NCBI RefSeq assembly: GCF_032229225.1
Contig: NZ_CP135076.1
Coordinates: 2,461,001 to 2,525,000, forward strand
DNA from: Stakelama saccharophila
Lineage (GTDB): Bacteria > Pseudomonadota > Alphaproteobacteria > Sphingomonadales > Sphingomonadaceae
DNA length: 64,000 nucleotides
Direction of reading: 5' to 3'
This document shows positions 1 to 64,000 of the stretch, piece by piece. The translations under genes and the position numbers were made by a program. The notes beneath the pieces were generated by a model. It was not told where the DNA came from. It searched no databases and saw nothing but the letters and a program-made list of their open reading frames with translations. The stretch's first letter is position 1. The number at the start of each line of letters is the position of its first letter.

Positions 1-87
1 TGGAGGGGCCTCGCGGCAAACGCTTCGCGTGCCGATGCCCCCCTCCGCCCCGCTGCGCGGGCCACCTCCCCCTGCCGGGGAGGATCC
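1..87. repeat. Partial family-A palindromic repeat at window edge
   Basis: Only one side of the element is visible. It ends in an arm reading CCTCCCCCTGCCGGGGAGG, the same style of arm as the copies at 24236, 51567 and 57499. It stops about 8 bases beyond the stop codon of the neighbouring minus-strand gene. The left boundary lies outside the window. Confidence 0.6.
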
Positions 88-95
88 TTCGTGAA

Positions 96-944
96 CTAGC
101 ATGACTGCATCCGTAACTTGCCCTGGGCGACATAGCGATCGCCCTGACGGACATAATGGTCGGTGAAGGTTTCCGTGCCCGTATAATGCACGTCGAAGCG
201 CTTGCCGGGCACGATATTGACGATCTTGCCGTCCAGCTTGGTGCGGGTGTCGCTGATCACCGCGCCGCTGTCGTCATAGCCGAGCGGGATCGACACCATC
301 GCACGCGGGCCGTCGGGGCCCAGCCGCGTCAGCGTCGCGACCGAGCAGGTATAGCCCTGAAAAGTGCCGCCGCCCGTCGCATAGACCACCGGCACATCGG
401 CGAACTTGCGCGACACCCGCCACTGGGCCGGCGGCCGGCCCCAGCTCGATCCGTCGATCGCATCCGGCCAGCTACCGGTGACGGTCAGGCCGTCCTCACC
501 GTCCGGCTTCAGATAGTGGACGCCGAGCGAACCCGAACAGCCATGGCAGCCGTCTTCCATTCCGGTCTCGCTGATCAGGATCGCGCGATCGCCGTCCCAG
601 AACAGCCCGGCGGGTTCGGTCATGGTCCGCTGACCATCCTGTTCGCCGACCTTGCCGTCGGCAGCCCCGAGAGCGGCGATCGCCGCCTTCTGCATCTGCT
701 CGCTTTCGGGCAGCGCACGCACGCCTTCCGGTCCCGGCGACGCTGCGGACGTGGGGGCGGGAGACGGTGCCGGGACCGGCGCGCCATCATCGCCGGATTT
801 GCTCGACAGCCACAGCGCGAGCGCGAGCGCAACGATCACCACGACCGCCAGGGCGATCAGCATGCCGGGGATCACCCGCGCCTTTGCGCCGGATTCGGCC
901 TGACCCGACCCGCCATCGTTCCTGCTACGGTCTCGCCACGCCAT
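96..944 (-). CDS. Membrane-anchored protein of unknown function
   Basis: 282 residues. A short charged N-terminus is followed by one strongly hydrophobic helix (about residues 24-48), a Pro/Ala/Ser linker, and then a polar domain of about 200 residues that probably lies in the periplasm. The domain contains a CHGC pair near residue 135 and a C-terminal Cys. I do not recognise the family. The ATG lies just 3' (on the plus strand) of the pccB stop, so the gene is probably the last of a minus-strand unit after pccB. A repeat copy begins just past its stop. Confidence 0.75.
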   Translation of the reverse strand: MAWRDRSRNDGGSGQAESGAKARVIPGMLIALAVVVIVALALALWLSSKSGDDGAPVPAPSPAPTSAASPGPEGVRALPESEQMQKAAIAALGAADGKVGEQDGQRTMTEPAGLFWDGDRAILISETGMEDGCHGCSGSLGVHYLKPDGEDGLTVTGSWPDAIDGSSWGRPPAQWRVSRKFADVPVVYATGGGTFQGYTCSVATLTRLGPDGPRAMVSIPLGYDDSGAVISDTRTKLDGKIVNIVPGKRFDVHYTGTETFTDHYVRQGDRYVAQGKLRMQSC

Positions 945-950
945 AACGCC

Positions 951-2483
951 TCACAAGGGAATGTTGTCGTGCTTCTTCCACGGATTTTCGAGCTGCTTGT
1001 TCCGCAGCTTCCTCAGGCCCAGCGCGATCCGCCGACGCGTGGAATGCGGCTGGATCACCTCGTCGATGAACCCCTTCGACGCCGCGACGAACGGGTTGGC
1101 GAAGCGCGCTTCATATTCGGCGGTCTTCTCCGCGATCTTGTCGGGATCGTCGGCGTCCTGGCGGAAGATGATCTCGACCGCGCCCTTCGCGCCCATCACC
1201 GCGATCTCGGCGGTCGGCCAGGCATAATTGAGGTCGCCGCGCAGATGCTTCGACGCCATCACGTCGTATGCGCCGCCATAGGCCTTGCGCGTGATGACCG
1301 TGATCTTCGGCACCGTCGCCTCGGCGTAAGCGAACAAGAGCTTGGCGCCGTGCTTGATGATGCCGTTGTGCTCCTGCCCGACGCCCGGCAGGAACCCCGG
1401 CACGTCGACGAAGGTCAGGATCGGAATGTCGAAGGCGTCGCAGAAGCGCACGAAGCGCGCCGCCTTTTTCGCCGAGTTGATGTCGAGCACGCCGGCCAGC
1501 ACCATCGGCTGATTGGCGACGACGCCCACCGTGCGGCCCTCGATCCGGCCGAAGCCGCAGATGATGTTGGCGGCGTGCGCCGGCTGCACCTCGAAGAAAT
1601 CGCCCTCGTCGAGCGTCTTCCGGATCAGCTCGTGCATGTCATAGGGCTGATTGGCGTTGGGCGGGACCAGCGTGTCGAGGCTGTGCTCGAGCCGGTCCCA
1701 CGGGTCCTCGCTCGGCCGCTCCGGCACATCCTCGCGGTTGGAGGCGGGCAGGAAGTCGATGAAATCGCGCGCGGCGGTGAGCGCCTCGATGTCGTTCTCG
1801 AACGCGACATCGGCCACGCTCGACTTGGTCGTGTGGGTGACGGCGCCGCCCAATTCCTCCTGCGTGACCACCTCGTTGGTCACCGTCTTCACCACATCCG
1901 GGCCGGTGACGAACATGTAGCTCGAATCCTTCACCATGAAGATGAAGTCGGTCATCGCCGGCGAATAGACCGCCCCGCCCGCGCACGGGCCCATGATCAG
2001 CGACAATTGCGGGATGACGCCCGATGCCAGCACGTTGCGCTGGAACACCTCGGCATAGCCGGCGAGGCTGGCGACGCCTTCCTGAATCCGGGCACCACCC
2101 GAATCGTTGAGGCCGATGAGGGGCGCGCCGACCTTCATCGCCATGTCCATCACCTTGCAGATCTTTTCCGCGTGGCGTTCGGACAGCGACCCGCCGAACA
2201 CGGTGAAGTCCTGCGAAAAGACATAGACCAGCCGGCCGTTGATCGTGCCCGATCCGGTGACGACGCCGTCGCCCGGGATCGTCTGCTTTTCCATGCCGAA
2301 ATCGACGCAGTTATGCTCGACGAACATGTCATATTCTTCGAAGGAGCCGGCATCGAGCAGCACTTCCAGCCGCTCGCGCGCCGTCAGCTTTCCCTTCTTG
2401 TGCTGCGCCTCGACGCGGCGCTGCCCGCCGCCCGCGCGCGCATCGCTGCGGCGCTGTTCCAGTTCTTCGACGATGTCGAGCAT
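951..2483 (-). CDS. pccB: Propionyl-CoA (acyl-CoA) carboxylase beta subunit
   Basis: Carboxyltransferase subunit of a biotin-dependent acyl-CoA carboxylase. It transfers carboxyl from biotin to propionyl-CoA to give methylmalonyl-CoA. Two crotonase-like halves are visible, with the glycine-rich oxyanion stretches [20 protein letters not shown] and [15 protein letters not shown]. The chosen ATG at 2483 gives 510 residues, the usual family length, and has GGTGGAG a few bases upstream. An in-frame ATG at 2522 would add 13 residues not typical of the family. The alpha subunit (pccA) is not in this window. The neighbouring B12-regulated receptor is suggestive, because methylmalonyl-CoA mutase needs B12. 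Confidence 0.93.
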
Positions 2484-2577
2484 CCGGCTCCACCTGTGAT
2501 CGTTGGTTACGGCTGAAACCACTCACAAGCTTTGCATCGAAAAGCAAATCCTGTGTCGCGATTTTGCGTATCCAACC

Positions 2578-2608
2578 CCGCCATGCCGAAAGCGATCCGG
2601 CATGGCGG
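2578..2608 (-). terminator. Hairpin downstream of the TonB receptor gene
   Basis: A perfect 11-bp stem (CCGCCATGCCG pairing with CGGCATGGCGG) with a 9-base loop lies 20 bases beyond the stop of the receptor gene. There is no clear T-run after it, so it may be an RNA-stabilising stem rather than a full intrinsic terminator. Confidence 0.5.
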
Positions 2609-2627
2609 CTGAGGAGGGGGCCGGCGA

Positions 2628-4553
2628 TCAGAAGTGCGCGCGCACCCCGGCATAGGCCGCGCGCGGGCTGCCGAGCGTGCTGAAAATCTCCTCATACTCC
2701 TCGTCGAACAGGTTCTCGATCCGGCCATAGACGGAGAAGCGCTCGCTCAACCGGTATTCGGCCGCCAGGTTCACCAGCACATATTCCTGCAGCGACTTGG
2801 TGACGGGGATATAGCTGGGATCGGTATAGGCGATATCGGTCATCCGCCCGTTATACCGCACCGTCAGCGTGCCGGAGAGGCGCTTGTCCGTGCTGAAGGC
2901 GGTCAGGTTGAAACTGCCCATATGCTTCGGCCGCCGCACCTCGGCGACGCCGTTCTCGTCGGCGTCGGTATAGGTATAGGCAAGATCGAGGCGAAGCTGC
3001 GGAATCGGCTGGGCCGAGGCGAAGGCCTCCACCCCCTTGCGGTGCGACAGCCGGTCCGCGTTGACGGACGTCGCGACGAAATCGGGCGCCGGATAGGCGG
3101 TGACGATCTCGTCCTCCAGCCGGTTGTCGAAATAGGTCACGCCGACATGCGCCTTGTCGCCGGCGATCACCTGGTCGACGCCCGCTTCCCAGCCCTTCGA
3201 CGTCTCGGGCGCCAGATCGGGATTGCCGATATACCGGCCGTCGATATAGCCGAACAGTTCGTAGAAGCCGGGATTGCGCACCCCCGTCCCCCATGCGCCG
3301 TGCAGCCGGGTGCCGGTGGCGAAGCGATAGCCTGCCTGCACCCGATAGGTGGTGACGTCGGCGAACCGGTCGTTGAGGTCGCGCCGCACCGACCCGTCGA
3401 GCGCGAGCCCGCCCGCGCGCAGCGAATACTGCCCGACGATGCCGACGGTATCGATATGCTTCTCGCCGGTAAACGCGCCGCCGCTGGCGACCGTGTTGCG
3501 AAAGCTTTCGCGCTCCACGTCGACCGCGCCGGTGATGCGGTGCCGCACCGCGCCGGTGTCGAAGCGATAGGCGCTGACGAACGAGCCCTTGTAGCGCGCG
3601 CCGTGGTCGCCCGACGTCTCTGCCTCGCCGGTATAGTTATGGCGGCGGGTATCGGCGATCTGCGCGGTCAGCGAATTGGTCCAGCGTCCGTCCGCCAGCG
3701 CCAGTTCGCCCTTCACCAGACCGTAGAGCCCGTCATTGGTGAAATATTCGCCCGGCGTATCGACCGTCAGGCCGAAGGTCGGGCTGGTCGGATCGCCGTC
3801 GGTCTGGTTGGTTTCGGCGCGGGTATAGCTGTAGCGGCCGACGCCGGTCAGCGTGAAATTGGCGGTGGGCGACCAGATCAGCTTCGCATTCGCGCCGACA
3901 TTGTCCGACCCCAGCTCGCGCGTGCCACCGCGCGCGGTCGCGAAGCCGTCGGTGGTATAGCCGGTGGCCGACAGCGCATAATCCAGCGCGCCAGAAACGC
4001 CGGCGACGCGCGCGGCGCCGCTCGCTGTGCCCTGCGACCCGCCCTCGGCCCGCAGGCTGACGCCCGGCGCCTCCGCCCCGGTCAGCGTGACGATCTGCAC
4101 CACCCCGCCGATCGCATCGGAGCCATACAGCGCCGATTGCTGCCCGCGCAGCACCTCGATCCGCATCGCCGGGTCGGCGAGCACGGTGCCGAGATCATAT
4201 TCGCCGTAGAACGGATCGGCCCCTTCGATACCGTCGATCAGCACCAGCGACTGGTTGCTCTCGCTCCCCCGGATGCGGATCTGGGTGAAGCCGCCGATCG
4301 CGCCGGTGCGGTTGACCGCGATCCCCGGCACGTCGCGCAGCACGTCGGACACCACGCGCGTCTGGCGGTTCTGCAGCTCCTGGTCGGAAATGACGGTGAT
4401 GGATGCGGGCACGTCCTCTGCCCTTTCGGCCTCGCCGGCACGATTGGCCGTCACGATGATTTCGGGATCGCGGGCGGCGGCAACGCCGGCGGTCTGTGCC
4501 GCGGCCGGCAGGGCGGCGGTGACGGCGATGGCGGAAACGAACGATGACAACAT
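2628..4553 (-). CDS. btuB: TonB-dependent outer membrane receptor, BtuB type (cobalamin uptake)
   Basis: 641 residues. A signal peptide (about residues 1-20, ending in PAAAQ) is followed by a TonB-box-like EIIVTAN, a plug domain with the DVLRDVPGIAV and IRIRGSESNQSLVLIDG stretches, and a long 22-strand-type barrel ending in an aromatic HF. The substrate call rests on context: a cobalamin riboswitch precedes it on the same strand. The start is the ATG at 4553. It has GAGGGGG nine bases upstream and places the signal peptide at the N-terminus. Longer in-frame starts would translate the leader. Confidence 0.92.
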   Translation of the reverse strand: MLSSFVSAIAVTAALPAAAQTAGVAAARDPEIIVTANRAGEAERAEDVPASITVISDQELQNRQTRVVSDVLRDVPGIAVNRTGAIGGFTQIRIRGSESNQSLVLIDGIEGADPFYGEYDLGTVLADPAMRIEVLRGQQSALYGSDAIGGVVQIVTLTGAEAPGVSLRAEGGSQGTASGAARVAGVSGALDYALSATGYTTDGFATARGGTRELGSDNVGANAKLIWSPTANFTLTGVGRYSYTRAETNQTDGDPTSPTFGLTVDTPGEYFTNDGLYGLVKGELALADGRWTNSLTAQIADTRRHNYTGEAETSGDHGARYKGSFVSAYRFDTGAVRHRITGAVDVERESFRNTVASGGAFTGEKHIDTVGIVGQYSLRAGGLALDGSVRRDLNDRFADVTTYRVQAGYRFATGTRLHGAWGTGVRNPGFYELFGYIDGRYIGNPDLAPETSKGWEAGVDQVIAGDKAHVGVTYFDNRLEDEIVTAYPAPDFVATSVNADRLSHRKGVEAFASAQPIPQLRLDLAYTYTDADENGVAEVRRPKHMGSFNLTAFSTDKRLSGTLTVRYNGRMTDIAYTDPSYIPVTKSLQEYVLVNLAAEYRLSERFSVYGRIENLFDEEYEEIFSTLGSPRAAYAGVRAHF

Positions 4554-4562
4554 GGGCGGAAA

Positions 4563-4598
4563 CCCCCTCGGATGCGCGAACGACAGGTCGCGAGGGGG
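4563..4598 (-). promoter_or_regulatory. Hairpin that buries the btuB ribosome-binding site
   Basis: On the minus strand CCCCCTCG (4598-4591) can pair perfectly with CGAGGGGG (4570-4563). The second arm contains the Shine-Dalgarno sequence of btuB, nine bases before the ATG. An 8-bp GC-rich stem of this kind is a typical translational expression platform. The riboswitch lies about 150 bases upstream in the same transcript. Confidence 0.7.
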
Positions 4599-4745
4599 CG
4601 CATGGCACGAGCGGACGCCCGCCGTTCCGGCACCCAGCGGCAACCGGCGGAACGATCCGATGCGGCTCCCTCCGCGTCGGGATGTCGCTCCAAACGGAGG
4701 TCCGTGCCTCGGCCAGTCCCTGGACCCAAGCAAGAGCGACCACGC

Positions 4746-4947
4746 GCCGGCAGGTCTCCTGGCTCGCGGATCACCGCATTCGATGCGCCAGCCTTCCCGG
4801 GTCTTGCCCAGTGACCGCTCCCTCGGGCGGGAGCCTCGCGCATCGCGCTAACCGCTTACAGTTGCAGGGACAGCCGCGGCCTGGGATGCCCCTCGGGCAT
4901 CCGCACCGCATTCCCTCTGGGCCCTGAAAGGGCGCCGGCACGATGTT
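4746..4947 (-). promoter_or_regulatory. Cobalamin (AdoCbl) riboswitch
   Basis: On the minus strand all the hallmark blocks occur in order: GGGAATGCGGTG, GGCTGTCCCTGCAACTGTAA, a GGTCACTGG block, GGGAAGGC, and the B12 box AGCCAGGAGACCTGCC at 4764-4749. This is a complete class-I-type cobalamin aptamer placed upstream of a BtuB-type receptor. Boundaries are approximate. Confidence 0.95.
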
Positions 4948-4979
4948 GTGCGACCGGCCAGCGGCCGGTCGCCGGGCGG

Positions 4980-5007
4980 CTCATAGCAAGTACGCGCGGC
5001 GATGCAA
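4980..5007 (-). promoter_or_regulatory. Candidate sigma-70-type promoter for the riboswitch/btuB transcript
   Basis: On the minus strand TTGCAT (5007-5002), a 16-base spacer and TATGAG (4985-4980) lie just upstream of the riboswitch. A perfect short palindrome (CGACCGGCC...GGCCGGTCG, 4951-4971) would sit at the 5' end of the transcript. Confidence 0.35.
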
Positions 5008-5110
5008 TCGCTCGCACGACCCGCTGTACCGATCGGGCGAAAAGGCGTAGGATCGGAGTCGAGCCGGCAAGGACACCGCGCATGCGGGCGACGGCTCAGG
5101 GAGAGGGTGC

Positions 5111-5218
5111 ATGGACCGCCTGAGTCCGGAAGTGGGCGATTGCCCCGTCGCGTTCCAGCTCGGAACCGCGATCACCGCAACCGCCATCATCACGCTGATC
5201 GCGCTGCTGATCGCCTGA
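5111..5218 (+). CDS. Small membrane peptide, 35 residues
   Basis: ATG preceded by GGGAGAGG at good spacing. The product starts MDRLSPEVGDCPVAF and continues as one uninterrupted hydrophobic helix (about residues 18-35) that ends at the stop codon. I do not recognise a family. The ribosome-binding site and the clean transmembrane helix argue for a real gene. The size leaves real doubt. Confidence 0.4.
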   Translation: MDRLSPEVGDCPVAFQLGTAITATAIITLIALLIA

Positions 5219-5376
5219 CCCGACCCGAACGGGTCGCCCGAAGCGCGAATTCGGCGGTGCCGATCCGCGCCATCAGTGCGCGCCCGACTTTCGTCCAAGC
5301 AGTTCAGCGAAATGCGGGAGCGACTTCGTCCCGGAAGCGTTACTCCAACCCCGCAAGAACGACGGACTACGAACGA

Positions 5377-5493
5377 ATGCCCAGGCCGCGCCGCAATTCG
5401 AAACGCATCGCCCTGTTCGCCATCCTGATCCTGGCGATCGTCTTCATCATCTTTGTCGGGTACAACACCTTCTACGTCGCCCAGACCAGCTAA
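5377..5493 (+). CDS. Small single-helix membrane protein, 38 residues
   Basis: Starts at ATG 5377 with a basic N-terminus (MPRPRRNSKR) followed by one strong transmembrane helix rich in Ile, Leu and Phe and a short polar tail ending QTS. The positive-inside pattern predicts the C-terminus outside the cytoplasm. It is probably a conserved hypothetical. No function can be assigned. The upstream open frame to 5002 is non-specific GC-rich sequence, so the short form is preferred. Confidence 0.6.
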   Translation: MPRPRRNSKRIALFAILILAIVFIIFVGYNTFYVAQTS

Positions 5494-5678
5494 GCAGTTC
5501 CAGCCGCGATCGGACGAAGACGGCGGTGCAGGAACGATGCCCTCCACCTTGCGTCATCAAGGACCGAGGGCGGGCGGCCGCACCGGCCGAAGGATCGTCG
5601 CTTACGCGATGCGAGGCGCTTCGCCGCGGCACACGCGCTGCTTCAACGGCGCGCCGAAGAGTTGTGCTGAGGTCCCGG

Positions 5679-5754
5679 TGGTGGAGCCGAGGGGGATCGA
5701 ACCCCTGACCTTCGCAATGCCATTGCGACGCTCTCCCAGCTGAGCTACGGCCCC
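5679..5754 (-). tRNA. tRNA-Ala, anticodon GGC
   Basis: Read on the minus strand, 76 bases including an encoded CCA. The acceptor stem is GGGGCCG pairing with CGGCTCC. The D-arm is GCTCAGCTGGGAGAGC, the anticodon stem is TCGCA/TGCGA around the loop ATGGCAT, and the T-arm is GGGGTTCGATCCCC. The anticodon GGC reads GCC/GCU alanine codons. Confidence 0.97.
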
Positions 5755-5769
5755 GTTCCGGTGTGGAGG

Positions 5770-5792
5770 CGTCGCCCTTTAGTCGGGCGACG
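5770..5792 (-). terminator. Hairpin between the FYDLN-type gene and tRNA-Ala
   Basis: Perfect 8-bp stem CGTCGCCC/GGGCGACG with a 7-base loop, about 40 bases past the stop of the zinc-ribbon gene and upstream of tRNA-Ala on the same strand. There is no T-run, so the terminator function is only inferred. Confidence 0.35.
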
Positions 5793-5830
5793 CTCCCTTG
5801 GCAAGCGGTGCATCGCACCGCCGCGTGAAT

Positions 5831-6160
5831 TTATTCCTCGTCGCTGTTTTCCGGACGCTTCACGCCCAGATCGTCGTCGCCGCCGAGATCGTTGTCGTCG
5901 TCGACCGGATCTTCGTCGTCCTCGCTGATGTCCAGATCCTCGTCTTCCGACAGGTCCTGGTCCTTGGATTCGGCTTCCTTTTCCTTGACCTTTTCGTCCT
6001 TGTTCTCGAACGGCAGCGGCTGTTTCGACTTCAGGATGGGCTCGGGTTCCCATTCGTTCCCGCATTCGATGCAGGCGACGGGATCGTCCTTGCCAAGATC
6101 ATAGAAACGCGTCGCGCATTTCGGGCAGGTTCGCTTCGTGCCCCATTCCGGCTTGACCAT
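5831..6160 (-). CDS. FYDLN-acid (TIGR02300-like) zinc-ribbon protein
   Basis: 109 residues from ATG 6160. An N-terminal zinc ribbon has Cys12, Cys15, Cys30 and Cys33, with the family signature here read as FYDLG rather than FYDLN. A Lys/Glu-rich linker and a very acidic Asp/Glu tail follow. The family is found in alphaproteobacteria beside aroA, as here (divergent, about 100 bp apart). Its molecular role is not established. A zinc-binding regulatory or nucleic-acid-associated role is only a guess. Confidence 0.9.
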   Translation of the reverse strand: MVKPEWGTKRTCPKCATRFYDLGKDDPVACIECGNEWEPEPILKSKQPLPFENKDEKVKEKEAESKDQDLSEDEDLDISEDDEDPVDDDNDLGGDDDLGVKRPENSDEE

Positions 6161-6263
6161 GTGCCGTCTCTTGCCTTTCGAAAGTGATGGAATCCGCGGG
6201 TCGATCCCGCAAAGTGGGGCGCGCCTTGCCATAGCGCAAGCGCACTGTCAAAAGCCGCGTCCC

Positions 6264-7622
6264 ATGCCGCATGCCCAGCCCCGCCCCTTTTCCCTGTCGA
6301 CCACCGGCCCGCTCACCGGCACGATCACCGTGCCGGGCGACAAGTCGATCAGCCACCGGTCGCTGATGTTCGCCGGCCTCGCGGTCGGGCAAAGCCGTAT
6401 CCACGGGCTGCTCGAAGGCGAGGATGTGCTCGCCAGCGCGGCGGCGATGCGCGCGATGGGCGCCGATATCGTTCGCGGCGACGACGGCGCCTGGCAGGTG
6501 TCCGGCGTCGGTGTCGGCGGCCTGCTCCAGCCGGCGACAGCACTCGACATGGGCAATTCGGGAACGTCGACGCGGCTGCTGATGGGTCTGGTGGCGAGCC
6601 ACCCGATCACCGTCACCTTCACCGGCGACGCCTCGCTTTCGCAGCGGCCGATGGGCCGGGTGGTCGCGCCGCTTTCGCGCATGGGGGCGGACTTCACCTG
6701 CGCGCCGGGCGAGCGCCTGCCGCTGACCATGCGCGGCCTCTGCCCGGCGGTGCCGATCAGCTATACGCTGCCGGTCGCCTCGGCCCAGGTGAAGTCGGCG
6801 GTGCTGCTCGCCGGGTTGAATGCACCCGGCATCACCCGCGTCATCGAACCGGTTCCGACCCGCGACCATACCGAACGGATGCTGCGCGGCTTCGGCGCGG
6901 ATCTGACGGTCGAGGACGGACCCGAAGGGCGCATCATCTCCCTTCGCGGCGAAGCGGAACTGAAGCCGCAGACGATCACGGTGCCCGGCGACCCCTCCTC
7001 CGCCGCCTTCTGGATGGTGGCGGCGTCGATCGTGCCCGGGTCCGACATCACCATCCGCAATGTCGGTCTGAACGCGACGCGCGCCGGCCTCGTCACGGCG
7101 CTGCGCATGATGGGGGCCGATATTGCCGAGATCGACGCGCGCGACGTCGGCGGCGAACCGGTTGCCGATCTGCGCGTGCGCCACGCGCCGCTCCGCGCGA
7201 TCGCGGTGCCGCCCGATCTCGCCCCCAGCATGATCGACGAATATCCCGTGCTGTTCGCCGCCGCCGCACGTGCCGAGGGGCGGACGGTCGCGCGCGGGGC
7301 GGAGGAACTGCGCGTCAAGGAATCGGACCGGATCGCGGCGATGGCGGCCGCCCTGTCCGCATGCGGCGCGCGAATTGAGGAATATGAGGACGGCCTCGCC
7401 ATCACCGGCACCGGCGGCGAGCCCCTGCCCGGCCCCCGGTCTGGCGGCGCGCGGATCGCCACCCATCTCGACCACCGGATCGCGATGAGCATGGCGGTCG
7501 CCGGTCTGAACGCGGCCCGCGCGATCGAGATCGACGATGCACGCCCGATCGCGACGAGCTATCCCGATTTCATCGCCACCGCCGAACGTCTGGGAGCCGA
7601 AGCGCATTGGCCGGACCAGTGA
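6264..7622 (+). CDS. aroA: 3-phosphoshikimate 1-carboxyvinyltransferase (EPSP synthase)
   Basis: 452 residues. Sixth step of the shikimate pathway: shikimate-3-phosphate plus PEP gives EPSP. Visible motifs are [12 protein letters not shown] near the N-terminus, [26 protein letters not shown], and the C-terminal VKESDRI and DHRIAMS. The GDASL...RPMGRV stretch resembles the class II enzymes, but the glycine in GNSGT is retained. The start at 6264 fits the family N-terminus; upstream frame is the antisense of the divergent gene's leader. The 3' end overlaps cmk. Confidence 0.96.
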
Positions 7623-8257
7623 TCATCGCCGTCGACGGACCCGCCGCATCGGGCAAAGGCACCATCGCGCGCGCGCTCGCAAAGCGATACGGCCTGCCGC
7701 ATCTCGACACCGGCCTGCTGTATCGCGCCGTCGCCGCCACCGTGCTGCGCGAGGAGCTGGATCCCGCGCGCGAAGCCGATGCGGTCGCCGCCTGCGGCTT
7801 TCCCGACGCCCTGCTCGACGATCCCTGGCTTCGCACCGACGGGGTCGGACAGGCCGCATCGATCGTCTCGGCCCATCCGCTGGTGCGCGCCGCCCTGTTG
7901 CAGCGCCAGCGCCGCTTTGCCGCCCAGCCCGGCGGGGCGATCCTCGATGGCCGCGACATCGGCACGGTCATCGCGCCCCAGGCCGATGTGAAGCTGTTCG
8001 TCAAGGCGACGCCGCGCATCCGCGCCCAGCGACGCCACGCGGAACTGCAACGGCGCGGGTTCGACGTGACCTTCGACCGGGTGCTGGCCGATATCCGCGC
8101 CCGCGACGAACGCGACGCAAAGCGTGCCAGCGCGCCGATGAAACCGGCCGACGACGCCACCTTGCTCGACACCAGCTTTCTGTCTATAGAGGCCGCCGTC
8201 CAGCGGGCGATTGCGCTCGTGGAGGAGCGAACAGCGGCGAAGGCCGACCGGCCCTAG
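7607..8257 (+). CDS. cmk: Cytidylate kinase
   Basis: 216 residues. Phosphorylates CMP/dCMP with ATP. A Walker A motif GPAASGKGT lies close to the N-terminus, followed by the [11 protein letters not shown] and [10 protein letters not shown] stretches. The start is TTG at 7607, preceded by GGGAG about 10 bases upstream. A GTG at 7619 overlapping the aroA stop as GTGA is the alternative and would remove four residues. It sits between aroA and rpsA, the usual order in this group. Confidence 0.93.
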
Positions 8258-8299
8258 TCATCGAAACGCGCGAAAGCCGATCCGGCGAGGGCCGGTGGC

Positions 8300-8328
8300 T
8301 TGTCGCGCCTTTTGCGTTGTGCGGATAC
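8300..8328 (+). promoter_or_regulatory. Candidate promoter in the rpsA leader
   Basis: TTGTCG (8300-8305), a 17-base spacer and GGATAC (8323-8328) lie about 120 bases upstream of the rpsA start, in the 196-base gap after cmk. The remaining leader shows no clear riboswitch. Confidence 0.35.
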
Positions 8329-8453
8329 CTTCACGGCCGCGATTCGCGCGATGGGTGCCGCGGTCGGCATACGGCCGTCGCGGCAGTTCGGCCACAAGAC
8401 CGTCGGAACCAACCGGCCGGCCGGAAAAGACCAGTACAGGAACGCAAACCGAT

Positions 8454-10166
<1,713 letters not shown>

Positions 10167-10177
10167 GCCTGTACCTA

Positions 10178-10212
10178 CGGCGGGGCGAAAGGTCGCCCCG
10201 CCGTTTTTCTTT
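10178..10212 (+). terminator. Intrinsic terminator after rpsA
   Basis: A perfect 10-bp GC-rich stem (CGGCGGGGCG with CGCCCCGCCG) with a 6-base loop is followed directly by TTTTTCTTTT. It lies 11 bases past the rpsA stop. Confidence 0.93.
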
Positions 10213-10335
10213 TGGGTCGATCGCGCCATTAACGTCGATCCCGTCTTGATTGAAGTTAAGTCCTACGCCTAGAAGGACACCTGGATCACGCCTTGGTCGG
10301 GCTCGTTTCGCCCTCGTTTCGACTAGGAGGACTTC

Positions 10336-10614
10336 ATGATTCGTTCCGAGCTGGTCCAAAAGCTGGCCGACGAAAATCCCGAACTCGCACCGCGCGATGT
10401 CGAGCGGATCGTCGCTATCTTTTTCGATCAGATCACGCAGCGCCTGGCAGAAAGCGGCCGCGTCGAACTGCGCGGCTTCGGCGCCTTTTCCACCCGCTCG
10501 CGCGACGCCCGCACGGGCCGCAACCCACGAACCGGCGAAGCGGTCGAGGTACAGGCCAAGCGTGTGCCCTATTTCAAGCCGGGCAAGGAAATGCGCGAAC
10601 GCCTGAATATGTAA
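10336..10614 (+). CDS. ihfB: Integration host factor subunit beta
   Basis: 92 residues, a DNABII-family DNA-bending protein. It starts [11 protein letters not shown] with AGGAGG six bases upstream. The DNA-binding arm signature GRNPRTGE and the [16 protein letters not shown]-terminus are typical of IhfB. It acts as a heterodimer with IhfA, which is not in the window. A short GGGTTC/GAACCC hairpin at 10642-10658 follows, without a T-run. Confidence 0.95.
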
Positions 10615-10664
10615 TCACGCCTTGACGCGCCGCGCCGCATCGGGTTCTTCGCGAACCCTTGCAC

Positions 10665-10753
10665 GCGGACGTGGCGAAATTGGTAGACGCACGGGACTTA
10701 AAATCCCCTGGCCCGAAAGGGCCGTGCCGGTTCAAGTCCGGCCGTCCGCACCA
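10665..10753 (+). tRNA. tRNA-Leu, anticodon UAA
   Basis: 89 bases including an encoded CCA, with the long variable arm of a class II tRNA (CTGGCCCGAAAGGGCCG region). The acceptor stem is GCGGACG with CGTCCGC, the anticodon loop CTTAAAA carries TAA, and the T-arm is CCGGTTCAAGTCCGG. Confidence 0.97.
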
Positions 10754-10844
10754 GATGTCCGGGACCGGGGGTCCATGGCCGTCCCGATATGGGACAGGTC
10801 GTCGCACCGGTGGCCGGGCGACGCGCCGCGATCGGACTTGGGCC

Positions 10845-12329
10845 ATGAACCGTTTGCCGTTCCTGTTATTGCTGCCGCTGGCGATCCTGACGACGAGCGG
10901 GTGCCAGCGCCGGGCCGACGATCTTCCGGTGGTGGTTAGCGCCATCGGCGACAATGCCGATCCGGCGGATCCCGACAGGGGGACGATTGATTTCCCGTCG
11001 CGCCTGGTGATGGCGTCCATCGCCCAGGGCCTGCTGCGCTTCGACGCTGCCGGCCAGATCGAGCCGGGCCTGGCCGAACGCTGGATCATGATCGACGAGG
11101 GCCAGAGTTACATCTTCCGCCTTCGCGAAGCGTACTGGTCCGACGGCAGTCCGGTAACGGCCCAGAGTGTCGCCCGCGTGCTCAATCGCGCCATTCACCC
11201 GGAATCGCGCAATCCACTGGCGCCTTATCTGTCTTCCGTCGAAGAAGTCGTGGCGATGACGCCGGAGGTGGTCGAGATCCGGTTGAAGCGGCCGCGCCCC
11301 GATCTGCTGCGCCTGTTCGCGGCACCCGAGCTGGGTATCTTCGATCCCGGATCGCTGCGCGGCAGCGGCCCGTTCCGCCTTGAGCCACGGCGCGGTCCCC
11401 TGCGGCATCTCCGCCCGGTCCCGAACGCCCCGACCGAGCCGACCGAGACGGAGGGCGCACCCTCACCCGACGAGGAAGCGGTCGACCTCATCGCCGAGCG
11501 CGCGGCGCGGGCGCTCGCCCGTTTTCAGGACAAGAAGTCCGACCTGATCCTGGGCGGCACCTATCTCGACTGGCCAGTGTTGCAGGTCAGCGGCGTCGAC
11601 GGCGCGTTGCAGCACCTCGACCCCGCCCAGGGCCTGTTCGGTCTGGCGATCGTCGGCCGTGACGGCTTCCTGTCCGATGCCGCCAATCGGCGTGCCCTGT
11701 CCATGGCGATCGACCGCGACACCCTGCTCGACCGGTTCCGGCAGGGCTGGACCGCCGACCTCGCCATCCTGCCGCAACAGGACGATTCGGGCTCGGCGCC
11801 GACGCTGCCGGACTGGGCGGGCATGTCGCTGCCGGAGCGCCAGGCCGAGGCACGGCAGCAGATCGCCGCCTGGGCCGCTGCGCAGGAGGAGGAGGAGGAA
11901 CAGGCGATCGCCCCCCTTCGCATCGCCCTGCCCGACGCCCCCGGCGCCAACCTGCTGTGGCGCGGACTGCGAGATTCGCTGCGCGCCGTCGGCCTCGCCG
12001 CGCAGCGTGTGCCGGCGGATGCCGATGCCGATCTGCGTGTGATCGACGCGGTCGCGCCGGCGCGCAACGCCCGCTGGTATCTGCGCACCGCCTGCCGATC
12101 CTGCAGCGAGGCGACGATGGACCTGCTGCAGACCGCCCGCACCGCGCCGGACATGGCCGGCCGGGCACGCAGCATTGCCGAGGCCGACGCCGCGATCGCG
12201 GCGGAGGTTCCCTATATCCCGCTGGCGCGTCCGCTACGCTGGTCTGTCGTCGGCCCCCGACTCGATGCGTGGCAGGCCAACCTTCTGGCCTGGCATCCGT
12301 TGAACCACTTGCGCGGCGATCCCAGATAG
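10845..12329 (+). CDS. Peptide/solute-binding lipoprotein (SBP family 5-like)
   Basis: 494 residues. A lipoprotein signal peptide (MNRLPFLLLLPLAILTTSGC, lipidated Cys at residue 20) is followed by a periplasmic binding protein of the OppA/DppA type. The GLAERWIMIDEGQSYIFRLR stretch and the YWSDGSPVTAQSV stretch are characteristic of the family. No permease or ATPase gene is nearby, so it is an orphan, and its ligand is unknown. The start is set by the signal peptide; upstream sequence is the tRNA-Leu gene and its trailer. Confidence 0.88.
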   Translation: MNRLPFLLLLPLAILTTSGCQRRADDLPVVVSAIGDNADPADPDRGTIDFPSRLVMASIAQGLLRFDAAGQIEPGLAERWIMIDEGQSYIFRLREAYWSDGSPVTAQSVARVLNRAIHPESRNPLAPYLSSVEEVVAMTPEVVEIRLKRPRPDLLRLFAAPELGIFDPGSLRGSGPFRLEPRRGPLRHLRPVPNAPTEPTETEGAPSPDEEAVDLIAERAARALARFQDKKSDLILGGTYLDWPVLQVSGVDGALQHLDPAQGLFGLAIVGRDGFLSDAANRRALSMAIDRDTLLDRFRQGWTADLAILPQQDDSGSAPTLPDWAGMSLPERQAEARQQIAAWAAAQEEEEEQAIAPLRIALPDAPGANLLWRGLRDSLRAVGLAAQRVPADADADLRVIDAVAPARNARWYLRTACRSCSEATMDLLQTARTAPDMAGRARSIAEADAAIAAEVPYIPLARPLRWSVVGPRLDAWQANLLAWHPLNHLRGDPR

Positions 12330-12334
12330 AAGGC

Positions 12335-12769
12335 ATGGCCAAACCGACCCCCATACCCTCGGGCCCCGAGCGGCATTTCGTCTCCGGCTCTATGCTGGGG
12401 CGCGATCCCGATGCGATTCGCCGCCGGGTCGAGGCGCTCGAGCATCTGCTGGAGCGCTCTATCCGCATTCCCGGAATCAAGCGCCGGATCGGCCTCGACG
12501 TGATCCTCGACCTGCTGCCCTTCGGCGGCACGACGATCGCGGCGGCGATGGGAAGCTATATGCTGTGGGAAGCGCGCAACCTCGGCATGTCGAAGACGCA
12601 GATGACGCGCATGGGCGGCAATGTCGCGTTCGACTGGTTGCTCGGCATGATTCCCTGGGTCGGCGCCATTCCCGACCTGTTCTTCCGGTCGAATTCGCGC
12701 AACCTGCGCATCATCAGGAAGCATCTGGATCGCCACCATCCGGCCTCCGCGACGATCGAGAACGACTGA
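12335..12769 (+). CDS. DUF4112 domain protein
   Basis: 144 residues, starting five bases after the stop of the binding lipoprotein, so probably co-transcribed. An amphipathic N-terminus is followed by the characteristic GLDVILDLLPFGGTTIAAAMGSYMLW and FDWLLGMIPWVGAIPDLFF membrane-associated stretches and a basic C-terminus. The function of the family is not known. Confidence 0.88.
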   Translation: MAKPTPIPSGPERHFVSGSMLGRDPDAIRRRVEALEHLLERSIRIPGIKRRIGLDVILDLLPFGGTTIAAAMGSYMLWEARNLGMSKTQMTRMGGNVAFDWLLGMIPWVGAIPDLFFRSNSRNLRIIRKHLDRHHPASATIEND

Positions 12770-12788
12770 GCGACGCCACCGAACGGCG

Positions 12789-13508
12789 TCAGCGGCGCCC
12801 GCGCCAGATCTTGATCGGCGTGCCGCGCGATACGCCACCTTGATGGGCGGGACAGGCGCGATAGTGCCGCTTCCTGTCGAGGCAGAACCATATCTCGTTC
12901 AGCCAGCCGTCCGCCGTCGTGGTGATCCGCATCATGTTCGCGCGCATCCCCGGATTGGCGGCGGCGACGGCACTCGCCAGCCGGCCCGCCGTCAGCCCCT
13001 TTTGCCGCGACAGGGCCTGCATGTCGGGATAGCGCAAGCGCCCGTATAGCGACGTCGACGTCTCGAAATAGCGTGTCGGGCTGATGCCCATGCAGGTGCC
13101 GTGCTTGGCATATTCATGCTGCAATAGCTGCGGCGAAGGTGTCGCGCAGATGTTGCGCCGGATCGTCGCTTCGGGAAGCAGCGCCGCCGACCGGCAATAT
13201 TGCGGCCAGGTCTTTCCCTCTCCATCCGGCCACAGGCCGTGCAGCGTGAAGCCGAAGGAATTGCCGGCGCCGCATTGGAACGCGGCGGACGCAGGATCGT
13301 CGCCTCGGCAGAATTGCGGCGCCCAGGTGATGGCCAGCGTATAGCCGCCGATCGGCAGCACGCGTCGCGGCTGGTCGGGCGTCGGTCCTTCGGCATGAGG
13401 CCGGGCGAGCGTCTCGGGAACCGCGCAGCGATAGGCCTGGGCGGCCGCTCCGCCCGGCGCCAGCAGGATGCCGGCGCCGGCGAGCCATGCGAGCGTTCGC
13501 AAGGTCAT
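12789..13508 (-). CDS. Ribonuclease T2 family protein, secreted
   Basis: 239 residues. The signal peptide ends in GGAAAQA. Both catalytic blocks of the T2 family are present: CAS I as FTLHGLWPDG and CAS II as HEYAKHGTC, each with its histidine. Several cysteines suggest a disulfide-stabilised periplasmic enzyme that cleaves RNA without base preference. The ATG at 13508 overlaps the stop of the upstream membrane gene by four bases (ATGA). It converges on the DUF4112 gene. Confidence 0.93.
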   Translation of the reverse strand: MTLRTLAWLAGAGILLAPGGAAAQAYRCAVPETLARPHAEGPTPDQPRRVLPIGGYTLAITWAPQFCRGDDPASAAFQCGAGNSFGFTLHGLWPDGEGKTWPQYCRSAALLPEATIRRNICATPSPQLLQHEYAKHGTCMGISPTRYFETSTSLYGRLRYPDMQALSRQKGLTAGRLASAVAAANPGMRANMMRITTTADGWLNEIWFCLDRKRHYRACPAHQGGVSRGTPIKIWRGRR

Positions 13509-13948
13509 TCGAACGGGCGCGCCTGCTCTTCCGCCGGCCCCTGCCCCTTCAGCCACGCATCGGCGTCGGGGCGGAAGGTCATGTAGATCGCGATGGCCTC
13601 CAGCACATAGCTCAACAGCATCAACGCCATCGAAACACCACCCCCGGCCATGGTGCCCATCGACAGCGTGTACAGAAAGCTCAGCAGCCCGAGCGCGTAC
13701 AGCACGATCAGAATCCAGCGGGCCACGTTGCTCGCGCGGCGCGCGACGAAGAACCAGAGCAGCAGACTGATGCCCAGACCGATGGCGAGCCCGACCGCCG
13801 TCGCCGCCGGCATGATCGCCGCGGCCTCGGGGCTTTGCTGCTCCATCGCCGCCATCGTCGTGTTCCAGCTCAGGATCCCGTTGAGGATGCCCAATGCCAC
13901 CGCGAGGAGATAGAATAGTTCGAACCGGCGAATCGAAATCGGACGCAT
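13505..13948 (-). CDS. Four-helix integral membrane protein, unknown function
   Basis: 147 residues with four hydrophobic helices (about residues 10-27, 44-68, 78-97 and 104-124), a short basic N-terminus and an acidic Pro/Gln tail. I do not recognise the family. It is translationally coupled to the RNase T2 gene through an ATGA overlap, which suggests joint expression but no clear shared role. Confidence 0.8.
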   Translation of the reverse strand: MRPISIRRFELFYLLAVALGILNGILSWNTTMAAMEQQSPEAAAIMPAATAVGLAIGLGISLLLWFFVARRASNVARWILIVLYALGLLSFLYTLSMGTMAGGGVSMALMLLSYVLEAIAIYMTFRPDADAWLKGQGPAEEQARPFE

Positions 13949-14002
13949 GTTGCCACCCCTGTTCTGGCGCCGAACGAATCGGCAATGGGGAGGAAGGCTA
14001 AA

Positions 14003-14845
14003 TCAAACCGCGCTGAAATCCAGACCGATGTCCGCCGCCGGCGCCGACTGGGTCAGCCGTCCGACGCTGACATAGGTCACGCCCGTTTCCGCGATCGCGC
14101 GGATGGTTTCCAGCCGCACGCCGCCCGACGCCTCAGTCGGAACGCGTCCGCCGACCAGCGTCACCGCACCGCGCAGCGTGGCCGGTTCCATGTTGTCGAG
14201 CAGCAGATGGGTCGCGCCCGCGGCCAGTGCAGGTTCGATCTGGTCGATACGGTCGACCTCGACGATGATCCGTTCGATACCGGCGGCGGCGGCGCGACGT
14301 ACGGCCGCTTCCACCGATCCGGCCACGGCGACGTGGTTGTCCTTGATCATCGCCGCATCCCATAATCCCATGCGGTGATTGGTCGCGCCGCCAGCGCGGG
14401 TGGCGTATTTTTCCAGCAGGCGCAGGCCGGGAAGCGTCTTGCGGGTGTCGAGCAGGGTTGCCCCGGTGCCGCGAATGCGCTCGACATAACTGCGCGTCAT
14501 CGTCGCGATGCCGGAAAGGTGCTGGACGGTATTGAGCGCGGAACGCTCCGCCGTCAGCAAGGCGCGTGCGCGCCCGCGAAGGCGCATCAGTTCGGCGCCG
14601 TGCGGTACGTTTTCCCCCTCGCCCGCCAGAATCTCGATCGCCGCGTCGGGATCGAGCGCGCGAAAGAACGCCTCGGCGATCGGCAGGCCGGCGACAGTGA
14701 TCGCGTCGCGGCTGTCCATGACGCCTTCGAACATGGCATCCGCGGGGATGACGGCGGCGGAGGTGATGTCGCCCGCCGCCCCCAGATCCTCGGCGAGCGT
14801 GGCCTGGACGAAGGCGTCGCAGTCGAATCCCGTAATGTCGATCAT
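14003..14845 (-). CDS. nadC: Nicotinate-nucleotide pyrophosphorylase (quinolinate phosphoribosyltransferase)
   Basis: 280 residues. Converts quinolinate plus PRPP to nicotinate mononucleotide in de novo NAD synthesis. Typical motifs are EDLGAAGDITS, LNTVQHLSGIAT, LLDTRKTLPGLR, GGATNHRMGLWDAAMIKDNH, VEVD and EASGGV. The ATG at 14845 overlaps the stop of the DUF2254 gene by four bases. Longer in-frame starts would run back into that gene. nadA lies two genes upstream on the same strand; nadB is absent from the window. Confidence 0.96.
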   Translation of the reverse strand: MIDITGFDCDAFVQATLAEDLGAAGDITSAAVIPADAMFEGVMDSRDAITVAGLPIAEAFFRALDPDAAIEILAGEGENVPHGAELMRLRGRARALLTAERSALNTVQHLSGIATMTRSYVERIRGTGATLLDTRKTLPGLRLLEKYATRAGGATNHRMGLWDAAMIKDNHVAVAGSVEAAVRRAAAAGIERIIVEVDRIDQIEPALAAGATHLLLDNMEPATLRGAVTLVGGRVPTEASGGVRLETIRAIAETGVTYVSVGRLTQSAPAADIGLDFSAV

Positions 14846-16200
14846 CCGGTCCGCTTGGCACGATTCGCGGTGTCGGAAAAGCGGTCTTGCCCGTGCAGCT
14901 CGCGGTCGAACCACGCGACCACGCCGCGCAGTTCCTCCAGCGCCGGCCCGTGCAGCGCGCCTTCCGCCTGCGCGAGCAGGAGTTGCGCTTCCTTGAACAG
15001 CAGTTCGCTACGCTCCGCCGACGGCTTGCCCGCCGCGGCGTAAGCGAGCGATTCGACGAAAATGCGCGATGCGATCGGGCTCGCCGCGGCCGAAGCCCGG
15101 ATCGAGCCGAATCCGCGCGCGATGAAATGGATGAAGTCGTCCGGCAGGGCATAGACCCGCTGCTCGCCGAACGGGCGGCCGTCCGCGTCGCAGGCGAGAT
15201 CGCGCATCGCCAGGCTGGCCGTCGCCGCCGACAGCCAGTGCAGGCACGTCACCGCCGTGAACGGATCGTTGATACCCGGCGACAGCGCGCGCAGCCCGAT
15301 CTCGACCAGCTCGTCCAGCGAATATTCGATGTCCTGGTTCGGCGTGCGGCTCTCGCCGACCGCGAAGGCGTCGCGCAGCTTATCGTCCACCCCCTCGCCC
15401 AGCGTGCCCGCGACCCGCAGGACCGTCATGTCGGGATGGACGAAATCGCCCGGCCGCACCGACAGATAGACGCTGACGCCCTGTTTCTCGCAGACATGGC
15501 CGAGCGTGTCGAAATCGATCACCTCGACATAGCCGGTGCGCTTTGCGCGGACAGCAGTGAGCCCTTCTTTCGGCGGACGCTGCATGGCGGCGCCCCGGTC
15601 GAAATCGGGAAAGCGCTTTTCGATGTCGTGCAAGGCCCGCCGGCCGACCGCGGCCACGACGTTGTTGATGCGGATGCTGTCGGGGACGTGGTGGAGGAAA
15701 TAGACCAGCACTCCCACCGAAAACAGCGTCAGGCCCAGCGCCACGATCAACGACAGTTCCGGCACGAAGCCGGGATTGCCCGGCGTGATGAAATATCCCG
15801 CCTCGTCCGGCTGCCGGATGGTGCGCAGTATCATCATGCAATAGACGAAATCGGCGATGAACACGCCCAGCGACAACTGGTTGCCGCGATCGGTCATGAA
15901 GTTGGTGAGCAGGCGCGGCCCGTAATTTCCCGATGCATAGACGACGGCGGCGATGGTGATGGCGAACACCGTGCCGGCGACCGAGATCATCGACCCCGCG
16001 ATCATCGACAGTAAAGATCGCGCGCCGTCCGGCTTGGATGCGTGCAGCCAGCCCATGTCGCGCAACCAGTCCGCCCCCAGCCGCGTATCGATCCAATAGG
16101 TGACGAACGACAGGACGATCGCCCCGATCGTCAACAGGGCTGGCAGGAACCAGTAACTGGCGTTCAGGCGTTCGGCGGTCTGTCGGAACCAGGCATGCAT
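14842..16200 (-). CDS. DUF2254 membrane protein
   Basis: 452 residues. There are four hydrophobic helices in the N-terminal 200 residues (around 20-37, 62-88, 105-122 and 147-171), then a cytoplasmic region with the HDIEKRFPDFDRG and SPGINDPFTAVTCLHWL stretches typical of the family. The function is unknown. It lies between nadA (65 bases upstream) and nadC (4-base overlap), so it is likely transcribed with NAD synthesis genes. Confidence 0.9.
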   Translation of the reverse strand: MHAWFRQTAERLNASYWFLPALLTIGAIVLSFVTYWIDTRLGADWLRDMGWLHASKPDGARSLLSMIAGSMISVAGTVFAITIAAVVYASGNYGPRLLTNFMTDRGNQLSLGVFIADFVYCMMILRTIRQPDEAGYFITPGNPGFVPELSLIVALGLTLFSVGVLVYFLHHVPDSIRINNVVAAVGRRALHDIEKRFPDFDRGAAMQRPPKEGLTAVRAKRTGYVEVIDFDTLGHVCEKQGVSVYLSVRPGDFVHPDMTVLRVAGTLGEGVDDKLRDAFAVGESRTPNQDIEYSLDELVEIGLRALSPGINDPFTAVTCLHWLSAATASLAMRDLACDADGRPFGEQRVYALPDDFIHFIARGFGSIRASAAASPIASRIFVESLAYAAAGKPSAERSELLFKEAQLLLAQAEGALHGPALEELRGVVAWFDRELHGQDRFSDTANRAKRTG

Positions 16201-16265
16201 GTCAGCGAGAACGTGCCGCCGCCGAAACGGTTCAACGCGCGCGCCGGATCAGTCTCCCGTCACCT

Positions 16266-17267
16266 TCACCGGGGGCCCAGATCGCCCATGCCGACCGTCC
16301 CGCTCGCCATGGCGAGCATGCGGTCGAGGCTGGCCTTCGCCTTCACGCGCAGGTCTTCCGCCATCTCGATGCGCGGCTCCAGGTCGCGCAGCGCGATATA
16401 GAGCTTCTCGATCGTGTTCAGCGCCATATAGGGGCAGATGTTGCAGTTGCAGTTGCCGTCCGCGCCCGGCGCGCCGATGAAGTTCACCTCGGGCTTGGCC
16501 TTGTTCATCTGGTGGATGATGTGCGGCTCCGTCGCGACGATCAGGGTGTCGCCGTCCATCTCCCCGGAAAATTTCAGGATGCCGCTAGTCGATCCGACAT
16601 AATCGGCATGGTCGAGGATATAGGCCGGGCATTCGGGATGCGCCGCGACCGGCGCGCCCGGATACTGCGCCTTCAGCTTCAGCAGCTCGGTCTCCGAAAA
16701 TGCCTCGTGGACGATGCACACGCCGGGCCACAGCAGCATGTCGCGCCCGGTCTTGCGCGCCAGATAGCCGCCCAGATGCTTGTCGGGGCCGAAGATGATC
16801 TTCTGTTCCGCCGGAATCTGGCTGAGGATCTTCTCCGCCGAGGACGAGGTGACGATGATGTCGCTGAGCGCCTTCACCTCGGCCGAACAGTTGATGTAGG
16901 TCAGCGCGATATGGTCGGGATGCTCGGCCCGGAACTTCGCGAACTGTTCGGGCGGGCAGCTATCCTCCAGGCTGCAGCCGGCGTCCAGGTCGGGCAGCAC
17001 CACGACCTTTTCCGGCGAGAGGATCTTCGCCGTTTCGGCCATGAAGCGCACCCCGCAAAAGGCGATGACATCGGCGTCGGTTTCCGCCGCCTTGCGCGAC
17101 AGGTCCAGGCTGTCGCCGACGAAATCGGCCAGATCCTGGATCTCGGGCTTCTGGTAATAATGGGCGAGGATGACGGCGTTGCGTTCCTTGCGCAGCCGGT
17201 CGATCTCGGCGAGCAGGTCCACCCCCGCCAGATTATCGCCCATGCCGTTCCCTGCGTTCATCGTCAT
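16266..17267 (-). CDS. nadA: Quinolinate synthase A
   Basis: 333 residues. A 4Fe-4S enzyme that condenses iminoaspartate with dihydroxyacetone phosphate to give quinolinate. Candidate cluster ligands are Cys127 (TYINCSAE), Cys213 (HPECPAY) and Cys278 in NCNCNICPYM. Other family blocks are ILAHYYQKPEIQDLADFVGDSL and GSTSGI. The start at 17267 has AAGGACGGG upstream. A further in-frame ATG two codons later is an alternative. Confidence 0.95.
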   Translation of the reverse strand: MTMNAGNGMGDNLAGVDLLAEIDRLRKERNAVILAHYYQKPEIQDLADFVGDSLDLSRKAAETDADVIAFCGVRFMAETAKILSPEKVVVLPDLDAGCSLEDSCPPEQFAKFRAEHPDHIALTYINCSAEVKALSDIIVTSSSAEKILSQIPAEQKIIFGPDKHLGGYLARKTGRDMLLWPGVCIVHEAFSETELLKLKAQYPGAPVAAHPECPAYILDHADYVGSTSGILKFSGEMDGDTLIVATEPHIIHQMNKAKPEVNFIGAPGADGNCNCNICPYMALNTIEKLYIALRDLEPRIEMAEDLRVKAKASLDRMLAMASGTVGMGDLGPR

Positions 17268-17379
17268 TCCCGTCCTTGCTTGCACTGGCCCCCATATAGC
17301 GAGGGCGGCGGGGATTTCACCCGGGGATTGCCGCTTGTCGCGCCACCGGCATTGGATGCGGGCAGCCGATGGACGCACG

Positions 17380-18111
17380 CTATCGCCGGTTGGCCAGCAC
17401 ATCGGAAATCGGCCGGCTCACGTCCCAGCGCTCGTCATCCTGCGCCGTGCGCTCGTCGGGGAAGGTCGCGCGCACCGTGGCGTCCAGCCCGACCGCCTTC
17501 AGCGGCATGGCGAAGCTGCGCTCGACCGCCTGCCGCGTGGCGTCGCGCGCCAGCCGCATCGGTGTCTCGGCGCGCGCCTGGCGCACCAGTTCCTGTCGCG
17601 CCGCCTTGCGGTTGGCGGCATCCAGCGTCGCCTCGGCATCGGTCAGCGACATCAGGATGCCGCCCTCGCCATATTGCTTGATCGCGCCCGGTTCGACATG
17701 CGGGCCGTCCAGCTCGATCGGCGGCAGATGGATCGACAGGGTGTTGGTCCGCGCGTCCCAGGCGACGTCGCGCTGCTTCAGCTTGCCGAGATCGACCTCA
17801 TACTGGACCGAACCGGGCATGATCAGCGTCTTACTCGCCGTCAGGCCGAGGCGCGATTGCTTCGACGTGACCACCGCGACATAGCGCGCGGCGAAGGCCG
17901 ACAGCCGGTTCTGCTCGCGCAGGCCGGCCAGGCTCGCGCTCGCGATCGTCACCGGATCGGGGTCGAGCGTCTTGTCGACATAGCGCCCGAACGCCCACAT
18001 GCCCGCCGCGACGATGACCGCGACCGCCGCCAGCCCGCCGAGCAGCATCAGGCACCCCGACGCCAGCCCGCCGCGCCGCACGACCATCGTGTTCGCTTCG
18101 CCCTCGCTCAT
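17380..18111 (-). CDS. DUF4230 domain, single-pass membrane protein
   Basis: 243 residues. A cytoplasmic N-terminus and one transmembrane helix (about 17-40) are followed by an extracytoplasmic domain with the RYVAVVTSKQ and LIMPGSVQYEVDLGKL stretches seen in DUF4230 proteins. The function is unknown. The start ATG overlaps the stop of the MBL-fold gene by four bases. nadA begins about 110 bases beyond its stop. Confidence 0.85.
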   Translation of the reverse strand: MSEGEANTMVVRRGGLASGCLMLLGGLAAVAVIVAAGMWAFGRYVDKTLDPDPVTIASASLAGLREQNRLSAFAARYVAVVTSKQSRLGLTASKTLIMPGSVQYEVDLGKLKQRDVAWDARTNTLSIHLPPIELDGPHVEPGAIKQYGEGGILMSLTDAEATLDAANRKAARQELVRQARAETPMRLARDATRQAVERSFAMPLKAVGLDATVRATFPDERTAQDDERWDVSRPISDVLANRR

Positions 18112-18962
18112 GCCGCGAGCATCCACATATCCTCTTCCTCCCGAGCCAGGCCGCGGCCGCGCAGATCGATCAGGTGCGCGCGTATCGACGCCTCCGCCGC
18201 CCCCGCGAGCCGCGGATCGATGCCGACATACATCGCCGCCAGCATGTCCGGCACGCGGTGGACGCCGCGCCCCAGCAGGCGCAATATCTGCCCCTCGCGC
18301 TGCTTGCGGTGGCCCAGCATCCCGCGCACCAGCCGGCGCGGATTGGTGACGGGATCGCCGTGCGCGGGATAATAGATCCGGTCGTCGCGCCGCAGCAGCT
18401 TGTCGAGGCTCGCCATATAGGCGCCCATGTCGCCGTCGGGCGGCGCGACCACCGTCGTCGACCAGCCCATGACATGATCGCCGCTGAACAGCGCGTCCGC
18501 CTGTGGCAGGGCGAAGCACAGATGGTTGGAGGTATGGCCCGGCGTCGCGACCGCCTCCAGCGTCCAGCCCTCGCCCGTCACCTGCTCGCCCTCGGCCAGC
18601 ACGCGGTCGGGCGCATAGTCGCGGTCGAACGGACTGTCGCCCCCCGCCGCGTCGTCCGGCGCCAGTGGCGCGCAGCCCAGGATCGGCGCACTGGTTTCGC
18701 GCTGAAGGGCGCGTGACAGCGGGCTGTGATCGCGGTGCGTGTGGGTGATCAGGATCGCGCGCACCGGCCGGCCGTCGATCGCGTGCAACAGCGCGGCAAG
18801 ATGCGCTTCGCTATCCGGCCCCGGATCGATGACGGCCAGGTCGTCCGTGCCGACGAGGTGCGTCTGCGTGCCCGTGTTCGTGTAAGGAGACGGATTGGGC
18901 GCCAGCACCCGCGCGACAAGGGGATCGAGCCGCTCGGCGCGGCCGGCTGTGGCGTCGGTCAT
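18108..18962 (-). CDS. MBL-fold metallo-hydrolase (LACTB2-like)
   Basis: 284 residues. The zinc-binding signature THTHRDHS (HxHxDH) lies near residue 80, a second metal histidine is in TPGHTSNH, and the metal Asp is in LFSGDHVMG. A C-terminal winged-helix-like extension (HRKQREGQILRLL) is the arrangement of LACTB2-type hydrolases, some of which are nucleases. The substrate is unknown. It overlaps the DUF4230 gene by four bases. Confidence 0.88.
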   Translation of the reverse strand: MTDATAGRAERLDPLVARVLAPNPSPYTNTGTQTHLVGTDDLAVIDPGPDSEAHLAALLHAIDGRPVRAILITHTHRDHSPLSRALQRETSAPILGCAPLAPDDAAGGDSPFDRDYAPDRVLAEGEQVTGEGWTLEAVATPGHTSNHLCFALPQADALFSGDHVMGWSTTVVAPPDGDMGAYMASLDKLLRRDDRIYYPAHGDPVTNPRRLVRGMLGHRKQREGQILRLLGRGVHRVPDMLAAMYVGIDPRLAGAAEASIRAHLIDLRGRGLAREEEDMWMLAA

Positions 18963-19129
18963 GGCGCATGAAATGGCCGCTGGCGGGCATCGGCACAAGG
19001 GGGTCTCGCCCGGCCCGCCAGCGGCCGATCGGGCAATCGGCTGCACGAAGGAGGTTCGCCGCTCGCCCGAATGCCCCGCGCCGTGGAGCGATTGGCGCGG
19101 GACTCCCTCCCCAGGGACGGTCGTGGCGT

Positions 19130-20680
19130 TCAGTCGATCTCGCTGTCCCGCTCGGCCATTTCGGCACGCACCTCTGCAATGCCTTCATCGATGCCGGCCA
19201 GCGCTTCATCGCGGTCTGCCGCGCTCAAGTCGGCAGCGGCGCGGATCGACGCCTTCGCCGATTCAAGGCCGGCAAGCGCGCTTTCCAGCGCCATCGACTT
19301 GCTCTGCATTGCATGGGCCTGGGCCTCTTGCGCCATCTTCTCTATCCGATCGCTGCAGATGATCATGATCTTCTTCTTGCCGGCGCCGTTGCGATTTTCG
19401 ATGATGCGCCGGGTGGCAGTACCGCCCCCGCCGCAATTCTGCTCGCGAATGTCGGGGATCGACGCCATCGCTTCGGCGCGTGCCTTTGCCGCGATCTCGC
19501 GGTTCTTGATCACGATCGTGCGCGTCTCCGCCGTCGGCGCAGGCGGTGCCGCCGGAACGGACAGGTCCGCAACGGGCGCTGTGGGCGCCGGTGGCGGCGG
19601 CGGCAGATCGTCCTGGGCGAGCGGTGCGGGCGCGTCCGGCGCCGCGGGAGCCGCCGGTGCGGGCACTTCGGCCGGCGGGGTCACCTCACGCAGCGCGGGG
19701 AGTTGCAGCGCATCCAGCTTCACGCCGATCGAATCCTCGACATTGGTGCGCAGCGTCTCGGCAGCGCTCGTGCCCGATGCGGTCACGGCCAGGCCCGCCA
19801 CCATCAGCGCGGCCATGCCGCTCGCGCCCGCAGCCAGTCGCCGGCGTGAGACAGTCCGATTCCTCGACAGCATTTTCAGCCTCCCTTTCAGTTCGTTGAT
19901 GGTGTGCAGGTGACAGGCCGCCGATACCGCCCCGCCATGGGCCGACTTGACGATGGCCAGGCCATAAGCATGGCGCAGCGCCTCCGGCCTGCCGGCCAGC
20001 ACCACGGCGTCGCAGGCCATTTCCTGATCGGCGCGAAACGCGCGGAAGGCGCGCCAGGCGACCGGATTGAACCAGTGGAAGGCAAGCATCGCGAGCGCCG
20101 CCCAATTGGCATAGAGGTCGCCGCGCTGATGGTGGCAAAGCTCGTGCGCCAGCGCGAGATCGCGCTCCGACGGGTCGTAACGTTCGGTGAAATCGCGCGG
20201 AAAGGCGACATATTTGCGAAAGATGCCGAAGGCGAGCGGCCCGTTCGCGGCATCGGTCTCGATCATGTGCACGCGCCCCTCGGCCAGCGCGCGCGAGCGG
20301 CGGCTGCGCCGTATCAGACGCTGGCAGAAACGGCCGTGCGCGATCGCGTGCCAGCCGATGAAGCCCAACGCACCTACGATCCACAGACCCAGTGCGATCG
20401 ACGCCCAGTCCGGCCCGCTCGCCACCGGCGCCGCGTCGGCGCCGCTGATCGGCGCGATCAGATAGATCTGGATGGTCTCGCCCGCCGTCGCGATCGGCGC
20501 GCGGGCGCTCGCGCGCCAACTTTCCGGCAGCGGCGGCAACAGCATGCGCAACGCCGGCAGCGCCCACAGCGCATAGGCGAAGCGCGGTCCCATCGCCTCG
20601 CGCACGGGCCTGCGGATCGCCAGCACCAACAGCATCAACAGCGTGGTCGCGACGACGGTTTCGATGGCCCAGGCGATCAT
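19130..20680 (-). CDS. BlaR1/MecR1-like M56 membrane metalloprotease
   Basis: 516 residues. N-terminal membrane helices and the zinc protease motif HELCHH (near residue 178) with the downstream ADQEMACDA glutamate define an M56 peptidase. Unlike true BlaR1 it has no penicillin-binding sensor domain. After another helix (about 285-310) comes a Pro/Ala-rich stretch and a long charged helical tail. The signal it senses is therefore unknown. Its start overlaps the BlaI-like gene by four bases, giving a repressor-protease pair. The tail may act in the periplasm. Confidence 0.88.
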   Translation of the reverse strand: MIAWAIETVVATTLLMLLVLAIRRPVREAMGPRFAYALWALPALRMLLPPLPESWRASARAPIATAGETIQIYLIAPISGADAAPVASGPDWASIALGLWIVGALGFIGWHAIAHGRFCQRLIRRSRRSRALAEGRVHMIETDAANGPLAFGIFRKYVAFPRDFTERYDPSERDLALAHELCHHQRGDLYANWAALAMLAFHWFNPVAWRAFRAFRADQEMACDAVVLAGRPEALRHAYGLAIVKSAHGGAVSAACHLHTINELKGRLKMLSRNRTVSRRRLAAGASGMAALMVAGLAVTASGTSAAETLRTNVEDSIGVKLDALQLPALREVTPPAEVPAPAAPAAPDAPAPLAQDDLPPPPPAPTAPVADLSVPAAPPAPTAETRTIVIKNREIAAKARAEAMASIPDIREQNCGGGGTATRRIIENRNGAGKKKIMIICSDRIEKMAQEAQAHAMQSKSMALESALAGLESAKASIRAAADLSAADRDEALAGIDEGIAEVRAEMAERDSEID

Positions 20681-21045
20681 TGCTTGAGGTCCTTCAACAG
20701 CGCTTCGATCTCGGCGATGTCACGATCGGACAGTTCGTCGCGCTCGGCGAGATGCGCCACCAGCGGCGTCACCCGGCCGCCGAACAGCCGGTCGATCAGC
20801 CGCTGCGATTCCCCGGCGACATATTCCTCACGCGCGACCAGCGGGCGATAGAGATAGCGCCGGCCCTGCGCCTCGTGCGCGATCGCCTTCTTGGCGAGCA
20901 GCCGCCCGAGCAGCGTCTTGACCGTATTGGCGCTCCACTCCCGCTCCGGGCCGACGCGTTCGGCCACCTCCTGCGCGCCGAGCGGACTTTCGTCCCACAG
21001 CACTTCCATTACGGCATGCTCGGCATCGCTGATTCGTTCGGCCAT
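20677..21045 (-). CDS. blaI: BlaI/MecI/CopY-family transcriptional repressor
   Basis: 122 residues. A winged-helix N-terminal domain (ISDAEHAVMEVLWDESPLGAQEVAERV...WSANTVKTLLGRLLAKKAI) and a C-terminal dimerisation region define the family. In known systems the partner M56 protease triggers cleavage of the repressor. The ATG at 21045 is preferred; two codons upstream is another ATG. Two operator-like palindromes lie directly upstream, suggesting autoregulation. Confidence 0.93.
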   Translation of the reverse strand: MAERISDAEHAVMEVLWDESPLGAQEVAERVGPEREWSANTVKTLLGRLLAKKAIAHEAQGRRYLYRPLVAREEYVAGESQRLIDRLFGGRVTPLVAHLAERDELSDRDIAEIEALLKDLKQ

Positions 21046-21058
21046 GATCACCCTCTTC

Positions 21059-21095
21059 GACTACACCTGTAATCGCACCGATTACGCCTGTAGTC
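21059..21095 (-). promoter_or_regulatory. Two tandem BlaI-type operators
   Basis: Operator 1 is GACTACACCTGTAATC (21059-21074) and operator 2 is GATTACGCCTGTAGTC (21080-21095). Both match the TACAnnTGTA-type dyad recognised by BlaI/MecI regulators. Their centres are 21 bp apart, two helical turns, so two dimers would bind the same face. They sit 14 bases upstream of the blaI start. The rest of the gap to 21353 shows no gene or repeat. Confidence 0.82.
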
Positions 21096-21353
21096 AATAG
21101 GGCTTATCCGCAAATGAACGCGCGCCCGCACCGGACTGTCGGTACGGTTTACACCTGGTCGCCGTCGAAGGACTTCATTAACCGATTTGTGCCAGCAATA
21201 TGGGCGATTGCCGCATTTGGCATGCGCCGTGCACATTGGTCAGCGTTCCGAGCGTCTCCACGCTTCCAGGGCGGACCGGCAGCCAACCGGCCGGTCCGCC
21301 CGACCCGGCAACCGGCAGCAGCAATATTCCCGACCGCAGGGGAAGCGCGCACG

Positions 21354-21389
21354 AAAACGCCCGCCGCCGCTTCACGCGGGCGACGGGCG
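21354..21389 (-). terminator. Terminator-like hairpin after grxD
   Basis: On the minus strand CGCCCG and CGGGCG flank an inner GC-rich stem and are followed by TTTTCG. It lies about 25 bases past the grxD stop, between grxD and the blaI promoter region. Confidence 0.55.
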
Positions 21390-21412
21390 CAAACCATCGG
21401 GATCGCTCCGCC

Positions 21413-21745
21413 TCAGGCGGTGGCCACGACGCCCTTTTCCTTCATCAGATCGGCCAGCTCGCCCGATTCGTACATCTCCATCATGATGTCCGATCCGCCG
21501 ACGAATTCGCCCTTTACATAGAGCTGCGGGATGGTCGGCCAGTCGGAATAGGTCTTGATGCCCTGGCGGACGTCCTGATCCTGCAGCACGTCGACGCTGT
21601 CGAACTCGACGTTCAGGTGCTGCAGAATGGCGACCGCGCGGCTGGAAAAGCCGCATTGCGGGAAAAGCGGGCTGCCCTTCATGAACAGCACCACGCCCTT
21701 GTCCTTCACCATCCCGTCGATGCGGGCGTTCACGTCCTCGCTCAT
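21413..21745 (-). CDS. grxD: Monothiol glutaredoxin, Grx4 type
   Basis: 110 residues with the CGFS active-site motif at 31-34 (FPQCGFSSRA), the WPTIPQLYVKGEFVGGSDI glutathione-binding block and no second active-site Cys. Such proteins bind a 2Fe-2S cluster with glutathione and act with BolA proteins in iron-sulfur delivery. The bolA gene lies four bases upstream in the same operon. Confidence 0.95.
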   Translation of the reverse strand: MSEDVNARIDGMVKDKGVVLFMKGSPLFPQCGFSSRAVAILQHLNVEFDSVDVLQDQDVRQGIKTYSDWPTIPQLYVKGEFVGGSDIMMEMYESGELADLMKEKGVVATA

Positions 21746-21749
21746 ACCT

Positions 21750-21989
21750 CTACTCCTTGTTCGGAACCGCGGTGGTCAGTTGCAGCGCGTGCAGCGTGCC
21801 GCCCATCCGGCCGCCCAGCGCGGCATAGACCGCCTGGTGCTGTTTCACGCGCGGCATTCCGCGAAAACTTTCCGCCGTCACGCGTGCGGCATAATGGTCG
21901 CCGTCGCCGGCGAGGTCGGTGATCTCGACCTCGGCATCCGGAATACCGTCGCGGATCAGCGTCTCGATCTGCTCAGCTTCCATCGCCAT
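21750..21989 (-). CDS. bolA: BolA family protein
   Basis: 79 residues from ATG 21989 (or 77 from ATG 21983). The class II KH-like fold is recognisable from VEITDLAGDGDHYAARVTAESFRGMPRVKQHQAVYAAL. The conserved histidine near the C-terminal helix (THALQ, here LHALQLTT) is the usual cluster ligand with Grx4. It sits between the DUF1476 gene and grxD. The close spacing predicts one transcript. Confidence 0.92.
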   Translation of the reverse strand: MAMEAEQIETLIRDGIPDAEVEITDLAGDGDHYAARVTAESFRGMPRVKQHQAVYAALGGRMGGTLHALQLTTAVPNKE

Positions 21990-21991
21990 CG

Positions 21992-22315
21992 TTATTGGGC
22001 CTCGATCATCTGCCGCCGTGCCTCCACCGCCATATCGTCCAGCGCCTTGCGCACTTCGGCATCGCCGGTATCGACCCCGGCCGCGGTCAGGTCGCCGACG
22101 AGCTTGCGCACCACGTCCTCGTCGCCCGCTTCCTCGAAATCGGCCTGGACGACGGCCTTTGCATAGGCCTCCGATTCCTCGGGCGTCAGCTTCATCTTCT
22201 CCGCCGCCCACAGACCCAGCAGCCGGTTGCGCCGTGCATGGACGCGGAAGGCCATTTCCTCCTCGCGGGCGAACTTCGCCTCGAAGGCCCGCTCGCGATC
22301 ATCGAAGGTCGTCAT
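21992..22315 (-). CDS. DUF1476 protein (ATPase inhibitor zeta-like)
   Basis: 107 residues, starting MTTFDDRERAFEAKFAREEEMAFRVHARRNRLLGLWAAE, the hallmark of the alphaproteobacterial zeta subunit that inhibits F1-ATPase through its N-terminal helix. The remaining sequence is a charged four-helix domain. It is the first gene of the bolA-grxD unit; the link to iron-sulfur delivery is positional only. Confidence 0.93.
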   Translation of the reverse strand: MTTFDDRERAFEAKFAREEEMAFRVHARRNRLLGLWAAEKMKLTPEESEAYAKAVVQADFEEAGDEDVVRKLVGDLTAAGVDTGDAEVRKALDDMAVEARRQMIEAQ

Positions 22316-22357
22316 CTGGTCGTCGTCCCCTGCAAAAAATTTGCTACAGACCGAGAT

Positions 22358-22371
22358 AGGAGGGCCCGATG
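22358..22371 (+). other. Orphan strong ribosome-binding site and start codon
   Basis: AGGAGG (22358-22363) with a 5-base spacer precedes ATG at 22369, and the start reads MAR. The open frame that follows is compositionally a GC-rich shadow of the opposite-strand oxidoreductase gene and resembles no known protein. In related bacteria purC (starting MARRRQ) is often divergent from DUF1476, so this may be a relic of a displaced gene start. Confidence 0.3.
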
Positions 22372-22476
22372 GCTCGCGCAACGGGTGGCGCACACGCCCG
22401 CCGCATCCGAGCCATCAAACCGCTCGCCAAGGCGCCGAGCCCCTGCGGAGGTCACCTGTGCTCCCGAAAAGCTACC

Positions 22477-22553
22477 GTGCTCCTGCGCAGGCGGGAGCCC
22501 AGAGCTTCACCCGCGACGCCCGCGGCTCTGGGTTCCTGCCTGCGCAGGAACAC
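22477..22553. repeat. Family-C palindromic repeat
   Basis: Outer parts GTGCTCCTGCGCAGG and CCTGCGCAGGAACAC, with inner CCCAGAGC and GCTCTGGG, form a long imperfect palindrome of 77 bases. A shorter hairpin of the same style is at 31319. It lies between the DUF1476 start and the oxidoreductase stop. The flanks (22372-22476, 22554-22610) show nothing else. Confidence 0.7.
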
Positions 22554-22610
22554 GACACCCTTTGGCGACGACACACCCCACCCGCAGACGGCGGGCGAAA
22601 ACCCACGCCC

Positions 22611-23612
22611 CTACGTCCCCACCTCGACCACCAGCTTGCCGATCGCCTCGCGCGCCGCCATCTTCGCGATCGCCTTGCCGCCGTCCCCGAACGCGAAGAC
22701 CTCGGTGACGCGCGGCGCGATCCTGCCGTCCTCCCACAAGCGGAACAGCGTCTCGACATGGGCGGCATTGGCTTGTCGGTCGCGCATCGCGAACGCGCCC
22801 CAGAACACGCCGCACACGTCGCACGACTTCAAGAGCGTCAGGTTGAGCGGCAGCTTCGCGATCCCCGCCGGAAAGCCGACGACCAGATAGCGCCCCTCCC
22901 AGCCGATCGCGCGCAGCGCCGGCTCGGTATAGTCGCCGCCGACGGGGTCGTAGATCACCTGCGCCCCGTTCGGCCCCAGCGCCTCCTTGAAGCGGCTGGC
23001 CAGCGCCTTCGACTGGTCCTTGTCGAACGGCGCGCGGTCATAGACGATCGTCTCGTCCGCGCCCGCCTCGCGCGCCGCCTGCGCCTTTTCCTCCGACGAG
23101 ACGGCAGCGACCACGCGCGCGCCGAACGCCTTGCCCAGCTCGACCGCCGCCAGCCCGACCCCGCCCGCCGCACCGAGCACCAGCAGCGTGTCGCCCGACT
23201 TCAGATGCCCGCGGTCGAGCAGCGCGTGGATCGTCGTCGCATAGGTCAGGAGCAGCGCCGATCCTTCGGCGAAACTCCGCCCCTCGGGCAGGCGATAGGC
23301 GCGCCCGGCATCGAGCACGATCTTTTCGGCCAGCCCGCCATGCCCCACCGTCGCCAGCACCCGGTCGCCCGCTTGCCAGCCGGTGACGCCCTCGCCCACC
23401 GCCTCGACCACGCCCGAGATTTCGCTGCCCGGCGCAAATGGGCGCTCGGGCTTGAACTGATATTTGTCCTCGATGATCAGGACGTCGGGATAGTTGATCG
23501 AACAAGCCTTGGCCGCGACCAGCAACTGCCCCTTGCCCGGGCTCGGCTCGGGAAGGTCGGCCAGTTCGAGCGTATCAGGTCCGCCCGGCGCCCTCGACAG
23601 CAATGCTTTCAT
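22611..23612 (-). CDS. NADPH:quinone oxidoreductase (zinc-free MDR family)
   Basis: 333 residues. Medium-chain dehydrogenase/reductase with a GroES-like N-terminal half ([31 protein letters not shown]) and a Rossmann half with [22 protein letters not shown] for NADPH. It lacks the zinc ligands of alcohol dehydrogenases. The ATG lies inside the 3' end of leuD (38-base overlap), so it is probably transcribed with leu genes. The natural substrate is unknown. Confidence 0.9.
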
Positions 23613-24216
23613 CTCGCCCCTCTCCTCCGCGTCGCGGTATGAGCCAGGGCCGCGTGTTCGCGATACCGGACTCGTATTTCGAAATCACGGTATCCTTTGC
23701 CAGTGTCAGGCCGACTTCGTCCAGCCCCTGCATCAGGCATTCGCGGCGAAAGGGATCGAGTTCGAAGGAAAAACGGTCCTGAAACGGCGTCGTCACCGTC
23801 ATCGTTTCCAGGTCGACGGTGATCTCGTCGGTCTGCGCGACCGCCATCAGCCGGTCGATCGCATCCTGCGGCAGCGCGACGGTGACGATGCCGTTCTTGA
23901 ACGCATTGCCGGAAAAGATGTCGGAAAAGCTCGGCGCGATCACCGCCTTCACGCCCATATCGGCAAGTGCCCATGCGGCGTGTTCGCGGCTCGACCCGCA
24001 GCCGAAATTGTCGCCGGCGATCAACAGCGGCGCGCCGGCATATTCGGGATCGTCGAAGACGTTGCCGGGCTCTGCGCGCACGCTTTCGAACGCGCCCCGG
24101 CCCAGCCCCTCACGCGTTACGGTCTTCAGCCAGTGGGCGGGAATGATGATGTCGGTATCGACATTCTCCGCGCCGAACGGATAGGCGCGGCCCTGAACGG
24201 TGCGGACGGGTTCCAT
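23575..24216 (-). CDS. leuD: 3-isopropylmalate dehydratase small subunit
   Basis: 213 residues. With LeuC it isomerises isopropylmalate in leucine synthesis. Motifs are [15 protein letters not shown] at the N-terminus, [17 protein letters not shown] (swivel domain active loop) and [16 protein letters not shown]. It has GAGGAGG a few bases before ATG 24216. A family-A repeat lies just upstream, and a small exported-peptide gene separates it from leuC. Confidence 0.95.
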
Positions 24217-24235
24217 CGGTTACCTCCTCACAAAT

Positions 24236-24349
24236 TCCTCCCCTGCAAGGGGAGGTGGCAGCCCGAGGGGCTGACGGAGGGGTATAACCACCAGCGTCGA
24301 CACCCCTCCACCATGCTTCGCATGGTCCCCCTCCCCTTGCAGGGGAGGA
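24236..24349. repeat. Family-A palindromic repeat between leuD and the small peptide gene
   Basis: Terminal arms (24236-24255 and 24330-24349) are 20-bp perfect inverted repeats, each itself a small palindrome of the form CCTCCCCTGCAAGGGGAGG. The interior contains GGCAGCCCGAGGGGCTGACGG and CCTCCACCATGCTTCGCATGG stems, as in the copies at 51567 and 57499. It starts 20 bases upstream of leuD and ends 8 bases past the stop at 24357. Confidence 0.9.
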
Positions 24350-24356
24350 TCTTCGG

Positions 24357-24500
24357 CTACTGCGCGGCGACGACGCCTCCCGCGCCGCTCGTCGGCGCGA
24401 AGTCCGCCGGCACGTCGCTGACGGTATTCGTCGAAGCATAAGCGGCGGCGACGCCGCTCAGCAGGGTTCCGGCCACAAGAGCCACCAAAGCACGCTTCAT
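24357..24500 (-). CDS. Tiny exported peptide between leuC and leuD, 47 residues
   Basis: Starts [22 protein letters not shown], a clear signal peptide, followed by about 25 residues rich in small amino acids ([15 protein letters not shown]). The ATG overlaps the leuC TGA as ATGA, so it is translationally coupled to leuC. I do not recognise a family. The coupling and signal peptide support a real gene. A role in leucine synthesis is not implied, since the mature peptide would be exported. Confidence 0.65.
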
Positions 24501-25942
24501 TCGTCCCCACCCCCGATAAGATCCCGCACGTCCGTCAGGCGCCCCGTAACCGCCGCTGCCGCCGCCATCGCCGGCGACACCAGATGCGTTCGCGCGCCCG
24601 GACCCTGCCGCCCTACGAAATTCCGGTTCGAAGTGGAAGCACAACGTTCGCCCGCCGGCACCTTGTCCGGGTTCATCGCCAGGCACATCGAACAGCCGGG
24701 CTCGCGCCATTCGAACCCTGCTTCGATAAAGATGCGGTCGATCCCCTCGGCCTCGGCCTGCCGCTTGACCAGTCCCGAACCGGGCACGACCAGCGCCTGT
24801 TTCATTCGCGCGGCGACCTTGCGGCCCTTCACCACCGCGGCGGCGGCGCGCAGATCCTCGATCCGGCTGTTGGTGCAACTGCCGATGAAGACATGCTCCA
24901 GCGCGACGTCCTGCATCGCCGTACCCGGTGTTAGCCCCATATAATCGAGCGACTTCCTCGCCGCGGCGCGCTTGGCGGGATCGTCGAAGCTGTCGGGATC
25001 TGGCACCACTCCGGTGATCGACACCACATCCTCGGGGCTCGTCCCCCAGGTCAGCGACGGTGCGATGTCGCTCGCCTCGAGCGTGACCACCCGGTCATAA
25101 TGCGCCCCGGCATCGCTCGGCAGGCGGCGCCAATAGTCGACTGCCCAGTCCCACGCTTCGCCCTTCGGCGCCATGGGCCGGCCTTGCAGATAGCGATAGG
25201 TCGTCTCGTCGGGTGCGATCAGCCCCGACCGCGCGCCGCCCTCGATCGACATGTTCGATACCGTCAGCCGCCCCTCGACCGACAACGCGCGGATCACCTC
25301 GCCGGTATATTCGATGACATGGCCCGTACCGCCGCCCGCGCCGATCCGCCCGATGATGGCGAGCGCCACGTCCTTGGCCGACACGCCGAAGCCCAGCGTA
25401 CCGTCGACGCGCACCTCCATCGTCTTCGACTGTTTCAACAGCAGGGTCTGCGTCGCCAGCACATGCTCGACCTCGCTCGTCCCGATGCCGAACGCCAGCG
25501 CCCCCAGCGCGCCATGCGCCGAGGTATGGCTGTCGCCGCACACCAAAGTCGTGCCGGGCAACGTGAAGCCCTGCTCGGGTCCGACGACATGGACGATGCC
25601 CTGTTCGGGCGCGACCGCGTCGAAATAGGCCACACCGAAGTCGCGCGTGTTGCGTTCAAGCGCCGCGAGTTGCCCTGCGCTCGCCGGATCGGCGATCGGA
25701 AGCCGCGCGCCGTTCGCATCCACCCGCGCGGTCGTCGGCAGGTTATGGTCGGGCACCGCCAGCGTCAGGTCGGGCCGGCGCACCGCACGCCCCCCCATGC
25801 GCAACCCTTCAAAGGCCTGCGGACTCGTCACCTCGTGAACGAGATGCCGGTCGATATAAATGAGGCAGGTGCCGTCGTCGCGGCGTTCCACGACGTGATC
25901 GGCCCAGATTTTTTCGTACAGGGTAATAGGTCTGCTGGCCAT
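24497..25942 (-). CDS. leuC: 3-isopropylmalate dehydratase large subunit
   Basis: 481 residues. Aconitase-superfamily enzyme with the 4Fe-4S cysteines in [10 protein letters not shown] and in [10 protein letters not shown], plus [32 protein letters not shown] and the [25 protein letters not shown] end. It acts with LeuD. ATG 25942 starts [18 protein letters not shown], the usual N-terminus. The 188-base gap upstream shows no obvious attenuator or leader peptide. Confidence 0.96.
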
Positions 25943-26130
25943 GCGAGCGCTTCTAACGGAATGATGCTTTATCGCAAGCCCACATGAAAGATTCGTTCAT
26001 CCCTTTGTCCGAACTCGCGTCCGGCACTGTTCCGCCCGACAGATATCGGAAGGTCGAAAACATCTCCTATTCCCAAGGGTGGAAGGTCGGCCTAGTCCCG
26101 CCTTTGCGAGGACAGGTTCACGCTCGTCAC

Positions 26131-27033
26131 CTACCGCCCCGCTTCCTTCACGAAATCGACGAACGCCCTCAGCGGCGTCGGCAGATGCCGCCGGCCCGGA
26201 TAATAAAGGAACGGCCCCGAAAACGCCTCCCACCAGTCCTCCAGCACCGGTTCCAGCGCGCCGCTTGCGAAATGCGGTGCCAGCCAGTGATCGAACAGCA
26301 TCACGACGCCCAGCCCGCTGACCGCGCTCGACACCAGCAGGTCGGCGCCGCCGCCCAGCCGCACGGTCAGCGGCCCGTCGGGCTCGAGACGCACGATCTC
26401 GCCGTCCCGCTCGAACTCCCAGGCCGGCTTGTACCCGCTCGCGAACCGGCCGAGCAGGCACCGATGGCCAAGCAGGTCGCGCGGATGCTCCGGCCGCCCA
26501 TGCGCGTCGAGATAGGCCGGCGACGCCGCCGCCGCGAACCGCTGCACGCGCGGCCCGATCGGCACCGCGATCATGTCCTGCTCCAGTCGTTCCTCATAGC
26601 GGATGCCGGCGTCGCATCCCGCCGCGAGCACGTCGACAAAGCCCTCCTCCACCACCACGTCCAGCCTGATGTCGGGATAGCGGCCGAGAAACGCCGGCAG
26701 GATGTCGGGCAGCACCAGCCGCGCGGCGCTTTCGGGCACGTTCAGCCGCAGCGTTCCCGCCGGCCGCTCGCGAAAATCGTTCACCATCTCCAGCGCCGAA
26801 TCGATATCGCTCAGCGCCGGCCCCAGCCGTTCGAGCAGCCGCGCGCCGGCCTCGGTCGGCGCTACGCTGCGCGTCGTGCGGTGGAGAAGGCGCACGCCCA
26901 TACGCGCCTCCAGCCGCCGTACGGCTTCGCTCAGTCCCGACGCCGACAGGTCGGCGCGGCGCGCGGCGTCGCGAAATCCGCCCGCGCGGGAAACCGCGAC
27001 GAAGGCGGCAAGATCATTCAGGTCGGGCTTCAT
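26131..27033 (-). CDS. LysR-family transcriptional regulator
   Basis: 300 residues. N-terminal helix-turn-helix (LNDLAAFVAVSRAGGFRDAARRADLSASGLSEAVRRLEARMGVRLLHRTTR) and a C-terminal periplasmic-binding-like effector domain (TLRLNVPESAARLVLPDILPAFLGRYPDI). It is divergent from the aldo-keto reductase gene with a 97-base shared control region, so it probably regulates that gene. The effector is unknown. ATG 27033 gives the standard MKPDLNDL start. Confidence 0.93.
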   Translation of the reverse strand: MKPDLNDLAAFVAVSRAGGFRDAARRADLSASGLSEAVRRLEARMGVRLLHRTTRSVAPTEAGARLLERLGPALSDIDSALEMVNDFRERPAGTLRLNVPESAARLVLPDILPAFLGRYPDIRLDVVVEEGFVDVLAAGCDAGIRYEERLEQDMIAVPIGPRVQRFAAAASPAYLDAHGRPEHPRDLLGHRCLLGRFASGYKPAWEFERDGEIVRLEPDGPLTVRLGGGADLLVSSAVSGLGVVMLFDHWLAPHFASGALEPVLEDWWEAFSGPFLYYPGRRHLPTPLRAFVDFVKEAGR

Positions 27034-27082
27034 TGTACGATTTCTCGAACAACTCGTCCCGATCGGCAAGTCTTATCGTACA
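27034..27082. promoter_or_regulatory. Inverted repeat in the LysR/aldo-keto reductase control region
   Basis: TGTACGAT (27034-27041) and ATCGTACA (27075-27082) form a perfect 8-bp inverted repeat separated by 33 bases. The left copy abuts the LysR start codon, the right lies 48 bases upstream of the reductase. This fits two binding sites of a regulator that represses its own gene, but the sites are far apart for a single LysR dyad. Confidence 0.5.
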
Positions 27083-27130
27083 GCGTTCGGCACGCCAGAT
27101 TGAAGGATACACAGCAGGAAAGGAACCAGC

Positions 27131-28003
27131 ATGACCGATTTGTCAAAGGCCGGCAGCTATCAACTCGGCGATCGCATGGTGAAGCGGATGGGCTACGGCG
27201 CGATGCAACTCGCCGGCCCCGGCGTGTTCGGGCCGCCAAAGGATGCCGATGCCGCGCGCGACGTGCTCAAAGCCGCGATCACTGCGGGGGTCGACCATAT
27301 CGACACCAGCGATTTTTACGGCCCGCACGTCGTCAACCGTCTGATCGCCCAGGCGCTGTCGCCCTATCCGGACGATCTGACCATCGTCACCAAGATCGGG
27401 GCGGTGCGCGGCGGGGACGCATCGTGGAATCCGGCGATGGGCGCCGACGAGTTGCGCCGCGCGGTCGAGGACAATCTGCGCAACCTGCGCCGCGACGCGA
27501 TCGACGTCGTCAACCTCCGCCTGATGTTCGGCGACGACCACGGCCCCGCCGCCGGATCGGTCGCCGAACCGCTATCGACGCTCGTGAAGATGCGTGACGA
27601 AGGGCTGATCCGCCATATCGGCCTCAGCAACGCGACGCCCGAACAGGTCCGCGAAGCGCGCGGCATGACCGAGATCGCATGCGTGCAGAATCTCTACAAT
27701 CTCGCGAACCGCGGCGACGACGCGCTGATCGATATGCTCGCCGAAGCCGGAATCGCCTATGTTCCGTTCTTCCCGCTTGGCGGGTTCACCCCGCTGCAAT
27801 CCGATACGCTGTCGAACGTCGCGCGACGTCTCGAAGCCACGCCGATGCAGGTCGCGCTTGCCTGGCTGCTCCAGCGCTCGCCCAACATCCTGCTCATTCC
27901 CGGCACCTCGTCTGTCGCACACCTGCGTGAAAATCTCGCCGCCGCTGAATTGACGCTGCCGGCGGACGCCGTGACCGAACTGGACGGCATCGCCGGCGCG
28001 TAG
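27131..28003 (+). CDS. Aldo/keto reductase
   Basis: 290 residues. TIM-barrel oxidoreductase with GYGAMQLAGPG, DTSDFYGPHVVN (Asp and catalytic Tyr), VTKIG (Lys) and the NADPH-binding IPGTSSVAHLREN end. The histidine of the usual catalytic tetrad is replaced: the segment reads DVVNLRLM, as in the YdbC-like branch. The substrate is unknown. ATG 27131 has AAGGAACC upstream. It is regulated, presumably, by the divergent LysR protein. Confidence 0.92.
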   Translation: MTDLSKAGSYQLGDRMVKRMGYGAMQLAGPGVFGPPKDADAARDVLKAAITAGVDHIDTSDFYGPHVVNRLIAQALSPYPDDLTIVTKIGAVRGGDASWNPAMGADELRRAVEDNLRNLRRDAIDVVNLRLMFGDDHGPAAGSVAEPLSTLVKMRDEGLIRHIGLSNATPEQVREARGMTEIACVQNLYNLANRGDDALIDMLAEAGIAYVPFFPLGGFTPLQSDTLSNVARRLEATPMQVALAWLLQRSPNILLIPGTSSVAHLRENLAAAELTLPADAVTELDGIAGA

Positions 28004-28071
28004 CGAACCCGTGGCGAAGCTGCTGGCGCATTGCCGCTCCGGCAGCTCTCCCCAAACCGTGGCCTCCTCCC

Positions 28072-28155
28072 CCGTTCGTGTTGAGCCAATCGAAGCACTG
28101 TCCTTCCCGGTGCGCCGAGGCAGGGACGGTCCTTCGACAAGCGCAGGACAAACGG
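28072..28155. repeat. Family-B palindromic repeat
   Basis: Ends CCGTTCGTGTTGAGCC...CGAAG and CTTCGACAAGCGCAGGACA...ACGG form the terminal inverted repeat. It has the same ends as the elements at 38102 and 43891. It lies 69 bases after the aldo-keto reductase stop. The remaining sequence to 28334 contains no recognisable gene. Confidence 0.8.
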
Positions 28156-28334
28156 ACGCGCCCTTCCGCGATCGGTGTCCGACGATAACCACCGGTCGCC
28201 ACCACCACGATGACCGCCGACCTGATCAGCGGCGGCGCCTGCATGACCGGATCGACGGTATTCCGTTGGATCCGCGTTCAGCCTGAGCCGGGCGGATAAC
28301 CGCCCTGCACCCTTTCTGCTTGCGGCCACGGCAG

Positions 28335-28415
28335 GTATAGGCTAACGGGCGCCTCGCTTTTCGTCGGACCCGGCTTGCCGGGTGGCTCGGCCCGGCGCCT
28401 ATCCCCGGGATAACC
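28335..28415 (+). promoter_or_regulatory. Structured leader upstream of the SulP operon
   Basis: A GGGCGCC arm (28348-28354 region) pairs with GGCGCC (28394-28399) and encloses an ACCCG/CGGGT hairpin. It is followed by CCCCGGG and ATAACC. The dense GC-rich pairing 90-170 bases ahead of the transporter start suggests a cis-acting RNA. It matches no class I can name with confidence. A sulfate-transporter leader motif is possible. Confidence 0.35.
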
Positions 28416-28506
28416 TTTCAGCAGCCGCGGCCTCGCTGCCGCGTTCGAAACGAGCGGTCGCGGTGACGATCGCCGTCGACGCTGATTGTTCGATCAAGAG
28501 TTCACC

Positions 28507-29991
28507 ATGCCCTCGACAGCTTCTGTGAAGCGCGACTGGCTGGCGAACCCGCGTGCCGACATCCTTGCCGGCATGGTGGTGGCGCTGGCCCTCATCCCCG
28601 AAGCCATCGGCTTCTCCATCATCGCCGGCGTGGATCCGCGCGTCGGACTCTACGCTTCCTTCTCAATCGCCGTGATCATCGCCTTCGTCGGCGGCCGGCC
28701 GGGAATGATTTCCGCCGCCACTGCCGCGGTCGCCGTCCTGGTCGTGCCGCTGGTCCGCGATCACGGCGTCGAATACCTGTTCGCCGCCACGATTCTCATG
28801 GGGATATTGCAGGGAATCGCCGGGCTGCTCCGGCTCGATCTCCTGATGCAATATGTCTCGCGCTCGGTAATCACCGGCTTCGTCAACGCGCTCGCCATCC
28901 TGATCTTCATGGCCCAGCTACCGCAACTGACCGGGGTCGGGTGGGAGACCTATGCGCTGGTCCTTGCGGGGCTGGCGATCATCTATCTCTTTCCGCGCCT
29001 CACCCGCGCCGTGCCGTCACCCCTGGTGGCGATCGTCGTGCTGACCTCGATCACCATCTGGTTCGGCATCGACGTGAACACGGTCGGCGAGATGGGAGAA
29101 CTTCCCAAGGCGCTGCCGTCCTTCCTCATTCCCGACGTGCCGTTCACCCTGGACACGCTGCGCATCATCTTTCCCTATTCGCTGACCATGGCGGCAGTTG
29201 GCCTTCTGGAAACGATGATGACCGCGCAGATCGTCGACGACTTCACCGACACCGGCTCGAACAAGGCGCGCGAGATGCGCGGCCAGGGCATCGCCAACTT
29301 CGTCACCGGCTTTCTGGGCGGCATGGGCGGCTGCGCGATGATCGGCCAGTCGGTCATCAACGTGAAGTCGGGCGGTTCGACACGGCTGTCGACCCTCACG
29401 GCCGGCATCTTCCTGTTGTTCCTGTTGCTTATCCTGGGTCCCCTGGTCGCGCAGATCCCGATGCCGAGCCTCGTCGCGGTGATGATCATGGTCTCGATCG
29501 GGACTTTCTCGTGGCGCTCGATCAAGGACGTTCGGCGCCATCCATGGCAATCCTCGGTCGTCATGCTTTCCACCGTCGTCATCGTGGTGTGGACGCACAA
29601 TCTCGCCGCCGGCGTGGTGATCGGGGTCGTGCTCTCCGGCCTGTTCTTCGCGAGCAAGGTCAGGCGGATGTTCACGGTCACCTCCGATCTTTCGGCGGAC
29701 GGCGCCTCTCGCACCTACCATGTCACCGGCGACATCTTCTTCGCCTCGTCCGACCGGTTCGCCGAAGCCTTCGATTTCAAGGAAGTTCTCGATACTGTGG
29801 TGATCGATGTCAGCTCGGCCCATTTCTGGGACATCACCGGCATCGGAACGCTCGACAAGGCGGTGCTGCGCTTCCGCCGCGAAGGCACCCATGTCGAGAT
29901 CGTCGGGCTGAACGAAGGCAGCGCTTCGATGGTCGAGCGCTTCGCCATCCACGACAAGCCGGGCGCCGATGCGCAGCTCGGCGGGCATTAG
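28507..29991 (+). CDS. SulP-family anion transporter with STAS domain
   Basis: 494 residues. A membrane core of about 11-12 helices starts with [42 protein letters not shown], the SulP signature, followed by a STAS domain in the last 110 residues ([26 protein letters not shown]). SulP proteins move sulfate, bicarbonate or dicarboxylates; the sequence alone does not choose. ATG 28507 is preferred to a TTG at 28486. The usp gene follows after 11 bases. Confidence 0.93.
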
Positions 29992-30002
29992 GGAGAGAAA
30001 CC

Positions 30003-30851
30003 ATGGAAACGATTCTCGCCTGCATCGACAGCTCTGCCTATGCGAACCCGGTATGTGATCTCGCTGCCTGGGCATCGCGCAAACTGAAGGCGCCAGTCGA
30101 GCTGCTGCACGTGGTCCAGCGCAAGGACGCGGTGGCCGAACGGCACGACCTGTCCGGCGCCATCGGCCTGGGCGTGAAATCCAGCCTGCTGGAGGAATTG
30201 ACCCGGCTCGAGGAAACCGACGCCAGGCTGCAGATCGAACGCGGCCGGGCGCTTCTCGCTGCCGGCGCCGAACGGCTGCGGGCGGCCGGAGCGGTGGCCG
30301 TCGAAACGCTGCACCGCCACGGCGGCATCGTCGAAACGGTGCTGGAGCGCGAACGGGTTGCGCGGGTCGTGGTAATCGGCAAGCGCGGCGCCAGCCATGA
30401 ATTCGCCACCGATCACATCGGCTCGAAGATCGAGCGCGTCGTTCGTGCGAGTTCCAGGCCGATCCTCGTCGCGTCGCGCACGATCGAGCAGCCGCGCGTC
30501 GCGGTCCTCGCCTATGACGGGTCGGAGGCTGCCGACCGGGCGCTCGAACGCTGCGCCAATTCGCCGCTGTTCCGCGACCTGGCCGTGCATGTCGTGATGG
30601 CCGGGTCCGACGACGATAGCCACCGCCGCGCGATGGCGAACGCTACTGCGCAGCTCGAAGGACGCGATGTCCGGACGACGCTGCGCGACGCGCGCGCCGA
30701 GGAAGTGATAGCGGATGTCGTTGAGCGGACGCCCGGCGCCCTTCTGATGATGGGCGCCTACGGCCACTCGGCACTTCGAACGCTCATCGTCGGCAGCACG
30801 ACCACCGCGATGGTCCGCACCGTGCGGGCGCCGGTGCTATTGATGCGCTGA
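30003..30851 (+). CDS. Tandem universal stress protein (UspA)
   Basis: 282 residues with two Usp domains. The first starts METILACIDSSAYAN and includes VVVIGKRGAS; the second starts AVLAYDGSEAADRA and ends MMGAYGHSALRTLIVGSTTTAMVRTVRAPVLLMR, the ATP-binding GxxGHS...GS motif. GAGAGAAACC precedes the ATG. It lies between sulP and a DksA-like gene with near-zero spacing, which suggests a stress-linked anion-uptake operon. Confidence 0.92.
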   Translation: METILACIDSSAYANPVCDLAAWASRKLKAPVELLHVVQRKDAVAERHDLSGAIGLGVKSSLLEELTRLEETDARLQIERGRALLAAGAERLRAAGAVAVETLHRHGGIVETVLERERVARVVVIGKRGASHEFATDHIGSKIERVVRASSRPILVASRTIEQPRVAVLAYDGSEAADRALERCANSPLFRDLAVHVVMAGSDDDSHRRAMANATAQLEGRDVRTTLRDARAEEVIADVVERTPGALLMMGAYGHSALRTLIVGSTTTAMVRTVRAPVLLMR

Positions 30852-30852
30852 C

Positions 30853-31185
30853 ATGACCATTGATCCGGAGACGTTTCGCACCAAGCTGCTGGACCTTCGC
30901 GAGCGCTTGCGTGCGGAAGACGAGGCTTCCGAGGCCGACCGGGCGCCGGTGGCACTCGATCAGGAAAGTGTCGGCCGCCTGTCCCGTATGGACGCCATGC
31001 AGGTGCAGGCCATGGCGGTGGCGGCCCAACGTCGCCGTCAGCAGGAACGTGCTGCCATCGATGCCGCGCTCCGGCGAATCGAAGAGGGGGAATTTGGCTA
31101 TTGCCTCACCTGCGGCGAGGAGATCGCCGAAGCGCGGCTCGACCACACGCCAACGGCCACGACCTGCATCGACTGCGCGCGGTAG
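30853..31185 (+). CDS. TraR/DksA-family zinc-finger protein
   Basis: 110 residues. An N-terminal coiled-coil of about 75 residues is followed by a four-cysteine zinc finger (Cys84, Cys87, Cys105, Cys108). These proteins bind RNA polymerase in its secondary channel. Short versions like this one are often specialised partners rather than the housekeeping DksA. ATG lies one base after the usp stop. Confidence 0.92.
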   Translation: MTIDPETFRTKLLDLRERLRAEDEASEADRAPVALDQESVGRLSRMDAMQVQAMAVAAQRRRQQERAAIDAALRRIEEGEFGYCLTCGEEIAEARLDHTPTATTCIDCAR

Positions 31186-31318
31186 GCGTGATCGCCTCTC
31201 CCGATCGGGCGAAACTTCCGCAAGGCATCGCTGCGACGGAAAGAACGTCCGACCAACTTTAACGCCGTGCCAGCCCCTCGGGCCGGCTCAACAAGAGCCT
31301 CACACCTCCACCTTGCCC

Positions 31319-31344
31319 TGTGCTCCCGCGAAGGCGGGAGCACA
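31319..31344. repeat. Family-C hairpin repeat
   Basis: Perfect 11-bp inverted repeat TGTGCTCCCGC/GCGGGAGCACA with the loop GAAG. It lies between the converging DksA-like and scoB genes and could also help end transcription. A longer relative is at 22477. The remaining 31186-31318 sequence shows nothing. Confidence 0.7.
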
Positions 31345-31358
31345 GTCTGGTCCGCCGC

Positions 31359-32009
31359 CTATGCCGACTCGAGCGCGACCTCGTATTCCGCCGTCGTCTT
31401 TTCCCCGACCTCCTCGGCCGTTACGCCGGGCGCAAGCTCGACCAGGCGGAAGGGGCTGTCGTGATCGGCGCGCTGGAACACGCACAGGTCGGTGACGATC
31501 ATGTCCACCACGTTCGTACCCGTAAGCGGCAGCGAGCATTCGGGGATGAACTTCGGATCGCCGTGCTTGGACGTATGCTCCATCACCACGATGATCTTCT
31601 TGACGCCGGCGACCAGGTCCATTGCGCCGCCCATCCCCTTGATCATCTTGCCGGGGATCATCCAGTTGGCGATGTCGCCATTTTCGGCCACCTCCATCGC
31701 ACCCAGCACGGCCAGGTCGATATGCCCGCCGCGGATCATCGCAAAGCTGGTTGCGGAATCGAAGAACACCGTCTGCGGCAGTTCGCTCACCGTCTGCTTG
31801 CCGGCGTTGATCAGGTCGGGATCCTCTTCGCCCTGATAGGGAAAGGGCCCGATGCCGAGCATCCCGTTTTCCGACTGCAGCGTCACCTCCACGCCTTCGG
31901 GGATATGGTTCGCCACCAGCGTCGGGATTCCGATGCCCAGATTAACATAGAATCCGTCCTCCAGCTCCTTCGCGGCGCGCGCCGCCATCTCGTCGCGGGT
32001 CCAGGGCAT
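31359..32009 (-). CDS. scoB: 3-oxoacid CoA-transferase subunit B
   Basis: 216 residues. Family I CoA-transferase beta subunit, with the catalytic glutamate in [14 protein letters not shown], plus [18 protein letters not shown] and [24 protein letters not shown]. It pairs with ScoA, two genes upstream, to activate 3-oxoacids such as acetoacetate. Its ATG shares one base with the DUF5076 stop (TGATG). Motifs resemble acetoacetate rather than acetate transferases, but the substrate is inferred. Confidence 0.94.
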
Positions 32010-32326
32010 CAGTCGAGACTCCCATCCTGTATCGTGGTGATCGTTGAAAATTGCTCGCGCAGTTGCTCGCCCAGGCCGTCGACGATCTGCTGCAGCGCTT
32101 CATCCTCCGTCAGCCCATAGGTGGTGGCATAGGCGCGGGCGCCGTGGCGGGCGATGTCCGACAGGAAATAGCCGAAGACCTTGGGATCCTCCAACCGGAA
32201 GGCGGCGACCCAGACGTTGGCGCGCCCCTCTTCGTTGATCCAGGCACGGATCAGCTCCGCCGCCTGCGGGCCGAGCGCTTCACCACCCTCCAGCGGAATG
32301 GCGCCGGGATGCTCGCCCTCAGCCAT
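32009..32326 (-). CDS. DUF5076 protein
   Basis: 105 residues starting [58 protein letters not shown] recall this as the DUF5076 signature. Soluble and predicted helical. Its start overlaps the upstream phosphatase gene by 8 bases and its stop is shared with scoB. The position between CoA-transferase subunits hints at a supporting role. Confidence 0.78.
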
Positions 32327-33227
32327 TCGCCGCCTCCGCAGTCGCCCCGCCCGGCGCCCAGCGCTTGTCGGCCGGGAACACGTCGTCCATGCCGCCCTTG
32401 ATCGACGGGCCGTAAACCGGGTTCGGAAACAGGAACCAGCCCTCGCCCCAATTGCCGACGATCGCGGGACTGCCGATGGCGGCGCGACGGTCGCGCACAT
32501 CGTCGATCGCGTTGAACAAATCGCTGATGTCGCCGAGCTGGTCGCCCCCCAGGGCCAGCACGCAATAGCGCGAGGCGATGCGCGCGCGCCGCGCATCCTT
32601 GTGCCCGCCGGTGTCATCGTCGCCCTGCAGGAACAGCGTCGTGCCGTGCTCGGCCGGCCCGAGCCCCGCCCCCTCGATCGCCTGCGCAGTAGCGGCGGCG
32701 TTGCCGGCATGGCGGTTGGTGTTGAAGATCACCGTCACCCCCATGCCGCGCAGCGCGTCGAGCGCGGCCTTCGCACCCGGCGTCGGGGCCACGTCCGCAG
32801 CCCCGGTCCGCTCCCACTCCGACCAGCGTTCGGGGCTGTAGGCACCGCCCGCCGCCTGCCAGCTTTCAAAGCCGTAATTGAGCAGCACGGTCTCATCGAC
32901 GTCGAACACCGCGGCGAACGGCTTGCCGCCGCACGGGACATAGCGCGGCGCCTGCAGCGTCGCACCGTCGGCCAATATCACGCTGTCGGCGGGCCGCTGC
33001 CGTACCTTCGCGCCGACATGATCGACCAGCGCATCCCAGTTCTGGCGCGTGACGACCGCCGCCTCGGCAGAGCCGTACAGATACTGCATCCCGCCAGGCA
33101 CTCCGGCCTCGGCAGCGGTCGAAGGCGCGGACTGAGAGGGCGCCGCGGCGGGCGCCGTCGTCTCGGCAACGCTGATGCACCCGCTCAGCCAGGCCGACAG
33201 CCCTGCGGCGAGGAACAGCCGCTTCAC
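32319..33227 (-). CDS. HAD-family acid phosphatase, lipoprotein (e(P4)-like)
   Basis: 302 residues. Lipoprotein signal peptide with lipobox LSGC (Cys17), a low-complexity linker, then a HAD domain with the nucleophile motif [12 protein letters not shown] (Asp109, Asp111) and downstream [13 protein letters not shown] and VGNWGEGW blocks. The e(P4)-type enzymes hydrolyse nucleotide monophosphates at the outer membrane. The start overlaps scoA by four bases, yet no link with CoA-transferase chemistry is obvious. Confidence 0.9.
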
Positions 33228-33931
33228 GCCGTTTCCCGCTCGCGCACGGTGCGGAACTCGATCTTCTTGTCATAGGGCGCGCCGTTGATCAGGCGGTTCA
33301 CGTAAATGCCCGGCAAGTGGATTTCGTCGGCGTCGAGTTCGCCCACCGACACCACTTCCTCGACTTCGGCGACGCAGACCTTTCCCGCCGTCGCCATCGG
33401 CTGGTTGAAGTTGCGCGCGGTCTTGCGGAAGATCAGATTGCCCGCCTCGTCCGCCTTCCACCCCTTGATGATCGCCAGGTCGGCGACGATCCCGCGCTCG
33501 AGGATATATTCCTCGCCGTCGAAGACCTTCACTTCCTTGCCTTCGGCAACCTGCGTGCCGACACCGGTCTTGGTGTAAAAGCCGGGAATGCCCGCCCCGC
33601 CCGCGCGGCAACGTTCGGCCAGCGTGCCTTGCGGACAGAACTCGACCTCCAGCTCGCCGCTCAGGAACTGCCGCTCGAACTCCTTGTTCTCGCCGACATA
33701 GGAGGAGATCATCTTCCTGACCTGGCGCGATCGCAGCAGCTTGCCGAGGCCCTCATTGTCGATGCCGGCATTGTTGCTGGCGATCGTCAGATCCTTGACT
33801 CCGGCGGTCTGGATCGCATCAATCAGCCGCTCGGGAATCCCGCACAGGCCGAACCCGCCCGCGCAGATCATCATGCCGTCCGTCAACACGCCTTCCAGCG
33901 CGGCTTCGGCGTTGGGATACAGCTTTTTCAT
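33224..33931 (-). CDS. scoA: 3-oxoacid CoA-transferase subunit A
   Basis: 235 residues starting [20 protein letters not shown]. Alpha-subunit motifs are [65 protein letters not shown] and [19 protein letters not shown]. First gene of the operon that continues with the phosphatase, DUF5076 and scoB. Divergent from the TPP-enzyme gene, about 230 bases away. The 34009-34161 region carries no recognisable gene. Confidence 0.94.
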
Positions 33932-34161
33932 GCACCGATTCTCCTGTTGCACGGGCGATAGGCGGACGCTCGCGGGTCGGTCAAGCGGACCTGAACGGAC
34001 TTTCAACTTTGCGCCGGCGATGTCAAATCGAGGGACACATGGCTCCCCAACTCGCGAGAGCCGTGAGTTCCTGGGACCCGGTACAGCACGATGCCGCCAC
34101 CGGACGCGCGCTTCCAGGACGGACCTTTCTCTCCGGCCCGACAGGCACTAGACCGCAGTGC

Positions 34162-35826
34162 ATGACCGATCCACGCAACGGCGGCCGCGTCCTGGTCGAC
34201 AACCTTCTGGTCCAGGGCTGCGACCGGATTTTCCACGTTCCGGGCGAAAGCTTTCTCGCCGTGCTCGACGCCCTGCACGATACGCCGGACATCGATCTCG
34301 TCACCTGCCGGCAGGAAGGCGGCGCGGCGTTCATGGCATGTGCCGACGGCGCCCTGACCGGGCAGCCCGGCGTGTGCTTCGTAACGCGCGGACCGGGCGC
34401 GACCAATGCGTCGATCGGCGTCCATGTCGCCATGCAGGATTCGATCCCGATGCTGCTGTTCATCGGCGATGTCGACCGGTCGATGCGCGACCGCGAAGGG
34501 TTTCAGGAAGTCGACTTTCCGGCGATGTTCGCCCCCTTGGCGAAATGGGCCACGCGGATCGAGGACGCGCGGCGGATACCCGAATATGTCGCGCGCGCCT
34601 GGAATGTCGCCACATCGGGCCGTCCCGGTCCGGTCGTGATCGCGCTGCCCGAAGACATGCTGCGCGATGCCGTCGAGGCAAGCGATCGGCCCGCGCTTGC
34701 CCGCTTCGAACAGTCCCCCGATCCCGAAGCCGTCGAAGCGCTGCTGGCGCTGTTGAAGGACGCGTCGAGTCCGGTCGCCATCGTCGGCGGAGCCGCGTGG
34801 AACCAGGCGGCCGGCCATTATTTCGCCGAGTTCGCGTCCCGGGTCGGCCTGCCGGTCGCGGCGGCGTTCCGTCGCCAGGACGCGATCGCCAACGATTGCC
34901 CCGTTTATGCCGGCAATCTCGGCTACGGCCCGAATCCGAAGCTGGTGGAGCGGGTGAAGAACGCCGACCTGGTCCTCGCCGTCGGCGCCCGATTGGGCGA
35001 GGCGACGACCGATGGCTATTCGCTCATCACACCGGATCATCCCGGCCAGACCCTCGTCCACGTCCATCCCGATCCGGAAGAACTCGGCCGGGTCTATCGC
35101 ACCGATCTGCCGATATGCGCCGATATGCGCGAATTCGCCGAAACGCTCGCGCTGTGGGACCATGACGTGCTCGATTTCGACGCCGGCAGGCAGTCCCATG
35201 CCGAATGGCAGGCGTGGAGCACGCCGCAGCCCCGCGAAGGCCTGACGCTCGACCTCGGCCAGTGCGTGGCGGTAATGCGCGACTGTCTGTCGGCGGAAGA
35301 CACCATCATCTGCAACGGGGCGGGCAACTTTTCCGCATGGTGGCACCGCTATTGGCGCTATGGCGGCTACGGAACGCAACTCGCGCCCACTGCGGGGGCG
35401 ATGGGATACGGCGTGCCCGCAGCGGTGGCGGCGGCGCTGCGCCGCCCGGGAAAGACGGCGGTCGCGCTGGCCGGCGACGGTGATTTCATGATGAACGGCC
35501 AGGAACTGGCGACTGCCGTGCAGCACCACGCCGACCTGCTCGTCATCCTCGTCGACAATGGCGGCTACGGCACCATCCGCATGCATCAGGAGCGCGAATA
35601 TCCGTCACGCCTGAGCGGCACGACGCTGCGCAATCCTGATTTCGCGGCGCTTGCACGGGCCTATGGCGGCTGGGCGGCGACCGTGGAGCGAACCGAGGAT
35701 TTCGGGCCGGCGCTGGACCAGGCACTATCGCGCACCGGCCTGCGCATGCTCCACTGCCGCACCGACATAGAGGCGATCAATCCCGCCACCACGATTACCA
35801 GGTTGCGAGCAACTGCCGGCGCCTGA
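34162..35826 (+). CDS. Thiamine pyrophosphate-dependent enzyme, acetolactate synthase-like
   Basis: 554 residues with the three-domain layout of the family: an N-terminal Pyr domain with the catalytic glutamate in TCRQEGGAAFMACA (near residue 51), a central domain, and a C-terminal PP domain with LAGDGDFMMNGQELATAVQHHADLLVILVDNGGYGT (GDG...N, Mg-TPP). It could be a decarboxylase, an acetolactate synthase homologue or an oxalyl-CoA-like enzyme; the sequence alone does not settle it. ATG 34162 removes about 50 residues of spurious upstream frame. Confidence 0.88.
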   Translation: MTDPRNGGRVLVDNLLVQGCDRIFHVPGESFLAVLDALHDTPDIDLVTCRQEGGAAFMACADGALTGQPGVCFVTRGPGATNASIGVHVAMQDSIPMLLFIGDVDRSMRDREGFQEVDFPAMFAPLAKWATRIEDARRIPEYVARAWNVATSGRPGPVVIALPEDMLRDAVEASDRPALARFEQSPDPEAVEALLALLKDASSPVAIVGGAAWNQAAGHYFAEFASRVGLPVAAAFRRQDAIANDCPVYAGNLGYGPNPKLVERVKNADLVLAVGARLGEATTDGYSLITPDHPGQTLVHVHPDPEELGRVYRTDLPICADMREFAETLALWDHDVLDFDAGRQSHAEWQAWSTPQPREGLTLDLGQCVAVMRDCLSAEDTIICNGAGNFSAWWHRYWRYGGYGTQLAPTAGAMGYGVPAAVAAALRRPGKTAVALAGDGDFMMNGQELATAVQHHADLLVILVDNGGYGTIRMHQEREYPSRLSGTTLRNPDFAALARAYGGWAATVERTEDFGPALDQALSRTGLRMLHCRTDIEAINPATTITRLRATAGA

Positions 35827-35895
35827 TCCGAGCCTTCGTCGAGCGGAGCGGTATCGAGCGCGTTGGCGCCGTGTGGAGCGCTACTCGCGACGCGA

Positions 35896-35939
35896 GAAAA
35901 AGGGCCGCGCACGGTTTCCCGCACACGGCCCCTTTTTTC
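35896..35939. terminator. Bidirectional intrinsic terminator
   Basis: An imperfect GC-rich stem (GGGCCGCGC...G with CACGGCCCC) is flanked by a T-run on each strand: TTTTTT on the plus side and CTTTTTCTC on the minus side. It lies between the converging TPP-enzyme and csbD genes, so it can end both transcripts. Confidence 0.85.
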
Positions 35940-35959
35940 GGCATGTCGGCAATTGCGCC

Positions 35960-36130
35960 CTAGATGTCGTCGCCCAGGGCACCCTTCACCTTGCCGCCGA
36001 ACTGCTGGGCCTTGCCTTTCGCTTCCTGGTCGCGACCTTCGTCGCGCTTCACCGGGTCGTCGCTCTGCTGCTTGGCCTTGCCCGCGGCTTCGTTGACATT
36101 GCCTTTGATCTTGTCGGTCAGTTCGCCCAT
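35960..36130 (-). CDS. CsbD-family stress protein
   Basis: 56 residues: starts MGELTDKIKGNVNEAAGKAKQ and continues with the alternating Lys/Asp/Gln-rich, intrinsically disordered CsbD pattern (KGKAQQFGGKVKGALGDDI end). AAAGGAGAC precedes the ATG by six bases. CsbD proteins are general-stress induced in many bacteria; their molecular role is unclear. The A+T-rich stretch at 36175-36200 is a likely promoter region. Confidence 0.93.
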   Translation of the reverse strand: MGELTDKIKGNVNEAAGKAKQQSDDPVKRDEGRDQEAKGKAQQFGGKVKGALGDDI

Positions 36131-36253
36131 CTTCCGTCTCCTTTACGTCACCTTGTGGTCCACCGAAGCAAACCGCTATAAAACAACAATAAATTAAACG
36201 GCCATGACAGCGAAAGGTTCCCTACGCTTAAGCGGTTCGGCGCAAACGGCACC

Positions 36254-37069
36254 TCATCCCAACGTGGTTTTCAGAAAACGTATCACCGGTTCCCAGTTCG
36301 CCGCGGCGCCTTGCGGGTCCCGGGCGGCGATAAGCGTGGACGAACCATGCACGCCGTGTTCGGGTTCGTAGAAAATGTCGTCGTCGCCCGGCAGCGACTC
36401 GAAGATCGCCCGGGCCTTTGCGATCTCTTCCGGATCGCTCGCGGCGGTGATGAAGCTGGGCGCCGTCACCTTCGCCGCGGCGTCGCGAATGGCATGGCCG
36501 TCGTCCAGATATTCGCCCGGAGAGAAGGAGAGGATGGCTGCGGTTTCGCCCGGATGGCGGGCAGCCAGCACGAATATCAGCGAAGCCGAATAGCTGCTGC
36601 CCCACAGGACGACCGGCAGTTTCCTGGCTTGCGCCCAGGCGAAGGCGGCTTCCAGATCCGGCATCGTCTGCAGATACGCGTCGACCGATCCGCCGCGAGC
36701 CCGCACCGTACGGTTGGCGCCGAACATCGCGCCGCCCGAACGCTGGTCGATCGCCAGCGCCGAATAGCCGGCACGAACCAGCCGCGGCGCGATCGTGTCA
36801 TATTCGGCCCTGCTCGCGCCCGCCTGGTGAAAAAGGAGGATGATGGCTTTCGGATCGTCGGCGGCATAATAAGTGGCGAAAACGCGCTCGCCGTCCGCCG
36901 CGGTCAGCATCTCCGCCCTTCCGGCGGCCGCGCCGGCTGCGACGGACTCGCTGCCCGACGGTTGCGCGCGATCGGCAGCGCGTTCCCGATCAGCCTGCGT
37001 CCCTGCCGGCTGGGGCGAACAGCCCGCCAGCACCAATATGCCGAAAAGCAGCGACAGCCGCCGGGGCAT
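36254..37069 (-). CDS. Alpha/beta-hydrolase lipoprotein
   Basis: 271 residues. The lipobox LAGC (Cys17) is followed by a Pro/Ala linker and an alpha/beta-hydrolase with the nucleophile elbow LWGSSYSAS, strand VILLFHQAGASRAEYDTIAPRL before it, and a C-terminal EHGVHGSS histidine. It may be a dienelactone-hydrolase-like esterase; the substrate is unknown. Only 11 bases separate it from the thiSG stop, so it may be in that transcript. Confidence 0.88.
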   Translation of the reverse strand: MPRRLSLLFGILVLAGCSPQPAGTQADRERAADRAQPSGSESVAAGAAAGRAEMLTAADGERVFATYYAADDPKAIILLFHQAGASRAEYDTIAPRLVRAGYSALAIDQRSGGAMFGANRTVRARGGSVDAYLQTMPDLEAAFAWAQARKLPVVLWGSSYSASLIFVLAARHPGETAAILSFSPGEYLDDGHAIRDAAAKVTAPSFITAASDPEEIAKARAIFESLPGDDDIFYEPEHGVHGSSTLIAARDPQGAAANWEPVIRFLKTTLG

Positions 37070-37080
37070 GCGCTCTCCCC

Positions 37081-38082
37081 TCAGATCAAGCCCGAAAGCG
37101 GGCTTGAAGGATCGGCATAGCGGCGCTTGCCCATCCGTCCGGCGCGATAGGAAAGTCGGCCGCTCTCCACCGCGAGCTTCATCGCCCGCGCCATCATGAT
37201 CGAATCCTTCGCCTCGGCGATCGCGGTATTCATCAGCACGCCGTCGCAACCCAGTTCCATCGCGACGCCCGCATCGGATGCGGTTCCCACCCCCGCATCG
37301 ACCAGCACGGGTACGTTCGCGCCCTCCACGATCAGCCGGATCGTCACCTGATTCTGTATGCCGAGGCCAGAGCCGATCGGCGCGCCCAGCGGCATGATCG
37401 CCACCGCGCCGGCATCCTCCAGCCGCTTCGCCGCGATCGGGTCGTCGACGCAATAGACCATCGGCTTGAAGCCTTCCTTGGCCAGGATCTCGGTCGCCCG
37501 CAGCGTCTCGACCATGTCGGGATAGAGCGTCTTCGCCTCGCCCAGCACCTCCAGCTTAACAAGGTCCCAGCCGCCCGCCTCGCGCGCCAGCCTGAGCGTG
37601 CGGATCGCCTCCTCGCCGGTGAAGCAGCCGGCGGTGTTGGGCAGATAGGTGACCTTTTTCGGGTCGATATAGTCGGTCAGCATCGGCGCCTTCGGATCGC
37701 TGACGTTCACCCGGCGCACCGCGACGGTCACGATCTCCGCGCCCGACGCCTCGACCGCGGCGGCATTCTGCTCGAAGTCCTTGTACTTGCCGGTGCCGAC
37801 GATCAGGCGGGAGCGGAAGCTGTGGCCGGCGACCGACCAGGTGTCCTCGATAGCGACCGCATGGTCGCCGCCGCCGACGAAGTGCACGATCTCCAGCTCG
37901 TCGCCATCCTCGACCATCACCTCGCCCAGCGTCGAGCGCGGCACGACCTCCAGGTTGCGTTCGACCGCGACCTTTTCGGGCACCAGGCCCATCTCGCGCG
38001 CAAGCTCGGCAAGCGTCAGTCCCGCCGTAACGCGCTTGTGCTCACCATTGACCCGGATGGTGACCGTCCCGTCCTTATGCAC
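37081..38082 (-). CDS. thiSG: ThiS-ThiG fusion, sulfur carrier plus thiazole synthase
   Basis: 333 residues from GTG 38082, which has GAGGA seven bases upstream. Residues 1-72 form a ThiS ubiquitin-like domain ending VHFVGGG, followed by a ThiG TIM barrel with [11 protein letters not shown], the Schiff-base lysine in DLVKLEVLG (about 176), and [13 protein letters not shown] near the C-terminus. It makes the thiazole moiety of thiamine. An ATG at 38136 in frame lies inside a palindromic repeat and would add 18 repeat-encoded residues. The ThiS glycine end is internal here. Confidence 0.93.
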
Positions 38083-38101
38083 CAATATTTCCTCGACCGT
38101 T

Positions 38102-38173
38102 GGGGCTGAGCCTGTCGAAGCCCTGTCCTTCTTCAATAGAAGTGCAACCCTTCGACAAGCTCAGGGCAAACGG
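38102..38173. repeat. Family-B palindromic repeat upstream of thiSG
   Basis: CTGAGCCTGTCGAAG and CTTCGACAAGCTCAGGGCA form the terminal inverted repeat, the same ends as 28072 and 43891. It occupies most of the gap between thiSG and the divergent aroQ gene. The plausible thiSG promoter must lie within or beyond it. Confidence 0.88.
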
Positions 38174-38258
38174 CTAGGCAGGCGTCGCGATTTCTTTTGT
38201 CGTCCGGTCCGCATATAGGGACGGCGGCAAGCCGCCCGCAACCAAGGAGGATGCAGCA

Positions 38259-38693
38259 TTGGCCGACGCGATCTATGTCCTCAACGGACCCAATCTTAAC
38301 CTACTCGGCCTGCGCGAGCCGGAAATCTACGGATCGGACACGCTCGACGACATCGCGGGACAACTGGAAGACCGGGCGCGCGAACTCGATCTCGTGATCG
38401 ACATGCGGCAATCGAACCATGAAGGCCACCTGATCGACTGGCTGCACGAGGCGCAGTCCCAGGGGGCTAAGGCGGTGATCCTCAATCCCGGAGGCTATAC
38501 CCACACCTCCGTGGCGTTGCACGACGCGGTGAAGGCGATAACCACGCCGGTCATCGAGATACATCTTTCCAACCCGCATGCGCGCGAGGACTTCCGGCAT
38601 GTCAGCTATGTCGGCCGTGCCGCACGCGGAACCGTGGCGGGCTTCGGCGCGCTTTCCTACATCCTCGCGCTTGAAGCTGCCGCGCGCATCTGA
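38259..38693 (+). CDS. aroQ: 3-dehydroquinate dehydratase, type II
   Basis: 144 residues. Type II dodecameric enzyme, third step of the shikimate pathway. Motifs are [44 protein letters not shown] and [15 protein letters not shown]. It starts with TTG at 38259, which AGGAGG precedes by 7 bases; no ATG in this frame is closer. Followed directly by accB-accC, a common order in alphaproteobacteria. Confidence 0.95.
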
Positions 38694-38724
38694 CACAGGG
38701 CGCGCTTGATTGATTGAGGGGCAT

Positions 38725-39216
38725 ATGGCCGAAGAAACGAATCATTCGGGTGCAATGCAGATCGATATCGATCTGATCCGCCAGCTCGCGGGCGTTCTCG
38801 ACGACACGCAACTGACCGAAATCGAGGTCGAGGATGGCGACCGCAAGGTTCGCGTCGCGCGCAAAGCCGCAGCGGCGGCCGCGCAATATCATCAGGCACC
38901 GCCGATGCCGGCAGCGCCGCAGCCGCAGGTTTCCGCCTCCGCGGCGCCCACGGCCGATCCGGTCGGCCCGTCGACAAGCGACGTGGACGCCGTCAAATCG
39001 CCGATGGTCGGCACCGCCTATCTCGCCGCCGAACCGGGTGCCAAGCCGTTCGTGTCCATCGGTCAGCAGGTCGCGGCCGGCGACACGCTGCTGATCGTCG
39101 AGGCGATGAAGGTGATGAACCCGATCGCCGCACCCGCCGCCGGCACCGTCAAGCAGGTCCTCGTGGAGAACGGCCAGCCGGTCGAGTTCGATCAGCCGCT
39201 CGTCGTCGTCGAGTAA
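38725..39216 (+). CDS. accB: Biotin carboxyl carrier protein of acetyl-CoA carboxylase
   Basis: 163 residues. An N-terminal region is followed by a Pro/Ala linker and a C-terminal biotinyl domain with the biotinylation site EAMKVMN (Lys129). ATG 38725 is preceded by GAGGGG. It hands carboxybiotin from AccC to the carboxyltransferase. accC starts four bases after its stop. Confidence 0.95.
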
Positions 39217-39220
39217 GCCG

Positions 39221-40567
39221 ATGCGTGAGATCAAGAAACTGCTGATCGCCAACCGCGGCGAGATCGCGCTGCGCATCCACCGCGCCTGCCATGAAATGGG
39301 CATCAAGACGGTGGCGGTGCATTCGACCGCCGATGCCGACGCGATGCATGTGCGACTCGCCGACGAGGCGATCTGCATCGGCCCGCCATCGGCGACCGAC
39401 AGCTATCTCAACATCCCCAACATCATCGCCGCAGCCGAAATCTCGGCCGCCGACGCGATCCACCCCGGCTACGGCTTCCTCAGCGAGAACGCCAAGTTCG
39501 CCGAGATCGTCGAGAGCCACGACATCCTGTTCGTCGGTCCCAAGCCCGAACATATCCGCATCATGGGCGACAAGGTCGAGGCCAAGCGCAGCGCGGGCAA
39601 TCTCGGCCTGCCGCTGGTGCCCGGCTCCGACGGGCCGCTGACGGACATTGACGAGGCCAAGCAGGTCGCCAACACGATCGGTTATCCGGTGCTGATCAAG
39701 GCGGCGTCGGGCGGCGGCGGACGCGGCATGAAGGTGGTGCCGGGCGAGGACCAGCTCGAGACCCTGATGCGCCAGGCGGGCAACGAGGCGAAGGCGGCGT
39801 TCGGCGATGCGACCGTCTATATGGAGAAATATCTCGGCAACCCGCGCCACATCGAATTTCAGGTGTTCGGCGACGGCGAAGGCAATGCCGTCCATCTCGG
39901 CGAGCGCGACTGTTCGCTGCAGCGCCGCCACCAGAAGGTGCTGGAGGAAGCCCCTTCGCCCGTGCTCAGCCATGCCGAGCGCGAACGGATGGGCGCGATC
40001 GTCGCCAATGCGATGGCGGAAATGGGCTATCGCGGCGCCGGCACGATCGAGTTCCTGTGGGAAGACGGCGAGTTCTACTTCATCGAGATGAACACGCGGC
40101 TTCAGGTCGAGCATCCGGTTACCGAGGCGATCACCGGCCTCGACCTGGTGCGCGAACAGATCCGCGTTGCCGAAGGCAAGGGGCTGTCGGTCACCCAGGA
40201 TCAGGTCCAGTTCCACGGCCACGCCATCGAATGCCGCATCAATGCCGAGGACCCGCGCACCTTCGCGCCCTCGCCCGGCGCGGTGACGCAGTTTCACGCC
40301 CCCGGCGGCATGCATGTCCGCGTCGATAGCGGCCTGTACACCGGCTACAAGGTGCCGCCATATTACGACAGCATGATCGCCAAGCTGATCGTCTATGGCA
40401 CCACGCGCGAGCGGTGCCTGATGCGGCTCCGGCGCGCGCTCGAGGAGTTCGTGGTCGACGGCGTCAAAACGACGATTCCGCTGCATCAGGCGCTTCTCGA
40501 CGACGCCGAGTTCCAGAAGGGCGACTACACGATCAAATGGCTTGAGGAGTGGCTGGCGCAGCAATGA
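39221..40567 (+). CDS. accC: Biotin carboxylase subunit of acetyl-CoA carboxylase
   Basis: 448 residues. ATP-grasp enzyme with [10 protein letters not shown] at the N-terminus, [13 protein letters not shown] (glycine-rich ATP loop), [38 protein letters not shown] and [18 protein letters not shown]. Carboxylates biotin on AccB using bicarbonate and ATP. Its last codon overlaps the next gene as ATGA. Confidence 0.96.
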
Positions 40568-40905
40568 AGGCGACGATTTTCCACAACCCGCGCTGTTCGA
40601 AATCGCGCGAGACGCTGAAGCTGCTCGAGGCCGCGGACGTTCCGGTCGAGGTCGTGGAATATCTGAAGACGCCGCCCAGCCGCGACCGCCTGGCCGCGTT
40701 GTACGAACGCGCCGGGATGCCTCCGCGCGACGGGCTGCGCGCGAACGAGGCGATCGCGAAGGACCTCGGGCTGAAATCGGCCGATGACGACGCCATCCTC
40801 GACGCGATGGCCGAGCATCCGATCCTGATCGAACGTCCGCTGGTCGAAACGGAAAAGGGCGTCCGGCTCGGCCGCCCGCCCGAAAAAGTCCGCGAAATCC
40901 TGTAG
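40564..40905 (+). CDS. ArsC/Spx-like arsenate reductase family protein
   Basis: 113 residues from ATG 40564, overlapping the accC stop. Thioredoxin-fold with Cys11 in [14 protein letters not shown] and a family [22 protein letters not shown] end. The conserved Arg in RP and the Cys support an arsenate-reductase-like activity, but no other ars gene is present, so its role is uncertain. Confidence 0.88.
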
Positions 40906-40916
40906 GGGAAGCGTCG

Positions 40917-42467
40917 GTGGCAACCCCCTCCCCCGCGCTGGAGCCCGGCCGCAATTGCTGGCGCATCGAACGTGCGAGCCGGGCGACCGTTGTCGTCGAC
41001 GCCGAGGATTATTTCCGCCTGGTGCGCGATGCGATGTGCGAGGCGAAGCACCAACTGCTGCTGATCGGCTGGGACTTCGACGCGCGGATCAAGCTGGTCT
41101 ATGGTCACCGGGATTCGGCGCCGGTGACGGTCGGCGCGTTCATCGACTGGATCGTCGCGCGCAATCCCGACCTGCACGTGCACATCCTCAGATGGGACAC
41201 GGGCGCGTTCAAGAGCCTGCTGCGCGGCCGCACCATCGCGACCATTGTGCGCTGGTGGTGGCACAAACGCATCCACCTGAAGCTCGACAGCTTCCATCCC
41301 ACCGGCGCCTCGCACCATCAGAAGATCGTGGTGATCGACGATTGCTTCGCCTTTTGCGGCGGCATCGACATGACCGGCGACCGCTGGGACACGCGCGATC
41401 ACACGCCCGGCGACGATCGCCGCAAGGAACCGGGCGGCACGCCGTACGGACCCTGGCACGATGCGACGACGGCGCTTACCGGTCCGGTGGCCCAGGCGCT
41501 GGGCGAATTGTGCCGCAACCGCTGGGAACGCGCGGGCGGCGGCGCGCTCTCCGCACCGCCCGAGGTGGAGAGTTCCTGGCCCGAGCAACTGCCCGTCGCC
41601 TTCGCCGATTGCGAAGTCGCGATATCGCGCTCCTACCCGGAAATGCCCGATCAGCCGGCGGTGCGCGAAATCGAGCAGCTCTATTGCGACCTGATCGCCC
41701 GCGCCGAACGCTGGATCTATGCCGAGAGCCAGTATTTCGCGTCGCGCAAGGTGGCGGAAGCGATCGCGCGACGGCTGGCCGAGCCGGATGGTCCCGAAAT
41801 CGTGATCGTCAACCCGATCCATGCCGAAGGCTGGCTGGAGCCGATCGCCATGGACACCGCCCGGGCGCGCCTGATCGAAGCCTTGCGCCGGCACGACAAG
41901 CACGGTCGCTTCCGCGTCTATCACGCCGAAAATGCCGCGGGCGAGGAAATCTATATTCACGCCAAGGTCACCGTCGTCGACGGCGCGATCCTGCGCGTCG
42001 GATCGTCCAACTTCAACAATCGCTCGATGCGGCTGGACACCGAGTGCGACGTGACGATCGACACCACCCGCCCGGCCAATGCCGACTGCGGCGATGCCGT
42101 GGCGCGGGTCGCGTTCGACCTGATCGCCGAACACACCGCCAGCGATCCCGACATCGTCGCCGCGCGAATGGCGGAAACAGGCTCGCTGATCGCCACGATC
42201 GACAGCCTGGCCCGGCCGGGCCGGCACCTGCGACCCTATCGCACGCCCGACCTTAACGGAATCGAGGAATGGCTGGCGGACAACGAGATTCTCGATCCCG
42301 AAGGTCCGGAAGAAATGTTCGAGGCGGTCGACCGTCGGGGACTGTTTCACCGGCTGCGCCCGACGAGCGACAGCAACGGCACCGGACGCAAGCTGGCCCT
42401 GGGCGCCGGCATCGGACTCGCGGCGGGCGCAGCGGCGTTGGCGATGCTGGCGCGGCGCCGGGATTAA
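40917..42467 (+). CDS. Phospholipase D-like protein with a C-terminal membrane tail
   Basis: 516 residues. Two HKD motifs: HHQKIVVIDD (first) and IHAKVTVVDGAILRVGSSNFNNRS (second). A final hydrophobic helix (about 489-510, LALGAGIGLAAGAAALAMLA) would tether it to the membrane. It could be a cardiolipin synthase-like or phosphatidyl-transferring enzyme; which is not shown. It starts with GTG 40917, preceded by AGGGGAAG. Confidence 0.9.
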   Translation: MATPSPALEPGRNCWRIERASRATVVVDAEDYFRLVRDAMCEAKHQLLLIGWDFDARIKLVYGHRDSAPVTVGAFIDWIVARNPDLHVHILRWDTGAFKSLLRGRTIATIVRWWWHKRIHLKLDSFHPTGASHHQKIVVIDDCFAFCGGIDMTGDRWDTRDHTPGDDRRKEPGGTPYGPWHDATTALTGPVAQALGELCRNRWERAGGGALSAPPEVESSWPEQLPVAFADCEVAISRSYPEMPDQPAVREIEQLYCDLIARAERWIYAESQYFASRKVAEAIARRLAEPDGPEIVIVNPIHAEGWLEPIAMDTARARLIEALRRHDKHGRFRVYHAENAAGEEIYIHAKVTVVDGAILRVGSSNFNNRSMRLDTECDVTIDTTRPANADCGDAVARVAFDLIAEHTASDPDIVAARMAETGSLIATIDSLARPGRHLRPYRTPDLNGIEEWLADNEILDPEGPEEMFEAVDRRGLFHRLRPTSDSNGTGRKLALGAGIGLAAGAAALAMLARRRD

Positions 42468-42500
42468 CGACCGAGTATTCGGCCTGACGCGGTCCGCGGT

Positions 42501-42614
42501 CCCCCTCCCCGCGAGCTTAGGGAGGAGCTTAACGCGGCTCCTCGCTGCAACGGCTCACCATGAGCGGCTTTGTACAGGATAGATGGCGCGTTGGACTCCG
42601 GCCTTCGCAGGAGT
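42501..42614. repeat. Decayed palindromic repeats
   Basis: A single degenerate family-A hairpin CCCCCTCCCC...AGGGAGGAG (42501-42526) and a small dyad ACTCCGGC...GCAGGAGT (42595-42614) lie between the PLD gene and the phosphatase gene. The second includes the AGGAG-like sequence upstream of the phosphatase start. Confidence 0.4.
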
Positions 42615-42626
42615 AGGACGCGAGCC

Positions 42627-43088
42627 ATGACCAAAGCCGCGATCCTGTTCGTCTGCCTCGGCAATATCTGCCGCTCGCCACTCGCCGAGGCGGCTTTCCG
42701 CGCCGAGGCGGAGGCTGCCGGTCTCGAGATCGCGATCGATTCCGCCGGGACCGGGCGCTGGCATGTCGGCGAGCCGCCCGACGACCGTGCGCAGGCGGTG
42801 GCGTTGCGCCACGGCATCGACATCGCGAATCTCCGCGCGCGCCAGGTGAAGCGCGAGGATTTCCACCGTTTCACCCATATCTACGCGCTCGACAGCGACA
42901 ATCTCGACGTGCTCGAACGCTTGCGTCCCGAATCCGGAACGGCCGAACTCGCGCTGCTGCTCGACTGCGTGCCTGGCCGCGAGGGACAGGCGGTGCGCGA
43001 CCCCTATTATGGCGGTGCCGACGGGTTCGACGCGACCTGGGACGACGTCGGCGCCGCCGCCCGCGCGCTGGTCGCGCGCTTCCGCTGA
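42627..43088 (+). CDS. Low-molecular-weight protein-tyrosine phosphatase
   Basis: 153 residues. The active site is CLGNICRS (Cys10, Arg16, CX5R) and the general-acid loop is RDPYYGG. It is a typical LMW-PTP fold. It acts on cytoplasmic phosphotyrosine. Overlaps the fructosamine kinase start by one base (TGATG), so the two are probably co-translated. Confidence 0.93.
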   Translation: MTKAAILFVCLGNICRSPLAEAAFRAEAEAAGLEIAIDSAGTGRWHVGEPPDDRAQAVALRHGIDIANLRARQVKREDFHRFTHIYALDSDNLDVLERLRPESGTAELALLLDCVPGREGQAVRDPYYGGADGFDATWDDVGAAARALVARFR

Positions 43089-43888
43089 TGGCGGACACGG
43101 CACAGCGCATCGCGGCGCTGCTCGGCTGCGGCTCGGTCACGCTGTCACCGATGGCGGGCGGCGACCTGTCTTCGGTCCACGCGGTCCGCACCGATGACGG
43201 TCGGGACGTGATCGCCAAGCAAGGCGGCGCGGCGGTAGTGGAAGCCCGCATGCTCCGCGCGATCGGCGCCAGCGGTGCGCCGGCGCCCGAGGTACTGTAC
43301 GCCGAGGACGACCTCCTGATCATCAGTCGCTGCCCGAGCGGCGGCGGACGCGGTGGCTGGGCAAGCCTGGCGGACGTGCTCGACACGCTCCATGCCAGCG
43401 AAGGCGAGCGCTATGGCTGGCCAGACGATTATGCGTTCGGCGCGGTCGCGATCGCCAATGCAGAACACGCCGACTGGGCCGCCTTCTGGAGCGAGCACCG
43501 CCTCGCCTGCCATATCCCGCATGTCTCCATCGCCCTGGGCGACCGGCTGGAGAAGCTGGTCGCCGACATCGCCGGTCTTCTGCCGGCCGATCCCCCGCCC
43601 TCGCTGCTGCACGGCGATCTGTGGGGCGGCAACATCCTGTTCGACGGCGGCCGGGTGTCGGCGCTCATCGATCCGGCCTGCTATTATGGGGATCGCGAGG
43701 TGGACATCGCGATGCTGACGCTGTTCGACCGTCCGCCGCGCGACTTCTTTGCCCGTCTCGCCCTGCGCCAGGGCTGGGAACGGCGCCAGCCGCTCTACCG
43801 GCTGTGGCCGCTACTGGTGCACCTGCGCCTGTTCGGCAGCGCCTATGCCGGGCAGGTCGACAGTGAGTTGCAGACGCTGGGCTATTAA
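43088..43888 (+). CDS. Fructosamine/ketosamine-3-kinase-like protein
   Basis: 266 residues. Aminoglycoside-phosphotransferase-like fold: PMAGGDLSSVHAVRTDDG, catalytic LLHGDLWGGNILFDG (HGDxxxxN) and ALIDPACYYGDREVDIAM (DxD-like metal). In known members it phosphorylates and so removes glucose-derived adducts (deglycation) from proteins. Coupled to the tyrosine phosphatase; the same pairing suggests protein repair but is not proof. Confidence 0.92.
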   Translation: MADTAQRIAALLGCGSVTLSPMAGGDLSSVHAVRTDDGRDVIAKQGGAAVVEARMLRAIGASGAPAPEVLYAEDDLLIISRCPSGGGRGGWASLADVLDTLHASEGERYGWPDDYAFGAVAIANAEHADWAAFWSEHRLACHIPHVSIALGDRLEKLVADIAGLLPADPPPSLLHGDLWGGNILFDGGRVSALIDPACYYGDREVDIAMLTLFDRPPRDFFARLALRQGWERRQPLYRLWPLLVHLRLFGSAYAGQVDSELQTLGY

Positions 43889-43890
43889 CC

Positions 43891-43979
43891 CCGTTTGTGC
43901 TGAGCCTGTCGAAGCACGGCCCTTCTTCTTCCACCGAAGGCGAAAAAGGGCGACCCTTCGACAAGCTCCGGGCAAACGG
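43891..43979. repeat. Family-B palindromic repeat
   Basis: CCGTTTGTGCTGAGCCTGTC...GAAG at one end and CCCTTCGACAAGCTCCGGGC...ACGG at the other. It starts two bases after the kinase stop and ends 13 bases before the dgt stop, so it fills the space between convergent genes and could stabilise both 3' ends. Confidence 0.88.
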
Positions 43980-43992
43980 CGAGCCGCATTCC

Positions 43993-45156
43993 TCAAAACC
44001 CCGCCGGCAGCGCGATCGGACCGACCATTTCGCGATAGCGCTGGATAGCGTAGCGATCGGTCATTCCCGCGATAAAATCGGCGATATGGCGGCTGCGGTG
44101 CGGTTCCTCGGCAGGCAGAGGCTCGTGCCACCCCGAGGCCATGCGTAAGGGATCGTCGCGATAGGCGGCGAACAGCCCGGCGACGATGCCGTGCGCCGTC
44201 TCCGCCGCCGCCAGTTGCTGCGGGTGATGGTAGAGATTGGCGTACATGAAGCGCTTGAGGATGCGCTCGTCCTCGCGCATCGCATCGGAAAAGCCGGCGA
44301 GGCACCGGCCCGCCGCCCGCACGTCGTTCACGCTGCCGAGCCCGGCATCCGCCACCCGCCGCTGCGTCTCGGCGATCAGGTCGTTGACCATCATCCCGAT
44401 CTGCGATCGGACCAGTTCACCCACCAGCCGGTGCTGCGGCAGGTCCGGATAGCGTGTTCGCACCGCATTCCAGCCACGCGCGACCAGCGGCACCTCGAGC
44501 AATTGCTCCAGCGTCAGCAGCCCGGCGCGCAGGCCGTCGTCGATATCGTGATTGTCATAGGCGATGTCGTCGGCGATCGCCGCGACCTGCGCCTCCAGCG
44601 ACGACCATTGGTGCAGGTCGAGCGGAAAGGCCGCGTCGGCCTCGCTCAGCGCCCAGCCGGGGCGGCGCACCGGGCCGTTATGCTTGGCGAGGCCCTCCAA
44701 CGTCTCCCAGGTCAGATTGAGGCCGCGCCAGGTCGGATAGGGACTGTCGATCAGCGTCAGCGCGCGCAGCGTATTGCCGTTGTGGTCGAAGCCGCCCTTG
44801 CCTTCCAGCGCCGCCTTCAGCGCATCCTCACCGGCATGTCCGAACGGCGGATGGCCGATGTCGTGGGCAAGGCACAGCGCCTCGGTCAGATCCTCGTCCA
44901 GGCCCAGCGCACGCGCCACCGTGCGCCCGATCTGCGCGACTTCCAGGCTATGCGTCAGCCGCACCCGGAAATGGTCGCCGTCGGGCGCCATGAACACCTG
45001 CGTCTTGTGGCGCAGGCGGCGAAAGCTGATCGAATGGATGATGCGGTCGCGGTCGCGCTGGAACGCGTTGCGGGGCCCGCGCGTCCCCTTTTGTTCCTCG
45101 TGCAGACGGCCACGGCTACGCTCCGGGTCCGAGGCCCAGGGCGCACGCCCGCTCAT
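43993..45156 (-). CDS. dgt: Deoxyguanosinetriphosphate triphosphohydrolase-like protein
   Basis: 387 residues. HD-domain dNTPase: [22 protein letters not shown], then [30 protein letters not shown] (the HD pair) and a later [20 protein letters not shown]. Releases triphosphate from dNTPs in related enzymes. The ATG overlaps the stop of the upstream SPOR gene by four bases. The first 30 residues are non-conserved in style. Confidence 0.93.
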
Positions 45157-46670
45157 TCGGTATCGAGCTTTTCGATCGTCTGCCCGGCTTCGCTGTCGAA
45201 GGGGAAGGCCGAGATGTTTTCGCCCGCAAGCTTGTTGACGAAGGCCTGCGCGGCATCGGCGCTGTCGAACGGTCCGGCGAGCAACCGATTGGTGAAGCGC
45301 AGCGGCGTCGTCCAGGCGCCTTTGCCCTTGAACAGATCCGGCGCCTGGTCCTCCAGCCGGTTCCAGGTGCGCGGTAACGCATTCTTGTCGGCGCCGCCCG
45401 CCACCTGCACCCAGTGGCGTGCCGGTTCGGATTTGGCAGCCGGCTTCGTGGACGCTTCGGCTTTGGCCTTGTGCGCGGGTTTCGTGGCCGTCGCGGACCG
45501 GGCCGGCGAGGTCGCGGCTGCTGTGCGCGCTGGTGCTGCTTTCGCTACCTTGGCAGCGGCAAGCTCGGTGCCGGGTACGACGATCCGTTTCATGATCGCC
45601 GCAACGGCATCGGTGTCGATCGGCGGTGGAGCGGGCGCGGCGGGTTTCGCATCCGAGCGGGTATCCGCCATGGGCTTCATCGCCGAGGATGCGAGCCGAT
45701 ATTCGATCGACCGGGCCGGCGCTTTCTCCGGCACGGCATCATCGTCGGCGCGGGTGGTTCCGCCCATCGGCACGGCGGCGAGCGCCTCCCCCCCGGCGCC
45801 GGGCGCGGTGCGTGCGGGCGTCGGATCGGCTGCGGGTTCCGTGCTCGCCAGGCGCACCGGCCGGTCGCGATCGTCGGGCGACAGCAGGCCGGTGGCAAGC
45901 CGCGCATCGGCGAGTTGCGTAGGCGTGCGGTGAAGCTGGCCGAAATGGACGGCGAACGCCCGGTCCGGCAGCGACAGGCCGCGAAGATCGCGGAAGAAGG
46001 GTTTCATCTCCGCGCCCTGATCGGGCAGCAGCGTCCTGGCGATATGGGTGGCGCGATCGACATCGCCCGCCATCGCGCGGACGCACGCCTCCGCCAGCCA
46101 GGCCGACCGGTCCTGGTCGCGCAGCATCGGTTCCAGCAGTTTCGACGCCTCGTCGTATTTGCCCTGCATCGCCAGCGACAGCGCGAGGCGCCGCGTGGTT
46201 TCGTCATCGGCACCCGATTTCAACGCCAGGCGGTAATCGCGCTCCGCATAGTGCGGATAGCCGAGCAGGTCATAGGCCAGGCCGCGATCCGCGGCAAAGG
46301 TCGCGGGCGCGATTCCCGCTTTCTCCGCCTTGCGGAACAGTTGCAGCGCCTCGCCCGGCCGCTCCACCGCGACCAGGGCGGACGCGCGGCCGGCGATGAT
46401 GCGGGGATCGTGCGGCGCTTCGTTTTCCGCCCGCTGGAAGAAACGGAGCGCGGCCGGCACGTCCTTCAGTTTGACGCTGAGGATGCCGGCGCTGATCAGC
46501 GCGTCGACATCCCTGGGGTCCCTGGCGAGGATTCGCATCTGCGCCGCGAGCTTGTCGGCATGCGGGGTGATGGAAGAAGTGACCGGTTGCGCCGGCGCAG
46601 GCGACGCCATGGCCGCCATCATCAGCGCCAGAACCGGGCCGATGTGCGAAAAAATTGTCTTACGGTTCAT
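45153..46670 (-). CDS. TPR and SPOR domain protein, periplasmic
   Basis: 505 residues. The signal peptide ends in ASPAPA. Residues 40-240 carry tetratricopeptide-like repeats ([21 protein letters not shown] and similar); then a long low-complexity Ala/Pro/Lys-rich stretch; and a C-terminal SPOR domain ([14 protein letters not shown]...[19 protein letters not shown]). SPOR domains bind denuded septal peptidoglycan. It lies next to ftsZ, so a cell-division role is likely. Confidence 0.88.
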
Positions 46671-46774
46671 GATGGATCGACCATAAACCGGATGGCGGAT
46701 GAACGGGCAATGATTGCCGACAGGCCTCTCGGTGAACGGTGGCGCGCCGGCGACGGACCGGCGCGCCTCTCGTC

Positions 46775-48322
46775 TTACTGGTTGTTCTGGCGATGGAGGA
46801 AGCGCGGAATATCAAGCGATTCGCGATCCTCGCCCTCTTCGTCCCGCGCGGTGCGGCGGCCGCTCGACATCCGTTCGAACAGCGTTCCGCCGGATTTCGC
46901 CCGCTCGGGCCGACGCGGCGCGTCCATGTCGTCGTCGCCCTCCCGACCGGCGTCGGCGCCATCTTCGCGGGCGCTGCCGGGGGTCAGCCAGCGGCGGCGC
47001 GGCCCGGGTTCTTCCTGGGGCGCCGGCGGCTCGGTCGTCACGCTGTCGGGTTCCGGCACGATCGTTTCCGAGCCCAGCAGCAATTCGTCCGCATCGTCCT
47101 CGCTGGTGATCTCCTCGACCGCATCGTCCTCGGCCGTCGGCGCCTCTTCGCGATCGCTCTTGCGGGGTGCGGGCTCGCCCTGATCCGCCGATGCTGCGGG
47201 GGCGGCGGGTTCCGGTGCCGGTTCGGCCTGTGAGGCAGCCGCAACATCGTCCGACGCGGGCGCGGGCGCCTCTTCACGCTGGCCGCGGCGCGGGCTGGAG
47301 AAGGAGAAGACGCGCGTCTGCGGCTCCGCCGGCGCGGCGGATTCGGCCTGCTGCGCATCGGCGTCGATCCCGGTCGCCACCACCGAGACGCGGATCTTGC
47401 CTTCCAATTCGGTATTGAAGGCCGAGCCCCAGATGATGTTGGCATCCTCGTCGACCAGTTCGCGGATGTGATTCGCGGCTTCGTCGACTTCGAGCAGGCG
47501 CATGTCCTCACCACCGGTGATCGATACGATGACGCCCTTGGCGCCCTGCATGCTGACGCCGTCGAGCAACGGGTTGGCGATCGCCTTCTGCGCGGCCTCG
47601 ATCGCGCGGCTGTCGCCATCGGCTTCGCCGGTGCCCATCATCGCCTTGCCCATTTCCTGCATCACCGAGCGGACGTCGGCGAAGTCTAGGTTGATGAGGC
47701 CGGGCATGACCATCAGGTCGGTGATGCCGCGCACGCCCTGCTGCAGCACCTCGTCGGCCATCTCGAACGCTTCCTTGAAGGTCGTGTTCGCATTGGCGAT
47801 CAGGAACAGGTTCTGGTTCGGGATGACGATCAGCGTATCGACGAACTTGTGCAGCTCGTCGATGCCCTCCTCGGCCGACTTGGCCCGACGCTTGCCTTCG
47901 AAGGAGAAGGGCTTGGTCACCACGCCGACGGTCAGGATGTTCATGTCGCGCGCGATCTTCGCGATCACCGGCGCGGCGCCCGTCCCCGTGCCGCCGCCCA
48001 TGCCGGCGGCGATGAAGCACATGTGCGAACCCTGCAGCGCCTGCTGGATGTCCTCGACCGTCTCCTCGGCCGCCGCGCGCCCGATTTCGGGCCGCGAGCC
48101 GGCGCCCAGCCCCTGCGTGATCTTGGCGCCGAGCTGGATTTTCTGTTCGGCCGTCGACTGCTTGAGCGCCTGTGCGTCGGTATTCGCCACGACGAAGTCG
48201 ACGCCCTGCACCTCGGCCCGCATCATGTTGGCGATGGCATTGCCGCCGGCGCCGCCGACGCCGATGACGGTGATGCGCGGCGTCAGTTCATCGACGTCTT
48301 GTGGCAGGAATTCGATACTCAT
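46775..48322 (-). CDS. ftsZ: Cell division protein FtsZ
   Basis: 515 residues. Tubulin-like GTPase with [10 protein letters not shown], the GTP signature [14 protein letters not shown] and the T7-loop [11 protein letters not shown]. The globular core (to about 315) is followed by a long, acidic, Pro/Ala/Glu-rich linker, and an end [16 protein letters not shown] that contains the conserved C-terminal peptide. ATG 48322 with GGGGGAG upstream removes about 36 residues of spurious frame. Confidence 0.97.
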
Positions 48323-48437
48323 CCAATGGTCTCCCCCGTGCGCCCGATACCCTGGGCAAGCACATGAAACGTAGCGCCGTTGTGCCTCAACGCGGAGCGC
48401 TGTTCCAGCCCCGATCGGCGTAAAGTGCAATATTCGG

Positions 48438-49697
48438 TCAATAATTCGTCCGAAGCGCCTGCCAGAACCGTTTCAGCACCGCCGTCGGGTTCTGCCGAAC
48501 GACGGTCATCTGCGGCGCCTCGATCGCGCGAAGATCGACCGGGTCGGCAGCGGCGAACACTGCCAGACCGGCCAGCGTGGCGAAACCCGGGCCGGCATGC
48601 GCATCCGGCAGGGCGGTCAGGCCGCGCGGCCGGCCGACGCGCACGGTGCGCCCCAGCGCCTGCTGCGCATAATCGGCGATGCCGTTCAGGTCCGCGCCGC
48701 CGCCCGTCAGCACGATCTGCCGCCCGACGGGGTCCTCGAAGTTCAGCCTGCGCAATTCCTTCTGGATTTCGGCCATCAGCCGGTCGAGCCGCTGGCGAAT
48801 CACCGCGATCAGTTGGGCGCGGGTGATGCGCGACCCTTCCGCCCCGTCTTCCGACGAGATCGGCGTCACGTCGATCATGTCGTGATTGTCGCGCGGGCTC
48901 ATGTTCGCAGAGCCGTAGAAGCACTTCATCCGCTCCGCCTGCGCCCGCCTGGTGCCGAAGGCGGAGGCGATGTCGTCGGTGATGTCGGCGGCGCCCATCG
49001 GTATGGAGGCAAGGCCCGTCAGCATACCCTGGGCGAACACCGACACGTTGGTTACGCCCGCGCCGACCTCGACCAGCGCGACGCCCAGTTCGCGCTCCTC
49101 TTCCGACAGGCATGCGAAACCCGTCGCCAGTGGTGCCGCGATGATCGATTTCACGTCGAGATGCGCCGAGCGCACGCACAGGTCGAGATTGCGCACAGGC
49201 GAGCCGTCGGTGGCGACGACGTGGATCTCGACGCCCAGCCGGTCGGCGTGCAGGCCCAGCGGCTGCTTGACGCCCGCCAGCCCGTCGACGGTGTAGCGCG
49301 TCGGCTGCGCATGCAGCACCATGCGGCCATTGGGTTCGATCGCGTTGCGTCCGGTCTTGAGCAGATGGTCGATATCCGCCTGCTCCACGCGGTGGCCGCC
49401 CAGGTCGATCTCCAGCTTCACCAGGTCGGAGATCAGCCCGCCGGCCGAAAAGCTGACCCACACATCCTCGATGTTGAAGCCGGCGATCTTTTCCGCCTGC
49501 TCCACCGCCTCGCGCACGGCGAGTTCGGTGGCGTGCATATCGGCGATATAGCCGCGCTTGACGCCCTTGCTCTCCCGCTGGCCGGTGCCCAGCACGACCA
49601 GTTCCTCGCCATCGCCCTTCTGCGCGATCAGCGCCGATACCTTGGACGATCCGATGTCCAGTGCGGTAATCAGTCCTTCCGGTGCCGTCTTCGCCAT
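48438..49697 (-). CDS. ftsA: Cell division protein FtsA
   Basis: 419 residues. Actin-like ATPase that anchors FtsZ to the membrane: [13 protein letters not shown] (phosphate 1), [14 protein letters not shown] (phosphate 2) and [13 protein letters not shown] (adenosine) blocks are clear. The C-terminal end [12 protein letters not shown] is the amphipathic membrane anchor. It is followed by ftsZ after 115 bases, which hold no clear motif. Confidence 0.96.
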
Positions 49698-49727
49698 ATC
49701 CGTCTTTCCCTGCCCCCGATGGCGGCC

Positions 49728-50627
49728 TCAGCCGCCCGCCTCGTCCGTGATCGTGCGTTCCGCATCGTCCGGCATACGCACCACCAGCTTGGTGGGATCG
49801 CGCATGTCGAACCGCATATATCCCTTGCCCAGCAGCCCCTGCATGCCGTCCAGTTCGGCGAATTTCGCCAGCGCCCTGGCGGCGGGAAGGTCGCCCTCCG
49901 GCAATTCCAGCGTCTCGCCCGACAGGAAGGTCAGGTTCCAGCGCCGATTGCCGACCCAGGTCGCCGCCTTGACGGTCGGCTTCAGCGCCGGCGCTGCCTC
50001 CATCAGCGCGCGGAAGTTCTTTTCCTGCGCATTGGCGCCGTCGCCGATCACCAGCGGCAGGTCCGGCATGTTGTCCGGCGTCACCGGGGCCAGCAGCACG
50101 CCGTCCGCGTCGATCAGCATCAACTGTCCTTCATTCTGCCAGATCGCCGCCGGCGTGCGCTCGACGATGTCGATCGAAAGCGTGTCGGGCAGGCGCCGCG
50201 AAACCCGCGCGTCCTCGACCCAGCCATGTTGCAGCAGCCGGTTGCGCACGGCGCCGAGATCGACCAGCGGCATCGCCTGCGACTGCTGGTCCAGCGCGGC
50301 GGCATAGACCGTCATCCGGTCCATGCGCTTCAACCCGCTCAGCTCGATCTGGCTGACGCGCAGGCCGGTGCGCCCCACCGTCTCGGCAGCGGCGACATAG
50401 GCCGCCTGCGGCAGGCCGAACCAGGTGGCGACGGCGATCGCCAGCGCCGCCACCGCCGAAAAGATCGTCCATGCCGATACGCGGCGCAGCGTTTCCTCGC
50501 TGACCGGCAGTGCCGCCACCGCCTGGTCGAGGATCGATACCCGCTGCCCGCGCGATTGCGGCCGGCGCTTCGGCTTCACCGATCCGCGCCGCTGCGGCTG
50601 CTTGCGCCGGGTGCTGGTGCGGCTCAT
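49728..50627 (-). CDS. ftsQ: Cell division protein FtsQ
   Basis: 299 residues. A basic cytoplasmic N-terminus (MSRTSTRRKQPQRRGSVKPKRR) is followed by one transmembrane helix (about 50-75), a POTRA-like domain (LRVSQIELSGLKRMDRMTVYAAAL) and a beta domain (TPAAIWQNEGQLMLIDADGVLL). It links divisome parts in the periplasm. The ATG overlaps ddl by four bases. Confidence 0.94.
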   Translation of the reverse strand: MSRTSTRRKQPQRRGSVKPKRRPQSRGQRVSILDQAVAALPVSEETLRRVSAWTIFSAVAALAIAVATWFGLPQAAYVAAAETVGRTGLRVSQIELSGLKRMDRMTVYAAALDQQSQAMPLVDLGAVRNRLLQHGWVEDARVSRRLPDTLSIDIVERTPAAIWQNEGQLMLIDADGVLLAPVTPDNMPDLPLVIGDGANAQEKNFRALMEAAPALKPTVKAATWVGNRRWNLTFLSGETLELPEGDLPAARALAKFAELDGMQGLLGKGYMRFDMRDPTKLVVRMPDDAERTITDEAGG

Positions 50628-51562
50628 CCCCCGATATCCTCCCGCATCGCCTCGTCGACGATGCGTTGTACCAGATCGCCGTAGGATAGCCCGACAAATT
50701 TCGCCTGCTCGGGCACCAGGCTGAGCGGCGTCATGCCCGGCTGCGTGTTCACCTCCAGCAGGAACAGCCCCTCGATACCCTGGCTGTCGTCCCAGCGGAA
50801 ATCGGAGCGCGACGTACCCCGGCAGCCGAGCAGCCGGTGCGCATCGAGCGCGATCCGCTTGCAGGCCTCGGCGATCTCGTCGGGCACGTCGGCGGGGCAG
50901 ACATGCTCGGTCAGCCCGTCGGTATATTTGGCGTCGTAATCGTAGAAGCCGCTCTGGGGTCGCAGCTCGGTAACGCCCAGCGCGTCCTCGCCCAGCACCG
51001 CCGTCGTCAGCTCGCGCCCGCGGATGAAGGGTTCGGCCAGCAGCTCGTCGAACTCCGCCCAAGGCCCCTTGGCATCGCGCGCGATGGGATTGCCGCAATT
51101 GCTGTCCTCGGTGACGATCGCCACGCCCACCGAAGACCCCTCGTTCACCGGCTTCAGCACATAGGGCCGCGGCAGAGGATCGCGGTCGAACAATTCGCGC
51201 GATTTCACGATGCGGCCGCCGGGCATGGGAACGCCGTACGGCACCAGCGTCTGCTTGGTCAGCATCTTGTCGATCGCGATGACGGAGGTGACCATGCCGG
51301 AATGGGTGTAGCGCAGGCCCATCAGGTCGAGCATGCCCTGCACCGTCCCGTCTTCGCCCGGCGTGCCGTGCAACGCGTTGAAGACCAGGTCCGGCTTCAG
51401 TTCGGACAGGGTGACGGCGATGTCGCGATCCATGTCGACGCGGGTCACACGGTGGCCCTTGCCCTCCAGCGCCTCGGCGATGCCGGCGCCGGACGACAGC
51501 GACACGTCGCGCTCCGCCGACCAGCCGCCCATCAGGACCGCGATGTGTAGGGGGCGGCTCAC
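50624..51562 (-). CDS. ddl: D-alanine--D-alanine ligase
   Basis: 312 residues. ATP-grasp ligase that makes the D-Ala-D-Ala end of the peptidoglycan stem: LMGGWSAERDVSLSSG, HGTPGEDGTVQGMLDLMGLRYTHSG, KPVNEGSSVGV and FLLEVNTQPGMTPLSLVPEQA are typical. Starts with GTG 51562. The Shine-Dalgarno GGGGAGG (51574-51568) belongs to the arm of the palindromic repeat, leaving five bases to the start codon. Confidence 0.96.
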   Translation of the reverse strand: MSRPLHIAVLMGGWSAERDVSLSSGAGIAEALEGKGHRVTRVDMDRDIAVTLSELKPDLVFNALHGTPGEDGTVQGMLDLMGLRYTHSGMVTSVIAIDKMLTKQTLVPYGVPMPGGRIVKSRELFDRDPLPRPYVLKPVNEGSSVGVAIVTEDSNCGNPIARDAKGPWAEFDELLAEPFIRGRELTTAVLGEDALGVTELRPQSGFYDYDAKYTDGLTEHVCPADVPDEIAEACKRIALDAHRLLGCRGTSRSDFRWDDSQGIEGLFLLEVNTQPGMTPLSLVPEQAKFVGLSYGDLVQRIVDEAMREDIGG

Positions 51563-51566
51563 CTGT

Positions 51567-51710
51567 TCCTCCCCTGCAAGGGGAGGGGGACCAGCCGCAG
51601 GCTGGTGGAGGGGGAAGGCCGCAGACGCAACGTGGACGGCACTCGGCGCCTATGGTGGAAGCCCCCCTCCACCATGCTCCGCATGGTCCCCCTCCCCGTT
51701 CCGGGGAGGA
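51567..51710. repeat. Family-A palindromic repeat between murB and ddl
   Basis: 144 bases. Terminal arms (51567-51590 and 51687-51710) are inverted repeats with three mismatches, each also a small palindrome around CCTCCCC...GGGGAGG. Interior stems CAGCCGCAGGCTGG and CCACCATGCTCCGCATGG resemble the other copies. The arm next to ddl provides its ribosome-binding site. Confidence 0.92.
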
Positions 51711-51725
51711 TGTCACAGCCGCCGG

Positions 51726-52625
51726 TCACGCTTTGTCCCCCACGCGCTGGATTTCCCATTCGAGTTCGATCCCCGAATGCGCCTTCACCCGCCGGCGCAC
51801 TTCCTCGCCCAGCGCCTCGATATCGCTGCTCGCCGCCGATCCGAGATTGAGCAGGAAATTGCAATGCTTTTCCGATACTTGTGCATCGCCCATCCGCAAT
51901 CCCCGGCAGCCTGCGGCATCGATCAGCGCCCAGGCCTTCTCCCCCGCCGGGTTCTTGAACGTCGACCCACCCGTGCGCGAACGCAGCGGCTGCGACGCTT
52001 CGCGCTCGGCCGCGATGCGGTCCATCTCGGCACCGATCGCCGCCGGCTCGCCCGGCCTGCCCGCGAACAGCGCCTCGACCACCACGGCACCCGCCGGCAC
52101 GGCGGAATGGCGATAGCTATAGTCCAGCCGCTCCGCGCGCCAGGTTTCGACGGCGCCGGCGCGCGTCACCACGGTCGCCTCGACCAGAATGTCGCTCACC
52201 TCCCGGCCATAGGCGCCCGCGTTCATGCGCACCGCCCCGCCGACGGTGCCGGGAATGCCGCGCAGGAATTCCAGGCCGGCGATCCCCGCATCGCGCGCGG
52301 CGCTGGCGACGGTGATGCCCATCGCGCCCGCGCCGGCGCGCACGCGGTTGTTCGGTTCGACCGATATCGTCGCCATGCTCTTGGGCAGACGGACGACGAC
52401 GCCGGGAATGCCGCCGTCGCGCACGATGAGGTTCGACCCGACGCCCACCGGCATCACCGGCATGTCGGCGTCCAGACCCGCCATGAAACGAGCGAGATCC
52501 TCGGTACTGTCGGGCCGCACCAGCCACTCCGCCGGTCCGCCGGTGCGGAACCAGATGAAGCCGGCGAGGCTCCCCTGATGTTCGGCGCTGCCCTTCAGCG
52601 GCGGCAAGGCATAGCACACGCTCAT
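51726..52625 (-). CDS. murB: UDP-N-acetylenolpyruvoylglucosamine reductase
   Basis: 299 residues. FAD-dependent; makes UDP-MurNAc. It includes the FAD-binding [22 protein letters not shown], the substrate site [30 protein letters not shown]-like [12 protein letters not shown] and the catalytic [10 protein letters not shown] stretch. The ATG overlaps murC by four bases. A family-A repeat follows its stop. Confidence 0.96.
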
Positions 52626-54040
52626 GCCGGCACGCCGTCGATCGCCTCGGCCAGCCCCGCGGCCCATTTGGTGATGTCGCCCGCACCCAGGCAGACGACG
52701 AGATCGCCGTTGGCGACCAGATTGCGCAGCTTCTCGGCAAGATCGTCCTGATCCGCCACCGCCATCACCGCATGGTGGCCGCGCCGCCGCAGTCCTTCGA
52801 TCAGCGCCGCCGCGTCGACGCCGTCGATCGGCTCCTCGCCCGCGGCGTAAACGGGCGTCACCAGCACCATGTCGGCGTCGTTGAACGCCTGCGCGAAATC
52901 CTCCATCAGATCGTTGAGCCGGGTGTAGCGGTGCGGCTGCATCACCGCGATCACGCGGCCGAAGGCGCTTTCGCGCGCCGCCGACAGCACCGCGCGGATC
53001 TCGACCGGATGATGACCGTAATCGTCGATGATCGACACCGTGCCGCCGCCGCGTTCCAGTTCGCCGACCTTGGTGAAGCGCCGCTTCACCCCGCCGAACC
53101 GGGCGAACCCCTTCTGGATCGTCGCATCGTCGCAGCCCAGTTCGAGCGCCACCCCGATCGCGGCGAGCGCGTTCTGGACATTGTGCTGCCCCGCCATCGG
53201 CAGCTCGACCCCCTCGATCTTGCGCGTGTCGCCGTCGCGCGAGCGGATCACGACGTCGAACCGGTTGCTGCCACCTTCGGCCACGACGTTGACGCCGCGA
53301 ATGTCGGCCTGTCTCGCAAAGCCGTAGGTGACGATGCGGCGATCGGCGACGCGCGGGATGATCGACTGCACATCCGGATGGTCGAGGCACAAAAGCGCCG
53401 CGCCGTAGAAGGGCACGTTCTCGATGAACTCGACATAGGCGTCCTTGACCGCCTCAAACGAGCCGTAATGGTCGAGATGCTCGGGATCGATGTTGGTGAC
53501 GACCGCGATCGTGCCATCGAGGCGCAGGAAGCTGCCGTCGCTTTCGTCGGCCTCGATCACCATCCAGTCGCTCGCGCCCAGCCGCGCGTTGGAGCCATAG
53601 CTGTTGATGATCCCGCCATTGATGACGGTGGGGTCCACCCCGCCGGCGTCCAGCAGCGCGGCGACCATGCTGGTCGTCGTCGTCTTGCCGTGCGTGCCCG
53701 CCACCGCGACAGTGGATTTCAGCCGCATCAGCTCGGCCAGCATCTCGGCGCGGCGCACCACCGGAATACGCTGTTCGAGTGCATATTCGACCTCGGGATT
53801 GCCGCGCCTGATCGCCGTCGACACCACGACCACCGCGACATCGGCCACATTTTCCGCCTTATGACCGATATGCACCGGAATGCCGCGCTTCCTCAGCCCC
53901 TCGACGACATAGCTTTCGGCGATGTCGGAGCCCTGCACGCTATAGCCGAGATTGTGCATCACCTCGGCGATGCCGGACATGCCGATCCCGCCGATGCCGA
54001 TGAAATGGATCGTGCCGATATCGGTGGCGACGCCCTTCAT
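52622..54040 (-). CDS. murC: UDP-N-acetylmuramate--L-alanine ligase
   Basis: 472 residues. Adds the first stem residue L-Ala. Mur ligase motifs are [16 protein letters not shown], the ATP loop [22 protein letters not shown], and [11 protein letters not shown] and [10 protein letters not shown]. Overlaps the stop of murG (54037-54040), giving translational coupling. Confidence 0.97.
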
Positions 54041-55146
54041 GCTGCTCCTTCATGTTCGTCGGCCACACGCTCGACCAGATCGGCCAGCTCGCGCGCGGCA
54101 TTGGGGCGGCCGCAGCCCTTGGCCCGCTGCGCCGCGTTTTCCAGCGCCCGCGGTTCCAGGCCCAGCCGCTGCATCTGTTTCGCCAATTCCTTGGCGGTGA
54201 AGTTGCGCTGCTGGATCGTGCGCGCGCCGCCGGCCTCGGTAATCTCGCGCGCATTCTCGGTCTGGTGGTCGTCGGTCGCACCCGGCAAGGGCACGAGGAT
54301 CGCCGGACGCCCCGCCGCCGTCAGCTCCGCCACGGTCGAAGCGCCGGCGCGCGCGATGACGATATGCGCCCAGGCGAGCTGTTCGGGCATATCGGCCAGA
54401 TAGGTGGCAATCTCGGCGGGGATTTCGTGCGCGGCATATTTGGCCCGCACCGCCTCGATATCCTCGGGCCGGGCCTGGTGCGTGACCTGCATCCGGCGGC
54501 GGAAATGCACCGGCAGCATGGCGAGGCCGTCGGGCACGACCCGGCTGAGCACGCTCGCCCCCTGACTACCCCCCGTCACCAACACGCGGAAGATGCCGTC
54601 TTCGTCCAGCACCGGATAGGGGCGCGAGCGCAGCGCGAGGATCGCCTCGCGCACCGGATTGCCGACCAGATGCGCCTTGTCCGCATACCGCTCCCGCAAC
54701 CGCTGGACATGGCCGTAGGAGGTGGCGATCGCATCGACCTTGCGCGCCGCCAGCCGGTTGACGCGGCCCAGCACCGCATTCTGTTCGTGGATGACGGTCG
54801 GAATGTCGCGCGCAAAAGCGGCCAGCAGCGCCGGCAGCGCGGGATAGCCGCCGAAACCGACCACCGCCGAGGGGCGAAAACTGCGATACAGCTCCATCGC
54901 CATCGACCGGCCCCGCAGCATCTGCCGGGCGGCCGGGATCCAGCCGAGCGGGTTCCGGCCGAAGCGCCCGGCCGGCAGGACATGCGTCTGCACGTCGTCG
55001 AACAGGCCGGGAAAGCGCACGCCGCGCGCGTCGCTGATCAGCGCGACGCCGTGACCGCGCCCGGCAAGCTCGCTCGCCAGTGCCGCCGCCGGGACCATGT
55101 GTCCGCCGGTGCCGCCCGCTGCCAGGACAAAATGCCGTTCGCGCAT
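54037..55146 (-). CDS. murG: N-acetylglucosaminyl transferase MurG (lipid II synthesis)
   Basis: 369 residues. Membrane-associated GT-B glycosyltransferase that adds GlcNAc to lipid [17 protein letters not shown] at the N-terminus, [33 protein letters not shown] and [12 protein letters not shown] are characteristic. ATG 55146 shares a base with the ftsW stop (TAATG). An ATG five codons upstream would overlap ftsW further. Confidence 0.96.
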
Positions 55147-56369
55147 TATTTCGACTTCCATCCCGTGCCGTAGGAGGATCGGCTGAGATACGGGTTGCGC
55201 CGCGTGAAGGCGAGCAGCAGCCCCATGCCGATCGAAAGCGCCACCATGGACGAGCCGCCATAGCTGATAAAGGGCAGCGTCATGCCCTTGGACGGCGCCA
55301 GGCCCGTATTCACCGCCATGTTGATCATCGCCTGCACACCGAACTCCGCCGCCAGTCCGGACGCGGCGAGCAGGCGGAACGGATCGTCCTCTTCGAGCTG
55401 CTTGACAAACACCCGCGTCACGATCGCGAGGAACAGGATGGTGATGACGGCGCAGGCGATATAGCCGAACTCCTCGCCCACGACGGCATAGATGTAGTCG
55501 GTATGCGCCTCGGGCAGCAGGAACTTCTCCGACCCCGCGCCCGGACCGGTGCCAGTCAGCCCGCCGGCGGTCAGCACCGCATGCGCCATGTCCGTCTGAT
55601 AGGTGTCGGCCGCCACGGCGGAACTGTCGGGGAACAGGAATCCGTCGATCCGCGCGCGCGCCGTGCCGTAGAACATATAGGCCATGATGATGCCGCCCAG
55701 TCCCAGCCCAGCGAGCCCCGCCAGGATCCGCGGCGACGTGCCCGCGATCAGCAGCAGGATCAGCCAGATCAGGCCGAAGATCATGGTCTGGCCGAAATCG
55801 GGTTGCAGCATCAGCAAGAGGCCGACCAGGCCGGTCAGCAGCATCGTGATCGGCACGACGGGCAGATGGCGGTCTTCGGCCTTCAGCGACAGGATCCATG
55901 CCGTCGTCACGATGAACATCGGCTTCAGGAATTCCGATGGCTGGAACTGGGCGAAGCCGAACCCGATCCAGCGCCGCGCGCCGTTCGCCTCCACACCGAC
56001 GAACGGCGTCAGCGCCAGAAGGGCGAGGAAGACGACCGTTCCGATCAATGCGGCGCGCCGGGCGAACGTCACCGGCAGCATCGACACCGCGAGCAATACC
56101 GGCACCGACAGCGCGACCCATCCGGCCTGTCGCCAGAAATAGTACATCGGCGTAATCTGATGGCTGCCGCCCGAATAGCGCTCGGCCGACGCGGGTGACG
56201 CGGCCGCCACCGCCACCAGCCCGATGGCGATCAACAGGAAGGCGAGCAGCAACAGCACCCGGTCGATGTCCCGGAACCAGGCGCCGATGGGCGAACGGCT
56301 CGCCCGACCGAGCTGTTGCTCCATCCGCGCACGCATGCCGCGATCCCCGCTACGCATGATATCGGTCAT
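55146..56369 (-). CDS. ftsW: Cell division protein FtsW (SEDS glycosyltransferase)
   Basis: 407 residues, ten hydrophobic helices. The SEDS hallmarks include RRWIGFGFAQFQPSEFLKP, LMLQPDFGQTMIF, and YAVVGEEFGYIAC and LPFISYGGSSMVALSIGMGLLLAFTRRN. It polymerises glycan chains from lipid II at the septum with FtsI. The ATG overlaps murD by four bases. Confidence 0.96.
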   Translation of the reverse strand: MTDIMRSGDRGMRARMEQQLGRASRSPIGAWFRDIDRVLLLLAFLLIAIGLVAVAAASPASAERYSGGSHQITPMYYFWRQAGWVALSVPVLLAVSMLPVTFARRAALIGTVVFLALLALTPFVGVEANGARRWIGFGFAQFQPSEFLKPMFIVTTAWILSLKAEDRHLPVVPITMLLTGLVGLLLMLQPDFGQTMIFGLIWLILLLIAGTSPRILAGLAGLGLGGIIMAYMFYGTARARIDGFLFPDSSAVAADTYQTDMAHAVLTAGGLTGTGPGAGSEKFLLPEAHTDYIYAVVGEEFGYIACAVITILFLAIVTRVFVKQLEEDDPFRLLAASGLAAEFGVQAMINMAVNTGLAPSKGMTLPFISYGGSSMVALSIGMGLLLAFTRRNPYLSRSSYGTGWKSK

Positions 56370-57772
56370 GCCAGTCCCCCAACCAGCGAACGAAACGCGC
56401 TCCCGCGCTCTTCATAGTCGCGAAACTGGTCGAACGAAGCGCAGGCCGGCGACAACAGCACGGTGTCGCCCGGCTCGGCGCGCTTCGCCGCGCGCGCCAC
56501 CGCTTCCGCCAGTGTCCCGCATTCTTCCACCGCCATGTCCGGCCGCAGCAGGCGTGCGAACATCGGCCCCGCCTCGCCGATCGTATAGGCGCACGCGACA
56601 TGACCGAAGGCCGGCCGGCAGGGTTCCAGATCGTCCGTCTTCGCCTGCCCGCCCAGGATCCAGTGGGTCCGGTCGAACGCCGCGAGCGCCGATGCGGTAG
56701 AGGTCGGGTTGGTCGCCTTGGAATCGTTGACGTACAGGACCCCGTTCACGGTGCCGATGCGCTCCATGCGGTGCGGCAGGCCGGGAAAGCTCTCCAGTCC
56801 GCGGTCGATCGCCTCGCGCGACAGGCCCAGCGCCTCGCACACCGCAATCGCCGCCAACGCGTTCTGCGCGTTGTGCGGCCCCTGAAGCGCCGGCCAGCGC
56901 GATTGATTCATGCACGCGCCCGGCGCGATCTTCGTCAGATGCTCGCCCCGCGCCGACAGCGACCGCGCCACCTCGTAGGACGGCGTGCCGCCGATCCCGA
57001 CGACGGCGGCGTGATCGGGCGCCTGCATCGCGAACAGCCGCGCCTTGGACGCGGCATAGGCGTCGAAGTCCGCATAGCGGTCGAGATGGTCGGGCGTGAT
57101 GTTGAGCAGCACCGCGACGTCGCAATCGAGGCTGCGGGTCAGGTCGATCTGATAGCTCGACAGTTCCAGCACATAGACACCGCCTTCCGGCAGCGGATCG
57201 GCGGCGAGGATCGGCAGGCCGATATTACCCCCCAGCCGCGCAGGCCATCCCGCCGCCTCGACGATGTGATGGACGAGTGCGGTCGTGGTGGACTTGCCGT
57301 TGGTGCCGGTGACGCCGACGACCTTGTGCGCCGGCAATTGCTCCCGCGCCTGCGCGAACAGCTCGATATCGCCGATGACGGGCACACCCGCCGCCTCCGC
57401 GCGCGCGGCGATCGGATGCCGGTTGAGCGGCACCCCCGGCGAGACGACGACGGCATCGAACCCGGCAAGATCGGTGTCCAACGGATCGGCAAGCGTAAGA
57501 TCCTCCCCGGCACGGGGAGGGGGATCAGCCGCAGGCTGGTGGAGGGGGCTTGCCGCGGGTGCAACGCTCGATGCAGTTCCCCCTCCACCACCAGCTTCGC
57601 CGGCGGTCCCCCTCCCCGTGCCGGGGAGGATCGCTTCCCGCCGTCCTGCATCCGCATCCCACGCCACGACCTCGGCCCCGCTCGCCAGCAGCGCCGCGAC
57701 CGTCGCGCGGCCGGAACGCGCCAGTCCCAGCACCGCAAAGCGTTTGCCGCGCCAGGCGGAACTCGCGATCAC
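56366..57772 (-). CDS. murD: UDP-N-acetylmuramoylalanine--D-glutamate ligase with repeat-encoded insertion
   Basis: 468 residues, about 30 or more longer than common MurD proteins. Motifs are [56 protein letters not shown] and LHRMERIG-like [25 protein letters not shown]. Residues about 47-92 come from a complete family-A palindromic repeat, read through in frame, giving a Gly/Ala/Pro-rich segment ([16 protein letters not shown]). It falls between the second strand (VVAWDAD) and [15 protein letters not shown] of the N-terminal domain, probably as a loop. Overlaps ftsW and mraY by four bases each. Confidence 0.95.
57499..57632. repeat. Family-A palindromic repeat inside murD
   Basis: 134 bases with perfect 26-bp terminal inverted repeats (57499-57524 and 57607-57632), ending GATCCTCCCCGGCACGGGG. 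The interior has the same CAGCCGCAGGCTGGTGGAGG and CCTCCACCACCAGCTTCGCC parts as the 51567 copy. The perfect arms suggest a recent insertion. The frame of murD is kept. Confidence 0.95.
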
Positions 57773-58839
57773 CGGATCTTCAGCGTCGAAAGGCCGGCAA
57801 GCGCCAGCACCAGCGCGATGATCCAGAAGCGGATCACGACGGTCGGCTCCGACCAGCCGAGCTGTTCGAAATGATGGTGGATCGGCGCCATCTTGAAGAT
57901 GCGCTTGCCCGTCCGCTTGAACACGAACACCTGGATGATGACGCTCATCGCCTCGACCACGAACAGGCCGCCGATGATGCCGAGCACGATTTCATGATGC
58001 GCGACCACCGCGATCGTGCCCAGCGCGCCGCCCAGCGCCAGGCTGCCGGTATCGCCCATGAAGACGGCGGCGGGCGGTGCGTTGAACCACAGGAAGGCGA
58101 GCCCCGCCCCGATCATCGCACCACAGAAGATAGCGAGTTCGCCCGCGCCCGGCACGTGCGGAATGCCGAGATAGTCGGCGAACTTCACGTTGCCGACCAG
58201 ATAGACGATCACCATGAAGGCGACGCTGGCGATGATCACCGGCATCGTCGCCAGCCCGTCCAGTCCGTCGGTCAGGTTCACCGCATTGCCGAACGCGACG
58301 ATCGTGAAGGCGGCGAAGGCGATATAGAACCAGCCGAGATCGATGGCGTAGCCGGTCAAGAACGGCAGATAGAGCAGCGTCCCCGTCTGCCGGATGATGA
58401 TATAGCCGGCGATCCCCGCGATCACGAACTCGCCCAGCAGGCGCACCTTGCCGGGCACGCCGGCGGCGCTCGATTTCTTCACCTTGTCGTAATCGTCGAG
58501 AAAGCCGATCGAACCGAAGCCGAGCGTCACGAACAGGCACGCCCATACGAACGGATTGGACAGGTCCATCCACAACAGGATCGACAGCGCCAGCGAGGTC
58601 AGAATCATCAGCCCGCCCATGGTCGGGGTGCCGCGCTTGCTCAGGTGCGTTTGCGGACCGTCGTCGCGGATCGGCTGCCCCTTGCCCTGGCGCACGCGCA
58701 GCCAGCCGATGAATTTCGGCCCGATCACCAGGCCGATCAGCAACGCCGTCGCCACCGCCGCGCCGGAACGGAAGCTCAGATAGCGGATGAGGTTGAGGAC
58801 GCCGGGAAATCCCAGATGTTCGGCAAGCAGATACAGCAT
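57769..58839 (-). CDS. mraY: Phospho-N-acetylmuramoyl-pentapeptide-transferase
   Basis: 356 residues, about ten helices. Makes lipid I at the inner membrane: [62 protein letters not shown] and [17 protein letters not shown] (metal/active-site blocks) are all present. Its ATG shares one base with the murF stop. The 3' end overlaps murD. Confidence 0.97.
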
Positions 58840-60209
58840 CAGTTATTTCCCGCCAGCGCCGCCACAACGGACGCCAGCCCGATCGCATTCGAACCCTTGA
58901 TGAGCACCGCGTCGTCGGCGGCGAGATCGGCGACGAGCGCCTCCCGCGCCTCGGCGGCGTCGGCCACATGGACGAAATCCACGCGCCCCTCAAGCGCAGT
59001 CGCCAGCGGCGCCATGCCCTCGCCCACCAATATGGCGCGCGAAATGCCCGCTTCGTCGATGGGGTCGGCCAGGGCGGCGTGATATTCCGCCGATCGGACG
59101 CCCAGTTCGCGCATTTCGCCCAGCACCGCGAGCCTGCGTTTCGCCGGCTCGGCCGCCAGCACCTTCAGCGTCGCCCGCATGGATGACGGATTGGCGTTGT
59201 AGCTTTCGTCGATGACGAGCGCGGTGCCGCCGGGCACTTCGGCGCGGAACCGCGCGCCGCGCCCGGCCAGTCCGCCGATCTCCGCCAGCGCCAGGCCCGC
59301 CTGCGCCAGATCGGCTCCCACGGCGTCGACCGCGGCGAGGATCGCCATGGCGTTGGATACCCAGTGTTCGCCCGGCTGCGACAACGTGAAGCTCAGCTCG
59401 CGCTCGCCCACGCGCGCGGTGACGAAGGTTCCGCCCAATCCGGTGCGCATCCGTTCCAGCGGGTGAACGTCGGCGTCCCGGTCCAGACCGAAGGTGACGA
59501 TCCGTTCCGCATAGGGTTCGGCCGCCGCGATCAGGCGGCCCCGGTGCGGACTGTCGAACGGCACGATCGCGGTGCCGCCCGGCTGCAGCCCGGAAAAGAT
59601 TTCGCCCTTCGCATCGGCGATCGCGCTTTCGTCCTTGAAAAAGGCGGTGTGCGCCGGCGCGATGGCGGTGACGATGGCGACGTGCGGGCGCACCAAAGCG
59701 GCCAGCTCCGTCAGCTCGCCGGCATGGTTCATGCCCATTTCGAACACGCCGAAGCGGCTCGCCGCCGGCATCCGGGCCAGGCTGAGCGGCACGCCGGTAT
59801 GGTTGTTGTAGCTCTTGACCGAACGATGGGCGCAGCCCGGCGCCTGCCGGTCAAGACAGGCGAACAGCGCCTCCTTCGTCCCCGTCTTGCCGACCGAGCC
59901 CGTCACGCCGATGATCCGCGCATCCGTCCGCGCCCGCGCCTCCCGGCCCAGATCGTTGAGCGCGGCCATGGTATTCGCGACGCGGACATGCGGATGCGCG
60001 GTATCGACGGAAACGATCGCCCCGGCCGCACCCTGCTCGAATGCCTGGTCGAGAAACCGGTGGCCGTCGGTCGTCTCGCCACGAAGCGCGATGAACAGAC
60101 TGCCCGGCTCCACCTCGCGGCTGTCGAACGCGACTCTCGACGCCGCGAAATCGGCCGAAGCGGCACCGGATACGGCGGCCGCGATGTCAGCGGAAGTCCA
60201 GAGACTCAT
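58839..60209 (-). CDS. murF: UDP-N-acetylmuramoyl-tripeptide--D-alanyl-D-alanine ligase
   Basis: 456 residues. Adds D-Ala-D-Ala. Mur ligase motifs are [15 protein letters not shown] (ATP loop), [22 protein letters not shown] and [14 protein letters not shown] 60209 is preceded by GGGAGG, which is part of the outer arm of the repeat at 60215 and is spaced five bases from the ATG. The gap to murE is filled by that repeat. Confidence 0.96.
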
Positions 60210-60214
60210 TCTCT

Positions 60215-60309
60215 CCTCCCGCTTGCGGGAGGGGCCGGGGGAGGGCTTGGAGAACGGACCGCCATTCCACCGGACAGGCCCTCCCCTACCCCCTCCCGCA
60301 AGCGGGAGG
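60215..60309. repeat. Family-A-like palindromic repeat between murE and murF
   Basis: Perfect 20-bp terminal inverted repeats (60215-60234 and 60290-60309), with core CCTCCCGCTTGCGGGAGG. The arms are a variant of the family-A arm. The whole 121-base gap between murE and murF is this element with short flanks. Confidence 0.92.
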
Positions 60310-60330
60310 GGAACCGGTTCGTCGTCGCCC

Positions 60331-61746
60331 TCACGCCGCAGCCTCGCGCGCGACGGTCACGTCGTCGAAGGGCAATATCATGTCGCCGACGATCTGCCCC
60401 TGTTCATGTCCCTTGCCCGCCAACAGTACGATATCGTCGCCCATCGCTTCGGCGATGGCGGCGGCGATGGCCTCGCGGCGGCCGTCGATCTCGATCGCGT
60501 TCGGGGCGCCTTTCATGATCTCGGCCCGGATGCGCGCAGGCGCTTCGCCGCGCGGATTGTCGTCGGTGACGAAAACAAGGTCGGCGCCTTCGGCCGCGAC
60601 GCGCCCCATCGGCTCGCGCTTGCCCGTATCGCGGTCGCCGCCGGCGCCGAATACGACGATCAGCCGGCCTGCCGCATGCGGCTTTAGCGCCGCGATCGCC
60701 GCCTCCAGCGCATCGGGGGTATGTGCATAGTCGACATAGACCGGCGCTCCCTTCGGCGTGATGACCGCACGCTCCAGCCGCCCCCGCACCGGTTGCAGGC
60801 GCGCCAGGCCCGCAATCGTTTGCGCGACGTCGCCGCCCGTGGCGATCACCAGCCCCGCCGCGGTAAGGGCATTCGCAGCCTGATAGGCGCCGATCAGCGG
60901 CAGGTTGACCCTGTGCTCGCGCCCCTCGGCCTCGATCACCAGCCCCTGGCCCAGCAGCGTCGGATCGCGCGCGACGAGGCGCAGGGTGTCGCCATGCTCG
61001 CCCACCGTGATCAAGCGGTTGCCCCGCGCGCGGGCAAGGTCGATCACCCGGTCGGAATTGGGATCGTCGACCCACACGACCGACGCGCCCTGCGGATCGA
61101 GAACCTCGGAAAAGAGCCGCAGCTTGGCGGTGAAATAGGCTGCCATGTCGCCGTGATAGTCGAGATGATCGCGGCTGAGATTGGTGAAGGCCGCTGCGGA
61201 GACCGGCAATCCGCCGGTACGATATTGCGCCAGGCCGTGGCTCGACGCTTCGAACGCCAGATGGGTCACGCCCTCGCGCGCCAGCCCGGCGACGTTGGAC
61301 AGGAAGGTGACGATATCGGGGGTGGTGAGGCCGGTCGAGACCGCCTCTTCGGCGGTGCTGACGCCCAGCGTGCCGATCGATGCGGCGTGATGGCCCGCCA
61401 TGCGCCAGAGCTGGCGCGTCAGTTCGACCGTCGACGTCTTGCCGTTCGTGCCCGTCACCGCCACGGCGTGGGCGGGGAACGGTGCGAAGAACCGCGCGGC
61501 GAGTTCGGCGAAGCAGGCACGCGGATTGTCGGCGGCGATGTGCACCGCGCCGGATACCTGCGCCTCGTGCCGCGCGACCACCGCGATGGCGCCGCTCGCC
61601 ACCGCCCGGTCGATATAGTCCTCACCGTTGAACCGCGTCCCCTGGAACGCGCCGAAAACGGTGCCCGGCGCGACCTTGCGGTGGTCGATCGCGAACCCCG
61701 TTACCTGTTCGGTTTCCGTGCCTCCGGTCAGCGTGCCCAGCTTCAT
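60331..61746 (-). CDS. murE: UDP-N-acetylmuramoyl-tripeptide synthetase (meso-DAP adding)
   Basis: 471 residues. VTGTNGKTSTVELTRQL (ATP loop), FTNLSRDHLDYHGDM, VDYAHTPDALEAA and FVTDDNPRGEAP are visible. The DNPR motif is the usual mark of enzymes adding meso-diaminopimelate rather than lysine. The ATG overlaps ftsI by four bases. Confidence 0.97.
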   Translation of the reverse strand: MKLGTLTGGTETEQVTGFAIDHRKVAPGTVFGAFQGTRFNGEDYIDRAVASGAIAVVARHEAQVSGAVHIAADNPRACFAELAARFFAPFPAHAVAVTGTNGKTSTVELTRQLWRMAGHHAASIGTLGVSTAEEAVSTGLTTPDIVTFLSNVAGLAREGVTHLAFEASSHGLAQYRTGGLPVSAAAFTNLSRDHLDYHGDMAAYFTAKLRLFSEVLDPQGASVVWVDDPNSDRVIDLARARGNRLITVGEHGDTLRLVARDPTLLGQGLVIEAEGREHRVNLPLIGAYQAANALTAAGLVIATGGDVAQTIAGLARLQPVRGRLERAVITPKGAPVYVDYAHTPDALEAAIAALKPHAAGRLIVVFGAGGDRDTGKREPMGRVAAEGADLVFVTDDNPRGEAPARIRAEIMKGAPNAIEIDGRREAIAAAIAEAMGDDIVLLAGKGHEQGQIVGDMILPFDDVTVAREAAA

Positions 61747-63461
61747 TGCGCCTGCGCCACCTGTTCGCCCGACGCGGTCAGCACAAGCGGCGTCAGGTCG
61801 GACACGTCGATGTCGCGGTGTTCGTTCGGCATCACGTCAAGGATCGGGCCGGCACGCTGGATCGTTTCGCGCACCACCGGCGCCGCATTCCACGCCGCGG
61901 TCGTGAAACCATAGGTTTCCTTCGTGCCCTTGGGCGCCACCAGCGTCGCCATCACCACATATTGCGGATCGTCCATCGGAAACACGCCGGCGAATGTCGA
62001 TACGTTGCGGTGCCGCGCATAGCCGCCCGCGTCCGCCATTTCCGCGGTTCCTGTCTTGCCGCCGACGCGGTAGCCGGGCGCGCGGCCCTTCCTGCCGGTG
62101 CCGTCGAGCACGACGAGGCGCAGCAACTGGCACAGGCGCGCGCTGGTCGCCGCGGAAAACACACGCTTGCCGCGACGCTCCTTGCCTTCCGGCACCCGCA
62201 GCAGCGTGGGTTCGCGCAGAATGCCGCCATTGACCATCGCGGCATAGGCCGTCGCCAGGTGCAGCGGCGTAACGGCGATGCCGTGACCGTAGGCGGTCGT
62301 CATCGTCGTCGTCCGCCCCCAATAGCTCGGCCACAACGGCTTGGCCCGTTCGCGCAGTTCGATCGGCTGTTCCTGATCGAAGCGCAGCTTGTGGAACAAC
62401 GCCTTCATCTTCGCCTCGCCCAGCAGGTCGGCGATCCGCGCGGTGGCGATATTGGACGAATAGATCAGCGTTTCGGGAATGTTGAGCCAGCGTTCCTGCT
62501 CGTCGCCCGGATCGTCGTGGATATAATATGCGCCGACCTTTAGCGGCTTGGTCGCGTCGAAACGGCGCGCCATCGACGTCACCGTGCCGGTGTCGATCGC
62601 CTGCGCCATGGTGAGCGGCTTGAAGGTGGAGCCCAGCTCATAGACCGACTGCGTCACGTTGTTGCGCAACTGGTCCGCCGTCGCATGGCGGATGTCGTTG
62701 GGGTTGAAGGTGGGATAGGACACCATGGCGATCACCTCGCCGGTATGGATGTCCATCACGATGCCGCTCGCCGCCCTGGCGCCGAAGGTCTCCATCGCCG
62801 TGCCGAGCCGGCTCTGCATCGCCGCCTGCACCCGCATGTCGATCGACAGCGTCAGCGGGTCGGCGCGCCGCGCGGGATCGGTCAGCCGCTTGTCGAAGGC
62901 GCGCTCGATGCCGCGCAGCCCGTGGCCGTCGGCGCCGACGAAGCCCAGCACATGCGCTGCGAGCTGCGACTGCGGGTACAGCCGCTCGGGTTCCCGCCCC
63001 GGCGCGATTCCGGGCTCGCCCAGCGCGTTCACCGCGTCGACCGTCTCCGGCAGGGCGCGGCGGGCGAGATAGGTGAACGGCGCATCCAGCGTCAGCCGGT
63101 GATAATACCAGCGCGCATCGTGCTCCGGCATGATGCGCGCCAGGCTCTGCGCCAATTGCCGCTTGTCGCCGATCACCTTGTGCGGATGGACACCGATCGA
63201 CCAGGCGTCGATGGTCTGGGCCAGCGGCTGGCCGTTGCGGTCGACGATGTCGCCGCGCAGGGGCACGAACCGGGCCGAGACCAGCCGCGCCTCACCGGGT
63301 GGCGAGAAGATGGCGAGTTGCCCCAACCTGCCGAGGATCAACAATCCGCCCGCCGCGAACAACAGCAACAGCACCATCAACCGCCCATGCGCGACGCTGG
63401 TCAGCGCATGGCGGCCGCCGGTGCGGCGGTCGTCGGCGGAAGGGGCGACCAGGACGATCAA
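61743..63461 (-). CDS. ftsI: Peptidoglycan transpeptidase FtsI (penicillin-binding protein 3 type)
   Basis: 572 residues. One transmembrane helix (about 28-48), a pedestal domain with RGDIVDRNGQPLAQTIDAWSIG, and a transpeptidase domain with STFK (active-site Ser in YELGSTFKPLTM), SSN in IYSSNIATAR and KTGT in VGGKTGTAEM. Crosslinks septal peptidoglycan with FtsW. The ATG overlaps the FtsL-like gene by four bases. Confidence 0.97.
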   Translation of the reverse strand: MIVLVAPSADDRRTGGRHALTSVAHGRLMVLLLLFAAGGLLILGRLGQLAIFSPPGEARLVSARFVPLRGDIVDRNGQPLAQTIDAWSIGVHPHKVIGDKRQLAQSLARIMPEHDARWYYHRLTLDAPFTYLARRALPETVDAVNALGEPGIAPGREPERLYPQSQLAAHVLGFVGADGHGLRGIERAFDKRLTDPARRADPLTLSIDMRVQAAMQSRLGTAMETFGARAASGIVMDIHTGEVIAMVSYPTFNPNDIRHATADQLRNNVTQSVYELGSTFKPLTMAQAIDTGTVTSMARRFDATKPLKVGAYYIHDDPGDEQERWLNIPETLIYSSNIATARIADLLGEAKMKALFHKLRFDQEQPIELRERAKPLWPSYWGRTTTMTTAYGHGIAVTPLHLATAYAAMVNGGILREPTLLRVPEGKERRGKRVFSAATSARLCQLLRLVVLDGTGRKGRAPGYRVGGKTGTAEMADAGGYARHRNVSTFAGVFPMDDPQYVVMATLVAPKGTKETYGFTTAAWNAAPVVRETIQRAGPILDVMPNEHRDIDVSDLTPLVLTASGEQVAQAQ

Positions 63462-64000
63462 CGCAGGACCGCCGCCTCGATTCGGGCGCGCCGGGCGATG
63501 TCGCCGAGCGTCGATTCGCTCAACAGCTTCTCGTCGAGCATCGCCACCTTTTGCTCGTGCGGATTATCGGCCGCGCGCGAGCGGTCGGGCGCGGCCACCG
63601 CCTTGATCATGCGCGCCGGCGCCGGGCCGTCGGTATCGGCGCTGGCCAGCGCGACCGCAGGCGCCGCTCCGCTATGGTCGACGCCGTCGCCATGCGTCGC
63701 GCCGGCCGGAGCGACATCGCCGGCGCCGGGCATGACATAAGCGACATATTGCGGCTCGCCCTGGCCGAACTGGCCGGCGTCGAGCTGCGCCACGCCCTGC
63801 GCGCCGCTGGCGAGATATTGATCCGGCCGCGGCGCGCTCAACGCCAGCACGTCGCTGTTCCACTGTTCGAGCTGCGCCATGCTGGCGCGGGTGCGAAGCT
63901 CGATATTGAGGTCGCGGATGTCGCGCTGCGCATCGCGGATCGCGCGGTCGACCGATTCGACGCGGGCACGCTCTGCCGCGACCTGCGACGTCACCAGATA
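63458..64000 (-). CDS. ftsL: Cell division protein FtsL-like, 5' end outside the window
   Basis: 181 codons visible, open at the window edge. The visible part starts with YLVTSQVAAERARVESVDRAIRDAQRDIRDLNIELRTRAS, a coiled-coil following a transmembrane helix that must lie outside. Then comes a long Ala/Gly/Asp-rich low-complexity stretch and a helical end. The position before ftsI in a dcw cluster supports FtsL. The C-terminal extension is longer than in the small FtsL of E. coli. Confidence 0.75.
   Translation of the reverse strand, partial: YLVTSQVAAERARVESVDRAIRDAQRDIRDLNIELRTRASMAQLEQWNSDVLALSAPRPDQYLASGAQGVAQLDAGQFGQGEPQYVAYVMPGAGDVAPAGATHGDGVDHSGAAPAVALASADTDGPAPARMIKAVAAPDRSRAADNPHEQKVAMLDEKLLSESTLGDIARRARIEAAVLR

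Follow-up and report, generated by a model that had tools for sequence, protein, structure and literature searches.

An in-frame palindromic repeat in murD of Stakelama saccharophila and the turnover of repeat classes in the same MurD loop among related species

Introduction

Two kinds of palindromic repeat residing inside genes are already known, namely the in-frame Rickettsia palindromic elements (RPEs) and intragenic REPs. RPEs lie as in-frame palindromes in protein genes, and one of the enzymes carrying them, Gmk, has been described as translated and active (PMC2229807, in part). Every rickettsial orthologue bears the insertion at the same locus, and different RPE groups are found near one site; the choice between a hotspot and a common origin for such shared sites was not settled, and for three groups a common origin was preferred (PMC3767692, in part). 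The GTAG/CGTC REPs reported by the Di Nocera group in 2013 were observed inside genes of S. alaskensis and E. litoralis, among them truB and those for tRNA synthetases, as well as at about the same site in recB of two Xanthomonas species (PMC3733652, in part). REPINs are short hairpin repeats that last as genomic populations (PMC8049555, in part), and MITEs have also been found in coding genes, such as the enterobacterial 127-bp ERIC/RU-1 and the Neisseria NEMIS, with open frames fused to those of the genes (PMC2229807, in part).

Here, we analyzed a 64,000-nucleotide stretch of the S. saccharophila genome (contig NZ_CP135076.1, positions 2,461,001 to 2,525,000; hereafter the window), in which an earlier note made from the sequence alone had placed a palindromic repeat inside murD. 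What is new in comparison with the systems above is the scale, the turnover of several repeat classes at one codon region and the many empty orthologues. Searches of an open-access library yielded no report of MurD inserts or of multi-class turnover at one site, and the word "murD" is absent from the main text of PMC3733652.

A palindromic element is inserted in frame in murD

The gene was assigned from its open reading frame, its Pfam domains and its match to solved MurD chains, and harbors the following features:

56366..57772, minus strand: murD, UDP-N-acetylmuramoylalanine--D-glutamate ligase, 468 aa, GTG start
57499..57632, minus strand: class A palindromic element, 134 bp, in frame, MurD residues 47-92
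57499..57524: perfect 26-nt terminal inverted repeat, left arm
57607..57632: perfect 26-nt terminal inverted repeat, right arm
57537..57590: inner hairpin with 12-nt arms (57537-57548 and 57579-57590)

The terminal arms were 100% complementary over 26 nt with 82 nt between them, and the murD reading frame (57772..56366, minus strand) continued uninterrupted across the element to give the predicted 468-aa product, in agreement with both the perfect arms and the stop-free frame that the earlier note had described. Mur_ligase_M and Mur_ligase_C were recognized in this product by Pfam, and MurD-like_N matched at 25.6 bits, slightly short of the Pfam cut-off of 27. The murD loop scored 26 for inverted repeats, the highest value among 20 base shuffles being 9, and the corresponding mRNA segment folded at -124.3 kcal/mol compared with -81.1 +/- 4.75 for shuffles (z -9.1), with an outer stem closing inner hairpins; the palindrome is therefore not a chance feature. 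No Rfam match above the gathering score was obtained at the element.

The loop begins about 10 residues past the "AWD" motif of the MurD N-terminal domain and comprises 67 residues in S. saccharophila versus 26 in the commonest empty orthologues. The addition of about 46 residues, as previously estimated, holds for the element alone, whereas the whole loop is only about 41 residues longer than those orthologues. The segment is a mobile-repeat insertion in frame, and, as far as the sequences allow, it is very probably one copy of a non-autonomous, hairpin-forming interspersed repeat lodged in a permissive MurD loop.

The class A family and its relation to known repeats

The class A family, with usual ends ATCCTCCCC...GGGGAGGAT, produced at least 52 match rows at 30 or more distinct places in the 3.19-Mb single-contig genome, the number of places being a lower bound from 40 scored candidates out of 62, and it was present in 135 of the 151 same-genus genomes. 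Three further copies fall in the window:

51567..51711: apparently intergenic class A copy, within the cell-wall gene cluster that also contains murD, 73% identity to the murD element
24236..24351: class A copy, 72% identity to the murD element
1..86 (genome 2460962-2461086): right-hand portion of a class A copy truncated at the start of the window, 75% identity

The copies at 24236 and 51567, to which the murD palindrome had earlier been likened, are real, though just 72% and 73% identical to it. From the gene order, we take the genes flanking 51567..51711 to be murB and ddl, and no Pfam family was detected in the one frame tested across this copy. An element was also observed directly before a murB-like gene in two other species (L332 and L335), the gene being presumably murB judging from its peptide.

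Among the scored candidates, the own-genome copy closest to the murD element was 85% identical to it. The best matches comprised a non-murD copy in genome G120, with 89% in the search and 0.879 in global alignment, and the MurD insert of G086 was 88% identical. Perfect arms had previously been read as a sign of recent insertion, a reading undermined both by this distance to the nearest own-genome copy and by a similar insert common to four species of another clade, whose elements are 92-99% identical and still exhibit arm scores of 19-28; because near-perfect arms are retained in such a shared insert, they are no proof of recency. Each of the six frames was open in 31-37 of 38 class A copies, a sample drawn partly by peptide search and hence biased and only indicative, which suggests that the main filter on class A insertion is a net length in multiples of three. 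Elsewhere in the genome, a class A match of half the usual length separates two domains of a LigD-like DNA ligase (L009:925-3051:+), and the window also holds a Cobalamin riboswitch (4732-4954, minus strand) and a sul1 RNA motif (28363-28415, plus strand).

The likeness to RPEs is one of mode, both being dispersed hairpin repeats of 100-150 bp in conserved enzymes (PMC3767692 and PMC2229807, in part), and class A, at 134 bp, occupies at least 30 genomic places and lies in frame in MurD, GcvPB and TruB. Insertion of the Rickettsia type in a sphingomonad family, which the earlier note had proposed, is thereby borne out in these three enzymes. Unlike the rickettsial orthologues, each of which is filled (PMC3767692, in part), those of Sphingomonas exhibit empty and differently filled loops intermixed among close species. 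With the GTAG/CGTC REPs, class A shares the presence of palindromic repeats inside open reading frames, but those REPs are tagged units of 20-40 bp (PMC3733652, in part) compared with about 134 bp in class A. Neither the GTAG nor the CGTC tag was detected on either strand of the window copy, and among 28 other class A copies a tag occurred near an end in at most one copy per tag and strand, while AT was found on the left in 20/28 and on the right in 20/28. The elements resemble REPINs as short, persistent hairpin repeats (PMC8049555, in part), although S. saccharophila differs in having no match to PF01797 (Y1_Tnp/RAYT), a family detected in 7 of 31 genomes searched and 5 of 14 control genomes; with zero matches in this genome, a RAYT-driven REPIN is unsupported. 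Terminal inverted repeats (26 nt, 100% in class A), small size and in-frame fusion are shared with MITEs (PMC2229807, in part). No target-site duplication or target motif was evident by eye in the flanks of 28 copies and 15 MurD inserts, the empty/filled pairs being too diverged at the DNA level to show one.

The MurD loop is occupied by several palindrome classes across the genus

MurD was detected in all 151 same-genus genomes, and 148 loci (30 + 118) were read, G007, G021 and G035 being left out as weak or partial matches. Seven of the 148 fell outside the counts, four of them ending inside the insert at a contig end and three being frame-broken. In the remaining 141 readable MurDs, S. saccharophila included, 56 loops were filled, 80 were empty, 2 were remnants and 3 were other. 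Loop classes were defined by fixed peptide rules and not by a curated library, with non-palindromic loops of up to 45 residues counted as empty, and these counts supersede an earlier one of 63 empty and 26 other. The 56 filled loops were distributed as follows:

Class A, 15 loops: LPGTGRG...PPPRAGEDL (the class of S. saccharophila MurD)
Class B, 23 loops: PSPLRGEGWGEG...PTLSPEGRG
Class C, 9 loops: PPLQGRGWGG...PNPSPEGEG
Class D, 4 loops: LPFRGGVGGG...PNPSPEGEG
Class E, 2 loops: PELARGGGP...
Class F, 1 loop: SSRAQSR...VSTSLDTNG
A-like, 2 loops

Classes B, C and D are similar to each other, perhaps as subfamilies of a single class. Inverted repeats scored above all 100 base shuffles in 50/56 filled loops (the exceptions being L041, L063, L109, L140, L149 and L154) versus 1/80 empty loops, the lone case, L150, being a one-arm stub. 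Four loci (L062, L144, L149 and L168) harbor nested hairpin-like stretches within a first insert with the frame kept, and three others (L109, L145 and L105) have the appearance of decayed remnants. The 80 empty loops among 141 agree with the expectation that the segment would be absent in most relatives, and a single recent insertion in one strain is ruled out by the 56 filled sites, that of S. saccharophila included.

Longer non-palindromic loops also recur, either VQxxSxxLDxV-like or WxQLKxDR-like, and are dispersed over the MurD tree (L118, L125, L080, L090, L094, L098, L099 and L143; L088, L107, L123, L131 and L135), as if loops had been exchanged between species.

For the other genera of the family, 117 genomes were searched for MurD, and 28 best-scoring loci plus 20 loci with mostly broken or odd matches were read. 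None of the 26 parsed best-scoring loci had a loop of 77 or more, compared with 9 of the 19 parsed loci chosen for broken or odd matches (L298 included), which is not a fair sample. A class-F-like MurD insert was found outside the genus in L301, and a partly read insert in L296. In L298 (G190:C3:166100-167862), a long proline/glycine low-complexity stretch stands in place of the MurD loop, perhaps through an assembly fault.

Measured spans outside the MurD loop lack inserts, and the loop is predicted to be disordered

In all 141 readable MurDs, the span after the P-loop (from TGTNGK) measured 281-293 aa and was insert-free, and a span of the neighbouring MraY was likewise insert-free at 265-268 aa in 30/30 loci holding MraY. 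An AlphaFold2 model of MurD built on 65 sequences reached a mean pLDDT of 86.3, with 298 of the 468 residues at 90 or above, while residues 53-84, between a helix at 42-46 and a strand at 92-94, fell below 50. The enzyme is accordingly predicted by this model to be ordered and its insert loop disordered, in line with the earlier suggestion that the insert forms a loop. Local alignments with the best solved MurD chains start at query residues 78-79 and chain residue 40, with about 38 fewer residues before that point and the insert itself not spanned.

The occupants of the loop change between close species

Changes of loop state were counted on a quick IQ-TREE phylogeny of the MurD core, from which the loop was excluded; this partly resolved tree supersedes a FastTree protein tree, both being poorly resolved. 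No fewer than 37 changes were required for filled (remnants included) versus empty states (mean 44.9 and minimum 37 in 50 shuffles), 50 for all loop classes (mean 58.1, minimum 54) and 25 for class among the 54 filled tips (mean 26.9, minimum 23). These counts are inflated by the poor resolution of parts of the tree and by possible recombination in murD. Their closeness to the shuffled values indicates a weak phylogenetic signal. Sister pairs were discordant in loop state in 20 cases out of 40, 11 of which had support of at least 90.

Ten close species, compared over 4.4-kb loci, exhibited an alternation of classes A and B requiring at least four changes on each of three DNA trees. Two sister pairs, L029 (A)/L053 (B) and L030 (A)/L050 (B), were starred on the full and downstream trees, and the upstream tree had no starred branch. 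In these species, the 60 bp before the insert were more alike within insert types than between them (0.116 versus 0.164), unlike the 60 bp after it (0.196 versus 0.190) and the next 60 bp upstream (0.057 versus 0.059), and this upstream-flank bias weakly hints at short-tract exchange. The class A elements of L026, L027, L029 and L030 are 92-99% identical to one another, and their hosts are interleaved with class B hosts. The insert of L033 is 94.7% identical to another copy in its own genome and at most 88.5% identical to other MurD inserts, which suggests an origin in that lineage. Both local origin and shared alleles thus seem to occur.

The junctions were strikingly uniform. Class A inserts started at the identical nucleotide after the AWD codons in 14/14 readable cases, and class B inserts at another fixed one in 17/23, which is too uniform for free insertion and suggests descent, exchange or site-preserving replacement in place of many independent hits. 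The earlier picture holds insofar as a mobile repeat lies in frame, but it lacked the other palindrome classes that occupy this site in other species and their fast turnover.

Similar in-frame elements in other enzymes

Other in-frame copies, which the earlier note had recommended searching for, were found in the same genome in two enzymes:

G000:C1:2748618-2748744 (L003:110-1834:-): in-frame class A copy in GcvPB, subunit 2 of glycine dehydrogenase
G000:C1:269309-269438 (L004:421-2037:+): class A element in frame in TruB, between two TruB Pfam domains

Peptide searches over 101 genomes each, of which the best loci only were read, recovered in-frame copies in RNase R, GcvPB, a dehydrogenase E2 linker, TruB, LeuRS, GlyS and ValRS (assigned by Pfam). 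Such searches are biased by spurious frames in GC-rich DNA and by the choice of query frame, so that no insertion rate was drawn from them. The enzymes surveyed further are those where elements had already turned up. The TruB site was also occupied in L319, and each of the two RNase R copies has a site of its own. In both GcvPB and GlyS, the same site carries either class A or class B depending on the species, as in L314 (A) and L344 (B) for GcvPB, whose site was filled in 5 of 30 genomes.

One site in GlyS, which was matched in 27 of 30 genomes and readable in 26, was occupied in 20 of the latter by many repeat types (L420-L446, where L442 is S. saccharophila itself), including further insert peptides such as TPAKAGV...PASAGVT and HPGEGRGP...LDPGLRRG. 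Inverted repeats scored above all 100 shuffles in 19 of these 20 inserts, L434 being the exception. GlyS also has additional variable sites, some with repeat-like peptides; in the S. saccharophila enzyme, site 2 scored 10 and site 3 scored 9, the shuffle maximum being 9 for each, and with weak or no palindrome they were left uncounted.

Alternative explanations

The most serious alternative, which may be either a rival to our best explanation or a component of it, and to which we give slightly less than an even chance, is that one or a few ancient in-frame palindromes were repeatedly overwritten by other repeat copies through ectopic conversion between similar arms, or were swapped between species by homologous recombination of short tracts, in place of new hits. 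The common start nucleotide (14/14 A and 17/23 B inserts) speaks for such replacement, as do the upstream 60 bp that are more alike within insert type (0.116 versus 0.164) with no bias further upstream, and the 92-99% identical A elements of L026, L027, L029 and L030 in hosts interleaved with B hosts. Nevertheless, 80 of 141 loops are empty, several of them sister to filled ones, so gain or loss is also required; moreover, the downstream 60 bp show no linkage (0.196 versus 0.190), the L033 insert is nearest to a copy in its own genome, and the classes differ in length and centre. A selected role, either for an mRNA hairpin in the cell-wall operon or for a regulatory MurD loop, appears improbable. 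It would account for the very stable mRNA hairpin, the high occupancy in MurD and GlyS and the second element in the same gene cluster of the window, but sequence, class and length vary freely, 80/141 species have no insert, the loop is disordered in the AlphaFold2 model and unrelated enzymes exhibit the same pattern.

Filled MurDs are widespread in the genus and also occur in other genera of the family, as would be expected if the segment were a single old insertion, or had long belonged to MurD natively, and was inherited and diverged. This reading is very improbable given that 80/141 orthologues are empty, that the site holds several palindrome classes and differs between sister pairs, that many genomes hold dispersed copies of classes A and B and that the solved MurD chains are about 38 residues shorter before the alignment start, the insert not being spanned; an old conserved domain part is ruled out by the 80 empty loops and the several classes. 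Least credible of all is an assembly artefact or a broken gene. Contigs do end within the insert in four genomes (L072, L075, L085 and L163), and frames are broken at the element in L077, L179, L262 and L267 (in L173, outside it), such broken-frame loci being probably collapsed or miscalled repeats. Against this, the S. saccharophila genome is one contig, a long loop with an intact frame occurs in 56/141 same-genus loci and in 38/77 parsed loci of an overlapping set of named records, and the observed artefacts shorten or break inserts and do not create them.

Proposed mechanism and implications

Taken as a whole, the explanation that we favor with considerable confidence is that of a class A repeat in a permissive MurD loop, within a family whose members insert or are replaced frequently and survive in tolerant loops. 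Insertion and mutual replacement of elements would be frequent, with most of the hits at other places presumably purged, and survival would be limited to loops able to absorb some 35-45 additional disordered residues. A new occupant may arrive by fresh insertion, take over through recombination at the site or come with a short murD tract exchanged between species, and deletion may reduce an occupant to a single arm. For MurD, the insert most probably has a neutral or slightly costly effect and does not serve as a functional domain.

Mobile DNA in an essential enzyme would be expected to be rare and lethal, yet here it is common, quickly replaced and different between sister species. The mixture of empty, filled, nested and decayed loops bears on the question of hotspot versus common origin raised for Rickettsia (PMC3767692, in part), and with more than 140 species in a culturable system, gain, swap and loss become datable. 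The loops also offer natural long-loop variants of MurD and GlyS, and for annotators, such peptide motifs in core proteins denote repeat DNA at which assemblies can break.

A bolder extension, possible but in our view unlikely, is that the core enzymes of Sphingomonadaceae hold fixed "docking loops" in which a resident palindrome is swapped through its arms with place and frame kept. If so, essential proteins would carry a genome-encoded peptide tag that changes faster than speciation, and there would be a general route for selfish DNA to persist inside essential genes and feed new peptide sequence into them.
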